DNA from: Johnsonella sp.
GTDB lineage: Bacteria; Bacillota; Clostridia; Lachnospirales; Lachnospiraceae
Assembly (NCBI GenBank): GCA_030529445.1
Contig: JAUMWW010000009.1
Coordinates: forward strand, 1 to 64,000
Direction: 5' to 3'
DNA: 64,000 bases
The notes beneath the pieces are model-generated. The model was not told the origin of the DNA. It ran no database searches and was given only the letters and a program-made list of their open reading frames with translations. Within the stretch, counting starts at the first letter, position 1. Every line of letters starts with the position of its first letter. The translations under genes and the position numbers were made by a program. Shown in pieces: positions 1 to 64,000 of the stretch.

Positions 1-1086
1 AACCCTTGATTTTCTAAGACTATTTGCCACTGTCATTATTATGACACGAAACCCTAAGAAAGAATCTAAAACTAAGTCGCCCCTATTACTTCCAAGGGTT
101 AGAACTCGCTCTATTAGACGCTCCGGTTTAGGCGTCTGAAAGACAGAAGTTGAATCCACAAATTTAACCTCTGTCTTTGCTTCTTGATTATCTCCAACTT
201 CATCTCTAAACCATATTGTAGTAGGTACAAATCCACTTTTTACTTCTGATAAAAATTTTTTATACCTTGGAACATTTTTCCCATCCTTACCAAACCATAT
301 CCTGTTATCGTTTTCCATTTCGTTTAATGATTCATGTGAAAATGCCGAAAATCTTCCTTTAGGAGGACTCCACTCTATCCCATTAGAAAATATATGTTTG
401 AAATTACTGTCAGTTCCACTTTTAGCCTGTAATGGCATCGAAGACCATACTCCTCTTGGATCATTATCAGGATTAGTATATCCTTTCATACTTTCTTCTG
501 TTCTCGGAAGCAAATTTGGTCTCCAAGTTTCTTTTATTTTGGCATACACTAAAATAAAATCATGATTGTCCGAAAAACATTTTGCATCATTTGCTCTCGT
601 ATGTTTCTTATGCCATATACAAGTAGCAACAAAATTGTTTCTTCCAAAAATTTCATCACAAATCACCTTTAAATAATGCCCTTCATCGTCATCTATGCTT
701 ATCCAAATAGAACCATCATCAGAAAGTAAATTCCTTAAGATGTCAAGCCTTTGTTTCATCAGCGAAAGCCATGTACTATGCTCTAAATTATCATCATAAT
801 GCTCAAATGCCGAGCCGGTATTATACGGCGGATCAATATAGATACACTTAACCTTTCCTGCATACTTACTTTCCAATGCTTTCAAAGCAAGCAGATTATC
901 CCCATGTACAATCATATTTTCGGTGTTGGGGTCGTTTTTGCAGTTGGATTTTTCTTTGTCTTCAACCAAAATCCTTGGCTCTATTTTGATTTCCTTCTCC
1001 TTACCAAGCCAAGTAAGTTCTAGCTTGTTTCCCATTTCTATCTCTTCCTCCTCTGCCATCATCACGAAATGCTGAAGCGCATCCAT
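1..1086 (-). CDS. mod: Type III restriction-modification DNA methyltransferase (Mod), 3' part missing
   Basis: The frame is open for 362 codons from ATG 1086 to the left edge, with an AGGAG site just upstream. It carries the beta-class adenine methyltransferase catalytic motif DPPYNTG near residue 85, followed by the usual LRNLLSDDGSIW block and a target-recognition region. This order (catalytic motif first, AdoMet motif last) and the N-terminus are typical of type III Mod subunits, which methylate adenine and guide a Res partner. The AdoMet motif should read FxGSGTT; here LDSFLG is followed by FRVIIM and similarity stops about 45 bases from the edge, so the gene is either broken, disrupted by an insertion, or affected by poor sequence at an end. 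It begins only 35 bases after rlmD. Its codons are clearly more AT-rich than those of neighbouring genes, suggesting transfer. No res gene is visible. Confidence 0.85.
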   Translation of the reverse strand, partial: MDALQHFVMMAEEEEIEMGNKLELTWLGKEKEIKIEPRILVEDKEKSNCKNDPNTENMIVHGDNLLALKALESKYAGKVKCIYIDPPYNTGSAFEHYDDNLEHSTWLSLMKQRLDILRNLLSDDGSIWISIDDDEGHYLKVICDEIFGRNNFVATCIWHKKHTRANDAKCFSDNHDFILVYAKIKETWRPNLLPRTEESMKGYTNPDNDPRGVWSSMPLQAKSGTDSNFKHIFSNGIEWSPPKGRFSAFSHESLNEMENDNRIWFGKDGKNVPRYKKFLSEVKSGFVPTTIWFRDEVGDNQEAKTEVKFVDSTSVFQTPKPERLIERVLTLGSNRGDLVLDSFLGFRVIIMTVANSLRKSRV

Positions 1087-1121
1087 GATAGCTCCTTGTT
1101 TTTCTTTCCGACATTCTGGTA

Positions 1122-2603
1122 CTAGCTGATCTTCTTTTTTATACTTATTATATTATGGCTATCGATATCTTTCCTGCACAAAAGCACCACCACCTCCACA
1201 TTCGGCGTATAGGGAAACATATCCACCGCACAGCCCTTCACCGCCTCATATCCGTATTCCTTCAATTCCTCAAGATCTCTCGCCAGGCTGCTCGGCTTGC
1301 AGGAAATATACACCATCCTTTCCGGTGCGATCTCCCCCGCGATATACTGCAATGCCTTCGGATGCACTCCCTCTCTGGGAGGATCGAGAATGACGATATC
1401 CGCCTTTTCCGGCAGAGTATGAATCATTTTCAGTACATCCCCCTCGATAAACTCGCAGTTTTTGATTCCGTTTCTCTCGGCATTATCTCTTGCCGCCTGC
1501 ACCGCTTCGGGCACGATCTCGATTCCGTATACCCGATCCGCGACGGAGGCAAGAAGCTGAGCGATTGTTCCGGTTCCGCTGTAAAGATCATAGACGGACT
1601 TATCCTTGGTATCCCCTATATAATCCCCCGCCTTTTTGTATAAACGCTCCGCTCCGGAGGAATTGGTCTGAAAAAAGGAGAAGATCGATATCTTAAACTC
1701 CAGTCCGAGGAGCTTTTCAAAAATATAATCTCTTCCGTACAATATGCTCGTACCCTGATCGATCACGGCATCCGCATAGGAATTATTGAGGGTATGCAAA
1801 ATGCCGGCTATCTTTCCCTCCAGCTCGCCCGCTTTCTCCAGCGCAAGCACTCTCTCCTTCCATTCGCCGCAAAGCGCCTCGACCTCCCTCTCGGAGGCTG
1901 AGGGCAAATCTCCCCGATTCGGATCCGCAATTTCTCCCATGGAAGAGGTCGTAACCAGATCGATCAGCAGCTCCTTTGAATGCTCCGCCCTTCTGATCAG
2001 CAGATGGCGCAGCAGCCCCGCTCTCGTATTTTTATGAAAATACGGGATCCCACGCTCACGAAAGAACTCCAATGTCAGTGAAAGAATTTTATTGAAATCC
2101 GGATGCACGATTTTGCAGTCTTTGATGCTTACGATATCATAATGGCTCCCTCTCTTATGCATTCCGAGGGAAAGCTCCCCTCCCTTGCACCGGTCTCCGA
2201 AAGAAAACTCCATCTTATTGCGGTATCCGAGCGTTTTCGGAGAAGGCAGGATTCCCTCCCACAGAAAGTCCTCCTTGCATAAATGCAGCAAAAGCTCCTG
2301 CATCTGCCTATCCTTGAGCCATAACTGATTTTCATATCCCATGCTCTGGTATAAACAGCCCCCGCATTCCCCCGCATGAATGCAGATATCCTGATTGTCC
2401 TCCAAGCGTGACTTTTCTACAAGCCTAAGAACCCTTCCCTGCGCAAGACCGGATTTTTTTCTTCCGACCATATATTCTACGCTTTGAAAGGGAATGGCAT
2501 GCTTAATCAGGACCCTGCCGTCCTCCCTTTCTATATATCCCTTATCCGGAAATTTTGTCATGCCGATGCTTCCGATCGCAATCTCACCTTTTTTCATTAT
2601 CAT
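1122..2603 (-). CDS. rlmD: 23S rRNA (uracil-5-)-methyltransferase RlmD/RumA family
   Basis: This encodes a 493-residue AdoMet-dependent RNA m5U methyltransferase of the TrmA/RumA family, acting on 23S rRNA in the cytoplasm. Visible signs are an iron-sulfur type cysteine cluster (CIHAGECGGC, about residues 75-85), the FFQTN segment, an AdoMet-binding YSGTGTIA motif, DPPREGVHP, and the catalytic-cysteine motif SCKPSSLARDL near residue 435. Length is slightly above the usual 450-460. The exact uridine target (747, 1939 or both, as in RlmCD of Bacillus) cannot be read from sequence. The start is uncertain: TTG 2606, ATG 2603 and ATG 2597 lie close together and none has a strong ribosome site. A terminator-like hairpin separates it from the upstream small gene. 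Confidence 0.9.
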   Translation of the reverse strand: MIMKKGEIAIGSIGMTKFPDKGYIEREDGRVLIKHAIPFQSVEYMVGRKKSGLAQGRVLRLVEKSRLEDNQDICIHAGECGGCLYQSMGYENQLWLKDRQMQELLLHLCKEDFLWEGILPSPKTLGYRNKMEFSFGDRCKGGELSLGMHKRGSHYDIVSIKDCKIVHPDFNKILSLTLEFFRERGIPYFHKNTRAGLLRHLLIRRAEHSKELLIDLVTTSSMGEIADPNRGDLPSASEREVEALCGEWKERVLALEKAGELEGKIAGILHTLNNSYADAVIDQGTSILYGRDYIFEKLLGLEFKISIFSFFQTNSSGAERLYKKAGDYIGDTKDKSVYDLYSGTGTIAQLLASVADRVYGIEIVPEAVQAARDNAERNGIKNCEFIEGDVLKMIHTLPEKADIVILDPPREGVHPKALQYIAGEIAPERMVYISCKPSSLARDLEELKEYGYEAVKGCAVDMFPYTPNVEVVVLLCRKDIDSHNIISIKKKIS

Positions 2604-2625
2604 CAACCGTCTTTCTTTCTAATCA

Positions 2626-2664
2626 AGAAAATGCCCGCACCGGTTCAATTGCGGCACAGGCATT
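2626..2664 (-). terminator. Probable intrinsic terminator after the 93-residue membrane protein gene
   Basis: On the minus strand AATGCC and GGCATT arms (2659-2664 and 2630-2635) flank a 23-base GC-rich loop and are followed by TTTTCTT. It lies between the stop at 2704 and rlmD. The stem is short, so strength is uncertain. Confidence 0.45.
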
Positions 2665-2703
2665 ATCATTTCCATATTCTCGATGCTTTGCTTTCGAATA
2701 AAA

Positions 2704-2985
2704 TTATTTATCCGCTTCCTCATCATCCTCAAAATAATCGTCATCGAAGTCATCATCAAAATCATCTTCGTAATCTTCCAAATAATCGGGAGTAAAGAAT
2801 TTATAAACCGCAAAGGCAATCAGTGCTACCGCTGCGATTGCGCCGATGATTGCAAGCACCCAAACAATCGTATTTTTCTTCTTCTCATCGTCCTCTCTTT
2901 TCAAGAGTCCCGAGAGCTTGGAGGCATTGATCAGCTCCTCAACCTTGGACAGTGCGTCTTTTCCAACCGTGTCAAATCTTCCCAT
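2704..2985 (-). CDS. Small single-pass membrane protein with acidic C-terminus
   Basis: A 93-residue protein of unknown function. The first 38 residues are charged and helical (a KLSGLLKREDDEKKK stretch), residues about 39-65 form one clear hydrophobic membrane segment, and the last 24 residues are almost entirely Asp/Glu with aromatic residues (repeats of DDDF). The topology cannot be fixed, although the Lys-rich flank before the membrane helix suggests that the N-terminus is cytoplasmic. A TATAAT sequence at about 3019-3024 on the minus strand and a GGAG site precede it, so it may have its own promoter downstream of pcrA. Similar small acidic-tailed membrane proteins are common hypothetical proteins in Lachnospiraceae; I infer no role. 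Confidence 0.8.
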   Translation of the reverse strand: MGRFDTVGKDALSKVEELINASKLSGLLKREDDEKKKNTIVWVLAIIGAIAAVALIAFAVYKFFTPDYLEDYEDDFDDDFDDDYFEDDEEADK

Positions 2986-3074
2986 ACTAGAACTTCCTTT
3001 CTCCTTTATCGTGATTTATTATATCCGTCCCATGCAGGGCAAAGAATGCATCCTGCCAAATCACTTATATACTA

Positions 3075-5288
3075 TCATATTTTTTCAAGCTTGGCAAATG
3101 CTGCAAACATCTTTTTTACTCCGAAATGATCGAACTCCACACTGACCTCAAAGTCCTTTGTTCCCTCCCTGATCTCCAGAACTCTTCCCTCTCCGAACTT
3201 GATATGCTTTACCCTGTCCCCCTTTTGATAGTCGAGTTCTTTTGCCTTATTGACGACGAATTCCCTGCCGAAAAGCGGCATTGCGGCGGACTTTTGCTTG
3301 AAGAAGAGCCTCGCCCTCTCTTCTCCTTTTCCATCGGAAAAGCTTTCCGCGCTTTTTTTCAGTGGCTTCGGCGCAATACTGCCTTCCAAAAGCTCCTTGG
3401 GGATCTCTTCCATAAATCGGGAAACCTCGCAATACCGGAGATCTCCTTGATAAACTCTGGTTCTTGCCGCAGTAAAGACCAGCCTCTTTTTCGCCCTGGT
3501 TATCCCCACATAGCAGAGTCTGCGCTCCTCCTCGATCTCGGCGGCATCATCCGCATTGATGCTGATACTGCTCGGAAACAAGCCGTCCTCCATCCCGCTC
3601 ATATAGACCTGATCGAATTCCAATCCCTTTGCTGCATGTATGGTCATCAGCGTGATCCGGCTCGCCGAGCTGTCCATCCTGTCGATATCCGCGATCAATG
3701 CGATCTCTTCCAGAAAATCGCCAAGCCCTCCTTCCCTGAATTCCTCCGCCTTATTGATCAGCTCGTAAATATTTTCCAGCCTGGACTGAGCCTCGATCTC
3801 TCCTTCCTGCTCCAAATACGCCTCATATTCCGCTTCTTCAAGAATCGCCCGAATGATATCGGATACGAAAGCGCCCTCCTTAAGCCTTTTTCTGAATCCC
3901 TCGATCAGATCGGTAAAGCTCTTGATCTTATCCAGCGCCCTCTTTAGCTCGGGAATCTGCCATATATTCAGGCAGGCTTCATAAAGGCTGATTCCGTGCT
4001 CGGAAGCAAAGGAGGAGAGCTTGACAAGGCTGCTCTCTCCCACTCCCCTCTTGGGGATATTGATGATCCTGAGCAGAGCGATATCATCTCTTCCGTTTGC
4101 TATCGTTTTGAGATAGGCAATAATATCTTTAATTTCCTTTCTCTGATAGAAATTCACTCCTCCCACGAGCTGATAGGGAATGCCCAGAGACACGCATCGT
4201 TCCTCCAGAAGCCTCGACTGGGCATTGGTGCGGTAAAGCACTGCAAAATCATTGTAGTTTCCGCATTTTGCATGGCGTATAATATCTCTTGCGATGGCAT
4301 CCGCCTCGGCTTTTGCATCCTCAAACTGACGAAACTCGGCTTTTTGTCCCCCTTTCTGTGCCGTCCAGAGTGTTTTGGTCTTTCTCTGGCGATTGTTGGC
4401 AATCAGCTTATTTGCGGCGTCCAATATATAGCCGCTCGAACGGTAATTCTGCTCCAGCTTGATGACCCTTGTATCCGGAAATACCTTCTCAAATTCCAAT
4501 ATATTTCTGATATTGGCTCCTCTGAATTTATAGATGGACTGGTCATCGTCTCCCACCACGCAGAGATTCTTATGCTTCCCGGCAAGCAGCTTGATCAGCC
4601 GAAACTGCGCCGTATTGGTATCCTGGTACTCATCGACCATAATATAGCGGAAGCGCTCCTGATAATGCGAGAGCACATCCGGATTCTTTTCAAAAAGCTC
4701 CACGGTCTTTCCGATCAGATCGTCAAAATCCAATGCATTATTCTTTTTCAGCGCCTCCTGATATGCCCCGTAGATTTCCGCGATCTTCTTTTCATAATAA
4801 TCACCTGCCGTTTTTTCCGCCTCCTGCGCGTCTCTTAATTCATTCTTATAGGAGGAGATCGCATGCAACGCATTTCTCTCTCTGATCTGCTTATTATCTA
4901 TATTCAGTTCCTTAAAGATTTTTTTCATCAGCGTTTTCTGATCATCCGCATCATAAATGCTGAATTGGTTATCATATCCGATCCGGTCGATAAAACGTCT
5001 GAGCATCCTTACACAGCTTGCATGAAAGGTCGAGACCCAGATGCTGTCCGCCTCCTCTCCCACGAGGGAATCTATTCTTTCCCTCATTTCCTTCGCCGCC
5101 TTATTCGTAAAGGTGATCGCCATAATATGATAAGGAGATACCCCTCTTTCCTCCATCAGATAAGCAATTCTATGCATCAGCACCCTTGTTTTTCCGCTTC
5201 CCGCTCCCGCAAGAATCAGCAGCGGTCCCTCCGTATGCAAAACCGCCTCCATCTGCATTTGATTTAAATGATAATCTATTTCTTTCAT
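3075..5288 (-). CDS. pcrA: ATP-dependent 3'-5' DNA helicase PcrA/UvrD
   Basis: A 737-residue superfamily 1A helicase, the normal PcrA length. Visible motifs are Walker A (LAGAGSGKT, about residue 22), TFTNKAAKEM (Ia), VDEYQDT (II), GDDDQSIYKFRGA (III), the QNYRSS segment (IV), a TIHAAKGLE motif (V) and ITRAKKRL (VI). The C-terminal 50 residues form the Tudor-like RNA-polymerase-binding domain, recognised by GDRVKHIKFGEGRV. PcrA unwinds DNA in nucleotide-excision and mismatch repair, clears RecA and rolling-circle intermediates, and resolves transcription conflicts. I chose ATG 5288 because it starts the family-conserved DYHLNQMQMEAV segment and is preceded by AAGGAAGGA; a longer frame to 5387 would run through promoter DNA. 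It is divergent from the DUF1836 gene. Confidence 0.95.
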   Translation of the reverse strand: MKEIDYHLNQMQMEAVLHTEGPLLILAGAGSGKTRVLMHRIAYLMEERGVSPYHIMAITFTNKAAKEMRERIDSLVGEEADSIWVSTFHASCVRMLRRFIDRIGYDNQFSIYDADDQKTLMKKIFKELNIDNKQIRERNALHAISSYKNELRDAQEAEKTAGDYYEKKIAEIYGAYQEALKKNNALDFDDLIGKTVELFEKNPDVLSHYQERFRYIMVDEYQDTNTAQFRLIKLLAGKHKNLCVVGDDDQSIYKFRGANIRNILEFEKVFPDTRVIKLEQNYRSSGYILDAANKLIANNRQRKTKTLWTAQKGGQKAEFRQFEDAKAEADAIARDIIRHAKCGNYNDFAVLYRTNAQSRLLEERCVSLGIPYQLVGGVNFYQRKEIKDIIAYLKTIANGRDDIALLRIINIPKRGVGESSLVKLSSFASEHGISLYEACLNIWQIPELKRALDKIKSFTDLIEGFRKRLKEGAFVSDIIRAILEEAEYEAYLEQEGEIEAQSRLENIYELINKAEEFREGGLGDFLEEIALIADIDRMDSSASRITLMTIHAAKGLEFDQVYMSGMEDGLFPSSISINADDAAEIEEERRLCYVGITRAKKRLVFTAARTRVYQGDLRYCEVSRFMEEIPKELLEGSIAPKPLKKSAESFSDGKGEERARLFFKQKSAAMPLFGREFVVNKAKELDYQKGDRVKHIKFGEGRVLEIREGTKDFEVSVEFDHFGVKKMFAAFAKLEKI

Positions 5289-5347
5289 CCAGCGACTATC
5301 CTTCCTTTTTTCTATCCGAATTAAAAGTATACCATAACAATAAGATT

Positions 5348-5388
5348 CTTGATATATAGTTTTAAATACTATATAATATGATATCAAG
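5348..5388 (+). promoter_or_regulatory. Sigma-A promoter of the DUF1836 gene embedded in a nested dyad
   Basis: TTGATA (5349-5354), a 17-base spacer and TATAAT (5372-5377) form a near-consensus promoter. CTTGATAT (5348-5355) pairs with ATATCAAG (5381-5388), and inside it ATATAG (5354-5359) pairs with CTATAT (5369-5374), so the symmetry spans both promoter elements and resembles an operator. Confidence 0.7.
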
Positions 5389-5501
5389 ATTAAAAATCAT
5401 ATTTTCATGCTTTTATCAAGCAGCTCCTCGACAACAGAGCACCCCGATCAATCCGGAGTCTGTATTGCAAGCTCAGGAATACAGCCTTCGCAAGGAGATT
5501 T

Positions 5502-6104
5502 ATGAAAAACAATCAGCAGATTTTAGATACGATATTAAAAAAACTGGACAGAATACCTTATATTTCTCCGGATGAGATTCCGAAACTCGAGCTTTACATG
5601 GATCAGCTCACGACATTTATGGAGGAGCATCTCAAAGAGGCGAAGCGAGCCTCCGAAGATAAGATACTGACCAAAACGATGATCAATAATTATGCCAAAA
5701 ACAGGCTGCTCCCCGCTCCCAATAAGAAGAAATACGGAAAGGACCATATCCTCCTTCTGATCTTTATTTATTACTATAAAAATCTTCTCTCCTTTTCGGA
5801 TATCGAGCGGATCCTCACTCCTTTGAGCGATGAGCATTTTACCGGGAAGAAGAGCTCCGGAATCGAGCTGGAAGAGATCTATTCCCGGATACAGACCCTG
5901 ATCAGGGAGAGCATTCCCTCATTAAAGGAAGAGATTCGGAAGAAATTTGCAAAAGCCGATGCCGTATATCCTCAGGATGATTCGGATAATCGCTATCCCG
6001 CCTTATTTACCTTTATGAGCGAGTTGGCATTTGATATCTATATCAAAAAGCAGATCATTCAGACCATTTCCGATCTCCTTCCCGCCCGGGAGGAGAAACT
6101 TTAA
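5502..6104 (+). CDS. DUF1836 domain protein, probable DNA-binding regulator
   Basis: A 200-residue protein matching the DUF1836 family of Firmicutes. The family is thought to have a MerR-like helix-turn-helix; here the candidate helices are in the segment LTKTMINNYAKNRLLPAPNKKKYGKDH (residues about 64-90), where the NNYxKxxLLPxPxKKKY pattern is the family signature. The remainder is helical and rich in Ile/Leu, probably for dimerisation. The start is set by AAGGAG seven bases before ATG 5502. It is the only plus-strand gene in the first 33 kb and has its own promoter with extensive dyad symmetry, which fits autoregulation, but this is inference. No ligand or target is known to me. Confidence 0.85.
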   Translation: MKNNQQILDTILKKLDRIPYISPDEIPKLELYMDQLTTFMEEHLKEAKRASEDKILTKTMINNYAKNRLLPAPNKKKYGKDHILLLIFIYYYKNLLSFSDIERILTPLSDEHFTGKKSSGIELEEIYSRIQTLIRESIPSLKEEIRKKFAKADAVYPQDDSDNRYPALFTFMSELAFDIYIKKQIIQTISDLLPAREEKL

Positions 6105-6130
6105 GCCGGGGGCGGAGCAAAATTTGATCA

Positions 6131-6157
6131 GAACCATGCCTTGGCGCATGGTTTTTC
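6131..6157 (+). terminator. Intrinsic terminator of the DUF1836 gene
   Basis: AACCATGC (6132-6139), a six-base loop, GCATGGTT (6146-6153) and a run of T form a compact rho-independent terminator 27 bases after the stop codon. Confidence 0.85.
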
Positions 6158-6165
6158 TTATGCGG

Positions 6166-6209
6166 CAAAAAACAGACATAGACAGCTCCTTCGAGCGCCC
6201 ATGTCTGTT
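6166..6209 (-). terminator. Intrinsic terminator of the yerC-like gene
   Basis: AACAGACAT (6171-6179) and ATGTCTGTT (6201-6209) form a nine-pair stem. Read on the minus strand it ends in TTTTTT, just beyond the yerC-like stop. A second small stem, CCGATC/GATCGG (6218-6233), lies between. Confidence 0.8.
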
Positions 6210-6246
6210 CTCCTGCACCGATCCCTTGATCGGAATACGCATATTC

Positions 6247-6540
6247 TTATTTTTCTTCCTTCAAGCGTTTGAATACCATATCATAACCGCCATTTCCATA
6301 ATTCAAGGAACGGTTAACGCGACTGATCGTCGCCGTAGAAGCCCCTGTCTCCTGTGCAATTTCAAGATAAGTCTTTTCTTCTCTGAGCATTTTTGCCACC
6401 TCATATCTCTGAGAAAGCGAAAGCAGTTCATTGACTGTGCAAATATCTTCAAAAAACATATAGCATTCTTCTCTGTTTTTCAAACTCAGTATTGCTTCAA
6501 AAAGATGACTTACGGCTTCCGACTTTATTTTATCATTCAT
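6247..6540 (-). CDS. YerC/YecD family TrpR-related regulator
   Basis: A 97-residue protein of the TrpR-like YerC/YecD family. The helix-turn-helix is seen around residues 55-80, with the characteristic QRYEVAKMLREEKTYLEIAQETGASTATISRV pattern in which ETGASTATISR is the recognition helix. Family members bind DNA but their targets are mostly unknown. ATG 6540 is chosen since the conserved N-terminal helix begins there and GGGAG lies eight bases upstream; the frame upstream is not conserved. TTTACT (6601-6606), 17 bases and TAAAAT (6578-6583) form a likely promoter, so it seems to be a monocistronic unit ending at the hairpin at 6166-6209. Confidence 0.88.
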   Translation of the reverse strand: MNDKIKSEAVSHLFEAILSLKNREECYMFFEDICTVNELLSLSQRYEVAKMLREEKTYLEIAQETGASTATISRVNRSLNYGNGGYDMVFKRLKEEK

Positions 6541-6577
6541 ATTCAGAACTCCCGTACAGCATTTTAATATCACAATC

Positions 6578-6606
6578 ATTTTAGCACAGTAAATTCTTAA
6601 AGTAAA
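6578..6606 (-). promoter_or_regulatory. Probable promoter of the yerC-like gene
   Basis: On the minus strand TTTACT (6601-6606), a 17-base spacer and TAAAAT (6578-6583) match sigma-A elements at five and five of six bases. Confidence 0.5.
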
Positions 6607-6625
6607 CCTTGTTTCTATTCTTTTC

Positions 6626-7378
6626 TTATTTTATTTTGACCGGAGCGGGTCTTCCCGGTTCAGCCCGCAAAATCAGACTGAGCTTTTTATACAAAATCAG
6701 CGTAAAGACGGATACCGAAACCCCTTTTACGATATTGAAGGGGAATACCGCCAGCAATACAAGGCTGTAAAGCGAATTGATCGCAGGGTTTACCGCAGTT
6801 CCCATTGCAATAATGCTCTCGAGAGGCATGCCGTAAAGCTGTGCGAACTTCGGAATCAGATAAACCGCATTGAACATCGTTCCGAATACGGACATGCAAA
6901 TCGTTCCCAGAACACAGCCGCTGATCGCAAATCCCTTGGATTTCCGATAAAGATATACAAAGCTTGCCGGAAGTATCATGCTGCATCCTATGATAAAGTT
7001 TGCAAGCTCTCCCACGAATGCCGTGCTGGTAGACTTAAAGACGAGCTTGAGCAGTATTTTACAAAACTCCGTCAGGACTCCCGCAACCGGTCCGAATGCA
7101 AAGGTCACGATTAAAACGGGCACCTCCGAAAAATCAATCTTATAAAAGGGAGGAGCGAAAGGAAGCGGAATCTCAAAAAACATCAGGATCACGCTGAGCG
7201 CCGAAAATAGACCTATCATGCTCAGCTTTTTCGTCGTCAGCAGCTTTCCGTCTATTCCTCTCTCTTTTGCAACCTTTCTTTCAACCAGATATGCCAGCAG
7301 GAATATGGCTAAAACAATCCCTAAAAACTCTGCCAAAAAAATTGCATTCTCTGCCGCTTTTTCCAAAAATAAACTCAT
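6626..7378 (-). CDS. ribU: ECF-type riboflavin transporter, substrate-specific S component RibU
   Basis: A 250-residue integral membrane protein with about six to seven hydrophobic segments. The region after residue 50 has the ECF S-component pattern: KKLSMIGLFSALSVILMFFEIPLP, then a KIDFSEVPVLIVTFAFGP segment and the conserved small-residue loop before FKSTSTAFVGELANF. RibU binds riboflavin outside the membrane and works with a shared EcfA1A2T module, which is not in this window. ATG 7378 is fixed by GGAGG five bases upstream and lies after the terminator. The N-terminal 40 residues add an extra hydrophobic helix compared with the shortest RibU proteins. An FMN riboswitch in the leader gives direct evidence for flavin control and supports riboflavin as the substrate. 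Confidence 0.93.
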   Translation of the reverse strand: MSLFLEKAAENAIFLAEFLGIVLAIFLLAYLVERKVAKERGIDGKLLTTKKLSMIGLFSALSVILMFFEIPLPFAPPFYKIDFSEVPVLIVTFAFGPVAGVLTEFCKILLKLVFKSTSTAFVGELANFIIGCSMILPASFVYLYRKSKGFAISGCVLGTICMSVFGTMFNAVYLIPKFAQLYGMPLESIIAMGTAVNPAINSLYSLVLLAVFPFNIVKGVSVSVFTLILYKKLSLILRAEPGRPAPVKIK

Positions 7379-7431
7379 ACCTACCTCCATAAAATAAGTG
7401 ATTTTATTCCCGGGATCGCATAAAACCAAGT

Positions 7432-7461
7432 AAAAAGCCCCTGAATCTTCTGATCAGGGGC
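7432..7461 (-). terminator. Expression-platform terminator of the FMN riboswitch
   Basis: GCCCCTGA (7437-7444) and TCAGGGGC (7454-7461) form a strong eight-pair stem followed on the minus strand by TTTTT (7432-7436). It lies between the aptamer and ribU, as expected for FMN-triggered termination. A CTGATA/TATCAG hairpin (about 7482-7503) between aptamer and terminator may take part in the switch. Confidence 0.85.
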
Positions 7462-7510
7462 GCCTAACTCGATTTAAAAATGCTGATATGATATTCCTAT
7501 CAGTATTTTA

Positions 7511-7630
7511 TTCTTCTCTCATCCGGACTATACCGTCGGTTTTGGAATTGCACCAAATCAATCTTCTTTCAGGAAGAAGAATCGCAGACTTTTACTGCCG
7601 GTGGGGACTTTCACCCCGCCCCGAAGAATT
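7511..7630 (-). ncRNA. FMN riboswitch (RFN element)
   Basis: The minus strand shows the conserved RFN skeleton in order: TTCTTCGGGGCGGGGTGAAA, the CCCACCGGC and GCAGT segments, a variable arm, a TTTGGTGCAATTCCAAAACCGAC segment, then GGTATAGTCCGGATG and GAGAGAAGA closing the first stem. FMN binding would stabilise the aptamer and allow the downstream terminator to form, lowering ribU expression when flavin is plentiful. Confidence 0.96.
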
Positions 7631-7642
7631 TTTCTTGTATTC

Positions 7643-7671
7643 AGTATAGCTCTTTCATCGGCAATATGCAA
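7643..7671 (-). promoter_or_regulatory. Promoter of the ribU riboswitch transcript
   Basis: TTGCAT (7666-7671), 17 bases and TATACT (7643-7648) on the minus strand. Transcription would begin about ten bases before the riboswitch's first stem. Confidence 0.65.
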
Positions 7672-7678
7672 GAGTTTT

Positions 7679-8836
7679 TTAAGCTTTTATCTTCATTCCG
7701 TTGATATCCACTCCCTCATCGATCTCTATCACGATGCATTTTTTTCCTTCTATCTCCATCGTCCGAATCCTCTGCATATATGCGGTATCCACCTTGATAT
7801 TGATGCCCGCCGTCCTCACTTCCATTTTTTTCTTATCCAGAATATTCGAAGCCATGACCTCGATATCCGCCTCCTCGGAGCGCTCGTAATTTTTGATCGC
7901 TTCCTCGCAGGCTCCGCTTTTTTCGAGAATATTGAGCATATCCTTTTTATCCAGCATCAGAGGCTTTGCTTCCTCTTCTGTTTCGTTTTCCTCCATCTTT
8001 TCAAGGATTTCTTCATGAATATTGCTGATCATCTCGTATGGGCAGCTCCCTTGAAAGGCTTTGCGAAGTTCCTCCTGAATAATTTCCTTTTGCTCGTTTG
8101 CCGGAAGCGGGGGGCAGAGCCCGAATAGCGACTGCACGAATTCTTTTCCGATCTCTTCCGGTTTTTTGGAAAAATAAAGCAGGGAATGGATATCCGTTCC
8201 TCTCTCGTGAAATGCGGGAAATAAAAATCCATGCATCGGTGCCCCCACGACCCAGTCTCTGTTTCTATGCTCTATGCTTCTTTTCTCCTCATGATAGCTC
8301 AGCCCCGGCTTTGATAAGCTGACCGGGCAAATGCTGCAAAGCAATGCGTGATAGACCTCCTCGGAAGCATCCTCCATTTCGCTATTGTCTTTTGCCTTCC
8401 CCGGAACATCATATAGGATATCGATTAAAATGATATAGTAGTTTTCGGGATAGCCGTAATGCTCGATGAGGGTCTCAAAAAATCGGTTCAGCAGCTCCTC
8501 CTCTTCGAGTCCGCTTTCCCGAAGGCGCAGCAGGAATTCATGGGCGCTGCCCTCTTTTTCCTGCTCTATCGTAAATTCCATATTCAGAAGATGTTTTCCC
8601 GGGGTTCCGCTCAGCGTCTTCCTGAAAATTTCCTCATATTTGAAAGCCTCTTCTTCCATAAGGCTGTAAAATGCATTTTTAAATTGCAGCTTGATGTTTT
8701 TTTCCGCATCCACATAGCAGCCCGCTATCCGGGTAATCACATTGCTGTCCTTGTTGAATAATCTTTTTATTTCCGCAATTTCCGATTTCAGCATAAATAT
8801 ATCGGATGGATGCCCGCTCCTTTCGAAGCAAGGCAT
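7679..8836 (-). CDS. DUF4317 domain protein
   Basis: A 385-residue protein of the Clostridia-specific DUF4317 family, function unknown. The family signature is the N-terminal KSEIAEIKRLF...ITRIAGCYVD segment and the HEERGTD-type central region with a YFSKKPEE stretch; the C-terminal quarter contains ISNIHEEI and ends with a short beta-rich KCIVIEIDEGVDINGMKI block. It appears soluble, with no signal peptide or membrane helix. Two starts are possible: ATG 8836, preceded by a perfect AAGGAGG site six bases away, or ATG 8794, which matches the usual family N-terminus but has no ribosome site. I prefer 8836. It follows glyS by 38 bases and could be co-transcribed with it. Confidence 0.88.
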   Translation of the reverse strand: MPCFERSGHPSDIFMLKSEIAEIKRLFNKDSNVITRIAGCYVDAEKNIKLQFKNAFYSLMEEEAFKYEEIFRKTLSGTPGKHLLNMEFTIEQEKEGSAHEFLLRLRESGLEEEELLNRFFETLIEHYGYPENYYIILIDILYDVPGKAKDNSEMEDASEEVYHALLCSICPVSLSKPGLSYHEEKRSIEHRNRDWVVGAPMHGFLFPAFHERGTDIHSLLYFSKKPEEIGKEFVQSLFGLCPPLPANEQKEIIQEELRKAFQGSCPYEMISNIHEEILEKMEENETEEEAKPLMLDKKDMLNILEKSGACEEAIKNYERSEEADIEVMASNILDKKKMEVRTAGINIKVDTAYMQRIRTMEIEGKKCIVIEIDEGVDINGMKIKA

Positions 8837-8874
8837 CCATCCCTCCTTTTCCATATTCCGTAAAACGATGTTTT

Positions 8875-10263
8875 CTAAAATCTGAATTTCTCTTCAAAAT
8901 AGCTCTTAAGCTCTGCAATCGGAACTCTTACCTGCTGCATGCTGTCTCTTTCTCTTACCGTCACGCACTGATCCTCTTCCGAATCAAAATCATATGTAAT
9001 GCAAAACGGCGTTCCAATCTCATCCTGTCTTCTGTATCTCTTTCCTATATTTCCTCTTTCGTCAAATTCACAGTTATAGTATTTGCAAAGCTCCTGATAA
9101 ACCTTGTATGCGCCCTCATTGAGCTTTTTGGAAAGAGGAAGAATTCCGATTTTGACGGGTGCAAGCGCAGGATGGAAATGAAGAACCGTTCTTACCTCTC
9201 CGTCCTCAAGCTCCTCCTCGTCATAAGCCGAGCAAAGGAAAGCCAGCGTTACTCTGTCCGCACCGAGCGAAGGCTCCACGACATAGGGAATATATCTCTC
9301 TCCCGTCTCGTCGTCGAAATACGTCATATCCTGTCCGGATACATTATGATGCTGGGTCAGGTCATAATCCGTTCTGTCCGCAACACCCCAAAGCTCGCCC
9401 CATCCGAAGGGGAAGAGGAATTCGATATCCGTCGTCGCCTTGGAATAATGGCTCAGCTCTTCCTTCGCATGATCTCTGCATCTCATCATCTCTTCCTTCA
9501 TGCCCAGAGATTTCAGCCAATCCACGCAGAAGCTTCTCCAATAGTTAAACCACTCCAGATCGGTATCCGGCTTACAGAAAAACTCCAGCTCCATCTGCTC
9601 GAACTCCCTCGTCCGGAAAGTAAAATTACCGGGGGTGATTTCGTTTCGGAAGGATTTTCCAATCTGCGCGATACCGAAGGGCAGCTTCTTTCTCGAGGTT
9701 CTCTGCACATTCTTAAAATTCACGAAAATTCCCTGTGCCGTCTCCGGGCGCAGGTATACAGTATTCTTCGAATCTTCGGTCACGCCCTGAAAAGTCTTAA
9801 ACATCAAATTAAACTGCCGTATATCGGTCCAATCCTTCTTCTTGCAGGAGGGACAGCAGATATTCTGCTCATCGATATATTCCTTCATCTTTTCATGGGA
9901 CCATGCATCCACGCTTTCCTCATGGCTGATCTTATGCGCATCCATAAACTCCTCGATCAGCTTATCCGCACGGAATCTCTCATGGCATGCCTTACAGTCC
10001 ATCAGGGGATCGGCAAAGCAGCCCAGATGACCGGAAGCAAACCAGGTCTGCGGATTCATCAGGATCGCACAATCCACGCCTACATTATAAGGCGATTCCT
10101 GCACGAATTTCTGCCACCATGCCCTCTTGATATTGTTTTTCAGCTCCACACCGAGATTGCCGTAATCCCATGTATTGGCAAGCCCTCCGTATATCTCGGA
10201 GCCGGGGTAAACAAAGCCTCTCGATTTCGCTAAAGAACTGATTTTTTCCATTGTATAATCCAT
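8875..10263 (-). CDS. glyS: Glycyl-tRNA synthetase, dimeric class II
   Basis: A 462-residue homodimeric (GlyQS/GRS1-type) glycyl-tRNA synthetase that charges tRNA-Gly in the cytoplasm. Visible are the [12 protein letters not shown] start, a zinc-type pair of CxxC motifs (CKAC near 91, CPSC near 138), the [10 protein letters not shown] segment, class II motif 2 ([21 protein letters not shown]) and motif 3 (GADRVTLAF), then a C-terminal anticodon-binding domain from about residue 360. Length fits the family. ATG 10263 has AGGAGGGA upstream. This is the archaeal/eukaryotic-like form typical of many Firmicutes, not the alpha2beta2 bacterial form. No T-box leader is seen; it lies inside a co-directional run after a lipoprotein gene. 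Confidence 0.96.
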
Positions 10264-10292
10264 ACTCTCTCCCTCCTCATCGCTTTTTCCTT

Positions 10293-10871
10293 TTATTCAA
10301 AAATAATAATGTTCCGACCGCTTCCGCTCTGCGCGCTATGATCCGAAAGCTGCTGCGCGCCCTCTCCCTGTAAGAAAAGAATCTTTCCCTCGGTATAGAT
10401 CGTATTGCTTCCCTCGATAATCGCAAAATATGCATCCTTTTTTTTGAGCGCTTCCTCGGGAAGACCTGCGCCAAGCTGCAGCTCTATCGCATCCTTCACC
10501 TTCATCATCTGCAGGGTTTCCACCCCTATGGTATTATCCTGCGTCTCAGAGATAAAACGAAACATCGAATCGATATCCTGATACGACAAAATCAGCTTCA
10601 GGCTCCCCTTCTCCGCCTCCGCAGAGACAATCGCCACGGCTTCCTTGGCAGATTGCCGGTTAAAATCATCCACCTCTTTTTGCACATACTCCCTGAAGGC
10701 ATCCGAAGTATATTCTCCCGCCGCCTCTTCTATAATGCAGGACTGTAAAGAAGCATCCCTTTTTAAAAATATCGCGTTTTCATTCGGCTTAAACTCCGCC
10801 GTACTGAGGGATGAACAGGCGGACAGTCCCAATGCCGCCGAAAGAATCACAGAACCTAAGAATTTTTTCAT
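10293..10871 (-). CDS. Hypothetical lipoprotein
   Basis: A 192-residue protein with a type II signal peptide: [19 protein letters not shown], where LSAC is a lipobox and Cys19 would be lipidated and attached to the outer face of the membrane. The rest is soluble and mixed alpha/beta, with a region [35 protein letters not shown] resembling substrate-free scaffold proteins, and no catalytic motif that I recognise. It is conserved-looking in style and has normal codon use. It lies between recO and glyS with short gaps, so it probably shares their transcript. No function can be assigned. Confidence 0.8.
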
Positions 10872-10932
10872 ACTGCCGTGCTTTTCCTATTCCTTAAATT
10901 TTTAACAATTATACAATTTTTCCATGCTATTT

Positions 10933-11583
10933 TCAAGTGATAATCGCTTTGAGAATTTTGAGAGAATTCATCTCCTTATCGATGTATTCCCCCATCATAT
11001 CATCCATGCAGCTTTCGATTTCCTCCAGCACCTCCTGCTTTATCGCAAAGGTATAGAGCTTCTCCAGAGGGCTGTGGATAATATAATGCCATGTGTACCT
11101 TGCCGTCTCTCCCCGGAGTTTTTTCGGTTGAGAATCGTATTCCCCGTTGATCACCATCATTCGCAGTTCAAAGATCCGTCTTGTCAGCCTCATCGGTATC
11201 GAGGGTCTGCTGAGTGCAAGCAATGAGATATATAAAAGCTTCAGCATATCCTGCTCTCTGAGAAACTCTCTCGCATAATAATCCGTAAATTCCAGAAAAT
11301 AGCTGCCGTAGCATGCCTTTTGTATATCCTGCGAAATTTCCTCAAAGAAGCGTTCCATCTTTGCGGAATGCAGGCTGAAGCTGTTTCTTCCCTCATAGAA
11401 CTTGAATTTTCCGTAGGCAAAAGGGAGAGTACAGGCAAGCAAAGGGCTTCCCTGCCTTCTCGCTCCTCTGACAAAGGCAAAGAGCTTTCCCCTCTCTCTG
11501 GTGAGTACGGTTATTCTCTTATCGTATTCTCCTATCGGAATGGATTTGATGACCATCCCGGTAAACTCCGCAAAATCCTTCAC
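10933..11583 (-). CDS. recO: DNA repair protein RecO
   Basis: A 216-residue RecO, which with RecR loads RecA onto SSB-coated single strands. The N-terminal OB fold is clear (GMVIKSIPIGEYDKRITVLTRERGKLFAFVRGARR), followed by the helical domain with SYFLEFTDYYAREF. It is shorter than usual (about 240-255 residues), and lacks the CxxC zinc-binding cysteines that many Firmicute RecO proteins carry in the C-terminal domain; a Tyr/Thr-rich stretch sits in that place. The start is a GTG with AGGAG five bases upstream. It follows era by 66 bases, a common gene order in Firmicutes (era-recO-glyS). Confidence 0.9.
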   Translation of the reverse strand: MKDFAEFTGMVIKSIPIGEYDKRITVLTRERGKLFAFVRGARRQGSPLLACTLPFAYGKFKFYEGRNSFSLHSAKMERFFEEISQDIQKACYGSYFLEFTDYYAREFLREQDMLKLLYISLLALSRPSIPMRLTRRIFELRMMVINGEYDSQPKKLRGETARYTWHYIIHSPLEKLYTFAIKQEVLEEIESCMDDMMGEYIDKEMNSLKILKAIIT

Positions 11584-11649
11584 TTATACTCCTATGCATA
11601 TTATGCCCGTCGCCGGGAAATGCTCTTTTGATCGCCCTTCCTCCGGATT

Positions 11650-12552
11650 TTATATGTTTTTGGAATCATAGCCGAAGTTCTTCATCTGGATATCCGAATC
11701 CCTCCATTGCTTTCTTACCTTTACCCAGAGCTTGAGATTTGCCTGCCGCTCGCTCATCTCTTCAATATCTTTCCTCGCCTGCATTCCTATTTTCTTGAGC
11801 ATGGCTCCGCCCTTACCGATAATCATCCCCTTATGAGAATCTTTCTCACAGATGATCTCCGCCTCGATATCGACAAGATCCCCTCCTCTGTTCTTCATCT
11901 TAACGACCTCTACCGCAATTCCGTGCGGTATCTCGTCTCTGAGCAGGCGCAGCGCCTTCTCCCTGATGATCTCCGCCGCTATGCTGCGCATAGGCTGATC
12001 CGTCACGACGTCCTCATCATAATACATCGGACCCTCCGGCAGATACTCAAAGAGAATATCCAAAAGCCTGCCCGTATTCTTATGTTCCAGCGCCGAGAGC
12101 GGAATGATCTCCGCAAAATCTCTCAGCTTCGAATATTTATCGATGAGTTCCAGAACACGCGCCTTCTCTTTAAGAAGATCCGTCTTATTGATCGCAAGCA
12201 GAACCGGCTTCTTCAGCCCCTCCAAAATCTCGGCTATGCCCTGCTCCCTACTTCCGATATGAGCGGATGCCTCAACCAGCCAGAGCACGAGATCCACATC
12301 TTTTAAGCTCTGCTTCGCGACGTTTACCATATATTCTCCGAGCTTATTCTTTGCCTGATGTATGCCGGGCGTATCCAAAAAGATGATCTGCCCTCTCTCA
12401 TCCGTATATACGGTCTGTATCTTTTTCCTCGTCGTCTGCGGCTTATCCGAGGTAATTGCAATCTTCTGCCCGATCAGCGCATTCATCAATGTCGATTTTC
12501 CTACATTCGGTCTGCCGATTAAGGCGACGAAACCGGATTTTTTCTCTCCCAT
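11650..12552 (-). CDS. era: GTPase Era
   Basis: A 300-residue essential GTPase that binds 16S rRNA and helps 30S subunit maturation. G1 is GRPNVGKST (residues 13-21), the switch region contains TTRKK, G3 is DTPG, G4 is NKTD, and the C-terminal KH domain carries GMIIGKGGAMLKKIG. Length is standard. ATG 12552 has AGGAG upstream and begins just five bases after the M16 peptidase stop, so translation may be coupled. Era commonly neighbours recO and glyS in Firmicutes, as seen here, though the upstream M16 peptidase is less usual. Confidence 0.97.
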   Translation of the reverse strand: MGEKKSGFVALIGRPNVGKSTLMNALIGQKIAITSDKPQTTRKKIQTVYTDERGQIIFLDTPGIHQAKNKLGEYMVNVAKQSLKDVDLVLWLVEASAHIGSREQGIAEILEGLKKPVLLAINKTDLLKEKARVLELIDKYSKLRDFAEIIPLSALEHKNTGRLLDILFEYLPEGPMYYDEDVVTDQPMRSIAAEIIREKALRLLRDEIPHGIAVEVVKMKNRGGDLVDIEAEIICEKDSHKGMIIGKGGAMLKKIGMQARKDIEEMSERQANLKLWVKVRKQWRDSDIQMKNFGYDSKNI

Positions 12553-12556
12553 CTTC

Positions 12557-15500
12557 TTACTCCTGTATTTTACTCTGCTCTGCCGATTCTCCCGCGGAAA
12601 CTATGGCTTCTATATCGGTGAAGAGCTTTGCCTCCTCCGAAATCTTTCCCGCATTTCCTATCGTACAGCAGAGTCCGTCCGAAATCACCGCCTCGATCAG
12701 GGGAGCAAGCGCCCTGATATCCTCTGCCGAAGCATCTAGAATCTCCCTTCTCTCCCTCTCTATGCTCTCAAAATCAATGCCGCTCATATACGCGCTCAGT
12801 CCTCTGAGCCCCTTTGCCGAGGGAGTCAGCGGAGCATCCAGCTCACCGATCGCGCCGATGATCATCTTGCTCATCTCTCTTTCATCCGCTTCGAAGGATG
12901 CGGTAAACTCAGGGATTCCCCGATAAACCTTTTCCGTATTTCCTATATTCGGATCTCTGTAGGAAGCAAAGCCGGCATTTCCGTTTCTTGCAAAGCTTGC
13001 GGCACAGCCGTAAGCCCCTCCCATCGTTCTGATCCGGCTCCAGAGATAATCATAGCTCAAAATCATTTTCAAGAGGCGCAGCGCCCCGGTATAGGCAAAT
13101 CCGTGTGCGGCAAAATTTCCGAAGCTTGCGACATAATTGACCTGGGAAGCCGAAGAAAACGCTTCTCTCTTTATTTTTTTCTCTATCCGAAAGTTCTTTT
13201 CTTCCCCTATGCTCTCTCCCTTAGGCAGCTTTTCATAAAGCGCCTTCGCTGCCGGAAGAAGCCGCTCATACCCCTCCTTATCCGCGGTAAGATGGAGCAT
13301 GAGATTTTCACGGCAAAAAATCCTCTTTGCCAGCTCTTTGAGCTTTTGCATCAGATGAGCGGAAGAAGCTTCAAAATCCGCCGTGCACTCCTCGAGGAAG
13401 CGATAAAAACGGATCCCTCTCGTCGCATCGTTAAAGTACGCCGTCTTCGATATATGGGAGCCCGCTCTGTTAAGCGCCGTTACATGACCGGCAGCCAAAA
13501 GCTTCTCCTTATTCTTCGCCTTAAGCTCGAGAAGAATCTCCTTAAGACGCTTGCCGTCCTCAAGCTTGGAGGAAAGCAGGATCTGGCTTGCCGCATCCGC
13601 AGCCCAGAGAAACTTATCATATAAGATCTTGATATTTACGGAAAATATCATGCCGATCTCCTCCTCTGCGCCCTCGGAGGGAAGAGCCGCATAGGTTTCA
13701 AATCCGAAGCCCAATCCTCCGCTGTTTTGATTGATCTGCGTCGCAAGCTTCGCATAGCTGTATTTTTCCGTATCGATAAATCCGAAAATTTCTTTTAAAA
13801 GCGCAAGATAGGGCAGCTCCTCCCGATCTATGCGGTTTGCATCAAACATCAGCTTCCAATAGGCGATTTTTGAGGTAAATACCTCGCTGAATACAATATC
13901 CAGCTTTCGATCTCCGACTCCGAGGCTTTTCTTTTCCCAGATCGGAGCCTGCGCTTCCCTTTTGATATCCTCTCTTTTGAGCATGGGAATCTTCAGCAGA
14001 TCTTCTTTCCTTGAGGGCTCTTCCTGATAGCGCTTCAATTCCTCCGTTTCTCTTACCAAATCTTCCAGCTCTTCCCGGGAAAACTCCGCCTTGACCCCTG
14101 CAAGCTTCTTTGCCAGCTCCCGCTCTCTCTCTTGGGTAAGCCCTTCCTTCGGAGAAAGGATAATGCATGCCTCGAAAGGATTGTCGAGAAGATAATCTCT
14201 GATCAGTTTCTCAAAAAATCCCTCATCCACACCTGCGCGGAGCGCTTCAAATACCTCCTTGTATTTCAAATGCAGACTCGGCTCTCCCCCGTAGATCCAC
14301 GCTTCATATGCGCTCAGCCCGTAGATCAGACCCTTGGGATAGCCTCCGAAATCCGCCTCTCTTGCCTTAAACTCGCTGATATTGATTGCCGCTCTGAGCG
14401 CATCCTTATCCAAGCCCCCGTTGGCAAGCTTTCGCAGCACTCCTTTTACGACCGCCAGAAATTCCGCCTTCTTTTCCTCGCTTGTATTCTTGGCGATAAT
14501 GGAGAAAAAGGGTTCGCTGATCCCGTACTCATAGCCTCCGTCGATTTCCTCTCCTATGCCGGCATCGATCAGCGCCTGCTCAAGCGCCGCTCCCGGAACC
14601 TCAAGAAGAATATAATCCAGAATCTGAAATCCCGTGCAGATCAGCGGATCGAGCTCTCCTCCCACGACCGTATGAAGAGAGAGATAAGCCCTGTTTTTAC
14701 TTCCCTCCTCCTTGGTAACGGAATATTCATAGCGTTTTTCTCTGGGCGCATCCCATGCCAAAATCGGCTCGATCTGCGAATCCACCTCTTTTTTATCAAA
14801 GCGCGAGAGATATTCCCTATCCATCCATTCCAGTCTTTCCGCCATATCGGCATCTCCGTAAAGATAGATAAATGCATTCGAGGGATGGTAATACCTTTGA
14901 TGAAATGCCTTGAATTTTTCCTCATTCAGTTCCGGAATATGCAGGGGATCTCCTCCCGATTCTTCTCCGTAGGAATGACCTTCAAAGAGCGTTTTCGTGA
15001 CCGCTCTCTCCAGCATCCCGTCTACGGAAGAAAAGACGCCCTTCATCTCATTATACACGACCCCGTTAATGCTCAGATCGCCGTCCGGGGATTCCAGCTC
15101 ATAATGCCATCCCTCCTGCTTGAAAATTTTCTCCTCTTTATAGATATTGGGATAAAAAACCGCATCGAAATAGACCTCCATCAGATTGCAAAAATCCTTA
15201 TGGTTGCAGCTTGCCGCAGGATAAACCGTCTTATCCGGATAAGTCATCGCATTTAAAAAGGTATTGAGCGAGCCCTTGACCAGCTCCACAAAAGGATCCT
15301 TTGCCGGAAATTTTTCGGAACCGCATAGTACGCAATGTTCCAGAATATGCGCCGCTCCGGTCGAATCCAGCGAAGGGGTGCGAAATCCGATGGAGAATAC
15401 CTTATTATCATCCTCATTCATCAGCAAAAAAAGCTTTGCCCCGGTTTTGATATGCTCGAGGCGCAGCCCTTCGGAATCGAGCTCTTCAATATACTCTCGC

Positions 15501-15568
15501 CCGCTTATGCGGTAATTCTTCAAGTTCTCTATTTCTTTTACTCTTTTTTCCATTTTTTCCTTCTTCAT
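12557..15568 (-). CDS. M16 family zinc metallopeptidase (presequence-peptidase-like)
   Basis: A 1003-residue M16C-type peptidase related to PreP/Cym1 and to the Clostridial insulinase-like proteins. The inverted zinc motif HILEH appears near residue 75 in the context STGAAHILEHCVLCGSEKFP, and the downstream Glu ligand lies in the FPNIYKEE/EGWHYE region about 75 residues later. The four-domain, single-chain length (about 970-1000) fits PreP. No signal peptide is seen, so it should be cytoplasmic and degrade short peptides. ATG 15568 shares one base with the ydcF-like stop codon (TGATG), a sign of translational coupling; TTG 15571 is the alternative. Confidence 0.93.
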   Translation of the reverse strand: MKKEKMEKRVKEIENLKNYRISGREYIEELDSEGLRLEHIKTGAKLFLLMNEDDNKVFSIGFRTPSLDSTGAAHILEHCVLCGSEKFPAKDPFVELVKGSLNTFLNAMTYPDKTVYPAASCNHKDFCNLMEVYFDAVFYPNIYKEEKIFKQEGWHYELESPDGDLSINGVVYNEMKGVFSSVDGMLERAVTKTLFEGHSYGEESGGDPLHIPELNEEKFKAFHQRYYHPSNAFIYLYGDADMAERLEWMDREYLSRFDKKEVDSQIEPILAWDAPREKRYEYSVTKEEGSKNRAYLSLHTVVGGELDPLICTGFQILDYILLEVPGAALEQALIDAGIGEEIDGGYEYGISEPFFSIIAKNTSEEKKAEFLAVVKGVLRKLANGGLDKDALRAAINISEFKAREADFGGYPKGLIYGLSAYEAWIYGGEPSLHLKYKEVFEALRAGVDEGFFEKLIRDYLLDNPFEACIILSPKEGLTQERERELAKKLAGVKAEFSREELEDLVRETEELKRYQEEPSRKEDLLKIPMLKREDIKREAQAPIWEKKSLGVGDRKLDIVFSEVFTSKIAYWKLMFDANRIDREELPYLALLKEIFGFIDTEKYSYAKLATQINQNSGGLGFGFETYAALPSEGAEEEIGMIFSVNIKILYDKFLWAADAASQILLSSKLEDGKRLKEILLELKAKNKEKLLAAGHVTALNRAGSHISKTAYFNDATRGIRFYRFLEECTADFEASSAHLMQKLKELAKRIFCRENLMLHLTADKEGYERLLPAAKALYEKLPKGESIGEEKNFRIEKKIKREAFSSASQVNYVASFGNFAAHGFAYTGALRLLKMILSYDYLWSRIRTMGGAYGCAASFARNGNAGFASYRDPNIGNTEKVYRGIPEFTASFEADEREMSKMIIGAIGELDAPLTPSAKGLRGLSAYMSGIDFESIERERREILDASAEDIRALAPLIEAVISDGLCCTIGNAGKISEEAKLFTDIEAIVSAGESAEQSKIQE

Positions 15569-16392
15569 CAATAATACCCCATAAATTTATCTTTTAAAAT
15601 TGCAATGCATTCTCTCGTCGAAAAATGCAGGTATAAAACGGGATCGGAGGGAGCAACCAGCGCATAAAGCTCCCGATAACCTATGCTTCTTGCCAGAGAA
15701 AGCGCCCGAAACATATGAAATCCGTTGGTGATAATCCCCACTCTCTTCGGTCTGTTTTCCGCAATCATGACGGGACCGCTGTCCAACCCGATATCTCCGA
15801 TATTTTCCTTGCTGTTTTCCTTGATGACCCTGTTGATCAAGACCTTGCTGTAAAGTATGTTTTCCCTCGTATTGCTCGACTGAATCTCCAAAAAAAGGCT
15901 CTCCGGCTCCACTCCCCGAAGCAGCAGATACTGTGCCATCGCCTCCGCCTCCGAAACCGGCTCATCCCTTCCTCTTCCTCCGGAAAGCACGATGAGCGTT
16001 GCCGGGTATTCGACAATATAATTCTTTGCCGTCTGCACTCTGCTTTGCAGAGATTTGCTAAGACTTCCGTCCTCTTTTATTCTTGCGCCGAGCACGATGA
16101 TATAATCGAGCTGGGGCTCGGGCTTTGCCGATGCCGCCAAAAAAATTACGGTCTGCAATAATAAAAACACGCAGATACCGGCGATTGTCAGGGTATTTAT
16201 CGCAACGATCAGCCAGAGCGGGATTTTTTTCGGATCCGTCTTATAGATTCTGCTGATAAAGGCGAAGCCGAATAAAATAACGCAAAATAAGAGCCATATG
16301 AAATCGCCTGATGCCTTCAGTCCGGTGTAAAGATTTAAAACCACATAGTAAAAAAAACAAAACACCGCTCCGATAGCAAAAAACAAAAACAT
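15568..16392 (-). CDS. YdcF-like DUF218 membrane protein
   Basis: A 274-residue protein with four hydrophobic helices in the first 110 residues followed by a DUF218 domain (ElyC/SanA/YdcF family). Domain signatures are YIIVLGARIKEDGSLS, then VLSGGRGRDEPVSEAEAMAQYL and the SSNTRENILYSK motif with conserved Asn/Thr/Glu. Proteins of this type are linked in Enterobacteria to envelope integrity and polyprenyl-phosphate carrier metabolism; the role in Firmicutes is not established. The ATG follows AAGGAGA. Its stop overlaps the M16 peptidase start. Confidence 0.88.
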   Translation of the reverse strand: MFLFFAIGAVFCFFYYVVLNLYTGLKASGDFIWLLFCVILFGFAFISRIYKTDPKKIPLWLIVAINTLTIAGICVFLLLQTVIFLAASAKPEPQLDYIIVLGARIKEDGSLSKSLQSRVQTAKNYIVEYPATLIVLSGGRGRDEPVSEAEAMAQYLLLRGVEPESLFLEIQSSNTRENILYSKVLINRVIKENSKENIGDIGLDSGPVMIAENRPKRVGIITNGFHMFRALSLARSIGYRELYALVAPSDPVLYLHFSTRECIAILKDKFMGYY

Positions 16393-16440
16393 ATGGCTCT
16401 CCTTTTTTATTCTCGTCTCAGATTCCGAATATGCAGAGCA

Positions 16441-17673
16441 TTATTTACTTTTCATCCTCAGAATCTCTCCTTTTTGCGCAATGCAGTCTCCCGGATCTAT
16501 GATGATCTTCTGCTTCGGATGGGGCGCAGAGTCCATGAAATTGCCCTCCTCGTCAGAGATGGAAAGAACTTTAAACGCCTCGTTTTCCTGATTCATCTTC
16601 ATGACTTCTATCTCGTCTCCCACAAAGAAACGATTTTTCTGCTCGATAAGGATTCTTCCCTTTTCATCCCTCTCCTCTACTCTCCCTATATAAACATAGT
16701 TCTGAACATAGGTATTGCTGTCATAAATCTGCGTATCCTCATCCGATTTTCCGAAGAAAAATCCCGTCGTAAACTCTCTGTAGGTGCATTTTCCGATTTC
16801 CGACTTATAGTATTCCAAATTCGCCTTATAGATCTCTTCTCCGGCAAGATAATCATCGATCGCTTTCCGATAGGTTCTTGCCACCGTCGCCACATAGAGT
16901 GCGGTCTTCATTCTTCCCTCTATCTTGAAGCTGTCTATCCCCGCCTCTATCAGCTCGGGTATATGCTCTATCATGCAAAGATCCTTGGAATTGAAAATAT
17001 AGGTTCCTCTCTCATCCTCATAAACAGGCAGGTACTGCCCCGGTCTTTTTTCCTCGACCACGGAATACTTCCATCTGCAGGGATGGGTGCATGAGCCCTG
17101 ATTCGCATCTCTTCCCGTAAAATAATTGCTCAGCAGACAGCGCCCCGAATATGCCATGCACATCGCACCGTGAATAAAGCTCTCGATCTCCATCTCTTCG
17201 GGAATATTGGCTCTGATCTCTCTGATTTCCTCCAGAGAAAGCTCTCTTGCCGTCACCACTCTTTTTGCGCCGAGCTGCCACCAGAAACGATAGGTGGCAT
17301 AATTGGTATTATTCGCCTGGGTGCTGATATGGATTTCCATATCTCCCAGTACCTCTTTTGCGATCGAAAACATCCCGGGATCCGAAATGATCAATGCATC
17401 CGGGGCAATTCTCCCCAACTCCTGAAAATATCTTTTCGCCTCCTCCAGATCCTCATTATGCGCGAGAATATTTGCGGTAACATAAACCTTTTTTCCCGCC
17501 TCATGCGCATAATCGATACCGAGCTTCATTTCCTCCATCGAAAAATTCTTTGCCTTCGCCCGCAATCCGAATGCCTCTCCGCCTATATATACGGCATCCG
17601 CACCGTAGTCAATCGCGGTTTTTAAAACCTCGAGGCTGCCTGCCGGCACCAAGAGTTCTATCTTTCTTCTCAT
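16441..17673 (-). CDS. Peptidase U32 family protein, probable tRNA U34 hydroxylation factor (TrhP-like)
   Basis: A 410-residue U32-family protein. It shows the family start LLVPAGSLEVLKTAIDYGADAVYIGG and the cysteine cluster region FIHGAMCMAYSGRCLLSNYFTGRDANQGSCTHPCRW (residues about 165-200), which in TrhP is associated with an iron-sulfur cluster and prephenate-dependent 5-hydroxylation of tRNA uridine-34. Although named a peptidase family, members of this branch (YegQ, YrrN, YrrO) are now known as RNA-modification enzymes. It starts one base after the trmR stop, and TrmR methylates the hydroxyl made by TrhP, so the two form a plausible pathway unit for mo5U34. The yrrM-yrrN-yrrO order of Bacillus is mirrored, but with one U32 gene rather than two. 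Confidence 0.9.
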   Translation of the reverse strand: MRRKIELLVPAGSLEVLKTAIDYGADAVYIGGEAFGLRAKAKNFSMEEMKLGIDYAHEAGKKVYVTANILAHNEDLEEAKRYFQELGRIAPDALIISDPGMFSIAKEVLGDMEIHISTQANNTNYATYRFWWQLGAKRVVTARELSLEEIREIRANIPEEMEIESFIHGAMCMAYSGRCLLSNYFTGRDANQGSCTHPCRWKYSVVEEKRPGQYLPVYEDERGTYIFNSKDLCMIEHIPELIEAGIDSFKIEGRMKTALYVATVARTYRKAIDDYLAGEEIYKANLEYYKSEIGKCTYREFTTGFFFGKSDEDTQIYDSNTYVQNYVYIGRVEERDEKGRILIEQKNRFFVGDEIEVMKMNQENEAFKVLSISDEEGNFMDSAPHPKQKIIIDPGDCIAQKGEILRMKSK

Positions 17674-18330
17674 CTATTTCCCTATGTATACACTGAGCGC
17701 GATACCGTCTCCCACCGGCAAAATACTGCTTTTGAGATGAGGCTCATGCATGATTTTGTACAAAAACTCCCTCATGCGGCTATGTATACATCTGTCACGC
17801 CTTTCTATTGCATATCTGGACTGGATAATATCGCCCTCCTGAAGCACATTATCCGAGAAGAGCACGCTCCCCTCCCTCATCAGCTCCAAAATCATCGGGA
17901 GCCATTTTATATACTGCCCTTTTGCCGCATCCAGAAAAATAAAGTCATAAGACTTCCCTTCCTCTCCCAAATGCCGCAGTATCTCGCTCGCATCTCCCTC
18001 AAGAAGCTCTATTCTCTCTTCCAGTCCCGCTTTTTTTATATTTGCCTTCGCCTGCAAAATCCTCTTTTTATAGTTTTCAATCGTCGTGATTTTGCCGGTC
18101 TTTGGAGCTTCCTCTGCCATCAGAATCGCCGAATAGCCGATCGCCGTCCCGATCTCGAGAATACGCCCCGGTCTTTTCATTCGCAGCAGGCTCCTTAAAA
18201 ACGCCTCCGTATTGCTCTTTAAAACGGGCACCTTATTCTCCCCGGCATATGCCCTGATCTCTTTGAGAAGCGCCGAGGATTCCTCCGCTATGGAATCTAT
18301 ATATTCCGCAATTCTCGGATTTACGATCAT
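17674..18330 (-). CDS. trmR: tRNA 5-hydroxyuridine methyltransferase TrmR (O-methyltransferase family 3)
   Basis: A 218-residue AdoMet-dependent methyltransferase with the family-3 O-methyltransferase signature: RILEIGTAIGYSAILMA (motif I), IDSI/IENYKKR acidic loop, DFIFLDAAKGQYIKWLP and LFSDNVLQEGDI, where the Asp residues bind the divalent metal. Its position, directly after an mltG-like gene and before a U32 gene, equals that of Bacillus yrrM, which methylates ho5U34 of tRNA to mo5U. The four-base ATGA overlap with the upstream gene and the immediate downstream start imply tight co-translation. Confidence 0.9.
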   Translation of the reverse strand: MIVNPRIAEYIDSIAEESSALLKEIRAYAGENKVPVLKSNTEAFLRSLLRMKRPGRILEIGTAIGYSAILMAEEAPKTGKITTIENYKKRILQAKANIKKAGLEERIELLEGDASEILRHLGEEGKSYDFIFLDAAKGQYIKWLPMILELMREGSVLFSDNVLQEGDIIQSRYAIERRDRCIHSRMREFLYKIMHEPHLKSSILPVGDGIALSVYIGK

Positions 18331-18740
18331 TCTCTTCCCTGCTTCTGCGGCTTGCTTTCTTCCGCCGCCGCTCCCTTGTCAAGAAGCTCCAGTATCTGCC
18401 TCGAGGTCTGGGAGGTATTGAGGATATAATCTCCCGGGGTGATTTCCAGATCGAAAAAACCGGACTGAATCTCAAATGAGAGCTCATTGGTGATCAATCC
18501 CCTGCTTTTGAGGAGCTTTGCCGTCTCCTTAACGGAGATTCCCTCGGGTATGCTGACCTCGATATCTCTTCCGGGCGCTTCCTCCACCGAAGAAGCATAG
18601 AAAATATCATGCCCGAAATTATATGCAAAGGAAGCCGCTCTGATGATGACAAGCAGCACCAGCGCATAGATGATCAGCCTCAGCGATATGGTGATCACCG
18701 TTTTTGAAAATCTGTCGATTCCGCTCTTGTTTTTATTCAT
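18327..18740 (-). CDS. Short MltG-like membrane protein lacking the catalytic domain
   Basis: A 137-residue protein with a cytoplasmic N-terminus, one membrane helix (residues about 17-45) and an extracellular LysM-like segment DIEVSIPEGISVKETAKLLKSRGLITN...FFDLEITPGDYILN that is homologous to the N-terminal part of the endolytic murein transglycosylase MltG (YrrL). In MltG this is followed by a roughly 200-residue YceG catalytic domain with a key Glu; here the protein ends after the first domain with a short charged tail. There is no sign of a remnant catalytic domain downstream, because trmR follows with an ATGA overlap. It therefore appears to be an established short form rather than a fresh truncation. 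Confidence 0.85.
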   Translation of the reverse strand: MNKNKSGIDRFSKTVITISLRLIIYALVLLVIIRAASFAYNFGHDIFYASSVEEAPGRDIEVSIPEGISVKETAKLLKSRGLITNELSFEIQSGFFDLEITPGDYILNTSQTSRQILELLDKGAAAEESKPQKQGRE

Positions 18741-18772
18741 ATCCTTTTCCTGCCTCGGCAGTCCTATGCCGA

Positions 18773-20908
18773 TTATACCTCCATGATAATAGGCAATATC
18801 ACGGGATTTCTCTTAATTCTCTTCCATAAGAAATCACTGAGCGCATCTCTGGTGATATTCTTCATCTTCGACCAGTCCGTCAGTCTCGCTTCGAAGCAGT
18901 CATCCAAAGCGGATACGACCACCTCTCTCGCCTCCTCCATCAGATCTCCCGATTCTCTGATATAGACAAAGCCTCTGGATACGATATCGGGACCCGAAAC
19001 CAGACGGTTCGAACCCTTCTCCAGGGCGAGCGCTATGATTATAATACCATTTTGTGCAAGGTTTTGTCTATCTCTAAGGACAATATTGCCGACATCGCCT
19101 ACTCCGAGCCCGTCCACATAGACACAGCCCGCTTCGACATGGTTTACCACCTTGCAGTAATCCTCGCAGACCTCGACCACGTCTCCCGCAGACATCATCA
19201 TTACATTGTCTCCCGGCATTCCCATCGATTCTGCAATCGATTTCTGCGCCATCCTATGCCTGTATTCTCCGTGAATGGGAAGTGAAAATTTCGGTCTGAG
19301 CAGTGAATACATCAGCTTGATCTCCTCCTGGCAGGCATGCCCGGAAACATGCGTATCCTGGAAGATCACCTCCGCTCCCTTGATGGAAAGCTCGTTGATC
19401 ACCTTATTGACCGCCTTTTCATTGCCCGGTATCGGAGTGGAGCTCATGATGATCACGTCATTCGGGGAAATGGATACCTTCTTATGCACGGAGGAGGACA
19501 TGCGCGAAAGCGCAGCCATGCTCTCTCCCTGGCTTCCCGTCGTGATCAGAACCGTCTTTTCCGGCGGATAATCCTTCAAATGATCGATATCGATCAGGGT
19601 TCCCTCCGGAATTCTGATATAGCCCAGCTCCCCGGCAACCCGGATTACATTGACCATGCTTCTGCCTTCCACGACCACCTTTCTGCCGTATTTATATGCG
19701 GTATTGATGATCTGCTGCACCCTGTCCACATTGGAGGCGAAGGTAGCCACTATGATGCGGTTCTTCATATGCTCCGCAAAGATCAGGTCAAAGGTTCTGC
19801 CCACCGACTTTTCGGACATCGTAAAGCCCGGTCTTGCCGCATTCGTCGACTCGCAAAGCATTGCCAGGCAGCCCTGTCTCCCGATCTCCGCCATACGCTG
19901 CAAATCGATGGAATCCCCGAAGACCGGAGTATAATCGATCTTGAAATCGCCGCTGTGGAAAATCATTCCCGCCGGAGAAGAGATCGCAAGCGCACAGGCA
20001 TCCGCAATGGAATGGTTGGTCTTGACATATTCGACCTTGAAATCGCCAAGCTCTATCGTCTGTCCGTCCTTGACGATATTGAGCTTTGAGGTCTTGTCGA
20101 TATTATGCTCCTTGAGCTTCCTCTCGATCAGCGCGATCGTCAGCCTGGTGCCGTATACCGGCACATTGAGCTGCTTGAGGATATAGGGAAGCGCACCGAT
20201 ATGATCCTCATGCCCGTGGGTGATGCAAAAGCCCTTTACTTTCAGATAGTTATCCTTCAAATAGCTGATATCGGGTATCACCAGATCGATTCCCAGCATA
20301 TCCTCTCCGGGAAAAGCAAGTCCGCAGTCCACGACGATGATGCTGTCCTCATACTCGAATGCCGTAATATTCATGCCGATCTGCTCCAGTCCTCCCAGAG
20401 GGATGATTCTGACTTTTTTCGACTTGGATTTTCCCTTTCTTCCCTTTTTCCTGCTCTCCTCTTTCTGGCTTTCTTCCTTCTCTTTTTTTGCTTCCAGTGC
20501 AAGCTCTCGCAAGCTGGGCACGGCAATCGCCTTCTTTGAATTTTTTCTCTGCTTCTGCGCCTTTTCCTGTGCCCCAGCTTCCTTTGCCGTATTTTCTTTT
20601 ACCGGAGCTTCCGCCGTTTTTTTACTCTCTCTTTTCTTCGGAGAAGAGGATTCCTTCGCTTCCTTCGTTTTTATTGCGGAAGCGGGCTTTCTTCCTGAGT
20701 TTTCCTTCTCCTGCACCTTTTCTCCCTGCTTCTTCGTTTTTACGCTCTTCTGCTTTTTTTCGCTTTCCGCCGCCGCATGAGCACTCTCTTTGCTCTGCTC
20801 GCGGGCTGCGCTTTTTTTCAGCGTGCTCCCCTGCTCCGGATCCTTTGTTTCTTTTCTCACTCTTCCTCTGCTGATTTCTCTTAATTGTTTTAAAGGATTA
20901 TTTTCCAT
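18773..20908 (-). CDS. rnj: Ribonuclease J with long charged N-terminal extension
   Basis: A 711-residue RNase J, a zinc-dependent metallo-beta-lactamase/beta-CASP exo- and endoribonuclease for mRNA decay and rRNA maturation. The catalytic part begins about residue 165 (VRIIPLGGLEQIGMN), has the HGHEDHIG metal motif at 231-238, a later HSGDFKID segment, the beta-CASP domain with SRMSSS, and HVSGHACQEE. The first 165 residues are a low-complexity Lys/Glu/Ser/Ala-rich tail not found in Bacillus RNase J1 or J2 (about 555 residues). The tail is in frame and has many Lys-rich stretches, suggesting nucleic-acid or membrane-phosphate contact (inference). It sits between the DUF1292 gene and the mltG-like gene. 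Confidence 0.94.
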   Translation of the reverse strand: MENNPLKQLREISRGRVRKETKDPEQGSTLKKSAAREQSKESAHAAAESEKKQKSVKTKKQGEKVQEKENSGRKPASAIKTKEAKESSSPKKRESKKTAEAPVKENTAKEAGAQEKAQKQRKNSKKAIAVPSLRELALEAKKEKEESQKEESRKKGRKGKSKSKKVRIIPLGGLEQIGMNITAFEYEDSIIVVDCGLAFPGEDMLGIDLVIPDISYLKDNYLKVKGFCITHGHEDHIGALPYILKQLNVPVYGTRLTIALIERKLKEHNIDKTSKLNIVKDGQTIELGDFKVEYVKTNHSIADACALAISSPAGMIFHSGDFKIDYTPVFGDSIDLQRMAEIGRQGCLAMLCESTNAARPGFTMSEKSVGRTFDLIFAEHMKNRIIVATFASNVDRVQQIINTAYKYGRKVVVEGRSMVNVIRVAGELGYIRIPEGTLIDIDHLKDYPPEKTVLITTGSQGESMAALSRMSSSVHKKVSISPNDVIIMSSTPIPGNEKAVNKVINELSIKGAEVIFQDTHVSGHACQEEIKLMYSLLRPKFSLPIHGEYRHRMAQKSIAESMGMPGDNVMMMSAGDVVEVCEDYCKVVNHVEAGCVYVDGLGVGDVGNIVLRDRQNLAQNGIIIIALALEKGSNRLVSGPDIVSRGFVYIRESGDLMEEAREVVVSALDDCFEARLTDWSKMKNITRDALSDFLWKRIKRNPVILPIIMEV

Positions 20909-21025
20909 ATTCTTCTTTCTGTCTTCCCTCCGTTTTTTCTATCTTGCTCCGTTCTTTCTCCTGATTTTCAAAATATCCCTTCTTTTTTGCGCTTTCCGGC
21001 ATTTCTTTGCGCCCTTTTCTTTTCG

Positions 21026-21298
21026 CTATTTTATAAATCCGGTATCCGTATCCTGCATTAATTCCATAAAAATATCAAAAACCTGCTCCGCCTCGAGATC
21101 GTCTTCGACAAACTCATATCTTGCCTCCTCTTCCTCGGCTTCGGAGCAGTCTTTAAGCACATAGCATTCTCCGTCCTCATCCTCCTTGGCATCCGTTACC
21201 AGAATATAAAACGCATTATTGAATTTCGTTTCCTCCAAAATATAGAGCTCAAGGATCTCGCCCTGCTCATCACGGATGCTGATCTTATTGTCTTTCAT
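21026..21298 (-). CDS. DUF1292 family protein (YrzB-like)
   Basis: A 90-residue, strongly acidic protein of the DUF1292 family, recognised by the pattern D-E-QGEILELYILEETKFNNAFYILVTD and acidic spacer, then YEFVEDD and a C-terminal helix with FDIFMELMQD. It is a small beta-rich protein of unknown role found nearly always between ruvX and mltG or RNase J genes in Firmicutes. The start overlaps the ruvX stop by 14 bases. No ligand-binding motif is seen. Confidence 0.88.
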   Translation of the reverse strand: MKDNKISIRDEQGEILELYILEETKFNNAFYILVTDAKEDEDGECYVLKDCSEAEEEEARYEFVEDDLEAEQVFDIFMELMQDTDTGFIK

Positions 21299-21731
21299 CG
21301 TTTTCCCTTCCGCGGCTCTCTGCCGCCATATATTCTTTAAGCATCAGGGCTGCCGCCACACTGTCAATATATTTTTTCATCTCGCCCGCTTTGATACCGC
21401 TTTCCGAAAGCAATTCCTTCGCTTCCGCACTGGTCAGTCTTTCATCAATATAAATAATTTCTTTTCCGAGGCGCTTTTCCAAAAGCAGCTTAAAGTCTTC
21501 GGTTTTTTTTACCCTCTCCCCTTCGCTGCTGTCCATATGAAGCGGCTTTCCCAAAATAATTTTTTCCACTCCCCGTTCGAGAACGATTTCCTCTATTCTG
21601 GCAAGCGTTCTCCTCAGCTTATTCTCGTGCTCTCTGATAATGGTCTCAAGCGGATGGGCAGCAATACCGAGCGCATCGCTCACCGCCACTCCCACCGTCT
21701 TTGAACCGTAGTCCAAAGCCATCAGAACCAT
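21285..21731 (-). CDS. ruvX: Holliday-junction resolvase-like protein RuvX/YqgF
   Basis: A 148-residue RNase H-fold protein. The family start ALDYGSKTVGVAVSD holds the first catalytic Asp, GKPLHMDSSEGERV the Glu region, and YIDERLTSAEAKELL the last acidic cluster (DER/T). The family has a role in 16S rRNA 5' processing and has been proposed to resolve Holliday junctions. ATG 21731 is chosen because the fold begins there and GGGAGAAG lies just before it; a longer frame to 21863 would read through a Lys/Arg-rich leader that lacks family similarity. It belongs to the conserved ireB-ruvX-DUF1292 trio. Confidence 0.93.
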   Translation of the reverse strand: MVLMALDYGSKTVGVAVSDALGIAAHPLETIIREHENKLRRTLARIEEIVLERGVEKIILGKPLHMDSSEGERVKKTEDFKLLLEKRLGKEIIYIDERLTSAEAKELLSESGIKAGEMKKYIDSVAAALMLKEYMAAESRGRENDERQ

Positions 21732-21944
21732 AGCTTCTCCCTCATCTCTCTCTTTTTTGCTTCTTCTCGTTTTCGGCTTCTCTTCTTTTCTTTTCGCTTT
21801 TCTCTCATCAAATTCCGTTTTCTGCTCATTGCAACACGAAAATAAGTTGACCCTAACGGTCAACTCATCCAGTCCGGTTTACGCTATTTTAATGACCGCA
21901 GCCCGATACGGTCGGTTCACGTGGCTCGATGAATCATTATTTTT

Positions 21945-21973
21945 AAATAACATAAATACCGGTTATTTGTCAA
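21945..21973 (-). promoter_or_regulatory. Possible internal promoter between ireB and ruvX
   Basis: A perfect TTGACA (21968-21973 on the minus strand) is followed after 17-18 bases by TTATTT or TATTTA. The leader then holds a GACCG/CGGTC stem and a GTTGACC/GGGTCAAC stem (about 21840-21860). The weak -10 keeps this uncertain. Confidence 0.4.
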
Positions 21974-22001
21974 GGCATAGTCTGTAAAAATCCTTGAGCT
22001 C

Positions 22002-22265
22002 TTATTTTATCTTCGTCTCGATATATACGCTCAGGAGCTCCTCCATAATCTCGTCTCTCTCGACTTTCATAATCAGGCTTCTTGCACTGTTATGGCTTGT
22101 GATATAGGTGGGATCTCCCGACATGATATAACCGACGATTTGATTCAGAGGGTTATAGCCTTTTTCGGTTAATGCGTCATAAACCATCGCCAAAATCTGA
22201 CCTACCTCCATCTTCTTGTTCTCCTGCACAGCATTGAAAAACTGTGTATCCTTCAAATCTCCCAT
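22002..22265 (-). CDS. ireB: IreB family regulatory phosphoprotein (UPF0297)
   Basis: An 87-residue IreB/YrzL protein, seen from [58 protein letters not shown], the highly conserved core. In Enterococcus, IreB is a small substrate of the kinase IreK and a negative regulator of cephalosporin resistance. The Thr residues of the N-terminal segment may be phosphorylated. I take ATG 22265, because AAAGGA lies ten bases before it; GTG 22274 is too close to that site. A promoter is at 22295-22323. The missing neighbour compared with many Firmicutes is alaS. Confidence 0.92.
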
Positions 22266-22294
22266 ATTGTTCACGTCCTTTTCTTTTGCAGATC

Positions 22295-22323
22295 ATTTTA
22301 AACTAAAACGGAAATTTCAGCAA
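22295..22323 (-). promoter_or_regulatory. Probable promoter of the ireB-ruvX operon
   Basis: TTGCTG (22318-22323), a 17-base spacer and TAAAAT (22295-22300) on the minus strand lie about 30 bases before the ireB start. Confidence 0.5.
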
Positions 22324-22376
22324 GATAAGATTTCTTACAAAATATCTACGTTTTACTGTATAAAAGAATTTTTCCG

Positions 22377-23444
22377 CTATGATACCTCGATTTCAAAAAC
22401 CCGATAGGTCTTGTCGCGGTTTTCAAAAAACCTCTCCGCCATCCGGATTCCCATGCGGTTGCTTTCTAAGATCGCAGCCGTCTTGACCTCCCGATAGCCG
22501 CTCCAATCCAGTCCGCAGCAATATTTTGCAAGCGCATATGCGGCTCCCCTCTTTTGAAATTTCGGTATTACGGCAATATCCGCAATCTTGAGCCCATGGA
22601 TCAGCTCCGGACGCAGCTTGTATTTGAGCAGGGTTCCCAGACCGATTTTTTCCCCCGGATCAAGCAGCTGATTGAAGTCCGGGTACCAGAGAAGATAGCC
22701 CGCCGGCTTTCCCTCAAAAAATGCAAAAAGAAGGTTTTCATCCTTAAGAAAAAGCTTTAAGCCTTCTAAAAGCTCTCTTGCCTCCTCCTTTTTGAGCTCG
22801 GAATAATAGGCCTGATTTTCATATGCCCGCCTGCCGATTTCACTGTAAAGATATGCCGTTCTCTCCGGAGAGCGAAAATCCGCTCTTCTGATCTCAAATC
22901 CCTCGGTTTTCTGATCCGCTTCAAGAATCTTTCTTCTCAGCTCTCCCGCTTCGGATCGGTAGCTGTAAAGCTTTTGCGAGCATGCGGCATATTTTTCGAG
23001 ATATTGCACATAATACGGGGGATGATGCGAGCTCCCGAAGGAGGGCGGCAGATCAAAATGATCCTCGAGAATGCCGAAGCCGTAATGCATATGTATATTG
23101 ACTCCTGCAATCAGCTTTTCTATCCCCTTTTTCCTCGCCCTCTGCTTCGCAAAACGGAGCAGAAATTCCAAAACCCTCTCCTCCCGCACGAAATTTAAAA
23201 AAGCAATCTGCATGCCCTCTTTCGGCTCCCTCGTGGAAATCAGGATAAAAAACGCTTTGATCTCCTCTTCCTCGAGAACGATGCAGGGCAAAAGCTCCAT
23301 CCTCTCGGGAAGGCGCTCGCTATGTTTTAATATTCCTCTGATCATGCGCAGGGAGATCTCGTCAAATGCGTTTCCCCCGGAAATTCTCCTGCAAAACACC
23401 GATATTTTTTCGAAATTCTCTTTTCCCGCTCTCTTTATTTCCAT
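22377..23444 (-). CDS. GNAT family N-acetyltransferase
   Basis: A 355-residue GNAT-superfamily protein. The C-terminal half has a recognisable acetyl-CoA motif A, LKIADIAVIPKFQKRGAAYALAKY (residues about 290-315), and the motif B-like LESNRMGIRMAERFFENR. The N-terminal half, with FILISTREPKEGMQIAFLNF and an RARKKGIEKLIAGVNIHMHYGFG segment, also looks like a GNAT fold, so it is probably a tandem-domain protein. The substrate is unknown. I use ATG 23444 because GGAGT lies upstream; a longer frame starts within the promoter region. It sits alone between the fuc terminator and ireB. Confidence 0.82.
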   Translation of the reverse strand: MEIKRAGKENFEKISVFCRRISGGNAFDEISLRMIRGILKHSERLPERMELLPCIVLEEEEIKAFFILISTREPKEGMQIAFLNFVREERVLEFLLRFAKQRARKKGIEKLIAGVNIHMHYGFGILEDHFDLPPSFGSSHHPPYYVQYLEKYAACSQKLYSYRSEAGELRRKILEADQKTEGFEIRRADFRSPERTAYLYSEIGRRAYENQAYYSELKKEEARELLEGLKLFLKDENLLFAFFEGKPAGYLLWYPDFNQLLDPGEKIGLGTLLKYKLRPELIHGLKIADIAVIPKFQKRGAAYALAKYCCGLDWSGYREVKTAAILESNRMGIRMAERFFENRDKTYRVFEIEVS

Positions 23445-23567
23445 CTCTTTACTCCGCAAAAAAATATTCTCTGCTCCATCTGCTCTGATTATAGCATAAA
23501 ACATCTCCGGATTATATCTCTTTGCCCGGATATTCCTTTCTTCCTCTTCTTTGAATCCGCAAAGCGC

Positions 23568-23620
23568 AAAAAGCCGCGCTGCCGGGTCGCCCGAATATGC
23601 GCTCCCGAAAGCACGGCTTT
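23568..23620 (-). terminator. Terminator of the fuc operon
   Basis: GCCGCGC (23573-23579) and GCACGGC (23611-23617) with one mismatch enclose an inner CGGG/CCCG stem, and the minus strand continues with TTTTTGCGC. It lies 70 bases after fucO and before the GNAT gene. Confidence 0.8.
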
Positions 23621-23688
23621 ATCGTTTATTGCTCTTAAATTTTTTCTCTTCTCTCTTTCCGGGAAAGGCTTTGTTAAGCCCCTCTTTC

Positions 23689-24837
23689 TTACATCAGGGA
23701 AAGATAGAGATTCTTGATATCCTCAAATTCCGGTTCTCTCGGATTGCCGGGCTTGCATGCGTCATCCATCGCCGACTGGGTCAGGAAATCAATATCTTCC
23801 TTCTTTACAATTTCCTTGAGATCGGAGGGAATACCCACATCCTGTGAAAGCTTTCTTACCGCATCCACGGCAGCCTTGCGATACTCTTCCTGGCTCATGC
23901 CCGCTACATTTTCCACGCCCATTGCGATAGCGATATCTCTGTACTTTGTTCCGGTATTCGGAGCGTTAAATTCCATGATTGTCGGAAGCAAAATTGCATT
24001 TGCGATTCCGTGCGGAGTATCATATACCGCACCCAGAGCATGTGCCATCGAGTGAACGATTCCCAGACCGCAGTTGGAGAATCCCATTCCGGTAAGGTAC
24101 TGTCCGAGAGCCATTCCCTCTCTTCCCTCCGGAAGATTATTTACTGCGCCTCTGAGGCTTTTTGCAATCACCTCTATCGCCTTGAGATTGAACATATCCG
24201 TCATCTCCCACGCACCCTTGGTCGTATATCCTTCTATCGCATGAGTGAGCGCATCCATTCCGGTTGCTGCGGTCAGTCCCTTGGGCATCGTGCTCATCAT
24301 CTCGGGATCTACAAAGGCAACAACGGGGATATCATGAGGATCTACGCATACGAATTTTCTCTTCTTCTCCACATCCGTGATCACGTAATTGATCGTAACC
24401 TCCGCTGCGGTGCCTGCGGTTGTCGGAACCGCAAGAATCGGCACGGAAGGCTTCTTTGTCGGTGAAAGTCCCTCAAGGCTTCTTACATCCTCAAATTCCG
24501 GATTCGCAATAATGATGCCTATCGCCTTTGCGGTATCCATCGAAGATCCGCCGCCGATTGTTACGATATGATCGGCTCCCGAATTCTTGAAGGAGCTCAC
24601 TCCGCTCTGTACGTTTTCTATCGTAGGATTGGGCTGAATATCCGAATACAGTGTATAGCCTATTTTTGCCTCCTCCAAGAGATCGGTAATTTTTGCCGTA
24701 ACACCGAATTTCACCAGATCGGGATCCGAGCAGACAAATGCCTTTTGAAATCCTCTTCTCTGTATTTCCGTTACGATCTCCTTGATTGCTCCCGCTCCGT
24801 GATAGGAGGTTTCATTCAATACGATTTTTCTTGCCAT
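23689..24837 (-). CDS. fucO: Lactaldehyde reductase FucO (iron-containing alcohol dehydrogenase)
   Basis: A 382-residue group III iron-dependent alcohol dehydrogenase, the exact length of FucO. The NAD site shows TIGGGSSMDTAKAIG, the metal ligands fall in GLGIVHSMAHALGAVYDTPHG (His residues near 263 and 277) with an upstream Asp in HAIEGYTTK, and the C-terminal DACKPGNPREPEFEDIKNLY is typical. FucO reduces L-lactaldehyde to L-1,2-propanediol with NADH, regenerating NAD+ in anaerobic fucose use. It is the last gene of the fuc operon, separated from fucU by 148 bases containing a GC-rich stem. Confidence 0.92.
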   Translation of the reverse strand: MARKIVLNETSYHGAGAIKEIVTEIQRRGFQKAFVCSDPDLVKFGVTAKITDLLEEAKIGYTLYSDIQPNPTIENVQSGVSSFKNSGADHIVTIGGGSSMDTAKAIGIIIANPEFEDVRSLEGLSPTKKPSVPILAVPTTAGTAAEVTINYVITDVEKKRKFVCVDPHDIPVVAFVDPEMMSTMPKGLTAATGMDALTHAIEGYTTKGAWEMTDMFNLKAIEVIAKSLRGAVNNLPEGREGMALGQYLTGMGFSNCGLGIVHSMAHALGAVYDTPHGIANAILLPTIMEFNAPNTGTKYRDIAIAMGVENVAGMSQEEYRKAAVDAVRKLSQDVGIPSDLKEIVKKEDIDFLTQSAMDDACKPGNPREPEFEDIKNLYLSLM

Positions 24838-24899
24838 ATTTCGCTTCCAGCCTTTCTTTCTTTGTTTGTTTATTTTTTAACATTTTTAGGGTTAAAATT

Positions 24900-24960
24900 T
24901 TGTAACCGCTCCGGCGGAGCGCTGGATGCCGCAGAATCCCCGCTCCGGCACCCCGCCAAA
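24900..24960 (-). other. GC-rich stem-loop between fucU and fucO
   Basis: On the minus strand CGCTCCGCCGGAGCG folds on itself and is followed by a second GCCG/CGGC-bounded stem, all in an otherwise AT-rich 148-base gap. It may protect or process the upstream mRNA or tune fucO expression. There is no immediate T run, though AAAATTTT follows. Confidence 0.4.
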
Positions 24961-24985
24961 AGACGATTACTTTTTTTACCTGATC

Positions 24986-25420
24986 TTAAAGGACTACTCC
25001 TTTTTGAAGCATGATATTTGCATATAATGCCTTTTCCGAGCTCGCAATGATTAAATATGCCTGTTTCGCTTCCTCATAAAATTGAAACCGCTCTGTAAAT
25101 CCCACGCGCTCTCTCTTTTCGTCATGCGCTTCCAAAATCTGCACAAACTCTTCCCAAATGGGAGTGGGCGTCGTATCTCCCGCTACTTTTTCCATCAGAG
25201 ATACCGGTCTTTCCACATAGCTGTCCAGAGGAAAAACCTGAAGAATCGCCTCCAATATCTCCGGAACGCCGTGACCGTCCATTCTGATTACGATCGCATT
25301 TTTTCCGAGCGATTCCGCCGGGAAATTGCCGTCGGCAATCACCAGACGGTCGGCATGTCCCATTTCACAAAGAGTCTTGAGCAGCATAGGAGATAATATC
25401 TTCGGTATTCCTTTTAGCAT
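24986..25420 (-). CDS. fucU: L-fucose mutarotase (RbsD/FucU family)
   Basis: A 144-residue RbsD/FucU fold protein. Signatures are LKGIPKILSP, the GHADRLVIADGNFPA motif with its conserved His and Asp, and a C-terminal FYEEAKQAYLIIASSEKALYANIMLQKG. FucU interconverts alpha and beta anomers of L-fucose so that the isomerase gets the right form. It is decameric in known cases. It sits 21 bases after the sugar-binding lipoprotein gene, inside the fuc operon, which makes fucose a more likely substrate than ribose. Confidence 0.92.
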   Translation of the reverse strand: MLKGIPKILSPMLLKTLCEMGHADRLVIADGNFPAESLGKNAIVIRMDGHGVPEILEAILQVFPLDSYVERPVSLMEKVAGDTTPTPIWEEFVQILEAHDEKRERVGFTERFQFYEEAKQAYLIIASSEKALYANIMLQKGVVL

Positions 25421-25441
25421 GCTCTCTCTCCCGCTGTCCGA

Positions 25442-26593
25442 TTACTCATATAAGCAGGGTGCGATTGCGGGATCTTCCATATTCTCGGAGGTGTACCACA
25501 GAGCGCCTGTATCCACATCCTCTACCTTCTCTCCCTTTGCTGCCGCAACTGCAAGTCTTACCGCCTCATATCCGATCTTCACGGGATCCTGTGTGATCGA
25601 GCCTGCAAAGATTCCCGATCTGATTGCATCAAGCTGCTTGGTTCCCGCATCAAATCCTACTGCGATGATCTTATCCGCGCCGAGCTTATCCAGTCCTTCA
25701 TTTGCCGTGATAATTGCATTTGCTGCAAACTCATTGGAACCGTAAATTGCGATCAGATCCGATTTCTCAAGAATTGCCGATGCAACCGCTGCACCGTCCG
25801 CATCCTTAACCTCTGCGGGAATGCCTACCTCAAGGATCACCTTTGCTCCGGATTTCTCATTCTTCAGGCTGTCATGACCCTCTATGGAAACCATATCCGC
25901 TCCTATCAGCTCCGTCATCTTGTCTACGAATCCCTTGGTTCTGGATGTGATGGACTGGGAATTGGACTCCTGCGCCACAACGCCGATACGAACAGGCTCT
26001 GTTGCGCTCTCTATCTTATCCTTGATCAGCTTATGAAGCTCAACTGCAGCAAGCTCGCCTGCTGCCGTATTATCCGTAGAAGCATTTGCCTTAATTGCAC
26101 CTTCGGGAGCGTTCGGAACGCCGGAGTCAAATCCGATGATCGGAATACCCGCATCCTGTGCCGACTGAATCGAAGTCAGAGAAGCCTCGGTATCCAAAGC
26201 TGCAAGGCAGATTGCCGCAGGCTTGTTTGCGATTGCCGCATCCAGATACTCTATCTGCTGTGCGATATTGGACTCGCTGTCCGGTCCCTGGAAGGTAACC
26301 TCTGCCTTAAACTCTTCCGCCGCCTTCATCGATCCCATCTCTACGGCCTTCCAGAACTGATGCTGGAATCCTTTTGCGATCACATCGATATGGAGAACTT
26401 CTCCCTCCATAGCCGCCGCTGTTGTTTCCTCACCTGCCGCAGCCGTTGTTGCTTCCGCTTTTTCCGCCGTGCTCTCGCCGGCTGCCGCTGCAGTCGTCGT
26501 CTCCGTCGCCGGCTTTGAAGCACAGCCGCCGAGTGAAGCCATTACCATAGCTGCGGACATTGCCGCTGCCATTAACTTGATTGATTTTTTCAT
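25442..26593 (-). CDS. Sugar ABC transporter substrate-binding lipoprotein, probably fucose
   Basis: A 383-residue lipoprotein of the periplasmic-binding-protein type I family (RbsB/AraF-like). The signal ends in SLGGCAS, a lipobox with Cys at about 25. A Thr/Ala/Glu-rich tether of about 40 residues follows, then the two-lobed binding domain starting VIAKGFQHQFWKAVEMGSMKAAEEF with later GFDSGVPN and GFDAGTKQLDAI motifs. It captures sugar at the cell surface for the RbsC-like permease encoded next to it. AAGGAGGA precedes the ATG. Specificity for L-fucose is inferred from the operon. Confidence 0.92.
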   Translation of the reverse strand: MKKSIKLMAAAMSAAMVMASLGGCASKPATETTTAAAAGESTAEKAEATTAAAGEETTAAAMEGEVLHIDVIAKGFQHQFWKAVEMGSMKAAEEFKAEVTFQGPDSESNIAQQIEYLDAAIANKPAAICLAALDTEASLTSIQSAQDAGIPIIGFDSGVPNAPEGAIKANASTDNTAAGELAAVELHKLIKDKIESATEPVRIGVVAQESNSQSITSRTKGFVDKMTELIGADMVSIEGHDSLKNEKSGAKVILEVGIPAEVKDADGAAVASAILEKSDLIAIYGSNEFAANAIITANEGLDKLGADKIIAVGFDAGTKQLDAIRSGIFAGSITQDPVKIGYEAVRLAVAAAKGEKVEDVDTGALWYTSENMEDPAIAPCLYE

Positions 26594-26650
26594 TATTCTT
26601 TCCTCCTTTGCACCTTTTCGGTGTTATTTAATAATATTGTTTTTTTATAC

Positions 26651-27640
26651 TTACTGATTTCTTCTTCTGTTTAGGATATCCATATACACCGCAAAAATCA
26701 GTATCACTCCGGTAATAAAGAGCTGATAATGGGACTGCACGCCGATATACGGGAATCCGATTTTAAGCACCGTCATAATAAATACGCCGATAATCGTTCC
26801 GAAGATCGATCCCACACCTCCCGCAAGAGAGGTTCCTCCGATCACCACGCCGGCAATCGCATCGAGCTCGAATCCGTTTCCGGTATTGGGCTGCGCCGTC
26901 GTAAATACCGCAACATAAGCGATTCCTGCAAGCGCTGCATAAAATCCCGAAATCACATAGGCTATCGTTTCGTAGAGCTTTACATTGATGCCGGAAAGCC
27001 TCGTCGCTTCTTTATTGGATCCGATGGAAAGAATATATCTTCCCACTCTGGTTTTGTTCAGGATGAGCGCCATTACAATCGCAAGCAATGCCAAAAGTAA
27101 AAATCCGGTCGGAAAATTCTTCGGAAACATCAGGAAGCCCTCATTCTTCGTTACCATGAAGAATTCTCTGAATCCCGCTCCCGGCTTATCGCCCTGAGGA
27201 AATGAAATCGTCTTGGTCTTTGATACGATCGAGCCCAAGCCTCGCGATATCATCATCGTACCCAAGGTCGCGATAAAGGCGGGCAAACCCAGAAAAGAAA
27301 CCATCAGTCCGTTGATCAGTCCGAATATGCAGCCTGTAAGTAAAATAACGAGAATGACCATCGGCATCGGCAAATTGTTCTCCATCAGGGTTCCGCCGAT
27401 TAAAGCGGCACAGATCGCCACTGTACCTATCGAAAGATCGATGCCTCCGGTAGCGATAACAAAAGTAACTCCGATTGCCATAAATGCTACATAATATGCA
27501 GATTTTGCAATATTTGTAAATGTGGTCGCCTGAACGAACTTATCCGTCATAAACGAAAATACGATGCAAATAACGATTAAGGCGCCCACAACTACCGCCT
27601 GTTGATTTGAAAATATCTGTTTGATCTTGTTCTTATCCAT
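26651..27640 (-). CDS. Sugar ABC transporter permease (RbsC/CUT2 family)
   Basis: A 329-residue integral membrane permease with eight to ten hydrophobic segments. CUT2-family marks are ATGGIDLSIGTV, GLINGLMVSFLGLPAFIATLGTMMISRGL, and TRVGRYILSIGSNKEATRLSGINV, with GVVIGGTSLAGGVGSIFGTIIGVF near the end. It forms a homodimeric channel with the tandem ATPase encoded upstream. Gene order is ATPase, permease, binding protein, an arrangement where the binding protein is last. Substrate is inferred as L-fucose. Confidence 0.92.
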   Translation of the reverse strand: MDKNKIKQIFSNQQAVVVGALIVICIVFSFMTDKFVQATTFTNIAKSAYYVAFMAIGVTFVIATGGIDLSIGTVAICAALIGGTLMENNLPMPMVILVILLTGCIFGLINGLMVSFLGLPAFIATLGTMMISRGLGSIVSKTKTISFPQGDKPGAGFREFFMVTKNEGFLMFPKNFPTGFLLLALLAIVMALILNKTRVGRYILSIGSNKEATRLSGINVKLYETIAYVISGFYAALAGIAYVAVFTTAQPNTGNGFELDAIAGVVIGGTSLAGGVGSIFGTIIGVFIMTVLKIGFPYIGVQSHYQLFITGVILIFAVYMDILNRRRNQ

Positions 27641-27655
27641 TTTGCATATCCCCTC

Positions 27656-29146
27656 TTAGCGTTTTGTAGCAGATTGCATGATGTTTTCCTGATTTGCCTC
27701 GCTGATATCAAGCACTCCGGTCAGCCTGCCCTCACACATGATCACTACTCTGTCGCTCATGCGCAGGATCTCGGGCAGCTCCGACGAAATCATGATGATG
27801 GATTTGCCCTCTGCCGCAAGACTCTCCATCAGATTGTATATCTCGCTCTTTGCACCGACATCGATTCCCCTCGTCGGCTCGTCAAAGATCAGTATATCCG
27901 AATTCTTAACCAGCCATTTTGCGATAACCACTTTCTGCTGATTTCCTCCGGAAAGCTTTCTCACCAGCTGTTTTACGCTCGGCGTCTTTGTTTTCAAATC
28001 TTCAACGTATTTTTCGGCAACCGTCTTCGTCTTGTTTTCATCGATAAAAATACCCTTGAGGAATTTTTCCACCGATGCAAGCACGGTATTTTCTTCCACG
28101 CTCTTGTCCAAAACCAGTCCGAATCTCTTTCTGTCCTCGGAAAGATACCCGATTCCCGCATTTACCGCATCCTTGGGAGAATTGATCCGGGTTTCTTTTC
28201 CGTTGATGAAGATCCTGCCCGATTCCAGCTTATCCGCACCGAAGATCAGTCTTGCAACCTCCGTCCTTCCCGCGCCCATCAGCCCGGAAAATCCGAGGAT
28301 CTCGCCCTTTTTCAGTTCGAAGCTGACATCCCTTACCGCCTTTCCTCTGCACAGATTCTCGCATTTGAGAACCACGGGCGCATCCGGCGCCACATTGGAT
28401 TTGGTCTTGGGCTCGCTGAATATCGTTCTTCCCACCATGAGTCTGATGATATCGTCCTTCGTCGATTCCTTGGTAATCAAGGTTCCCACATATTCACCGT
28501 CTCTCATGACGGTAACCCTGTCGGATATGATATTGATTTCATCCATTCGATGGGAAATATAAATAATGCCGGTTCCTTTTTCCTTTAAATCATTGATGAC
28601 CTTAAAAAGCTCTTCAATCTCCGAATCCGTCAGCGCCGCAGTCGGCTCGTCAAAAACAATGATCTTGGCATCGGTGGATATGGCTTTGGCAATCTCTACC
28701 ATCTGCTGCTTTCCCACCGTCAGGTTTCCTATCTTTTGCGCGGGATCGATCTGTATATTCAAAAGCTTAAAGTATTCCTCCGCTTTTCGATTCATCTCCT
28801 GATCGTTGATGAAAAATCCCTTCATGCTCTCCCTGCCGATAAAGAGGTTCTGGGCAACCGTCAAATCATTCATCATATTCAGCTCCTGATGGACGATTGC
28901 GATTCCCGCCGCCTCGGACTCGGCGGGATTCTTAAATTCCACGCTTTTTCCGAGGTACTCTATGCTCCCCTCATCCTTATGATAAATACCGGTGAGGATC
29001 TTCATCAGAGTGGATTTTCCCGCTCCGTTTTCTCCCATGAGAGCCACCACCTCTTTGCTCTTGAGTTCAAGCTCTCCGTTTTTTAATGCCTGCACTCCGA
29101 AAAAGGACTTTTTAATATTTTTCATTGTCAATATGACTTCGCTCAT
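27656..29146 (-). CDS. Sugar ABC transporter ATP-binding protein (RbsA/CUT2 family)
   Basis: A 496-residue tandem ATPase. The first nucleotide-binding domain has GENGAGKST (Walker A), LTVGKQQMVEIAKA (signature) and IIVFDEPTAAL (Walker B). The second domain has the degenerate Walker A GLMGAGRTE typical of the CUT2 class, LSGGNQQKVVIAKWL and ILIFDEPTRGIDVGAK. Both halves together power the RbsC-type permease. It follows fucA by 32 bases in the fuc operon. Confidence 0.93.
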   Translation of the reverse strand: MSEVILTMKNIKKSFFGVQALKNGELELKSKEVVALMGENGAGKSTLMKILTGIYHKDEGSIEYLGKSVEFKNPAESEAAGIAIVHQELNMMNDLTVAQNLFIGRESMKGFFINDQEMNRKAEEYFKLLNIQIDPAQKIGNLTVGKQQMVEIAKAISTDAKIIVFDEPTAALTDSEIEELFKVINDLKEKGTGIIYISHRMDEINIISDRVTVMRDGEYVGTLITKESTKDDIIRLMVGRTIFSEPKTKSNVAPDAPVVLKCENLCRGKAVRDVSFELKKGEILGFSGLMGAGRTEVARLIFGADKLESGRIFINGKETRINSPKDAVNAGIGYLSEDRKRFGLVLDKSVEENTVLASVEKFLKGIFIDENKTKTVAEKYVEDLKTKTPSVKQLVRKLSGGNQQKVVIAKWLVKNSDILIFDEPTRGIDVGAKSEIYNLMESLAAEGKSIIMISSELPEILRMSDRVVIMCEGRLTGVLDISEANQENIMQSATKR

Positions 29147-29178
29147 ATGAAACTCCTCTTTGCTCAGAATACGCTCCC

Positions 29179-29832
29179 CTATCGGATGCTCTTTTTCTGT
29201 CCGTATGTTTTGAATTTTTCCGCCATCAGGCTCATTTCTTCCGGAGGAAGAATGACCGGTTCCCCTATCGCCTTCGCCTTGCAGTATACCTCCGAACAGT
29301 ATTCTATTTCCTCGATGATATTAAATGCATTCAGGAGATCGTTTGCTCCCGCAAGAATTCCGTGATTGGCAAGAATCACGGCTCTTCTGTCCTTCATCGC
29401 CTTTGCAGCATTCACCGCAAGCTCATGGCTTCCGTAAGTCGCATAATCCGCGCAGCGCACCGTGGGACCGGCAACCGCGATCATATAATGCGTAGCCGGA
29501 AGCTCCTGATGGAGGCAGGCAAGCACGGTCGCATACATCGTATGCGCATGAATTACCGCATCGATATCCTCTCTCTCCCGATAAGGCATTAAATGCATCT
29601 CCCATTCCGAGGAAGGGATTCTCTTCCCCTCCACGGTTTTGCCGTCCAAATCGATAATAACGATATCTTCCGGCTGAATCTCAAAAAAATCTATGCCGGA
29701 AGGCGTAATGGCTACAAGCTTGTTCTTTCTGTCAAACACGCTCAAATTGCCGCCTGTTCCCTTTGTCAGTCCCGCATTCACAAGCTTTTTTCCATACTCT
29801 ATCAGTTCCAGCCTAGCCTTTTCCATTAACAT
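29179..29832 (-). CDS. fucA: L-fuculose-1-phosphate aldolase
   Basis: A 217-residue class II aldolase/adducin family enzyme. Zinc ligands are visible as the HAHTMYA motif (His near 92 and 94) and the ANHG His near 155, with Glu in SSEWEMH. It cleaves L-fuculose-1-phosphate to dihydroxyacetone phosphate and L-lactaldehyde. The family also includes rhamnulose-1-phosphate and ribulose-phosphate enzymes, but length (FucA is 215) and operon position support FucA. The ATG has AAGGAG eleven bases upstream. Confidence 0.92.
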   Translation of the reverse strand: MLMEKARLELIEYGKKLVNAGLTKGTGGNLSVFDRKNKLVAITPSGIDFFEIQPEDIVIIDLDGKTVEGKRIPSSEWEMHLMPYREREDIDAVIHAHTMYATVLACLHQELPATHYMIAVAGPTVRCADYATYGSHELAVNAAKAMKDRRAVILANHGILAGANDLLNAFNIIEEIEYCSEVYCKAKAIGEPVILPPEEMSLMAEKFKTYGQKKSIR

Positions 29833-29865
29833 GATTCTTAATTCTCCTTCACTTTCCGTTCTCTC

Positions 29866-31647
29866 TTATCTGTATAAAGATCCGTAATATGCACAGGCTC
29901 TGAAATCCTGTCCCTCGAGATCGGAGGTTCCGAATCCGTTAAAGGAATGCGGTCTGAAAATTTTCTCCTTCTCTATATTGTGGAACGCTACCGGTATCCT
30001 CAGCATGGACGCAAGCGTAAGCAGCTGATCGCCGATATGTCCGTGTACGGATGCTCCGTGATTTGCTCCCCATCTTGCCATTACATTATATACGGAATCT
30101 GCCGCACCGGTTCCTATTCTGGGTGCAAACCAGGTCGTCGGCCATGTTCTGTCCGTTCTTTCGTCCAGAATCTTATGTACATCATCCTCAAGCACGCAGG
30201 TATGTCCCTCGATCACTTGCAGAGCGGGACCCACACCTTCTACGATATTGAGACGGATCAGGGTAATCGGCATCTCCGCATTGGTCTTGAAATGCGAGGA
30301 GAAACCGCCTCCGCGGAAGTATTCATAATTCGCTCTGCACCAGTCGGTCTGCTCGAGACATGCTTTCACATCCTCATCCGTCAGATTCCAGAATTCCTTC
30401 ATGCAGCCATTGCCGTTCTCGTCCTTTGCCGCAGCCGTTCCGTCCAGGCAGCTTGCTCCCGAATTGATCAGATGGATGATTCCGTTTGCCGCCCTTCCCT
30501 TCAGCTCTTTTCCGGTCACGCGTTTTACCGCATCCGGGGACCAGTATGTACGCACATCGGAGAAGATCGGGGACTTATTGCTCAGCAGCCAGCCGAACAT
30601 CATTGAAATTCCGTTTAAGGTGTCGTTCTCGGTTGCAAAGGGGATCGGCGCCCTCTTTCCGTTCCAGTCAAAGCTGGATGCCAGTATCGCCTCGGTAAAG
30701 TCCGCATTCGGCAGCCAGTCCGTCCACATTCTCTGACCCTGGAATCCGCCTGAAATCGCATTTCTTCCGAGCGCCTCCTCATGCCAGCCGAGCTTGGCAA
30801 GCTTCGGATTGCCGTGCATAATATCTTTTATGATCAATGCATGCTTTACGCAGAACTCCCACTGCTTGTCTTCGGGGATGAATCTGCTCTTTGTCACTAC
30901 CTCGGGAAGATTTTTTCCCTTATTGATGTCTATGCCTTCTTTGCAGTTTTCCTTCGTCCATGCGAGCGCCTTCTCATACTCTTCCGGATCATAAATCTCA
31001 AGATTGATTCTTCTGAGAATCTCGGTCATATCCACCCATTCCGCTCTCATGCCGAGGTATTTTTGCAGGAAATCCACATCTACGACGGAGCCTGCGATTC
31101 CCATCGAAACCGATCCGAAGTTTACATAGGAGCGATTCTTCATCAGTCCGACCGCAATTGCGCCTCTCGCAAAATCAAGGATTTTCTTTTTTACATCCTC
31201 GGTAATTTCCTTATCGTCCTTATCCTGTACCTCATGTCCGTAGATCGAAAATGCGGGCAGCCCTCTCTGCGCATATGCCGCCATAACCGCAGCCAGATAT
31301 ACCGCGCCCGGACGCTCCGTTCCGTTAAATCCCCAAACCGCCTTTACCGTATTCGGGTTCAGATCCATCGTTTCCGTTCCGTAACACCAGCAGGGAGTAA
31401 CCGTCAATGTAGCGCATACATTCTGTGTCTGGAAGAATTCCTCGCAGCGCGCCGCCTCTGCCGCTCCTCCTATCGTGCTCGGAGCGATCAGGCATTGCAC
31501 TGGTGTTCCGTCCGGATACCTGAGTTCCTTTTCGATCAATTCCTTGGCAAGTCTTGCCATATCCATCGTTCTCTCTTCAAGAGATTCTCTCACGCCGCCC
31601 CAACGTCCGTCTATTGTCGGTCTGATGCCTATTTTGGGATAATTCAT
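29866..31647 (-). CDS. fucI: L-fucose isomerase
   Basis: A 593-residue L-fucose isomerase (E. coli FucI has 591). It converts L-fucose to L-fuculose with Mn2+. Diagnostic segments are [20 protein letters not shown] at the start, [26 protein letters not shown], the metal-binding Glu in [11 protein letters not shown], the Asp in IFSDVRTYW, and the His in [15 protein letters not shown] set the start at ATG 31647 because GGAGG lies eight bases before it; GTG 31662 overlaps that ribosome site. It lies 66 bases after the kinase gene. Confidence 0.96.
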
Positions 31648-31713
31648 ATTTTTCTCCTCCACTTCTTTTCAGTTTTTATTTATCGAAATCCGCCTTTTTC
31701 GGCTGCTTCTTTT

Positions 31714-33123
31714 TTATGAATAATATTGAATTTCCTCTGTTTTGAGCGCATACTGCACGCCTTCTTCCATACTGCCTATCTCGCCTTTTGCATGGATCTG
31801 CACGAGGAGGTTGCCCAGCGCGGAAGCCTCGAAGGGTCCCGCAATCAGCTCTACGCCGAGCTTTTTGGCAATCATTTTGCAAAGCAGCTTTGATTTTGCC
31901 CCTCCGCCTATCATATGCAGCTTTTTATATTCCTTGGCGAGAACCTCTTCTACGCTCTTTTTGGTTTCAAGATACTTCTGTGTAAGGCTCTCATAAATGA
32001 TCTTAAAATATTCCATCTCATGCCTGGGCAGCTCCTGCCCGCTTCTTTCCAGAAACGCATCGATCGCCGCTTTTGCATTCACATTTTCCGCCGCAAAACT
32101 CGGGTCATCCATATCGATGATGCTTCCTCCCTCTTTGGCGGAGAGCACATAATCGGTGATTTCCTCGAAATCTATCTTCCTCTGCTTCTGCTCTTCCAGT
32201 TGGGATTTATATTTTTCCAAAAGATAAAGACCGGTTATATTCTTAAAAAACATGTTTTCCGAACCGTAGCCTCTTTCATTGGTCAGGTTCTTTTGATAAA
32301 CCTCTTTGTCTATCCTCGCTTCCTTCGTTACCGCACCCAGAAGCGACCATGTGCCGCAGCTTAAAAACATGCAGTCCCTGTTCTTAAATGCTTCCGTCAG
32401 GAGCACCGCGCTCGCCGTATCATGACCGCATACGGAAATCACCTCTATATCAAACTCTCTCAATTCTTCGATCACGGAGTTTCTGGTCGTTCCCGTTCTA
32501 TAGCCCGCCTTGACCGGCATCGGGAAGAGATCCTTGCAGATATCGAATCCTTCCTGTATCACAGTGGCAATCTTTCCCTCTCTGAGATCCATCAGCTGAG
32601 AGGTTGACCAGATCGTTTCCTCTCCGACCTTCTCTCCGCAAAGAATATATTGGAAGAGGTCGGGCATCATCAGGATCTTATCCGCCTTCCGATATTGATC
32701 CGGATTTTCCTCTTTCAGCGCAAGCAGCTGGAATAAGGTATTGATCTGCATGATCTGGTTTCCCGTGGCTAAAAAGATCTCCTCTTCTCCCAGTTTTTTG
32801 CAGGCTTCTTCAAATCCCTTCGCATGAGCTCCGTCTCTGTAAGAAATCGGATCGCAGATCAGCTTCCCCTCTTTATCGATAATTCCGAAGTCCACGCCCC
32901 AGGTTTCGATTCCTATGGATGAAATTTCTTTTCCGTACCGGATAATCGTTCTTTTCACCTCTTCGATCAGCTTATCCCACTGCCATCTCAGACGTCCGTC
33001 CTTTTCTACAATCCTGTGCTGCAGGCGCATCACTTCTTTTGTGATCAGCTTTCCATCTTCTATGTATCCGATAATTCCCCTTATGGAAGTCGCTCCCATA
33101 TCAAATGCAAGTGCTTTTTTCAT
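31714..33123 (-). CDS. fucK: L-fuculokinase, RhaB-like FGGY kinase
   Basis: A 469-residue FGGY carbohydrate kinase with the ATP and sugar motifs ALAFDMGATSIRG, GIETWGVDFGIID, the CGHDTASAVL segment and MIGGGAKSKLLCKMIA. Sequence style is closer to rhamnulokinase than to E. coli FucK; the pairing with FucI, FucA, FucU and FucO indicates that the substrate is L-fuculose, but activity on rhamnulose is possible. ATG 33123 has GGAGG four bases upstream; a longer frame to 33192 includes the leader hairpin. It is the first gene of the fuc operon, transcribed away from the DeoR-type regulator. Confidence 0.88.
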   Translation of the reverse strand: MKKALAFDMGATSIRGIIGYIEDGKLITKEVMRLQHRIVEKDGRLRWQWDKLIEEVKRTIIRYGKEISSIGIETWGVDFGIIDKEGKLICDPISYRDGAHAKGFEEACKKLGEEEIFLATGNQIMQINTLFQLLALKEENPDQYRKADKILMMPDLFQYILCGEKVGEETIWSTSQLMDLREGKIATVIQEGFDICKDLFPMPVKAGYRTGTTRNSVIEELREFDIEVISVCGHDTASAVLLTEAFKNRDCMFLSCGTWSLLGAVTKEARIDKEVYQKNLTNERGYGSENMFFKNITGLYLLEKYKSQLEEQKQRKIDFEEITDYVLSAKEGGSIIDMDDPSFAAENVNAKAAIDAFLERSGQELPRHEMEYFKIIYESLTQKYLETKKSVEEVLAKEYKKLHMIGGGAKSKLLCKMIAKKLGVELIAGPFEASALGNLLVQIHAKGEIGSMEEGVQYALKTEEIQYYS

Positions 33124-33143
33124 CAGTCCTCCATATGTATGTA

Positions 33144-33185
33144 TTGCCGAGGAGCTTTCTTGCCTCTCCCGCTCCTCTTTGGCAA
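33144..33185 (-). other. Leader hairpin before the fuc kinase start
   Basis: TTGCC plus GAGGAGC pair with GCTCCTC plus GGCAA around a 15-base loop, with a three-base bulge, in the untranslated leader. No T run follows on the minus strand, so a terminator is unlikely; mRNA stability or translation control is possible. Confidence 0.5.
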
Positions 33186-33218
33186 ATTTCATTTCTTAAC
33201 AGAGTTTTCTTCTCGTGT

Positions 33219-33309
33219 ATTTTAACATATTGAACAATTTTAATAAAGACTTGAATCTTTTATTGGAAAAAAACCTTTTTTTGATGTAAAATCGTTTATA
33301 AATGTTCAA
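33219..33309. promoter_or_regulatory. Divergent promoter and operator region, fuc operon and DeoR-type regulator
   Basis: For the regulator, TTGGAA (33263-33268), 18 bases and TAAAAT (33287-33292) on the plus strand. For the operon, a TAAAAT -10 at 33219-33224 on the minus strand with a weak -35. TTGAACA (33230-33236) and its inverse TGTTCAA (33303-33309) flank the region and are candidate operators for the DeoR-type protein. Confidence 0.55.
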
Positions 33310-33344
33310 AAAAATTCATTTACTTTTCTCGGAAGGGGGTTCTG

Positions 33345-34112
33345 ATGAATTATATAGAAAGAAAAATACAGATTATAGAACTGCTCAATAATAACGGAGG
33401 AGTGCTCAATATCGACCTGCTGGCAAAAAAACTCTATGTATCGCGCTCCACGCTCCGCAGGGATTTGATCCAGCTTGAAAACGAAGGGGTCATTGTCCGC
33501 CACCACGGCGGCATCAGCCTGATCCCAAGCAGTGCACTCGAAAACTCCATAGAGCTTCGCCGCATGGAAAATCCCAATAAAAAATCCCTGATTGCAAAGC
33601 TCGCCTATCAGTTTATCCATGATAATATGGTGCTTTTTTTAGACTCCTCCTCGACGGTCAGCTATCTGATTCCTCTTTTGAAGGGAATGAACAATATTAC
33701 GATCATCACAAACGGAATCAATATCGCCGCCCAGCTCCATACCGCCGATAACCTCAAATGCTATCTCTGCCCCGGTCTGCTTAAAAACAAATCCCTCTCC
33801 GTCATCGGAGAATATGCCGCGGATTTCCTGAATAATTTCCGTGCCGAGACCGTATTTTTTTCCTGTAAGGCAATCAATCAAAACGGGGTATTTGAAGGGG
33901 ATGACGCACAGGCGCTGAATAAGCGCAATATGATTAAGAATGCGGATAAGAAGATTTTATTATGCGATACGAGCAAGGAGTCCGCTACCGGATATTTTAA
34001 GCTTGCGGATTTTTCCAGCATCGATTATCTGATCAGCAACGGGGCTTTTTCGGACGAATTAAGCAAGGTCATCAAATCCTGCGGCTGCAAAATGATTCAT
34101 ACCGCGGAATAA
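33345..34112 (+). CDS. DeoR/GlpR family transcriptional regulator of the fuc operon
   Basis: A 255-residue DeoR-type repressor. Residues 5-55 form the winged helix: ERKIQIIELLNNNGGVLNIDLLAKKLYVSRSTLRRDLIQLENEGVIVRHHGG, with the family RRDL and HGG marks. The C-terminal sugar-phosphate-isomerase-like sensor has LFLDSSSTVSYLIPLL, NITIITNGINIAAQL and ILLCDTSKE motifs. Members sense phosphorylated sugars; fuculose-1-phosphate is a sensible ligand here (inference). It is transcribed divergently from the fuc operon, with AAGGGGG before the ATG. Confidence 0.9.
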   Translation: MNYIERKIQIIELLNNNGGVLNIDLLAKKLYVSRSTLRRDLIQLENEGVIVRHHGGISLIPSSALENSIELRRMENPNKKSLIAKLAYQFIHDNMVLFLDSSSTVSYLIPLLKGMNNITIITNGINIAAQLHTADNLKCYLCPGLLKNKSLSVIGEYAADFLNNFRAETVFFSCKAINQNGVFEGDDAQALNKRNMIKNADKKILLCDTSKESATGYFKLADFSSIDYLISNGAFSDELSKVIKSCGCKMIHTAE

Positions 34113-34144
34113 TAAAAAAAACAGCAGGCAAGATTCCTGCCTGC
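34113..34144 (-). terminator. Intrinsic terminator of the orphan DNA methyltransferase gene
   Basis: GCAGGCA (34124-34130) and TGCCTGC (34138-34144) pair around AGATTCC; the minus strand then runs into TTTTTTT. It lies 66 bases after the methyltransferase stop and just beyond the convergent regulator gene. Confidence 0.8.
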
Positions 34145-34209
34145 ATGATATCCCTCAGCCCGTTTTGTTCTTTATTGAGCACCCGCAAGCCTGAAATTTA
34201 TCTTCCGGA

Positions 34210-35178
34210 TTATATTTCCTCCGCTGTTTCGTTCACTTTCAAGCTCTTTGCCCTTTTTTGGACTGCACTCGTATTTCTTTCCCAAAAAACACCCTCCGTA
34301 TAGCCTTGAATCGAAGGATCGCTTTTCGCCATTTCCAGTCTTTTCTCCGCCCAGACGCAGTATTGCTCATTTATTTCTATGCCCACATAATGCCTGCCGA
34401 GCTTTTTTGCGCTTACCGGGGTGGAGCCCGATCCCGAAAAAGGATCCAAGACGAGATCACCCGGATTGGAGCTTGCCAAAATCAGCTTGGCGAGCAGCTT
34501 TTCGGGCTTCTGCGTGGGATGCTTCGTATTTTCCTTCATCGACCAATAGGGAACGGAAATATCGTCCCAGAAATTGGAAGGAAAGGTATCTCGGAAATTT
34601 CCCTCCCCCGTCTCCTGCCAATCCTTCGGCACTCCGTCTATCTTATAGGGGGCGACCACCTTCCTGCGCAGCTTCACCTCGTTGACATTGAAGACATAGC
34701 TGCCTGAATTCGTCGCAAACCAGATATCCTCCATCCCGTTCTTCCAATTCGATAAGGCCCCTCTCCCCTTCTCCCTCTGCCAGGTAATTCGATTGCGAAT
34801 ATGAAAATGCCTCTTTAAAACTCCCGCAATCACCGTGCTCGACTGCCAGTCACAGCATACATATATCGTTGCCGTCTTTTTCAGAAGCGGCTTGACTGCC
34901 TCTATCCACGATTCGGTATATTTCTCATATACCTCTTCGGAGCTTCTTCGGAATTGTTTGCCGTTAAAATTTTTATCCAGATTATAAGGGGGATCGACGA
35001 TCAGCAGATCGACAAATGCCGGGGGGAGGAGGGGCAGAATCTCAAAACAGTTTCCGATCAGCGTCTTATCCCTCACCTCTTCCAAGGTCGCCGCCTTCTT
35101 CAGGCGAAGACAGCGTTGCAGATAATGCTTCCCCTCCTCAATACCCATATCAATTGTCTTGTTTCTCTCAGATTTCAT
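34210..35178 (-). CDS. Orphan site-specific DNA methyltransferase, beta class
   Basis: A 322-residue N6-adenine or N4-cytosine methyltransferase. The catalytic motif DPPYNLDKNFNGKQF appears near residue 62, then a target-recognition region with WQREKGRGALSNWKNGMEDIWFAT, then the AdoMet motif DPFSGSGSTPVSAKKLGRHYVGIE near residue 250; catalytic-first order defines the beta class, and DPPY favours adenine. It resembles DpnA/HinfI-type enzymes. No restriction endonuclease, specificity subunit or Vsr protein lies beside it, so it may be a solitary regulatory or protective methylase. GGAG lies five bases before the ATG. It has its own terminator. Confidence 0.9.
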   Translation of the reverse strand: MKSERNKTIDMGIEEGKHYLQRCLRLKKAATLEEVRDKTLIGNCFEILPLLPPAFVDLLIVDPPYNLDKNFNGKQFRRSSEEVYEKYTESWIEAVKPLLKKTATIYVCCDWQSSTVIAGVLKRHFHIRNRITWQREKGRGALSNWKNGMEDIWFATNSGSYVFNVNEVKLRRKVVAPYKIDGVPKDWQETGEGNFRDTFPSNFWDDISVPYWSMKENTKHPTQKPEKLLAKLILASSNPGDLVLDPFSGSGSTPVSAKKLGRHYVGIEINEQYCVWAEKRLEMAKSDPSIQGYTEGVFWERNTSAVQKRAKSLKVNETAEEI

Positions 35179-35214
35179 AAAAACTCCGGCTCTTTTGCCT
35201 CATCTTCTTTTGCT

Positions 35215-36120
35215 TTAATTCTCTTTTACATATTTCTCATTGAGCTCGGCAATGCCGCTTACCAGACCGGCAAGATTTTGCAGATTGCTCGGAATAATGA
35301 TCTTCGTGGATTTGCCGTCCGCCACCCGTTCAAAGGTCTCCATTCCCTTCAGGGCAATAACGGACTGGGTCGGATTCGCTTCATTAAGAAGCTTCAAGCT
35401 CTCCGCCTTCGCTCTTTGTATCGCCATGATTGCCTGTGCCTGACCTTCCGCCCTCTTGATTGCGGTTTCTTTATCCGCCTCCGCATTTAAGATCGCCGCC
35501 TGCTTCGCACCCTCCGCAACCAGTATCGCACTCTCCTTTTTCGCCTGCGCTTCCAGGATATTCGCTCTCTTTTCTCTCTCCGCCTTCATTTCCTTTTCCA
35601 TCGCGATCCGGATATCCTGAGGAGGAAGTATGCTTTTAAGCTCCACTCTGTTGACCTTGATTCCCCACGGATCGGTCGCCTCATCCAGCTCCATGCGCAT
35701 CGTTGAGTTGATCGTATCCCTCGAGGTCAAGGTCTGATCGACCGTCATATCACCGATGATATTTCTGAGCGTCGTCGCGGTCAGGTTTTCTATCGCCGCA
35801 ATCGGTCTCTCGACTCCGTAGGTATAAAGCCTCGGATCCGTCACCTGATAATATACGATGGTATCGATCTGCATCGTTGCATTATCCTTTGTAATAACGG
35901 GCTGAGGCGGAAAGTCCACCACCTGCTCTTTTAAGGATATCATCAGAGCCACTCTGTCAAAAAAGGGATTAATAAAATTCAATCCCGAATTTAAGCTTTG
36001 AGAATACTTTCCCAGCCTCTCCACTACATACACTCTCGATTCCGGAACGATGCGCACCGCCTTTAAGGTAATCACAAGCACTATTGTCAATACGATAATC
36101 GTTAAAGCCCATCCAAACAT
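35215..36120 (-). CDS. SPFH/Band 7 domain protein (QmcA/stomatin-like)
   Basis: A 301-residue stomatin-family protein: one N-terminal membrane helix (residues about 3-22), then the SPFH domain with RIVPESRVYVVERLGKYSQSLNSGLNFINPFFDRVA, and a long coiled coil rich in AEREKRANILEAQAKKESAILVAEGAKQAAILNAEADKE. Such proteins form large membrane-bound oligomeric cages and are often partnered by NfeD proteins. The gene begins three bases after nfeD ends, supporting a functional pair. Role in membrane microdomains or protease control is family knowledge. Confidence 0.93.
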   Translation of the reverse strand: MFGWALTIIVLTIVLVITLKAVRIVPESRVYVVERLGKYSQSLNSGLNFINPFFDRVALMISLKEQVVDFPPQPVITKDNATMQIDTIVYYQVTDPRLYTYGVERPIAAIENLTATTLRNIIGDMTVDQTLTSRDTINSTMRMELDEATDPWGIKVNRVELKSILPPQDIRIAMEKEMKAEREKRANILEAQAKKESAILVAEGAKQAAILNAEADKETAIKRAEGQAQAIMAIQRAKAESLKLLNEANPTQSVIALKGMETFERVADGKSTKIIIPSNLQNLAGLVSGIAELNEKYVKEN

Positions 36121-36123
36121 TTT

Positions 36124-36528
36124 TTATACCCTCTTTCCCAGTATTATTTTATTGCCGTCAAAATTGTCCACATATACGATATCACCCTTATCAAAGCCTT
36201 TTTCACCGTATGCGGACCATATGCCTCCTTTATATCTTACCTCATATCTGCCTTTGCCGTCCGCAGAATCGCAGATCGCACTGATCTGAACCTCTTCCTT
36301 TCGCAGTCTCTCCTTCGGCTTAATATACGCCTTGCAGAATCTGCGCAATCCCAGAATAAAAAACAGAGATAATACGGAAAAAATCATAGCCTGTATCTTG
36401 ATATCCTCTACGAGGAGGGATACAAAGACCATGATTAAGGCCGCCGCCGCAAGCCAAATAGAGACCAATGCGGGAATCAGTATCTCGATCAGAGCGAAGA
36501 TTGCAAATAAAATCCCCCAGATTAACAT
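36124..36528 (-). CDS. NfeD family membrane protein
   Basis: A 134-residue short NfeD protein: three to four hydrophobic segments in residues 1-75 followed by an OB-fold domain with VQISAICDSADGKGRYEVRYKGGIWSAYGEKGFDKGDIVYVDNFDGNKIILGK. The short form lacks the serine protease domain of long NfeD. It normally works with the adjacent SPFH protein. ATG 36528 is preceded by AAGGAGG; the frame upstream of it is unlikely to be translated. Confidence 0.92.
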   Translation of the reverse strand: MLIWGILFAIFALIEILIPALVSIWLAAAALIMVFVSLLVEDIKIQAMIFSVLSLFFILGLRRFCKAYIKPKERLRKEEVQISAICDSADGKGRYEVRYKGGIWSAYGEKGFDKGDIVYVDNFDGNKIILGKRV

Positions 36529-36620
36529 ATGCCGCCGCCTCCTTCTTAAATAAAATATATACTGCTTTGCGAACTGGTTTCGCTTTATCAAATGAATAAA
36601 ATACGCAGTTTTACCGTTTC

Positions 36621-36649
36621 ATTATAAGACAATATTTTTTTCAATGCAA
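36621..36649 (-). promoter_or_regulatory. Promoter of the nfeD-SPFH operon
   Basis: TTGCAT (36644-36649), a 17-base spacer and perfect TATAAT (36621-36626) on the minus strand. Confidence 0.65.
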
Positions 36650-36713
36650 CATCGATAAAAGCAAAGAATTTCTTAATGCTTTTTTTATGCTAAAAACCTA
36701 TGATTTCAGCATG

Positions 36714-36742
36714 TTGACAGGAACATTCGCTTCTGCTAACAT
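36714..36742 (+). promoter_or_regulatory. Promoter of the cyclophilin lipoprotein gene
   Basis: Perfect TTGACA (36714-36719), a 17-base spacer and TAACAT (36737-36742), about 55 bases before the ATG. Confidence 0.65.
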
Positions 36743-36804
36743 CTCTATTATATATAAAAAAACGTAACTATTCACAATGGCACTCAAACAGGAGGTAATA
36801 CTTT

Positions 36805-38028
36805 ATGAGAAAGACAACTTTGGTTAAATCAGCTATCTTATGTATTTCTTCACTTATGGTCATTGGATTGTCTGCCTGCGCAGCACAGACCCAGGAAAGC
36901 TCGGCTCCCGAGACCCAGGCTTCCTCGGTCGCGGAAAGCTCGGAAAGCACGGCACAAACCCAAGCGGAAAGCAAAGCGGAAGAAAGCAAAGCAACGGACA
37001 CCGCAAAGCCGGATTCTCACGATTATTTTTCGGAAGTTACGGTGTATGAATTCATGGCAAGGCATTGGGATGAGAGCGATTTTGAAGTAAGATTCAAGGA
37101 ATTTTCGGAAGCCCTCACTCAGAAAAAGGACTGGAGCGATTTTCTTGTTGCGGATATCGCCGCAGAATACTCCGATCCCATTAAAGCTTTCTTTGCTCCC
37201 TTCGAAGGAAAGGAAGTGGAATACGTCTATACGAAATGCCCGCGCCTTTATAAGGTGGAAGGATTCGATGAGTACAACGATATGAGAGGTATTCTCGAAT
37301 ACAAATTCAGGGTTAAGGATGGGGATGCCGTGACCGAATACAGCACGATGTTCAATATCGCAAGACATGGTGACGCTTCGGGAATGAAATGGCAGATCTA
37401 TCAGATGATGTGGAAGGATACCGGAGTCGATGTAAGCGAAGCTCCGATTAAGCAGCTTGATCCTCCTGCAAAGGGAGAGGAAGTCTGCATCATGACCACG
37501 GATGCGGGCGTGATTAAAATGCGCCTCTTCCCCGATGAAGCTCCGATCGCCGTAAAGAACTGGATAGAACTTTCCAAGCAGGGCTTCTATGACGGAACTC
37601 CTTTTGCCCGTGTCATCAAAAACTTTGTAATCCAGGGCGGAGCTTTGGACGGTTCCGGAGATGAATCCAAATCCATCTACGGCGGCTTCTTTGAAGACGA
37701 GGTAGGCAAAGGACTGTATAATTTCAACGGCGCTCTCTGCCTTGGCAATGTGGGACCGCATACCAACGGCAACCAGTTCTATATCGTACAATGCCCGACC
37801 GTTGACGAGGCTCGTCTCCCCCTGATGTCTCTTCCGGTAAATATCGAGGAAAAATACAAAGAGATCGGCGGATTCCCCGAGCTTGACGGAAGATATACCG
37901 TATACGGACAGGTTTATGAGGGTATGGACGTGGTGGAAGCCATCGCGGCTCAGGAAACGGATGATCAGGATGCACCTCTTTCCAACCCCGTAAAAGTAGT
38001 CAGCATTACTTTTGAAACAATCGAATAA
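36805..38028 (+). CDS. Cyclophilin-type peptidyl-prolyl isomerase lipoprotein
   Basis: A 407-residue surface lipoprotein. The signal peptide ends in VIGLSACAAQ (lipobox LSAC, Cys about 25), followed by a Ser/Glu/Ala-rich tether to residue 70. Residues about 75-210 form a domain with no clear match. The last 190 residues are a cyclophilin: VIKMRLFPDEAPIAVKNWIELSKQGFYDGTPFARVIKNFVIQGG and the NGNQFYIVQ segment, with Phe, Gln and Arg of the active site in FARV and FVIQGG. It would catalyse proline isomerisation of exported proteins. AGGAGG lies before ATG 36805. Confidence 0.92.
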   Translation: MRKTTLVKSAILCISSLMVIGLSACAAQTQESSAPETQASSVAESSESTAQTQAESKAEESKATDTAKPDSHDYFSEVTVYEFMARHWDESDFEVRFKEFSEALTQKKDWSDFLVADIAAEYSDPIKAFFAPFEGKEVEYVYTKCPRLYKVEGFDEYNDMRGILEYKFRVKDGDAVTEYSTMFNIARHGDASGMKWQIYQMMWKDTGVDVSEAPIKQLDPPAKGEEVCIMTTDAGVIKMRLFPDEAPIAVKNWIELSKQGFYDGTPFARVIKNFVIQGGALDGSGDESKSIYGGFFEDEVGKGLYNFNGALCLGNVGPHTNGNQFYIVQCPTVDEARLPLMSLPVNIEEKYKEIGGFPELDGRYTVYGQVYEGMDVVEAIAAQETDDQDAPLSNPVKVVSITFETIE

Positions 38029-38030
38029 GC

Positions 38031-38126
38031 ATGGAATACGCTGCGGCTCTTTGCCGCCCGATTCCATATCGTAACAGGGAGTGCCATCCTTTTATGAATG
38101 CTCGTAAAGGGATGGCACTCTCCCTG
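38031..38126 (+). other. Two tandem stem-loops between the cyclophilin and mgsA genes
   Basis: The first (38031-38067) pairs ATGGAAT with ATTCCAT around an inner GCGGC/GCCGC stem. The second (38075-38126) pairs CAGGGAGTGCCATCC with GGATGGCACTCTCCCTG, a roughly 15-pair stem with a two-base bulge, ending five bases before the mgsA AGGAGG site. Neither has a T run. Confidence 0.75.
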
Positions 38127-38148
38127 TAAAGGAGGAAGTAGAAAAACT

Positions 38149-38613
38149 ATGGATAAGCTTACATTGACGATAGGAAAACAAAAAAATATCGCATTGATTG
38201 CACATGACGGGAAAAAGCCCGATCTGATTGCATGGTGCGAGGCGCATAAGGAAATCCTCAAGAATCATTTTCTCTGCGGAACCGGCACGACGGCAAAGAT
38301 GATTACCGATAAAACATCTCTTCCGGTAAGAGGCTATAATTCCGGACCTCTCGGAGGGGATCAGCAGATCGGAGCAAAGATTGTGGAGGGAAAGATCGAT
38401 TTTGTCATCTTCTTCGCCGATCCTCTTTCCGCGCAGCCGCATGATCCCGATGTAAAAGCTCTCCTGAGAATTATTCAGGTATACGATATTCCTATGGCTA
38501 CCAATAAAGCGACTGCCGATTTCCTGATCCATTCTTCTCTCATGAATCAGGAATACGATCATGATATCATTAATTTTACGGAAACAATCAAGCAAAGGGC
38601 AAAAAGCCTGTAA
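38149..38613 (+). CDS. mgsA: Methylglyoxal synthase
   Basis: A 154-residue methylglyoxal synthase that converts dihydroxyacetone phosphate to methylglyoxal plus phosphate, a bypass of lower glycolysis when sugar phosphates pile up. Signatures are KNIALIAHDGKKPDLIAW with the active-site His and Asp, CGTGTTAKMI (phosphate binding), and GPLGGDQQIGA holding the catalytic Asp. ATG 38149 is set by AAAGGAGGA. A short frame upstream of it is part of the leader hairpin. Fucose breakdown by the nearby operon yields the same DHAP substrate. Confidence 0.95.
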   Translation: MDKLTLTIGKQKNIALIAHDGKKPDLIAWCEAHKEILKNHFLCGTGTTAKMITDKTSLPVRGYNSGPLGGDQQIGAKIVEGKIDFVIFFADPLSAQPHDPDVKALLRIIQVYDIPMATNKATADFLIHSSLMNQEYDHDIINFTETIKQRAKSL

Positions 38614-38627
38614 ATAATATATTTTAC

Positions 38628-38656
38628 TTGACATTTAATATTTCTGTAACTATAAT
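38628..38656 (+). promoter_or_regulatory. Full-consensus sigma-A promoter of the 3D-domain gene
   Basis: TTGACA (38628-38633), exactly 17 bases, TATAAT (38651-38656). It is one of two perfect promoters in the window and implies strong constitutive expression unless repressed. A leader of about 85 bases follows. Confidence 0.85.
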
Positions 38657-38748
38657 GTAACATATCTATTGGTGGAGAAGAATATTCTTTTCCGAAAATA
38701 ATATCATTTGAGATATTGGAAAATAATCTCTATATGGAGGTATGTTAT

Positions 38749-39402
38749 ATGAAACATCAGTTTATCAAGATTTTTGCCTTAAGCAGTATTCTGACGGTCT
38801 GTTTATTTGCACCCGCATCCGCCGCTTTGAAGCAGTCGGAGATCGACGCGGTAACCGGACCGGCTTTCGCAATCAATAAAAGCACTGCAAATCATACGGA
38901 AACGCAAATTCTTACCGGTCAGGAGCCGGTTGCCGCAGCAAATACGCAGGCAAGCACGGATGCTCCCAAATCCGATGCCGCGGTTCTTTCCGCGACACAG
39001 CCCGAAACTCCTTCAGCCGAAAGCGCAGGAGCGGCAGCTTCCTCAGCCGATATCGTAAAGGCGACAAACGGCAAAAGCTATAAAAGAAGCCAGAACCTCG
39101 GCGCATTCAGAGTGGTTTCCTATTGTGACAGCACTCCCGAAAAGCCCCGTTATACGGCAGGCGGCACGATTCCGAAGGCAAACCATACGGTATCTACCGA
39201 TTGGAAGGTGCTTCCCAAGGGCACGAAGATCATGATAGGAGACAGCAATATCGTATATACGGTAGAAGATACCGGCGTAAAGGGAAGAATCATAGATATC
39301 TTTCAGTCTACGCTTGCGGAGGCAAGAGCCTACGGCGAAAAACGCTTTGATATCTATATCGTCGAAGAGGTACAGGATCAAATCGTACCTCCGAAGCAGT
39401 AA
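38749..39402 (+). CDS. Secreted 3D-domain protein
   Basis: A 217-residue exported protein with a Sec signal peptide (residues 1-26, ending PASAALK), an Ala/Ser/Thr-rich disordered region to about residue 115, and a C-terminal 3D domain (named for three conserved Asp). The domain shows FRVVSYCDSTPEKPRYTAGG, then STDWKVLPKGTKIMIGDSNIVYTVEDTGVKGRIIDIF. The domain is a double-psi beta barrel like those of MltA and YabE/YocH lytic enzymes, so cell-wall hydrolysis or turnover is likely. GGAGG lies eight bases before ATG 38749. Confidence 0.9.
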   Translation: MKHQFIKIFALSSILTVCLFAPASAALKQSEIDAVTGPAFAINKSTANHTETQILTGQEPVAAANTQASTDAPKSDAAVLSATQPETPSAESAGAAASSADIVKATNGKSYKRSQNLGAFRVVSYCDSTPEKPRYTAGGTIPKANHTVSTDWKVLPKGTKIMIGDSNIVYTVEDTGVKGRIIDIFQSTLAEARAYGEKRFDIYIVEEVQDQIVPPKQ

Positions 39403-39431
39403 GATCTAAAATAAACTTTTCTATATAAACT

Positions 39432-39484
39432 AAAAAGCGGATGGATATGAGCTGCATTGAGGCAGCTTAAGCCATCCGCTTTTT
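39432..39484. terminator. Bidirectional terminator
   Basis: AAAAAGCGGATGG and CCATCCGCTTTTT arms (39432-39444, 39472-39484) enclose an inner AGCTGC/GCAGCT stem. It can end both the plus-strand 3D-domain gene and the minus-strand broken lipoprotein gene. Confidence 0.92.
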
Positions 39485-39540
39485 GTTTAATACCTCGGCA
39501 CAGAAGAAATCTTCCTCCGATCAAAAAATGCCGATTCGTT

Positions 39541-40426
39541 TCAGTTTGCCATCCAGACTCCGTTCGCTCCAAGCCGATATCCGTCCGGAGTTATTGTATC
39601 GGAGAGCATTTTTCCGTCCGTATCCAGATAATACCACGCGCCCTTCCAATTGATCCAGCCGACCGACATATATCCCTCCTCTTCTTCTCCCCGAAGAAGA
39701 ATTGCCGGCAGATGAAGAGCTTCTCTTCTGCTCTCTTCCTATATTTTCCGTTTTCGGCAAAGGAGAATTTTCCTTCTGAAGCTTTTCCTCCTTCAAAACG
39801 GAAGGATTCTTTTCTTCTTTCTCCTTCTGCCCGGGTGATAGATCGGCAGAATCACATTTGCTGTCAATTCCACACCCTCTACGGATACAGGAAGAGCACT
39901 TTCCTTAATCAAAGGTATAAAATTCCACGCTTTGCGTCCTCAGCACGTTTTCGTCTTTACGATATCCTCTGAATTCGATTCGACTATCTGACTCCGAAAG
40001 AATCTGCTTATCTCTGATTCTGATAACTCTTCCCTGCTCATTCGTCCGGAAACGAACCTTGTCGATATCAAATTTAATCTTATGATCCTTCATAAGAATT
40101 TCGCATAAAGCATTCGGAGTAAAATCTCCGATTTCACAAATTCCGTTCTGATCCGTTTTCAGGCTTGCCACCGCCGTAGGAAAGCCTCCTTCAAACCTCA
40201 TCAGGCGCAGAGGAGCATGTGCATAGGGAGCGCCTTCTTTATAAACCTCTACCTGAAGGACGGGTACTCCCTGATCGGATGCTCCCGCATCTGCCTCATC
40301 CGCATATACATTGCACCCCGAAACCATAAAAGAAAACAGGAGCATTGCCCCTGCCAATGCCAAAACAATAAAATTCCTATCTCTTTTTCTCCATTCAATT
40401 CTTTCGCTTGTTTTTTTAGATTTCAT
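39541..40426 (-). pseudogene. Broken surface lipoprotein gene with C-terminal cell-wall-binding repeat
   Basis: The first 173 codons are intact: a charged start, a hydrophobic signal ending FMVSGC (lipobox), then a beta-rich region resembling a SpaA/prealbumin-type domain, until a TAA at 39905. Beyond it the coding sense continues in other frames. Removing one T of the pair just before that TAA gives ...FDKESALPVSVEGVELTANV; adding one G in GGG near 39831 continues into a Lys/Glu/Ser linker; removing one G from GGGG at 39689-39692 gives EEEEGYMSVGWINWKGAW, a choline-binding-type repeat ending WMAN and TGA at 39541. The restored protein would have about 295 residues. Three single-base changes in 220 bases suggest decay or sequence error. 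The ribosome site is weak. Confidence 0.75.
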
Positions 40427-40512
40427 TTTCTTTTGTTTTACTGCATAAATTATCTTTTTTCAAGTTTTTTCATCTTTAGTTTACTCTTTTTCCCTACATT
40501 GTTTTCCGTACG

Positions 40513-40557
40513 AAAAAAGCTTCAACCCTCGGCAGAAATTGCCGCTTGTTGAAGCTT
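40513..40557 (-). terminator. Terminator of the TRAP operon
   Basis: AAGCTTCAA (40517-40525) and TTGAAGCTT (40549-40557) enclose an inner CGGCA/TGCCG stem; the minus strand ends in TTTTTT. It follows dctM by 30 bases. Confidence 0.9.
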
Positions 40558-40587
40558 CTTACTTGATTCGGGCTTATGCATCCTCTC

Positions 40588-41889
40588 CTATGAGGGAAAA
40601 GCCAGAGGAACGATCATCCTCGGAAGGAAGAGGATGAGTTCGGGGAAGATCACGCCGAGCATGATAATACCTAATGTAATTCCTATAATGGGCAGCACTC
40701 CCTTAAATGCCTCCGGCATCGTGATCTCGCCTATCTGCGAGGTAATCATCAGACAGGAGCCATAGGGAGGGGTTACCATTCCGAGCGAGAGCGTCAACAC
40801 CACGATCAGCCCCAGATGAACATCGTTAATATTCACCACCGCTCCAAGCTGCTTGATAATCGGCAGAAAAATGATAATTGCCGTAATCGGGCTGAGAAAA
40901 GTACCGATAAAAAGCAGGAAGAGAATCAGCAGTACATATACACCCAAATAAGAATCCGTAACCGATAAAATCGCATTCGCAATCGTCATCGGCGCATTCA
41001 GATAAGCGATCAGCCATCCCGTGATTCCTGCGGCGGAAACCGCAAACATACTGAGTGAGAAATCGACCGCCGTTTTTACGAAAATACCGGGCAAATCCTT
41101 GACCTTATAGGTTTTATATACTCCGAACATCAATACGAGCGCATACAAACAGGAAATCGCCGCCGACTCCGTTGCGGTAAAAAGACCGCTGCTCGTACCT
41201 CCCAGTATAATGACAGGAAGGAGAATTACCGGGATTCCTCCCTGCAGAGCCTTCGCTCTTTCCCTCCATGTATGCTTTTCTCCTCTGGGATAGTTATATT
41301 TTATCGCTCTGAAATAAGTATATACACATTGTGCAAAAGCAATCATAAATCCCGGCACAAAACCCGCAATAAAGAGAGCGCCTATCGAAGTTCCGCTCAT
41401 CGCCCCGTATACCACGAGCAGGACGCTCGGAGGGATAATCACTCCCAATGTGGAAGAGCATGCGGTGATTGCAACGGAAAACCCGGGATCGTATCCGGAT
41501 TTTTTCATTGCAGGAATCAGCATGGAGCCGATTCCCGCCGCATCCGCCTGAGCCGAACCGGAAAGATGCCCGAAGAGCAGACTGATTAAAATATTTACAT
41601 GCCCGAGCCCTCCCCTGATATGCCCGACAAAGGCATCGCAAATCTTAAATAATCTGTCTGTAATGCCGCCCTTATCCATGAGCTGAGCAAGAAACATGAA
41701 GAGAGGCACCGCCAGCAGAGAAAAATTATTTACCGAACTATACATACTGTTTAGAGCACTTGTTAAAGGAATTTTCATCATCACGATGACCATCATGGAA
41801 GAAAGACCGAGCGCATAGGCAATCGGTATCTTTATCATTACCATGACCGCAAAGCTGAGCAAAAGTATGACAAGCAGGCTGCTATCCAT
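40588..41889 (-). CDS. TRAP transporter large permease (DctM family)
   Basis: A 433-residue membrane protein with about 12 hydrophobic segments. DctM marks are VPLFMFLAQLMDKGG, the LSGSAQADAAGIGSMLIPAMKKSGYDPGFSVAITACSSTLGVIIPPSV block, and VVLTLSLGMVTPPYGSCL near the end. It forms the Na+-driven transport channel with DctQ. It overlaps dctQ by eight bases. Substrates of TRAP systems are usually organic acids, sialic acid or other small carboxylates; this one is unknown. Confidence 0.94.
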   Translation of the reverse strand: MDSSLLVILLLSFAVMVMIKIPIAYALGLSSMMVIVMMKIPLTSALNSMYSSVNNFSLLAVPLFMFLAQLMDKGGITDRLFKICDAFVGHIRGGLGHVNILISLLFGHLSGSAQADAAGIGSMLIPAMKKSGYDPGFSVAITACSSTLGVIIPPSVLLVVYGAMSGTSIGALFIAGFVPGFMIAFAQCVYTYFRAIKYNYPRGEKHTWRERAKALQGGIPVILLPVIILGGTSSGLFTATESAAISCLYALVLMFGVYKTYKVKDLPGIFVKTAVDFSLSMFAVSAAGITGWLIAYLNAPMTIANAILSVTDSYLGVYVLLILFLLFIGTFLSPITAIIIFLPIIKQLGAVVNINDVHLGLIVVLTLSLGMVTPPYGSCLMITSQIGEITMPEAFKGVLPIIGITLGIIMLGVIFPELILFLPRMIVPLAFPS

Positions 41890-42400
41890 GTGTTTCCTCC
41901 TTTTTATCTTTGATGATTTTGGACATATGCTTCAGATCTTCCCATAAATTTAAAACCGTATACCACATCATGAAGCAGCCCGAAAGAGGAATACAGGCAA
42001 AAAAGTATGCCTGAGGGATATTCATGGAGGGTGAAAGCCTTGTCAGTCCCATCCTAGTGAAATGATAACCGTATCTGATCAATATGTAAAAAAAGACGAT
42101 TCCGGACAGATCTCCCAAGATATCCAATAAACAATTTATTTTTTTAAATCTTTCAGGAATAAATTCCAATACATAGTGCTTTCTGTAGCGCACGGCGATT
42201 GCGCTGCCAAAAAATACCGCCCATACGAAAAACACGACGCTCAGGTCATTTGACCAGACCATGGGCAGCTTCAGTATATTTCTCCCCGCCACCTGCAAAG
42301 AAATAATCATGACAAAAACAGCTACCGAAATTCCGCCGATCGCCTTACAAATCATCTCAATGATATCGGAAAGCTTTTTTATGCCCTTAGACAGTTCCAT
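41882..42400 (-). CDS. TRAP transporter small permease (DctQ family)
   Basis: A 172-residue protein with four membrane helices (about 18-42, 52-70, 90-112 and 130-152), the standard DctQ topology. Segment VWSNDLSVVFFVWAVFFGSAIAVRYRKHYVLEF is typical, with Glu/Asn and Arg residues between helices 2 and 3. It supports the large permease. AAAGGAAA lies before the ATG, 44 bases after the substrate-binding gene. Confidence 0.9.
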   Translation of the reverse strand: MELSKGIKKLSDIIEMICKAIGGISVAVFVMIISLQVAGRNILKLPMVWSNDLSVVFFVWAVFFGSAIAVRYRKHYVLEFIPERFKKINCLLDILGDLSGIVFFYILIRYGYHFTRMGLTRLSPSMNIPQAYFFACIPLSGCFMMWYTVLNLWEDLKHMSKIIKDKKEETHG

Positions 42401-42443
42401 TCTTTTTCCTTTCTATCAACCTTGATGCCCCTAAAACCCATCT

Positions 42444-43532
42444 CTACTTCTTAATCTGTGTCTGCACGAGCTCAAGCAGATCCTCTCCCTTGCAGCCCTT
42501 TGCTATCTCCGGATAAAGCGGCTCTACCGCAGCCTTAAACTCCCCTCTGTCGGGTTTTGCTATCTTTACTCCGTTTTCCTTCTCCAGCTTTCCAAGCAGG
42601 GTATCATCCGCATCATCAGCAATCTTGGTTCCGAGTTCAGCCGCTTCCTTGGAAACCTCGAAAAGCAGGGTCTGGAATTCTGCCGGAAGCTTATTCCATG
42701 TCAGCTCGCTGCAGGTAATATGGGAAGGGGTAAACTGATGTGCCGTCATCACATGGTAAGGTGCAACCTCATACAATGCATTGGCATTATATGCCGCAAG
42801 CGTACACTCGAATGCGCCCACCGTATTGGTCTGCACGCCGGAGTAAATATCATTAAAGCTCATCGAGGTCGGAATCGCGCCGAGCGTAGACCATACCAGA
42901 GATTCCGTTGCGGAAGAAGTAACCCTCATCTTCATATTTTTGAGATCCGCAAGCTTGGTAACCTCTACGCTGGTATGAAGATCTCTCTGTCCTCCGTTGG
43001 AAAGACCGAGGAGCTTCAGACCGAGTCCGTTCTCATCATATTTGCCCTGAATATACTTAAATACTTCCCCGTCCTGAAGCAAAATGCTCTCGAACTGTTC
43101 TCTGTTTTCAAAGAGGTAAGGCATCGCAAGAATTTGGTACTGCGATACGAAGGGAGCCGCATTCTGCGTTCCTCCTATTACAATATCCAGAGTACCCAGC
43201 CTCATATCATCTATTGTGGTTTCATCATTGCCCAGCTGTCCTCCCGGAGCAACCGTAACCTCAATCGCTCCTCCCGAACGGGTATTGAGCTCCTTTGCCA
43301 TAAAATCCGCCATCTGAACCCAGGAATGATCTCCCGAAACAACGGTTGCGATTTTAAGCTGATACTGTCCCTTTGCCTGCTGCTCTGCCTGAGCGCTCGT
43401 CTCTCCCGCCGCACTCGTCTGTGCCGCAGAATCCGCCGCGCTCGTCTGTGCCGCCTTCTCCTGCTTTGCGCAGCCTGCCGCTGCAAAGAGCATCGCCGCC
43501 GCCATTGTCATAAATAATGCTTTCTTTATCAT
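42444..43532 (-). CDS. TRAP transporter substrate-binding lipoprotein (DctP family)
   Basis: A 362-residue DctP-type binding protein. The signal ends in LFAAAGCAKQ (lipobox AAGC); an Ala/Gln/Ser-rich tether follows. The body has KIATVVSGDHSWVQMADFMAKELNTRSGGAIEVTVAPGGQLGNDETTIDDMRLGTLDIVIG, FENREQFE, and the conserved Arg and Asn of the ligand clamp in KLADLKNMKMRVTSSATE and YSGVQTNTVGAFECT. ATG 43532 has AGGAGGA upstream. The Arg in MRVTSS fits a carboxylate ligand, which is common in the family. Confidence 0.93.
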   Translation of the reverse strand: MIKKALFMTMAAAMLFAAAGCAKQEKAAQTSAADSAAQTSAAGETSAQAEQQAKGQYQLKIATVVSGDHSWVQMADFMAKELNTRSGGAIEVTVAPGGQLGNDETTIDDMRLGTLDIVIGGTQNAAPFVSQYQILAMPYLFENREQFESILLQDGEVFKYIQGKYDENGLGLKLLGLSNGGQRDLHTSVEVTKLADLKNMKMRVTSSATESLVWSTLGAIPTSMSFNDIYSGVQTNTVGAFECTLAAYNANALYEVAPYHVMTAHQFTPSHITCSELTWNKLPAEFQTLLFEVSKEAAELGTKIADDADDTLLGKLEKENGVKIAKPDRGEFKAAVEPLYPEIAKGCKGEDLLELVQTQIKK

Positions 43533-43587
43533 ACTTTCTTCCTCCTGTTTTTTATTCTTCAATGCGCCGCTAAAGCGGAGCATCAAA

Positions 43588-44439
43588 TTATTTTTTTTGT
43601 TTTGTTATAAAAAGAAGCAATGCCGCCGAAAGAATCAGCGCGCCTCCCGCCAGAGTCCTGAACCCTATCCTCTCCTGCAGAAAGATAAAGCCCAAAATCG
43701 CGGAGAAAAAGATCCCCGAGTAATTGATAATGCTGATTCCGCCCGGCTCCGTCATCTTATATGCCTGCGTCAGCAGGATCTGTCCCAGTCCGGCAAAAAG
43801 CCCTATTCCCAGCAGAGCAAGCCAATCCCTCGCAGAGGGGAAAATAAAATCCCCGTATCCTATGATCAGGCTTAATATACAGGAAACCGCCGAAAAATAA
43901 AAGATAATGGTTGCATTGTTTTCTTTTCCTTTGAGCGAGCTGATAACCACATAGGCTCCTCCGGCTCCCGCGGCGGACAAAATCGCAATAAATGCCGGAA
44001 ATGCCTCCATATTAAAGCTCGGATTGATAATCAGCACCGCTCCGCAGAATGCTCCGATCAGGGCAATGATCTTCGTCCTGTCCAGCCTGTTTTTTAAAAA
44101 CAGCGCCGAAAAGATAATGACGAAGAAGGGGGAACTCCTGTGCAGCAGGCTCGCATCCGTGATGTTCATATTTCTCGTGGCATAAAAATATCCTGCCACG
44201 CCGATATAGCCGAATACGGATCTTGCCAGCAATGCGGGTCTGTTCTCCTTCTTTCCCAGAAAAAGTGCTTTCCCTTTGAGGATCAATGCCGCGCTGACTG
44301 CCAGAGTGATCAGGTTCCTGAAAAAGATCTGCTCCATCGTCGGTATTCTCTTCCCGGAAATCTTTACGATAAGCTGCATCAGGCTGAAGCTGAATGTAGA
44401 AAGCAGCATCAGAATGATCGCCTTTCTTTTATTGCTCAT
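43588..44439 (-). CDS. DMT superfamily (EamA) transporter
   Basis: A 283-residue membrane protein with ten hydrophobic segments arranged as two EamA repeats (ending about residues 140 and 278). Motifs include EQIFFRNLITLAVSAALIL, ARSVFGYIGVAGYFYAT, and ISIINYSGIFFSAILGFIFLQERIGFRTLAGGALIL. Such proteins export or import metabolites such as amino acids, nucleotides or drugs. It overlaps the UroD-family gene by 11 bases and precedes dctP by 56, so it is part of the same operon. Confidence 0.9.
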   Translation of the reverse strand: MSNKRKAIILMLLSTFSFSLMQLIVKISGKRIPTMEQIFFRNLITLAVSAALILKGKALFLGKKENRPALLARSVFGYIGVAGYFYATRNMNITDASLLHRSSPFFVIIFSALFLKNRLDRTKIIALIGAFCGAVLIINPSFNMEAFPAFIAILSAAGAGGAYVVISSLKGKENNATIIFYFSAVSCILSLIIGYGDFIFPSARDWLALLGIGLFAGLGQILLTQAYKMTEPGGISIINYSGIFFSAILGFIFLQERIGFRTLAGGALILSAALLLFITKQKK

Positions 44440-45451
44440 TCTCCACCGCCATTCTGACCGCTCTCAACATCTCCTCCGGCGATCTCGGATCCGCCACACA
44501 GCCCGGCGCTACGATGAGCTTCTTTCCTCCTGCCGCCTGAATCGCCTCTCGGATATGCTCCTTTATTCTTTCCGGAGTCATTCCCTCCGATGACATAATG
44601 CTGTCATATTTCAGTGCCGTTCCGACAATAGAAGGACCTTCCTTCAAGCCTCCCATAAATATTTTTTCAGTTTTTTTGCGCGCATTTTCAAAATCCGGTT
44701 CGGTCTGCCTGTCATGCCAGTTCAAAATGGGAATCGGATATTTCTCCAGGGTATCGAACATAATATTCCTGCCGTGAATATGCACGACATTGAACCATGT
44801 TTTTTGCTGATAGGAGGCAATGACCCGTAAATCATAAGGCGCGCAAAATTCGGCATATAAGCCATCATTGAGCAAATCGTAATTGGCAAGCTGCGTTGCA
44901 AAGAAAAATCCGCTCACGCCCGCTTCTATATTGGCTTTTACGAAGTCTATCGTCGTCTGTGTAATGATTTCAAGCGCATAGTGAACCTTCTTGGGGTGCT
45001 CCAGCATATCGGAAAGCAGCCTGTTTCCCGCCAGCTTTCTCAGGGTCGTTGCCGGGCTGAAAATCGTCTGCATATAGGGCGTATTCGGCTTTACATATCT
45101 TGCCATCCACTGCGCAAGCTGAAGCGTCCTTCCCCAGCTTCCGTGGCAGGGCGCAAGCACCTCCAATTGCTCATACTCATCCGGGCAGCTTATCCCGGGT
45201 TCTATAATCTCGACCTCTTTGTACTTATCGCAGAAGATCTTCAGCTTTGCTCCCCAGTCCGGCGTCGTATATGCCCCGAAAGGCATCATCTTAATGAAAT
45301 CATAATCATATTTTTCATTAAATTCCGACATCGCCTCGGCAAGAGATCTCGCATCCTGATCATGCTCGGACATATGCATCCAAACGCTGACCGGAAGCCT
45401 GTCGACCTCTCTCTCCTCCATAACCGCCCGTATTCTTTCCTCTCTGTTCAT
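44429..45451 (-). CDS. Uroporphyrinogen decarboxylase (URO-D/MtaA) family protein, catabolic-type
   Basis: A 340-residue TIM-barrel URO-D superfamily protein, more like MtaA/CmuA methyltransferases than heme-pathway HemE. The zinc site expected as HxC...C in corrinoid methyltransferases here reads HIHG (His224, His226) and GCVADPRSP (Cys318), so the middle ligand is His instead of Cys. No corrinoid protein gene is adjacent. It is the first gene of an operon with a DMT transporter and a TRAP system and lies divergent to a GntR regulator, implying a conversion step for an imported compound. ATG 45451 has AGGAGG upstream. Confidence 0.85.
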   Translation of the reverse strand: MNREERIRAVMEEREVDRLPVSVWMHMSEHDQDARSLAEAMSEFNEKYDYDFIKMMPFGAYTTPDWGAKLKIFCDKYKEVEIIEPGISCPDEYEQLEVLAPCHGSWGRTLQLAQWMARYVKPNTPYMQTIFSPATTLRKLAGNRLLSDMLEHPKKVHYALEIITQTTIDFVKANIEAGVSGFFFATQLANYDLLNDGLYAEFCAPYDLRVIASYQQKTWFNVVHIHGRNIMFDTLEKYPIPILNWHDRQTEPDFENARKKTEKIFMGGLKEGPSIVGTALKYDSIMSSEGMTPERIKEHIREAIQAAGGKKLIVAPGCVADPRSPEEMLRAVRMAVENEQ

Positions 45452-45493
45452 CCTTTTTTTCCCTCCTGCAATTATTGTAGTCCGCAAAAAAAC

Positions 45494-45522
45494 TTGATCT
45501 TTATTCCAAAAATATATACAAT
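45494..45522 (+). promoter_or_regulatory. Promoter of the GntR-type regulator
   Basis: TTGATC (45494-45499), 17 bases and TACAAT (45517-45522), about 45 bases before the ATG. The divergent operon promoter shares this gap. Confidence 0.6.
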
Positions 45523-45566
45523 TCTTTTAACAGCGATGATGCATAATTAATTCGGGAGAATCCAAT

Positions 45567-46298
45567 ATGAAAAAACATCAAAACTTTAAGCCGAGCTATA
45601 TGAAAATACAGGATTACATCCTCTATAAGATAGAAAACGGAGAATATCCCGTCGGCAGCAAGATTCCCTCGGAAACCGAGCTTGCCGATATGTTTTCCGT
45701 ATCCAGAATCACCGCAAATAAGGCAATTAAAGAGCTCTCCGTCATGGGGCTTCTCGAGCGGACCAGAGGGCTGGGAACCTTCGTCAAGGAATATTCCGAA
45801 TCGAAAATCAATTCCAAAGCTTTCGTATCCGCGCTGAAACTGGATCTGCATGTGAAAAGAGAGCATCGACTTCTCCAGTTTAAACTGATAAAACCCTATC
45901 CCGAGCTTATGGAAAGCTTCGAGATTAAAGAGGAGGAAAGCTTCTATGAAATTATACTGGCAAACAATAATCCCTCAGGAATGGAATCCATAGATTACTG
46001 CTATATTCCCTGCCGTATCGTTCCGGATATTCTGCCCAATCTGGACTCTCTTTGCAACCATTTTATCTTTGATTTTCTAAAAGGGCAACCCATAAATCCC
46101 CCGAAATATTTGAAAATCTTCATCAATATTCCCCGGTATCACTTCCTTCAAAGCGCTCAGAGCTTTCTTGAAACGGAGGATCCGGTGAATATTTGGAAAA
46201 CCAATGTCTATGATCAAAACATGAAGATTCTGTCCAGTATTTTTACCGCATGCCCGGATTCCCGAACCGAAGTTCCTCTCTTTACCTTTTTGCTCTAG
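45567..46298 (+). CDS. GntR family regulator with UTRA domain
   Basis: A 243-residue regulator. Residues about 12-75 form the winged helix (IQDYILYKIENGEYPVGSKIPSETELADMFSVSRITANKAIKELSVMGLLERTRGLGTFV), clearly of the HutC/FarR type. Residues about 95-238 are a UTRA ligand domain related to chorismate-lyase folds, which bind small sugars, amino sugars or acids. GGGAG precedes the ATG. As the gene is divergent from the UroD-DMT-TRAP operon, it probably controls it in response to the transported compound. Confidence 0.9.
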   Translation: MKKHQNFKPSYMKIQDYILYKIENGEYPVGSKIPSETELADMFSVSRITANKAIKELSVMGLLERTRGLGTFVKEYSESKINSKAFVSALKLDLHVKREHRLLQFKLIKPYPELMESFEIKEEESFYEIILANNNPSGMESIDYCYIPCRIVPDILPNLDSLCNHFIFDFLKGQPINPPKYLKIFINIPRYHFLQSAQSFLETEDPVNIWKTNVYDQNMKILSSIFTACPDSRTEVPLFTFLL

Positions 46299-46363
46299 CC
46301 CATTTTACCCTAAGCACTTTTTCCTCTTCCCAAGTGGGCTCCCCGCTATTTACACAAAAGCCT

Positions 46364-46420
46364 CCTTATCGAAAAAGGCAGGATGCAATATGCTTTCTCC
46401 TCGGCTCTTCTTCGATAAGG
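46364..46420 (-). terminator. Possible terminator of the cysteine desulfidase gene
   Basis: CCTTATCGAA (46364-46373) and TTCGATAAGG (46411-46420) are perfect ten-base inverted arms with a 37-base loop; the minus strand continues GAGGCTTTTG. The long loop and short T run make this a weak call. Confidence 0.45.
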
Positions 46421-46505
46421 AAGCCCTTCTTGCAGGCAAATATATGTATCTTCCTCTGAAAATCCCCGCGTAAAAGAAAAGCAGGTTCCTTCTCTTTCCG
46501 GCTTC

Positions 46506-47807
46506 TTAAATATCGAGCATAATCTTCAATATTTCCTTATCCGTTTCTCTCATCCCTTCTCTTCCCAGTCTTCCTACGCTGGCAATCATGTTTTCCACGC
46601 CTTTTTTAACGATTCCGTCTCCACCTACAAACTGCTGTCCTCTGCAGTACATCTCATAGCCCAGGATTCCGTTCTCAACCGCAAGACCTATCTTTGCGGC
46701 GCAGGAAGCCTTCGCTCCGTCGCAGATTATCCCCGAGGCTATCGCCAGACCGTTTACCAGAGTATGGGCGATCTCCTTGAAGCCTCCGCCTTTCAGATAC
46801 GCTATGCCGCAGCCCGCCGCAACACCCGCGTTAACGACTCCGCAGTATGCGCTGAGTCTTCCGATCGGCGTCTTCTGATGTATTGCAAGCAGATTGGAAA
46901 GCGCAAGCGCCCTGTACATCTTATCCTTTTCAACTCCCATCTCTCTTGCATACACGACAACCGGAACGGAAACCGTTATCCCCTGATTTCCGCTTCCCGA
47001 ATTGATAATTACGGGAAGCTCGCAGCCGTTCATTCTCGCATCGCTCCCCGCCGCAGCCATGGCTCTCGCCTTCAGCTTCCTTGCGGCATCTCCCTCCTTT
47101 TCCAAAATCTCTTTATTGGCGGAAAGAAGCACGCTGCCTATGTTTGCCCCATAATCATTTTTCAGTCCCTCTTCGGCAATCGCCATATTATACTCGATCT
47201 GCCGTTCCAAAAGCTCCTCGATATCTTCTATTTCTACGGAATCGACAAAGTCCAGAATTTTCTCCACGCTCAAGAAGGATCTGTCCGTAAAATTATTCGG
47301 CTTATCCTCTCCCGTCTCCTTGGAGAGCAAAACCTCATCCCCCTTCATCACCAAAACGATATTCGTATGATTGTCCACAATTCTTACTTTTGCGTGATTT
47401 CCGTCCTTATACACCGTGATGACGATATCAAAAATAAAATCCGAGTCGGCAAGATCAACCTTGATCTTTGCCTTATCCAGATAGGCTTTGATTTCTTCTA
47501 TCTTCTCCGGAGAGACCTTTGAGATCACTTCCAGCTTTTTATTCGCGTCTCCCGCTATGATTCCGGCGGCAACGGCGGCATAAATTCCTCTCATATGCCC
47601 TGTATTCGGCACGACCACGCTCTTTACGTTTTTGATGATATTGCCGCTTGCCTCGAGCAAAACCTTATCCGGCACGGCTCCCAATACTTCTCTCGCCTTT
47701 GCCGCCGCATATGCGATGGCGATGGGCTCAGTGCAGCCCATTGCGGGAAGCAGCTCTTCTTTTAAAATACTGATACATTTTTGATACACCTCATCCGTAC
47801 GAACCAT
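46506..47807 (-). CDS. L-cysteine desulfidase family protein (CyuA/CdsB-like)
   Basis: A 433-residue member of the L-cysteine desulfidase family (UPF0597, related to the iron-sulfur L-serine dehydratase alpha chain). Markers are EELLPAMGCTEPIAIAYAAAKA at the start, with the conserved Cys, and a C-terminal block containing GSGNQGITVSVPVV, YCGVVNAGVAAGCGIAYL and GIICDGAKASCAAKIG; these Cys residues bind the [4Fe-4S] cluster. It breaks cysteine into sulfide, ammonia and pyruvate. A perfect promoter and AAGGGGAG site lie before it; it appears monocistronic. Confidence 0.9.
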   Translation of the reverse strand: MVRTDEVYQKCISILKEELLPAMGCTEPIAIAYAAAKAREVLGAVPDKVLLEASGNIIKNVKSVVVPNTGHMRGIYAAVAAGIIAGDANKKLEVISKVSPEKIEEIKAYLDKAKIKVDLADSDFIFDIVITVYKDGNHAKVRIVDNHTNIVLVMKGDEVLLSKETGEDKPNNFTDRSFLSVEKILDFVDSVEIEDIEELLERQIEYNMAIAEEGLKNDYGANIGSVLLSANKEILEKEGDAARKLKARAMAAAGSDARMNGCELPVIINSGSGNQGITVSVPVVVYAREMGVEKDKMYRALALSNLLAIHQKTPIGRLSAYCGVVNAGVAAGCGIAYLKGGGFKEIAHTLVNGLAIASGIICDGAKASCAAKIGLAVENGILGYEMYCRGQQFVGGDGIVKKGVENMIASVGRLGREGMRETDKEILKIMLDI

Positions 47808-47872
47808 AGATATCTCTCCCCTTAATTAAAGCATAATGTATGAAGCTCTCTTCAATAAAATCCTTATCTTGA

Positions 47873-47901
47873 ATTATATATACATATTTATATTGTGTCA
47901 A
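47873..47901 (-). promoter_or_regulatory. Full-consensus promoter of the cysteine desulfidase gene
   Basis: TTGACA (47896-47901), exactly 17 bases, TATAAT (47873-47878) on the minus strand, about 65 bases before the start codon. Confidence 0.85.
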
Positions 47902-47974
47902 TCATTCTCAAGAGGTATCATTATCTTTTTCTCAATTTATTTTTCTCTCAAAAAGTTCTTTTCCTGAAAAACTC

Positions 47975-48247
47975 TTATTTCATCAGTTTTTTTAAAAGAT
48001 CCGTGATTTCTTCGATCTTCTTTTCCCTTTCCCAGGGCTCTCCTTTTGCGGCGGCATCCATAATACAGTTTTGCATATGAGCCGCTATTACGGCTTGATT
48101 TGCTTTATTAAGCAGTGCCGAGGCGGCAAGAAGCTGGTTGGAAATATCAATACAGTATCTGTCCTCCTCCACCATCTTGATAATTCCCTCGATCTGCCCT
48201 CTTGCGGTCTTTAATCGGCGAAGGACCTCTCCTCTGTCCGCCTTCAT
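47975..48247 (-). CDS. csoR: CsoR-family metal-sensing repressor
   Basis: A 90-residue four-helix repressor of the CsoR/RcnR family. The copper-site triad C-H-C is visible as Cys32 (RYCIDIS), His57 and Cys61 (AAHMQNCIM). The N-terminal RRLKTARGQIEGIIKMVEEDRYC block is the family signature. It binds promoter DNA without a classic helix-turn-helix and leaves on Cu(I) binding. Its start shares one base with the copA stop (TAATG), so translation is coupled. A matching operator is seen upstream of copA. Confidence 0.93.
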   Translation of the reverse strand: MKADRGEVLRRLKTARGQIEGIIKMVEEDRYCIDISNQLLAASALLNKANQAVIAAHMQNCIMDAAAKGEPWEREKKIEEITDLLKKLMK

Positions 48248-48450
48248 TATTCCACCTCATATCCCGCCGCAGCGATCGCAGACCTTATCTTTTCGAGGCT
48301 CCCCTTTTCTTCGTACTCGACATGCACCAAGCCCTTCTCATAATCCGCATTTACGGATTTAACACCCTCTATTGCATTGACCGCCTTCTCTACGCTTGCC
48401 TTGCAATGCGGACACATCATTCCCCCTACCTTAAGCTCTGTTTTCAACAT
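48247..48450 (-). CDS. copZ: Probable internally initiated copper chaperone CopZ within copA
   Basis: ATG 48450 lies in the copA frame and is preceded by AGGAGG with an eight-base spacing, the kind of site used by true starts here. Translation from it gives a 67-residue protein with ferredoxin-like HMA fold: [23 protein letters not shown] and the [12 protein letters not shown] segment, with the C-x-x-C copper site MCPHC. Length and composition equal those of free CopZ chaperones. It is unusual that the same codons also form the C-terminus of CopA. So two products are predicted: a fused CopA with C-terminal HMA domain and a free CopZ. This is inference from the ribosome site. Confidence 0.65.
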
Positions 48451-50877
48451 ATGATTTTCCTCCTGAATAATATTTTTCGTATTTTCTTCTTCATTTGAAA
48501 CCTTCATCATTCCTCCCAAATCAGGAATCACTCCTTCATAATCTCCCCCTATTTTCTTCTTTTTCTTAAAGGGAGAACGAAAGCCCTTCAGCCTGAGCGC
48601 ATTGCCCACGACACATACGCTGCTCATGCTCATCGCCGCCGCCGCAAACATCGGGCTGAGCTTCCAATGCAGACTTGAATAGAACAAACCTGCCGCCAAG
48701 GGAATCCCTATCGTATTATAGAAAAATGCCCAGAATAAATTCTGCTTGATCGTCCGGATCACCGCCTTGCTCAGATCTATCGCCGCGACCACATCTTTCA
48801 GGCTGCTATGCATCAATACAATATCCGCAGATTCGATTGCGATATCGGTACCGGCTCCTATCGCAATCCCGACATCCGCTCTTGCCAGAGCCGGCGCGTC
48901 GTTGATTCCGTCTCCCACCATCGCAACCTTTCTTCCTTTTTCCATCAGCTCCCTGATTTTGCTCTCCTTATCGGCAGGGAGCACTTCCGCGATAAATTCT
49001 TCGATCTTTGCCTCTTTTGCGATTGCCTCCGCCGTTTTCTTATGATCTCCCGTCAGCAGAATAACCCGAAGCACTCTGTTTTTCATCGCCTCAACCGCAC
49101 CGATGCTGTCCTCTTTGATCGGATCGGCAACGGCGATCAGACCGAGAAAGTGAAGCTTCTTTTCCTCTTCCTCCGCAAAATACATCGAGGTCATTCCCTC
49201 TGCCGAAAGCCTCTCTCCCTCTTCCTTTAATGCCGCAAAATCGATCTCGGGAAGCAGAAAATCCTTTGCCAGTTCCTCCATAAAAAGCGCATTTCCCGCA
49301 TATATTCTTGACTTTCCGATCAATGCGCCGATTCCTCTTCCCGGCTTGGCAATGAAGTCCTCTGCGGGAAGCATTTCCAGATCCAGTGCTTTTGCCGCTC
49401 TTACAATCGGCTCGGCAAGCGGGTGCTCCGAAGCATTTTCCAAGGAAGCCGCCTTCTGCAAAAGATCATCTTCGCTCATCCCTTCCGGAACAAAAATTTT
49501 CTTAAGCAGAGGCTTCCCCTCGGTGACCGTCCCGGTTTTATCCAGCACCACCGTATCGATGGTATGGCTGATTTCCAAAGCTTCCGCGGATTTAATCAGG
49601 ATTCCCTGCTCCGCTCCCTTCCCCGTTCCCACCATGATGGCAACCGGAGTCGCCAGTCCCAGAGCACAGGGACAGGAGATGACGAGCACCGAAATCCCGA
49701 AACTGAGCGCCGCTCCCGGACCTTCTCCCAGGAGCATCCATATCACAAAGGTCAGCAGAGCGATCAGGATGACGAAGGGCACGAAAATTCCCGAGACCTT
49801 ATCCGCAATCTTGGAGATCGGCGCCTTCGAGGAAGCGGCTTCCTCCACCAGAGCGATGATTTTTGAAATCGTCGTATCTTCTCCCACATGGGTCGCTCTC
49901 ATCCTGATGCTTCCGTTTTTATTGACCGTCGCTCCGGTCAGCCTGTCTCCGACGAGCTTCTCCACCGGAATACTCTCTCCCGTGATCGCGGATTCATCCA
50001 CCGAAGTGCTTCCTTCCAGGAGGATTCCGTCTACCGGAATTCTCTCTCCCGGTCTGATAACAAGAATCTCGCCTATTCCGACCTCCTCCGTCGCTATTTC
50101 GACTTCCTTTCCCTCCCGGATTACAAATGCGGTCTTCGGCGAAAGATCCATCAGCTTGGTAATCGCCTCTCTCGTCCTCTCCTTGGAACGCGCCTCAAAA
50201 TACTTGCCCTGGGAGATCAGTGTCAAGATCATGGCTGCCGATTCGAAATAAAGATTCATCATATAATGATGCACCAAAGTCTTATTTCCGTGACCCAGTC
50301 CGTATCCTATCACATATATCGCGGCAACCCCGTAAATAAATGCGGCAAGAGAGCCGAGCGCAATCAGAGAATCCATATTCGGCGCACGCATAAAAAGGCT
50401 TTTGAAGCCTACGATATAGTATTTCCTGTTGATATACATGATCGGGAGCACCAGAAGCATTTGGGTGAATGCATAGCTGAGCGCATTTTCCTCCCCCAGC
50501 AAAAAGGAAGGGCTCGGCAGCCCCAGCATGCTTCCCATACTCACATACATAAGGATAAGAAGCAGCACCCAGGAAAGCTGCAGCCTCTTCTTCATCCCGG
50601 CAAGCTCTCCTTTCTCCTCCTTCTTCCCGCTCTCTTTATTCCTCGTCTTTTGTTCCTGCTTCTTATGATGCAGGGCGGCGCTATAACCGATGTTTTCCAC
50701 CGCTCGGATAATTTCTTCGCCGCTTATCTCCCCCTCCTCGTATTCCACTTTCATCGAATTGGTCAGAAGATTAACCGTACAGCTGCTCATTCCCTTCAAT
50801 CCAGCAATTTCTTTTTCCACTCTGCTGCTGCAGGCGGCACAGCTCATTCCGCCGATATCATATCTTTCTTTCTTCAT
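48247..50877 (-). CDS. copA: Copper-exporting P1B-type ATPase CopA with fused C-terminal HMA domain
   Basis: An 876-residue Cu(I) export ATPase. An N-terminal HMA domain has [13 protein letters not shown] (residues 8-20). The membrane part has eight helices with the transport motif [12 protein letters not shown], the phosphorylation site DKTGTVTEG, the nucleotide site SEHPLAEP, and the hinge [11 protein letters not shown]. After the last helices come a Lys-rich stretch and a 50-residue Asn/Glu-rich linker, then a second HMA domain (from about residue 810), an unusual position. It exports copper from the cytoplasm. Its promoter has a CsoR-type operator, and csoR is the next gene. Confidence 0.95.
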
Positions 50878-50966
50878 CCGAACCTCCTTTTTCCATGCCT
50901 CGGTCGGGTTCTTGGGAGGCTTTTTTCTCTCCTTTTTTACCCTTTCCCGTTTTTGCCTTCACCTGA

Positions 50967-51024
50967 ATATCACCCCACCCTATGGGGGTGTCTATATTTT
51001 ATTTTTTTCTCCTCCTTCTGTCAA
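50967..51024 (-). promoter_or_regulatory. copA promoter with CsoR operator
   Basis: TTGACA (51019-51024), exactly 17 bases and TAAAAT (50996-51001) on the minus strand. Immediately downstream is the dyad CACCCC/GGGGTG with a CCC-TATGGG core (about 50967-50994), matching CsoR-type GC-rich operators. The -35 overlaps the stop codon of the upstream gene. Confidence 0.75.
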
Positions 51025-51701
51025 GTACTCTCTTTCATACAAAACAATGCCTGAGGCCAGAATCCTTTCTGCCAATCCTTAAACCGAATCCTCGCAAGCC
51101 CTCCCCAGGTCAGAACCTCCAGGTACTCCTCCCCCGCATCGTCACAAAGGAGCGCTCTTACGCTCATCCAGTGCAGCGCAAGATTCTGCCCGGAAACCTC
51201 CCCTCCCCCGATATAAGATACTTTCGTATTAAAAAACCTTGTGCTTAACCCGATCAGGATAAAGAGAGGTCTTTCTTCGTTCAGATTCCCGATCAGCCAA
51301 TTTCTTGTCTTTTCGTAGTTCTGACGGGGATAGCGTTTTTCAAAACGCAGACGAAGATTTTGCGTTTTTGCATATTTCTTGATTCCCCTGATCAATGCAA
51401 AGCTGTTCCAGATTCCAAAAGAAATTCCCAGGAAATAAAAGGGCTTGATAAAAAGGCTGAGCTTTTCCATAAAACGGATATACTCCTCCTTTCCCGTCTT
51501 TCCCTCATTCTTTTCATAAAGCCTTGAAAAATAAGGTTTTGCGGAGAGCTGAATAAAAATATTGGCTGCGGCGATAATGCCGCAGCCGCTTTTTTTCAGC
51601 CTCTCTTTGCCAAACCAGCTCTGGTCTCCTCCCAAAAAAATCCTATCTTTATCGTAGATATACAGAGCTTTTCGATCCGAAAGTCCGGCGATCTCTCTCA
51701 T
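51021..51701 (-). CDS. Putative papain-fold (C39-like) cysteine peptidase domain protein
   Basis: A 226-residue protein of uncertain function. Cys40 lies in KKSGCGIIAAANIF, which has the hydrophobic pattern of the C39-like active-site Cys, and His177 lies in LALHWMSVRALL followed by LEVLTWGGLARI, the usual His and terminal Trp-Gly block. A moderately hydrophobic region at about 90-110 may be a membrane helix, and there is no signal peptide. The predicted role is a bacteriocin-type or housekeeping peptidase, or a catalytically weak relative. GGAGA lies before ATG 51701. It follows apt by 66 bases in a co-directional run. Confidence 0.6.
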   Translation of the reverse strand: MREIAGLSDRKALYIYDKDRIFLGGDQSWFGKERLKKSGCGIIAAANIFIQLSAKPYFSRLYEKNEGKTGKEEYIRFMEKLSLFIKPFYFLGISFGIWNSFALIRGIKKYAKTQNLRLRFEKRYPRQNYEKTRNWLIGNLNEERPLFILIGLSTRFFNTKVSYIGGGEVSGQNLALHWMSVRALLCDDAGEEYLEVLTWGGLARIRFKDWQKGFWPQALFCMKEST

Positions 51702-51767
51702 TTTCTTTCTCCTGCGGGTATTTTCCCGCAAAACGGATTTTCCTCTTTTTTTAATGAGCGGCACTTT

Positions 51768-52292
51768 TTAATTTCCCTCATAGCTGATCAGCGAAGAAAT
51801 ATCATATCCCTGCAGCTTATCTCTGCCCTTTAAGCCTTTTAATTCGATGATAAAGCAAAGCTTGATCACCTCTCCTCCGAGCTTTTCGATCAGATCCACC
51901 ATCGCTTTGGTCGTTCCCCCGGTAGCAATCAGATCATCCACGATCACCACTCTCTGACCGGGTCGTATCGCATCCTTATGCATCTCTATTACGGCGCTGC
52001 CGTACTCAAGATCGTACTCCATACTGATCGTCTCTCTCGGAAGCTTTCCTTTTTTCCTGACGGGGATAAATGCCTTGCGCTCTGCATAGGCAACCGGCAC
52101 GCCGAAAATAAAGCCTCTCGACTCCGGTCCCACAATAAGATCATAGTCCAGCCCCTTAAGTTCTTCCCTGATCATATCCACGGCAAGAGTAAGACCTTCC
52201 GGATCTTGAAGTATGCTCGTCACATCCCTAAAAATAATCCCCGGCTCCGGAAAATCCGGTATGCTTACGATATAATCTTCCAGTTTTTTCAT
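51768..52292 (-). CDS. apt: Adenine phosphoribosyltransferase
   Basis: A 174-residue purine salvage enzyme making AMP from adenine and PRPP. The PRPP-binding motif VVIVDDLIATGGTTKAMVDLI, the ESRGFIFGVPVAYAE block and the start DYIVSIPDFPEPGIIFRDVTSILQDP are diagnostic. Length is standard. GGGAGGAAA lies before the ATG. It follows glyA by 70 bases. Confidence 0.97.
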   Translation of the reverse strand: MKKLEDYIVSIPDFPEPGIIFRDVTSILQDPEGLTLAVDMIREELKGLDYDLIVGPESRGFIFGVPVAYAERKAFIPVRKKGKLPRETISMEYDLEYGSAVIEMHKDAIRPGQRVVIVDDLIATGGTTKAMVDLIEKLGGEVIKLCFIIELKGLKGRDKLQGYDISSLISYEGN

Positions 52293-52362
52293 GATATTGC
52301 ATTTCCTCCCAATATTGATATAAATTTGCGAATGAATCTGAATCCTGAGGACCTTCTCTTTT

Positions 52363-53610
52363 TTATTCGTAAAGAGGATATTTTTTACAAAGCTTTTTCA
52401 CCTCTTCTTTGATATACTCCTTCTTTGCTTCAAAATCCGAAGCCATCAGCCATAAAAGAGCGGCAATCTCTTCCATCTCCGACTCGCCCATTCCTCTCGT
52501 GCTTACCGCGGGCGTGCCTAGTCTCACCCCGCTTGTCACAAAGGGGCTCAGCGGTTCGTTCGGAACCGTATTCTTATTGAGGGTAATGCTGACCTCGTCC
52601 CCTCTTTCCTGCATATCCTTTCCAGTTACCTCCATGCCCCTCAAATCCAGAAGCATCAAATGGTTGTCCGTTCCTCCCGAAACCAGATGAAAGCCTCGCT
52701 CTTGAAGACCTTTTGCCAGTGCAGAGGCATTGCGAAGGACCTGCTTTTGGTAAGCCTTAAAGCTTTCTTCCAGCGCTTCCTTGAAGCAGACCGCCTTTGC
52801 GGCGATCACATGCATGAGCGGACCTCCCTGAATCCCCGGGAAAACCGCTTTGTTAAAGTTGAATTTCCGGTTGATTTCCTCATTGGAAAGAATCATTCCT
52901 CCCCTCGGGCCTCTCAGCGTCTTATGCGTCGTGGATGTTACCACATCCGCATAGGGGAAGGGTGAGGGATGCACTCCTGCGGCAACAAGACCGGCAATAT
53001 GCGCCATATCCGCCATCAGGTAAGCTCCCGCCTTATCTGCTATCTCGCGGAATCGCTTAAAATCAAGCGTCCGCGCATAGGCACTCGCACCTGCGATAAT
53101 AATCTTGGGCTTTGCCTCCAGCGCCTTTCTTTCCACCTCGCCATAATCGATAAAGCCATCCTCGTTTACTCCGTAAAACACCGCATTAAAATACTTACCC
53201 GAGAAATTCACCTTAGAACCGTGGCTGAGATGGCCTCCGTGATTCAGATCCATTCCCAGCACCGTATCTCCCGCCTCCAGCATGGCAAAAAACACCGCCA
53301 TATTCGCCTGTGCCCCCGAATGAGGCTGCACATTTGCATATTCACAGCCGAAGAGCTCTTTTGCCCTCTTCTGCGCAATTTCCTCCAAAACATCCACGGC
53401 TTCGCAGCCTCCGTAATAGCGCTTTCCGGGATAGCCCTCCGCATATTTATTGGTCAGCAAAGTCCCCATTGCAGTCATTACCGCGGGAGAAGCGATATTC
53501 TCCGAAGCGATGAGTTCGATATTTTCCCTTTGCCTTCTGCCTTCGAGGCGGATTGCGGATCCGACTTCCGGATCCGTTTTTTCAAGAAAATCTATAATAT
53601 GATCAACCAT
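52363..53610 (-). CDS. glyA: Serine hydroxymethyltransferase
   Basis: A 415-residue pyridoxal phosphate enzyme interconverting serine and glycine with tetrahydrofolate. Markers are [20 protein letters not shown], the [12 protein letters not shown] segment, [17 protein letters not shown], and the PLP lysine in [19 protein letters not shown] choose ATG 53610, which gives the family length and has AAAGG nine bases upstream; ATG 53706 would add a 32-residue non-conserved Lys/Arg-rich leader and has only a weak site. It sits between recJ and apt. Confidence 0.94.
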
Positions 53611-53728
53611 TTTACTCAACCTTTCTGTCTTTTCATCCATAAAGCGGACAAGCTTCTTCCCACGCATGAGCGAATCTCCTGCCCGATCAAGCTCTTTCTT
53701 TTCCATATGATCCGTCTCTGAGTATACC

Positions 53729-55444
53729 CTATTTTAAAGGGAATTTCCAGTACCTGATCACAATCTGGAGCGCTTTCCTTTCCATATAGGTATTGATCTC
53801 CGGATAATAGACAATATCGATATATTTTTTGCCCTCCGCCTCTTTTAAGAATTCCTCCCCCTCGCAGAAGCAGATTCCCTCCATCACGAAGCCGTCGCTG
53901 TCTTTCAGCTTCAATTTTACCGCTCTTTTTGCATTTCCCAGCACCCTGGCGCCGAGCAGTTCGATATCCTTTCTCGCAAATGCCGGTTTATGGTTGCCCT
54001 GTCCGAAGGGAGAGAGAGAATCAAGCTCCCTGATCAGCTCCTCCGATATGTAGGAGAAGGGCATCGCCGCATCGATCCAGATTTTTTCTACAAAATCCTC
54101 TGCGGAAAGCTTTGCATTTTCATTCAGGCAGCGCCTGAAATTCTCAAGATCTTTCGGATGCAGTGTCAGCCCCGCCGCCATAGGATGCCCTCCGTATCGG
54201 ATTAAAAAACGCTCCGCCGCGCAAAGCTCCTGAAACATATGATAGGATTCTATGGATCTTCCCGATCCCTTAAGTAAGCCCTCTTTCGTATCCGTCATTA
54301 AAAAGCAGGGCTTCCGGTATTTTTCCTTTATCCTTCCGGCGATGATGCCTGCCAAAGACTCATGACAGTCTTTCAGATAAATCACCAATACCTTGTCTTC
54401 TGCCGCTTCCCTCTCAACCGTCTCAATCGCCTTTTGTACATTCTCTGCGGTAAGCAGCTTTCTCTTATCGTTGAGCTCCTTGAGCCTTGCCGCCATTTTC
54501 CCCGCCCTGTCCTCATCCTCCTCCAAAAAAAGCTCGAGGGCAAGCTTTGCGCTTTCCAGCCTGCCGCTTGCATTGATGCAGGGTCCGAGAATAAAGCCGA
54601 TATGATATGCTCCGATCTGCTTTCCTTCCAGCTCGCATGCGCGGATCAGGCATCTGAGCCCCCTGTTTTCGGTATGCATGATACGGCTCAGGCTATGCCT
54701 TACCAATATCCTGTTTTCATCCAAAAGCGGCATAACATCCCCCACGGTCGCAATCGCCGCAAAATCGGCAAGAGAAGAAAGCGCTTCACCGGATAGCCCC
54801 ATCTCCTCAGATAAGAGCCGGGAAAGCTTATAGGCGATCATTGCGCCGCATACCTCCTTATACGGATAGGGGCAGTTTTCCTGCTTCGGGTCTATCACAA
54901 TATCCGCGGGCGGAATCCGATCCTTGCCCTCCTCCTGAAAGACCTCGTGATGGTCGCTGACGATGGTATGTATCCCCAGCTCATTTGCCCGTTCTATCGC
55001 TTCAAATGCGGCGATCCCGTTATCACAGGTCAGGATTGTATCCACCCGATCCCGATATGCCGCCTCGACGATATCCCGATTTATTCCGTATCCGTCCCTG
55101 ATTCTGTCCGGAATCTCATAATCCGCCTTTGCGCCGAGACTTCTTAAAACAGTGAGGTAAATATATACGGAGCAGACTCCGTCTATATCATAATCTCCCA
55201 CCACTCTTATTTTTTTTCCCTCTTTAATTTTTTGAGCAAGCATTGCCGCCGCCTCCTTCGCCCCCCTGAGCAGAGAGGGAGAGTGCAGCTCTTCCATTCC
55301 GGCATGTAAAAAACTTCCTATCTCCTCCTCCTTGATCCCTCTGTTGATCAGGATCCTCGCCGTAAGAGGAAAAATCAAAAAACGGGCAGAAATTTTTTCA
55401 AAATCTGCCCTCTTCGTGTATAAAATCCATCTGCTATCCGCCAT
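53729..55444 (-). CDS. recJ: Single-stranded-DNA-specific exonuclease RecJ
   Basis: A 571-residue RecJ, a 5'-3' single-strand exonuclease of the DHH superfamily. Visible are [15 protein letters not shown], the [11 protein letters not shown] and VSDHHEVF motifs (DHH), a DHHA1 region with [16 protein letters not shown], and [17 protein letters not shown] followed by [13 protein letters not shown]. It acts in RecF-pathway recombination and repair. Its ATG immediately follows the barstar stop codon with no gap, so its expression probably depends on the upstream barnase/barstar promoter. Length matches the shorter Firmicute form. Confidence 0.95.
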
Positions 55445-55735
55445 TTAAGATAAAAAACCGTCCTTCCCGAGATTACATATCAATACGGCAAGATTGTCCT
55501 TCTCGTATTCCGCCTCATTAAACACCCGGATAAAACCTCGGATAAATGCATCCTTCCCGCTTTCTTCCCCAAGTATGAGAGCTATGCAGGTCTCTTCTCT
55601 GATATCCGTGAGCATATCATAGAGTGCATCTAAATTTTTCCCGTAATATTGTGGAAAATCCATCTTTTGAGCGATATATTCATGGATCTGATCCGGTTTT
55701 GTATATTTCCGTATATCAAGAATTATCTTTTTCAA
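55445..55735 (-). CDS. Barstar-family RNase inhibitor (immunity protein)
   Basis: A 96-residue barstar fold protein. The barnase-binding helix has FPQYYGKNLDALYDML, retaining Tyr30, Asp36 and Asp40 (equal to barstar Tyr29, Asp35 and Asp39), and Glu74 in VFNEAEYEKDN matches Glu76. These residues plug the barnase active site. Length is close to the 89-90 residues of Bacillus barstar. It lies 44 bases after a barnase-like gene, and would protect the producer in the cytoplasm. The gene is directly followed by recJ. Confidence 0.93.
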   Translation of the reverse strand: MKKIILDIRKYTKPDQIHEYIAQKMDFPQYYGKNLDALYDMLTDIREETCIALILGEESGKDAFIRGFIRVFNEAEYEKDNLAVLICNLGKDGFLS

Positions 55736-55779
55736 ATGCTTCCCTCTGTTTCCCCTATGTTATATTTTCCCGCTCCATA

Positions 55780-56532
55780 TCAATAAAGCTGTTCAAAGCT
55801 GTTATAATGATCTTCGGTGTAAAAGACCAGACCGTCGTTGGAATATACGATTCTCTTTGCGTTCCTGAAACCGCCGGTATAATCGATATCACATTCGTAA
55901 TACTTTCTGCCGTTTGCTTCGGGCAGCTTTCCCTCGTAATTGCCGAAATGCCCTCCCCCTATGCTCATTCCCGGGAGCACCATATCGAGATTGCCCTCTT
56001 TCGAGTTCCAGCCCTGCTCCTCCGCCTGCTTCTTTGTGATATAGTTGCTCGGCAGCTTATTGTACTCATGAATATAGAGCGCCACCTCTTCCTTGCTGAT
56101 ATAGTTTCCGTCTTCCTTAACCGCAAAAAGCGCGGTCGTATCGATCTCAACCTCTATGGACTCCATATCCGCAATATTGACATGGGGTTCGTCCTCCTTC
56201 AGAGAAGGAGAAGCATCGGAAAAGAGCAGAGTCTCGTCAATGCTCTCCCCCGCCATCACGGCAGTCAGCGCTTCCTTGCTTAGCGGTGCCTCATGATCTT
56301 TATCTTCCTGTTTTGCGCTCTCCCCGGACATCGCCTCATCCGAAGCCTTTTCTTCCTGTTCCTCTGCGGAAATACTGCTGATTCCGAAGGAAGAGCTTGA
56401 AATATTTTTATTCGAAGCATTTCGGTACGAACAAGCGCCCAAAATGAACATAAGTACAAGCAGAGTTACCGGCTGCCACCAAAGCAGCTTCTCCATAATC
56501 GTTTTCCATCTTTTATTATTTTTTCTATACAT
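55780..56532 (-). CDS. Barnase-like ribonuclease lipoprotein
   Basis: A 250-residue lipoprotein whose last 105 residues are a barnase (guanyl-specific RNase) domain: LPSNYITKKQAEEQGW, GNLDMVLPGMSIGG, YYECDIDYTGGFRNAKRIVY and FYTEDHYNSFEQLY. Catalytic residues equivalent to Lys27, Glu73, Arg83, Arg87 and His102 are present (Lys167, Glu213, Arg223, Arg227, His242). The substrate-loop Arg59 is replaced by Tyr199. The signal ends in FILGACS (lipobox, Cys34) and a 100-residue acidic Ser/Glu-rich tether precedes the RNase. It would sit outside the membrane. Barstar is the next gene. Start ATG 56532 has GGAGG eleven bases away; 56496 is an alternative. Confidence 0.93.
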   Translation of the reverse strand: MYRKNNKRWKTIMEKLLWWQPVTLLVLMFILGACSYRNASNKNISSSSFGISSISAEEQEEKASDEAMSGESAKQEDKDHEAPLSKEALTAVMAGESIDETLLFSDASPSLKEDEPHVNIADMESIEVEIDTTALFAVKEDGNYISKEEVALYIHEYNKLPSNYITKKQAEEQGWNSKEGNLDMVLPGMSIGGGHFGNYEGKLPEANGRKYYECDIDYTGGFRNAKRIVYSNDGLVFYTEDHYNSFEQLY

Positions 56533-56617
56533 AACTAAAACTGCCTCCGTATATAGAAACCCATTGCCGTATTGCCGATGTCATCCCATATGCCGTCTTA
56601 CTTCTTCGCTTTTGTTC

Positions 56618-56645
56618 AGTATAACAAATTCCCGTAATATTTCAA
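56618..56645 (-). promoter_or_regulatory. Promoter of the barnase-barstar-recJ unit
   Basis: TTGAAA (56640-56645), 16 bases and TATACT (56618-56623) on the minus strand, about 80 bases before the barnase start. Confidence 0.6.
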
Positions 56646-56672
56646 CTATATTTCGTAATAAAATTTTCATAA

Positions 56673-56688
56673 ATTTTCCGGGGAAAAT
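56673..56688 (-). terminator. Weak terminator-like palindrome after the oppF-type gene
   Basis: ATTTTCC and GGAAAAT arms separated by two bases, followed on the minus strand by an AT-rich stretch. It may end the peptide transporter operon. Confidence 0.35.
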
Positions 56689-56696
56689 GAGCCTTT

Positions 56697-57737
56697 TTAT
56701 GGCAGGGGATAATGACAGGCAAGCTGCCTCCCATCAATTTCTCTCATCTGCGGCTCTTCTCTCCTGCATAATTCGGTCGCATATCTGCATCTCGTGTGAA
56801 ATCTGCAACCCGAAGGGGGCGCAATCGGACTGGGCATCTCCCCCGCCGCCTCGATCTGATCAAGATTTCTGCATTTCGGATCAGGCTTCGGTATCGAATC
56901 CAAAAGAAGCTTGGTATAGGGATGCTTCGGGCGTCTGTAAATGCTCTCGGTATCCCCTATCTCACAGATCCTGCCCAAAAACATGACACAGACCCTGTCC
57001 GCAATAAAATGTACTGCGGAAAGATCATGGGAAATAAATAAATATGCCTGACCGTATTCTTTCTGAATATCTTTTAAAAGATTTAAAATCTGAGACTGTA
57101 TCGATACGTCCAGCGCGGAAACCGGTTCATCGCAGACAATCAGCTCCGGTCTTAAGGCGATCGCTCTCGCGATTCCGATTCTCTGCCTCTGTCCTCCGGA
57201 AAACTGATGCGGATAGCGATTCAGAAACTCGGGAGAGATTCCGACCTGGCGCATCAGCTCGAGCACTCTTTCCTTCAGTTCTTTTTCTTCAAGCCCCTTA
57301 TGATGCGTGATAATGGGTTCGGCTATGATGTTTTTAATATTCATTCTGGGGTTGAGCGAGGCATAGGGATCCTGAAAAATGATCTGCATCTGCTTCCTGA
57401 CCGCAAGCCTCTCCTCCCCCTTCAGCCCCGCGATATTCTTTCCCCGATAAAAAACCGCTCCTCTGTCGGCTTCCAAGAGCCCGATCACGCTTCTTCCCAA
57501 AGTGCTCTTCCCGCAGCCGGATTCTCCGACAAGCGCAAGCGTCTCTCCCTGATAAACAAAAAAACTGACGCCGGAAACGGCATGCACCTTTTTTTTGCTT
57601 CCCTTGATCGGAAACTCCTTATGGAGATTGTTCACCTCGATCAGGATTTTTTTTTCATGATCCGGTATTTTTTCCTTCCCCCCGAAAGTCCCCCTTTCGC
57701 GGCTTTGATTACTCAACTGAAACTCCCTCCTTCTCAT
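56697..57737 (-). CDS. Oligopeptide/dipeptide ABC transporter ATP-binding protein (OppF/DppF)
   Basis: A 346-residue ATPase with Walker A GESGCGKST, QIIFQDPYASLNPRMNI, signature FSGGQRQRIGIARAI, and Walker B LIVCDEPVSALD, then the OppF-type C-terminal domain with a cysteine cluster GCRFHTRCRYATELC that can bind an iron-sulfur centre. The frame overlaps the end of the OppD-type gene. Start is unclear: ATG 57737 lacks a ribosome site, while TTG 57716 has AGGAGG nine bases upstream. It works with the other dpp genes in peptide uptake. Confidence 0.92.
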   Translation of the reverse strand: MRRREFQLSNQSRERGTFGGKEKIPDHEKKILIEVNNLHKEFPIKGSKKKVHAVSGVSFFVYQGETLALVGESGCGKSTLGRSVIGLLEADRGAVFYRGKNIAGLKGEERLAVRKQMQIIFQDPYASLNPRMNIKNIIAEPIITHHKGLEEKELKERVLELMRQVGISPEFLNRYPHQFSGGQRQRIGIARAIALRPELIVCDEPVSALDVSIQSQILNLLKDIQKEYGQAYLFISHDLSAVHFIADRVCVMFLGRICEIGDTESIYRRPKHPYTKLLLDSIPKPDPKCRNLDQIEAAGEMPSPIAPPSGCRFHTRCRYATELCRREEPQMREIDGRQLACHYPLP

Positions 57738-58710
57738 AGCAAAAGCATCTTACTTTATGCGGGGATTTTCCTTCCTCCCCCTCATGGCAATAGAGCTTCG
57801 GTCTTTCCCGCCGGCAGCGCTCCTCCGCTTTTTCGCAGCGATTGCAGAAGCTGCATCCCTTCGGCAGCTTTAAAAGATTCGGCACGCTTCCCTCTATCGT
57901 ATAAAGCCTGCCCGGCTTTTCCTCCAGACTCGGTATGGAGCGAAGCAGCCCCTGCGTATAAGGATGGGAGGTATTTTCAAAGAGCTCGAAGACATCCGCC
58001 TGCTCCATGATCTTGCCCGCATACATCACATAAACATAATCGCAGACCTGCGCCACCACACCCATATTATGGGTGATCAGGATGATCGAGGTCTTCGCCT
58101 CATCACAGAGCCTTCTCATCAGCTTCAAAATCTGCGCCTCTATCGTCACATCCAGCGCCGTCGTCGGCTCATCCGCGATCAGCACCTTCGGTCTGCAAAC
58201 CATCGCCATGCCGATCATCACCCTCTGGCGCAGACCTCCGGAAAGTTGATGCGGATAGGAATGATATCTTTTTTCGGGCTCCGGAATGCCAACCTCCGCG
58301 AAAATTTCTATCACTCTTTTTTTCGCCTCTGACCTGCTTAGCTTTTGGTGGAGAAGAATGGCTTCTCTGACCTGTCTTCCGACCGTGAGCACCGGATTGA
58401 GGGAGGTCATCGGCTCCTGAAAAATCATCGATATTTCATTGCCCCTGATCCTGCTCATCTCTTTTTTCTTCATGCCGCAGAGCTCGGTATCTCCGAGCAT
58501 AATGCTTCCTTCCACGATCTTGCCGGGAAACTTCAAAAGCCCCATGATGCTCATCGCCGTCATGGATTTTCCGCAGCCGGATTCTCCGACTATTCCTATA
58601 ATTTTCCCCTCTTCCACATCGATGCTCACTCCGTCCACCGCGGGCACCTCTCCCTGCAAGGTATAAAAATAGGATTTGAGATTTTTAATTTCAAGTACGT
58701 TTTTATTCAT
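57709..58710 (-). CDS. Oligopeptide/dipeptide ABC transporter ATP-binding protein (OppD/DppD)
   Basis: A 333-residue ATPase with GESGCGKSM (Walker A), ISMIFQEPMTSLNPVL, LSGGLRQRVMIGMAM (signature), VLIADEPTTALD (Walker B) and the C-terminal cysteine cluster GCSFCNRCEKAEERC. It pairs with OppF to power the permeases. It starts 10 bases after the permease gene and is in the normal order of the operon. Confidence 0.94.
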   Translation of the reverse strand: MNKNVLEIKNLKSYFYTLQGEVPAVDGVSIDVEEGKIIGIVGESGCGKSMTAMSIMGLLKFPGKIVEGSIMLGDTELCGMKKKEMSRIRGNEISMIFQEPMTSLNPVLTVGRQVREAILLHQKLSRSEAKKRVIEIFAEVGIPEPEKRYHSYPHQLSGGLRQRVMIGMAMVCRPKVLIADEPTTALDVTIEAQILKLMRRLCDEAKTSIILITHNMGVVAQVCDYVYVMYAGKIMEQADVFELFENTSHPYTQGLLRSIPSLEEKPGRLYTIEGSVPNLLKLPKGCSFCNRCEKAEERCRRERPKLYCHEGEEGKSPHKVRCFCYEKEGVSVE

Positions 58711-58720
58711 TCCGTCTTCC

Positions 58721-59623
58721 TTACTGCTCTTTCATATAGGGATCCAAGGCATCCCTGAGTCCGTCTCCCAAAAAATTAAATGCGAGCACAATGATCATAA
58801 TCGCCATGCTCGGCGCGATCACAAGCCAGGGCTGGGTAAACAGGTATTTCTTCGCGGTCACGACCAATAATCCCCAGCTCGCACTCGGCGGCTGCGCTCC
58901 GACTCCGAGAAAGCTCAGAGAGGATTCCGCCAGAATCGCGGAGGGAATGCCCAGTGTAAACAGGACGATCAGCGAGGGAGCACAGTTCGGGAGGATATGC
59001 CTGATCAGTATCTTAAGATCATGCACTCCCATGCTCCTTGCCGCCTCCACATATTCCTTTTCCTTCAGCGAAAGCGTCTCCGCCCTCACGACTCTTGCCG
59101 TTCCCGCCCAATTCACGAGAGAAAGCGCCACAAAAATATTGACGATGCCTCCTCCTCTGATATACATTACAACCATCGCAAGCAGCAGAGAAGGAAAGGC
59201 GAGCATGATATCCGCCAAACGCATAATCAGGAAATCCGCCTTGTTTCCGTAATACCCGGCAAGCAGACCGAGCGCGGTTCCGATCAGCATCGATATCGCC
59301 GTGGGCAGTATCCCGATCAGCAGGGAAATCCGCGAACCGTAGATAATTCTGGAAAGCATATCCCGCCCGAGGTGATCCGTACCGAAGGGATGGAGCAGAG
59401 AAGGAGAAGCCAGCTTATCCCGCAGACTCTGCGCATAGGGATCGTAAGGAGCCGCAAGCGGCGCCCCGACAGCCAAAAGAATCATCAGCAGAATGAGGAG
59501 GGAAGAAAAGACGGCAAGCTTATTTCTTCTGTACATTCTTGCTATCTTATCCCCTATATGATCGCTTTCAAAAACAATCTCCTCTCTCTGCTCATTTCTT
59601 ATTTCATCGGATGTTTTCTGCAT
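58721..59623 (-). CDS. Oligopeptide/dipeptide ABC transporter permease (OppC/DppC)
   Basis: A 300-residue permease with six membrane segments. Marks are HPFGTDHLGRDMLSRIIYGSRISL, the EAA loop EYVEAARSMGVHDLKILIRHILPN, and FLGVGAQPPSASWGLLV. ATG 59623 follows the DppB stop immediately and has AAGGGCG upstream; the longer frame to 59677 overlaps the previous gene. It forms a heterodimeric channel with DppB. Confidence 0.93.
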   Translation of the reverse strand: MQKTSDEIRNEQREEIVFESDHIGDKIARMYRRNKLAVFSSLLILLMILLAVGAPLAAPYDPYAQSLRDKLASPSLLHPFGTDHLGRDMLSRIIYGSRISLLIGILPTAISMLIGTALGLLAGYYGNKADFLIMRLADIMLAFPSLLLAMVVMYIRGGGIVNIFVALSLVNWAGTARVVRAETLSLKEKEYVEAARSMGVHDLKILIRHILPNCAPSLIVLFTLGIPSAILAESSLSFLGVGAQPPSASWGLLVVTAKKYLFTQPWLVIAPSMAIMIIVLAFNFLGDGLRDALDPYMKEQ

Positions 59624-59624
59624 A

Positions 59625-60548
59625 TTAAGCGCCCTTTCTGATTCTCGGATCGAGTACGGAATAGAGTAAATCCGCAATGAGGTTGCCGAAAATTACAAGC
59701 AATGTTGTAAATACAACCGTCCCCTGCAAAAGCGGCATATCCCGGCTCTCTATCGCATTGACCGCAAGCCTTCCTATTCCCGGGATTCCGAAAATACTCT
59801 CCGTAATCACCGCACCGGAAAGCATGGAAGAGATCTGCAAAGCCATCATCGTAACAACGGGCAGCATCGCATTTTTCAAGGCATGCCCCGCCATTACCCC
59901 GAACTCCCTGAGCCCCTTCGCTCTTGCGGTTCGAATATAATCCTCCTGCATCACTTCAAGCAGGTTTGATCTTGTCATTCTTGCAATGCTCCCTGCCGAG
60001 TTCCAACCCAGCACGATTGCCGGAAGCACCATCTCGATCGGTCGTTCAAATCCCGAGGTCGGAAATATCTTAAATTTATAGGAAAAGCTGTATTGTAAAA
60101 TCAATGCGATCATAAATACCGGCATGCTCACTCCCATCAGAGCAACTCCCATAAAAAGCCTGTCCAAAAGCTTGTTCTGCTTCACCGCCGCGATAATTCC
60201 GGCGCTGATTCCGATCAGCCATGCCACCAGAGCGGCACAGACGGAAAGCTTCAAGGTATGGGGAAAAGCCTGCAATATAATCTTGCCGACCTTTTCATTC
60301 AGCTTATAGCTCGTTCCGAAATCTCCCCTCGCCGCATTGGAAATATACCGCAGAAACTGGATATATAAGGGGCGGTCCAGCCCCATCTCTCTACTGATCT
60401 TATCTATAATTTCCTGATTGACGTGTTCTCCCATCATCGTAACCACGGGATCCCCCGGTATTACTCTAAGCATGATAAAGATAAGAAGTACCACTCCGAT
60501 CAAAACCGGAATCGATATCAGTACTCTCTTTGCAATATTCTTCAACAT
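59625..60548 (-). CDS. Oligopeptide/dipeptide ABC transporter permease (OppB/DppB)
   Basis: A 307-residue permease with six membrane segments. Marks are the start KRVLISIPVLIGVVLLIFIMLRVIPGDPV, RYISNAARGDFGTSY, the EAA loop EDYIRTARAKGLREFGVMAGHALKNAMLP and SIFGIPGIGRLAVNAIESRDMP. ATG 60548 has GAGGCGG upstream; the longer frame includes intergenic sequence. It lies 102 bases after the binding-protein gene. Confidence 0.93.
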   Translation of the reverse strand: MLKNIAKRVLISIPVLIGVVLLIFIMLRVIPGDPVVTMMGEHVNQEIIDKISREMGLDRPLYIQFLRYISNAARGDFGTSYKLNEKVGKIILQAFPHTLKLSVCAALVAWLIGISAGIIAAVKQNKLLDRLFMGVALMGVSMPVFMIALILQYSFSYKFKIFPTSGFERPIEMVLPAIVLGWNSAGSIARMTRSNLLEVMQEDYIRTARAKGLREFGVMAGHALKNAMLPVVTMMALQISSMLSGAVITESIFGIPGIGRLAVNAIESRDMPLLQGTVVFTTLLVIFGNLIADLLYSVLDPRIRKGA

Positions 60549-60650
60549 ATCCGCCTCTTTGATTTCGCTTTGTAATAAAATAAATGCTGCCGGATATAAT
60601 ATACCCCGCAGCATTATACTATAAAAATTACCCGCAAGCAAATACTAAGA

Positions 60651-62300
60651 TTATTTCTTTATGATGCCGTAGAACTGAATATCGCTGATTCCCGCCCAAT
60701 TCGGCACAAAATTTTCCACGCCTTCGCCTACCGCAAAATAATGTTCTCTGGAAAAGAGCGGCAGCCATGCCCTGTCCTCGATCACGATCTGCTCTTCCAG
60801 CGCCTTGTACTCTTCCATCCTCTCCTTTTCGTCCACGATGGTTCTTGCCGCAGACACTCTGTCCATAATTTCCTTATTGTAATAGTTGATGGATCTGAGC
60901 TTCGTATTCTCCTCATTGCCGAAAAAGGTATAAATAAAATTATCGGGATCATTATAATCCGCCGTCCATGTGGACATAAAGGAACCGAGGCTTCCGTCCT
61001 TTCTCGTTGCAAGCCAGGTCGATTCGTCATAATTTTTAATCTGCGCGTTCACTCCTATTTCCTGAAGCTGCGCGGCAATAACCTCTACGCAGGATTTTAC
61101 GATATCCGAAGAGGAATTATCCACCGCAATCTCCATATCAAAGCCCCCGGGATAACCCGCTCCTGCAAGAAGCGCCTTTGCCGCTTCGGGATCATATGCC
61201 GGAAAATTAAGATCGGCATTATGCCCGATCAGACCCCTCGGGAAAATTCCGTTTTCGACCTGGGCGATTCCGTTATAGAGCTCATCCACGATCGCCTGCC
61301 TGTCTATCGCCATCGAAATAGCTTTTCTGATTTTCACGTCCGACATCGGCTCGATGCTTTCATTAAAGGTAAAATAAGAGATTCCCACTCTGGGAAGGCT
61401 TACCAGCCTGTCAGCAAAATCCGCCTTGTACTGATCTATATGTTCCACCATATAGTCGAGATCCAAAATATCGAGTTCCTTATTTCGGAACATGATGTTT
61501 CTGGTTTCCGCATCCGGAACAATGCGGATATTGACTCCCGGAAGCGCAGAAGCTCCCTTCCAGTAATCCTCGTTTCTCTCCAGCACGATAATGGAATTGA
61601 GTGTTCTTGACTTGAGCTTAAACGGTCCCGTTCCCACCGTAAACGCCGGATCGTTGCCGAATGCATCCCCGGCTGCCTCCGTCGCCTCCGCATCCATCAT
61701 CGCGACGGGAGAAGTCGAAAGACATGCCATAAATCCGCCATAGGGCTCGGAAAGCTTGATTTCAACGGTATAATCGTCGATCGCCTTTACACCGGAAAGC
61801 TCCTTTGCGCTTCCCTCCATCAATTCCTTGGAGCCTTCGATATAGCTTACCATATCCGCGTTTACTCCGCCTTCCACCGCAATGATTCGCTTAAGCGAAT
61901 AGACTACGTCCTCTGCATTAAAATCCGCTCCGTTATGAAATTTTACGCCTTCCTGCAAGGTTAAGGTATAGGTCTTTCCGTCATCGGAAACCTTCCACTC
62001 CTTCGCCAGAGACGGCACGAGCTTTGTGGATCCGTCCGCTTGCACCTCCACCTCTACCAAGCGGTCGAAGATATTGAGCGGAACCATATAATCCTTCGAT
62101 GTTTTATGCACGTCCGCAGTCTGAATATCCGCATTGATCGCAATATTCAGATATCCCTCTCCCGCAGCGGCATTTTCCTGTCCGGATCCCTCCGCAGAGG
62201 CGGCAGATCCGGCACTCTCGCTCTGTGAGCCTCCCGAGGCGCAGGCTCCGAGCATCAGCCCGAGAGCCGCACAAATTGCCAAATTCAATAATTTCTTCAT
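60651..62300 (-). CDS. Peptide ABC transporter substrate-binding lipoprotein (family 5)
   Basis: A 549-residue family-5 binding protein (OppA/DppA type). The signal ends in LMLGACASG (lipobox LGAC, Cys about 19). The body has TYTLTLQEGVKFHNGADFNAEDVVYSLKRI, FNESIEPMSDVKIRKAISMAIDR and an ASTWTADYNDPDNFIY-type C-lobe. It captures peptides, or possibly nickel or glycans, as family-5 proteins differ in ligand; the neighbouring genes and length suit peptides. GGGAGGG lies before ATG 62300. Confidence 0.93.
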   Translation of the reverse strand: MKKLLNLAICAALGLMLGACASGGSQSESAGSAASAEGSGQENAAAGEGYLNIAINADIQTADVHKTSKDYMVPLNIFDRLVEVEVQADGSTKLVPSLAKEWKVSDDGKTYTLTLQEGVKFHNGADFNAEDVVYSLKRIIAVEGGVNADMVSYIEGSKELMEGSAKELSGVKAIDDYTVEIKLSEPYGGFMACLSTSPVAMMDAEATEAAGDAFGNDPAFTVGTGPFKLKSRTLNSIIVLERNEDYWKGASALPGVNIRIVPDAETRNIMFRNKELDILDLDYMVEHIDQYKADFADRLVSLPRVGISYFTFNESIEPMSDVKIRKAISMAIDRQAIVDELYNGIAQVENGIFPRGLIGHNADLNFPAYDPEAAKALLAGAGYPGGFDMEIAVDNSSSDIVKSCVEVIAAQLQEIGVNAQIKNYDESTWLATRKDGSLGSFMSTWTADYNDPDNFIYTFFGNEENTKLRSINYYNKEIMDRVSAARTIVDEKERMEEYKALEEQIVIEDRAWLPLFSREHYFAVGEGVENFVPNWAGISDIQFYGIIKK

Positions 62301-62353
62301 CTTTCCCTCCCTTGTTGCACAGCTTTAAATGCTTCATTTCTATCATTATTTAC

Positions 62354-62383
62354 ATTATATATCCCAAGCGCTTCCCTATGCAA
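62354..62383 (-). promoter_or_regulatory. Promoter of the peptide ABC operon with a possible CcpA site
   Basis: TTGCAT (62378-62383), 18 bases and perfect TATAAT (62354-62359) on the minus strand. The spacer contains GGAAGCGCTTGG, with the palindrome AAGCGCTT (62366-62373), a core shared with catabolite responsive elements. Confidence 0.6.
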
Positions 62384-62406
62384 TATCAAAAACGATATCC
62401 GCATTG

Positions 62407-64000
62407 CTAATCCAAAAAGCTTATGATTTTTACCGGGCTTCTATATTTCATCGAAGAAATGATAATTCCGGTTCTCTCATTGCTCGCATGAACCACCTTT
62501 CCCTGTCCGATATAGATGGCGACATGATTGATATAGCTTCCGCTTGCGTAAAACACGAGGTCTCCCGGTCGGATTTCTTCTTCGCTGATCGTCCTTCCCT
62601 TGCCCGCCTGATCTCTGGAAGATCTGCCCAGAGAATAACCGAAGTTGGAATAAACCTGCATCGTAAATCCGGAGCAGTCCGCTCCTTCCGTAAGGCTTGT
62701 TCCTCCATATACATAGGGATTTCCTACAAACTGCTTTGCGTATGCCACGATGGCGTCTCTCGTCGCCGTGCTGACTTCCGGCGAGGACTTCGCCTTTTGC
62801 GCCATACTCTCCTTCTTTTTTGCTTCGGCGCTTTCTTTCGTGCTCTCCTTTTGGTTCGGCGAAGCTTCCGTCTCCCTCGTAAGCGCCTCTACGCTGTTTT
62901 CTTTGCCGGAGCTCTGCGTCTTTTTTTCTTCCCTTTGGGGAGTTTCCGCCGGAGCCGGAGCTTGCGCACTCGGCACCGCCTGCGCGAGGCTTTCTATCGT
63001 CTCTTCCGCACTCGAGGTTTTTTTGCTTTCCTTTGCCGCCTGCCGGCTCGCGCTCTGTCCTTCGGTCGAAAGATCTTTTTGCTTGGCGGCAATCGTTTGT
63101 GTCTGCTTCACGGACGGCGCTGCCTCGATTAGGCTCTGCAAAGTCTCGCTCTTCGTCGCCCGGGCAGAGGAGCTCTCCTGTTTTTGACTCCCTTCTTCCT
63201 TTCGCGTTTTGCTTTCCTGCGTTTTGCTTTCTTCTTTTTTGGTGGCTTTACTGTCCTGATTCTTGGTACTGCTTTCTTCCTTTGCTTCCCCGCTCTTTTG
63301 CGCGCCTTCCTTTTTCTCCTTTTCGTTTCGCTTGGCTTCTTCAAGCTTGGCGATCGCTTCCTGCGCTTCCTTCTTTCGATCTTCCAGCTCCTTTTCCTTT
63401 CTTTCCTCGTCTTCCAAAGAAAGCGCCCTGTCGAAGCTGATCTCCGTGCGGATATAATCCTTAAAGGCATAACCCACGAGATCGTCATCTACCTGTATTT
63501 TTAAGAAATCTCCCTCTTCTCCCAAAACCACATAGGTGGATTCCTCCGCAAGAAGAGTGAGCGTCTGCGCCTCTCTCGAGGGTTCCGAACGCAGCCTCAG
63601 GCTTTCCGTGTTTTCAACCGTGCCGTAAATAATCGCAATATCCTCTGCAATATCCTTTGCGTTTTCTCCCGTCACAAAATATTGGGCTTCCACATATCCG
63701 CTTACATTGCCGGATTCGATCAGGTACCATTGCTTACCGGAAACCTCCAGCATATCTATGATTTGAGCCGCGGAGTGATTATAGATTCTGCCGGCGATAT
63801 CGGAATCCTCCTCCATGCCCGTCTTAATTTCCACAAAATCTTCCACCTTGGAAATGGCTACATTCTCATATGCCTCCGGAGAAATAAGCTCCACATGCCT
63901 GTCTTTTTCCCTTTCGACGAGCTCTATCACGGCGGGAGCATCCTCCGTATTGATTTTCAGCGTTCCCTCTCCTACCAGCTCGACGGACTGTGCAAGCGAC
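62407..64000 (-). CDS. NlpC/P60 cell-wall peptidase with SH3 domains, N-terminus beyond window
   Basis: The frame is open from the right edge, so at least 530 residues are encoded and the start, with any signal peptide, is missing. A GTG at 63930 is only an internal codon. The visible part begins with two SH3-like domains (about the first 190 residues, WYLIESGNVSGYVEAQYF and LRLRSEPSREAQTLTLL), then a 215-residue Lys/Glu/Ser/Gln-rich low-complexity linker, and a C-terminal NlpC/P60 domain with the catalytic Cys in GADCSGF, His in NHVAIYIG and third residue in VVHASN. It probably cleaves stem peptides of peptidoglycan outside the cell. Confidence 0.92.
   Translation of the reverse strand, partial: SLAQSVELVGEGTLKINTEDAPAVIELVEREKDRHVELISPEAYENVAISKVEDFVEIKTGMEEDSDIAGRIYNHSAAQIIDMLEVSGKQWYLIESGNVSGYVEAQYFVTGENAKDIAEDIAIIYGTVENTESLRLRSEPSREAQTLTLLAEESTYVVLGEEGDFLKIQVDDDLVGYAFKDYIRTEISFDRALSLEDEERKEKELEDRKKEAQEAIAKLEEAKRNEKEKKEGAQKSGEAKEESSTKNQDSKATKKEESKTQESKTRKEEGSQKQESSSARATKSETLQSLIEAAPSVKQTQTIAAKQKDLSTEGQSASRQAAKESKKTSSAEETIESLAQAVPSAQAPAPAETPQREEKKTQSSGKENSVEALTRETEASPNQKESTKESAEAKKKESMAQKAKSSPEVSTATRDAIVAYAKQFVGNPYVYGGTSLTEGADCSGFTMQVYSNFGYSLGRSSRDQAGKGRTISEEEIRPGDLVFYASGSYINHVAIYIGQGKVVHASNERTGIIISSMKYRSPVKIISFLD

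Follow-up and report, generated by a model that had tools for sequence, protein, structure and literature searches.

A putative copper chaperone CopZ encoded by an in-frame internal start at the 3' end of the copper pump gene copA in Clostridia

Initiation profiling in E. coli has revealed internal in-frame starts that yield the C-terminal domain of a protein as a second product, and the CopA pump of Archaeoglobus fulgidus carries metal-binding domains at both its N- and C-terminus. To our knowledge, the described examples of internal starts are single genes in few genomes. Two other arrangements supply a copper pump together with a small HMA chaperone. In E. coli, a programmed -1 frameshift within copA gives rise to the chaperone CopA(Z) (Meydan et al. 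2017 and Drees et al. 2017, cited after PMC9548414 and PMC7558416), and the same frameshift is also described in PMC5009743. In E. hirae and other bacteria, copA and copZ are separate genes, often in one operon (PMC7558416, section 4.1).

The copA gene described here lies in the window, a stretch of 64,000 nucleotides from Johnsonella sp., and appears to represent a further arrangement (Table 1). As in E. coli, pump and small HMA-type copper chaperone would both come from a single gene. However, CopA(Z) is the N-terminal HMA domain, released by a -1 frameshift and an early stop, whereas the Clostridial unit is the C-terminal HMA domain, which stays in frame 0 and would be translated from an internal start, with no need for a frameshift; it is thus not of the CopA(Z) type, and the view of the preliminary description that this solution differs from the E. 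coli one holds. The two products and the HMA family are the same as in the separate copA and copZ genes, but those are two cistrons with a stop between them, and here there is no stop and the copZ start lies inside copA. A Shine-Dalgarno sequence (SD) and a start codon inside a longer frame are shared with the internal starts of E. coli; in contrast to those known to us, the Clostridial start lies at the beginning of a metal chaperone and has been retained in 11 GTDB-family codes. With an HMA domain at either end, the pump is similar in layout to the A. fulgidus CopA. No report of a CopZ start nested in the 3'-terminal part of copA was found in the literature searched, mostly papers outside subscription. 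Internal starts are known, and so is the production of pump and chaperone from one gene; their combination and its spread here are, as far as found, new.

Table 1. Features of the copA-csoR region of the window
Feature	Position	Strand	Remarks
csoR-like repressor	47975..48247	minus	PF02583, E 2.7e-26; its ATG overlaps the copA/copZ TAA by one base (TAATG)
copA, Cu(+)-exporting P-type ATPase, 876 aa	48247..50877	minus	N-terminal HMA, pump core and C-terminal HMA; PF00122, PF00702, two HMA stretches
nested copZ (predicted), 67-aa HMA protein	48247..48450	minus	in-frame internal ATG at 48450-48448; motif GMMCPHC; PF00403; phmmer matches to CopZ structures
internal Shine-Dalgarno AGGAGG	48459..48464	minus	8 nt 5' of the nested ATG; dG -10.3 kcal/mol; kept in relatives
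linker, residues 773-809	48451..48561	minus	AT-rich, predicted disordered; unconserved except SD codons
palindrome ACACCCCCATAGGGTGGGGT	50972..50991	minus	directly after the copA promoter; sole match in the window
sigma-70-like promoter TTGACA-17-TAAAAT	50996..51024	minus	ahead of copA; consensus match 11/12

The pump core of the window CopA is recognized by its profile matches (PF00122, E 8.4e-61; PF00702, E 2.8e-29), and an alignment of 36 CopA rows is invariant at CPC (C402 P403 C404), DKTGT (446-450), Y720 N721, M749 S752 S753, and G10 M11 C13 C16. The last 67 codons of the gene had been described as a complete HMA protein preceded by an AGGAGG and a well-spaced in-frame ATG, and both parts of this are borne out. 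The C-terminal HMA domain is complete (CopA residues 810-876, with the PF00403 match spanning residues 815-874), and the 67 residues by themselves match PF00403 (E 2.2e-16) and, by phmmer, the solved CopZ structures 6ff2, 2qif, and 1k0v; a CopZ-type chaperone consists of one HMA domain of some 70 aa that carries MxCxxC. The spacer between the AGGAGG and the ATG is AAAATCAT, the ATG stands in the copA frame in the context Q-E-E-N-H-M, and the frame stays open to the TAA ending at 48247. GC content is 0.33 at 48440-48559 versus about 0.5 in the copA gene. In an AlphaFold model made with the 36-row alignment, pLDDT is below 50 over the whole linker, and the folded C-terminal domain starts at residue 810, which is the nested Met. 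Predicted mRNA structure at the nested start is low (-1.1 versus -7.0 kcal/mol), in part a matter of base composition (GC 0.30). An Rfam search gave no match.

Taken alone, the window gene is weak evidence for a nested start, because copA is purine-rich and has further SD-like ATGs. An SD that pairs equally well arises in 38% of draws when the codons upstream are recoded synonymously and in 3% (p 0.03) when linker codons are shuffled, and two of the 34 other in-frame ATGs of the gene have a better SD score. Such single-gene statistics are insufficient, and the case therefore rests on the comparison of relatives.

A first sample comprised 80 loci, in which the share of fused genes is biased upward because one of the search peptides (GMMCPHCK) lay in the C-terminal HMA domain. 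CopA matches were then counted in 367 of 397 genomes of the window's family and in 138 of 159 genomes of the phylum. In all, 219 CopA loci were examined, of which the redundancy filter left 209; the script recognized an in-frame C-terminal HMA in 169 loci, and removal of near-copies gave 160 fused ones. A C-terminal HMA on CopA had been called rare, but in Clostridia it is common: most of the matches listed from the family search reach about residue 875. The 160 non-redundant fused relatives also rule out that the fusion is a sequencing error that removed a stop codon, the case that had been named as refuting the proposal. The signal was defined as the best in-frame ATG 4-14 codons before GMxCxxC with an SD at dG <= -7, an arbitrary cut-off.

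An in-frame ATG in this range is present in 156 of the 160 fused CopAs, 154 of which combine it with a strong SD (dG <= -7), and in 120 of the 156 it lies 8 codons from the metal motif. Blautia hansenii (L068) and Anaerotignum neopropionicum (L025) are among the cultured species that carry the signal. The same pattern was observed when the ATG was chosen blind to the SD, as the most upstream one, in an earlier set (110 loci, 86 non-redundant fused): an ATG was found in 84 of the 86 rows, the mean SD dG was -10.4 over these 84 versus -3.2 at 2075 other in-frame ATGs, and -7 was reached by 78 of the 84 versus 9.4% of the others. The core SD motif precedes 152 of 156 nested ATGs and 291 of the 3919 other in-frame ATGs of the genes. 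The strength of the SD in relatives exceeds the expectation from synonymous recoding (Wilcoxon p 1e-12). By columns, there is an SD peak at -14..-8 and an invariant ATG in an otherwise near-random linker, with an amino acid entropy of 3.2-3.8 bits at -12..-6 and, in the window's clade, 8% pairwise amino acid identity at -30..-7. The SD is encoded by codons of the KEE/QEE, KGE/KGG, and ERS types and therefore occurs in all three codon phases. Separate copZ genes are preceded by SDs of about equal strength (15 of 19 at <= -7, mean -8.9). Thus the SD and the in-frame start are conserved beyond the protein sequence, as befits an internal in-frame start.

Since the signal rule takes the best ATG in its range, other inner HMA domains were screened with it in the same form. 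No signal was found before the second N-terminal HMA of tandem CopAs (0/29; one ATG, no strong SD) or before the C-terminal HMA of membrane-anchored proteins from fused-CopA genomes (0/11; one ATG, dG -3.1); the difference between 154/160 and 0/40 corresponds to Fisher p 5e-36, with descent ignored. Six of the 160 fused rows fall outside the rule. Two are borderline: L062 has a GTG, a possible start, with a purine stretch ahead, and L128 has an SD at dG -6.9, just short of the -7 cut-off. L152, L168, and L195 are also outside, as is L073, which has two C-terminal HMA domains with an SD and ATG before the first (dG -12.0), so that a start there would give a two-domain chaperone. Tandem C-terminal HMA domains occur in five rows, and L073 is the one with a strong SD and ATG before the first of them; unlike L073, the Peptoniphilus rows (L052, L053, L057, L061) have the SD and ATG before the second.

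Fused and non-fused genes are separated by five changes on a FastTree of the 209 CopAs, a tree rooted at its midpoint, which leaves the order of fusion and fission unfixed. The window's clade is fused throughout (65 rows, 61 with the nested start; summed branch length of 20.4 substitutions per core site), and in the large clade to which almost all fused rows belong, a single group contains 11 of the 13 split loci. The fusion of copA and copZ is, as judged from these data, old. Split copA-copZ neighbours with an SD of their own (20 non-redundant loci so classed) make fusion plausible as the origin; an ancestral stop between copA and copZ was probably lost, with the ribosome-binding site of copZ retained. 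The same neighbours lend some substance to the proposal that the old ribosome-binding site and ATG are an unused relic of the fusion and that the C-terminal HMA works tethered only. We consider this improbable: the fusion is old, and over that time the linker has diverged to the low identity given above with the SD and ATG retained, whereas losses of the nested start are few and scattered (five rows, five changes). Moreover, two of the three examined genomes that lost it have another soluble copper-type HMA protein; in the third, G181 (L168), no soluble copper-type CopZ was seen.

Also at odds with a relic is L026 of Clostridiales bacterium DTU036, which lacks both the nested ATG and an uninterrupted frame and in which a separate copZ then follows. 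Here an in-frame TGA (2525-2527) takes the place of the first Cys codon in the CxxC motif of the C-terminal HMA, with two predicted hairpins after it (z -2.2); it is a candidate selenocysteine codon or the mark of a broken domain. The script classed this locus as split_adjacent despite the TGA-interrupted frame inside the C-terminal HMA.

A census of other CopZ sources points the same way. A soluble CopZ of the copper type, encoded elsewhere in the genome, was found in 1 of 20 fused genomes (2 of 20 if the incomplete G270 frame, counted as membrane-anchored by its likeness to others, is soluble) and in 9 of 12 non-fused ones (Fisher p 7e-5), a comparison that is supporting evidence only, because the two groups come mostly from different families and descent confounds it. 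For the 20 fused genomes 32 HMA frames were read (20 + 12), apart from the small low-scoring frames G015 C70 and G264 C1:1076383, the 245-aa G015 C46, and HMA matches inside long frames; in the remaining fused genomes the proteins read are of the (L/V)DC type, of the TC-PSC type, or membrane-anchored. The genome of the window (94.8% complete) has one HMA besides those of CopA, a GLDCADC protein beside another ATPase, and no second copper-type HMA.

Two observations concern these other HMA proteins. The GLDCADC protein (L118, 402-617 on contig C13) is flanked by an ArsR-like regulator and a P-type ATPase, an arrangement that resembles a cadmium/zinc pump with its metal-binding domain as a separate gene. 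Fused-CopA genomes also have small HMA proteins whose N-terminus contains a hydrophobic stretch (L249-L257, L279, L282), and several of them carry a Cys-rich CCGGG segment.

It could also be argued that the SD-like purine stretch is not a start site and acts as a programmed pause that aids membrane insertion or domain folding of CopA, given that in the window it lies about 40 codons past the last predicted membrane helix (742-765). This seems very doubtful to us. A pause would need no ATG at 8 nt, yet the ATG is kept nearly throughout and mostly at one distance from the metal motif; in addition, among the 150 rows measured, the linker between the last helix and the start is 7 to 127 codons long, which means that no fixed distance to the membrane has been maintained. 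Equally hard to credit is that free CopZ arises by proteolysis of the linker, its predicted disorder notwithstanding, or from an internal promoter, since the linker amino acids are unconserved, no minus-strand site is listed by the promoter scan between 48450 and 50190, and either process would leave the conserved SD and ATG unexplained.

Internal initiation, by contrast, very probably accounts for the data, with one gene specifying both a pump with a tethered HMA domain and free CopZ in this organism and in most of the Clostridial relatives examined. This was the proposal of the preliminary description, and the comparison of relatives supports it through the retention of SD and ATG at the domain border, the independence of codon phase, the unconserved linker, the age of the fusion, and the complementary occurrence of soluble copZ; from these we infer the initiation itself. 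Full-length translation would produce the Cu(+) pump with its C-terminal HMA on a flexible linker. Further ribosomes would bind the AGGAGG in the linker and initiate at the ATG with which the HMA domain begins; the result would be free CopZ of about 7 kDa, which, by analogy with its family, may gather cytosolic Cu(+) and pass it to the pump. Both products would come from a single mRNA, here probably under the control of CsoR; the function of CopZ and the control of the gene by copper are predictions from sequence. The palindrome ACACCCCCATAGGGTGGGGT appears to resemble CsoR operators. Under a strict pattern, only 9 of 158 fused loci have a CsoR-like motif in the 700 nt downstream, and csoR is therefore not claimed as the usual downstream neighbour. 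A perfect promoter match, TTGACA-17-TATAAT, is located at 47901-47873 on the minus strand between csoR and the next gene (46506-47807).

The two-product copA is likely to be the standard copper-detoxification gene in a large part of Clostridia. In this case soluble CopZ would come mainly, and often exclusively, from the internal start, which would have been kept since the early fusion and would fix the ratio of chaperone to pump, and it would be a second independent invention beside the frameshift of E. coli. A gene finder that reports the long CopA only would miss the chaperone in many anaerobes, including gut commensals, and the exact start positions are predicted here. Together with the E. 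coli frameshift it would show clearly how one need, a pump and a chaperone from one transcript, is served by two translational tricks in distant bacteria. The case is also a warning: where an SD and an ATG mark the border of a fused C-terminal domain, that domain may exist as a separate protein as well.
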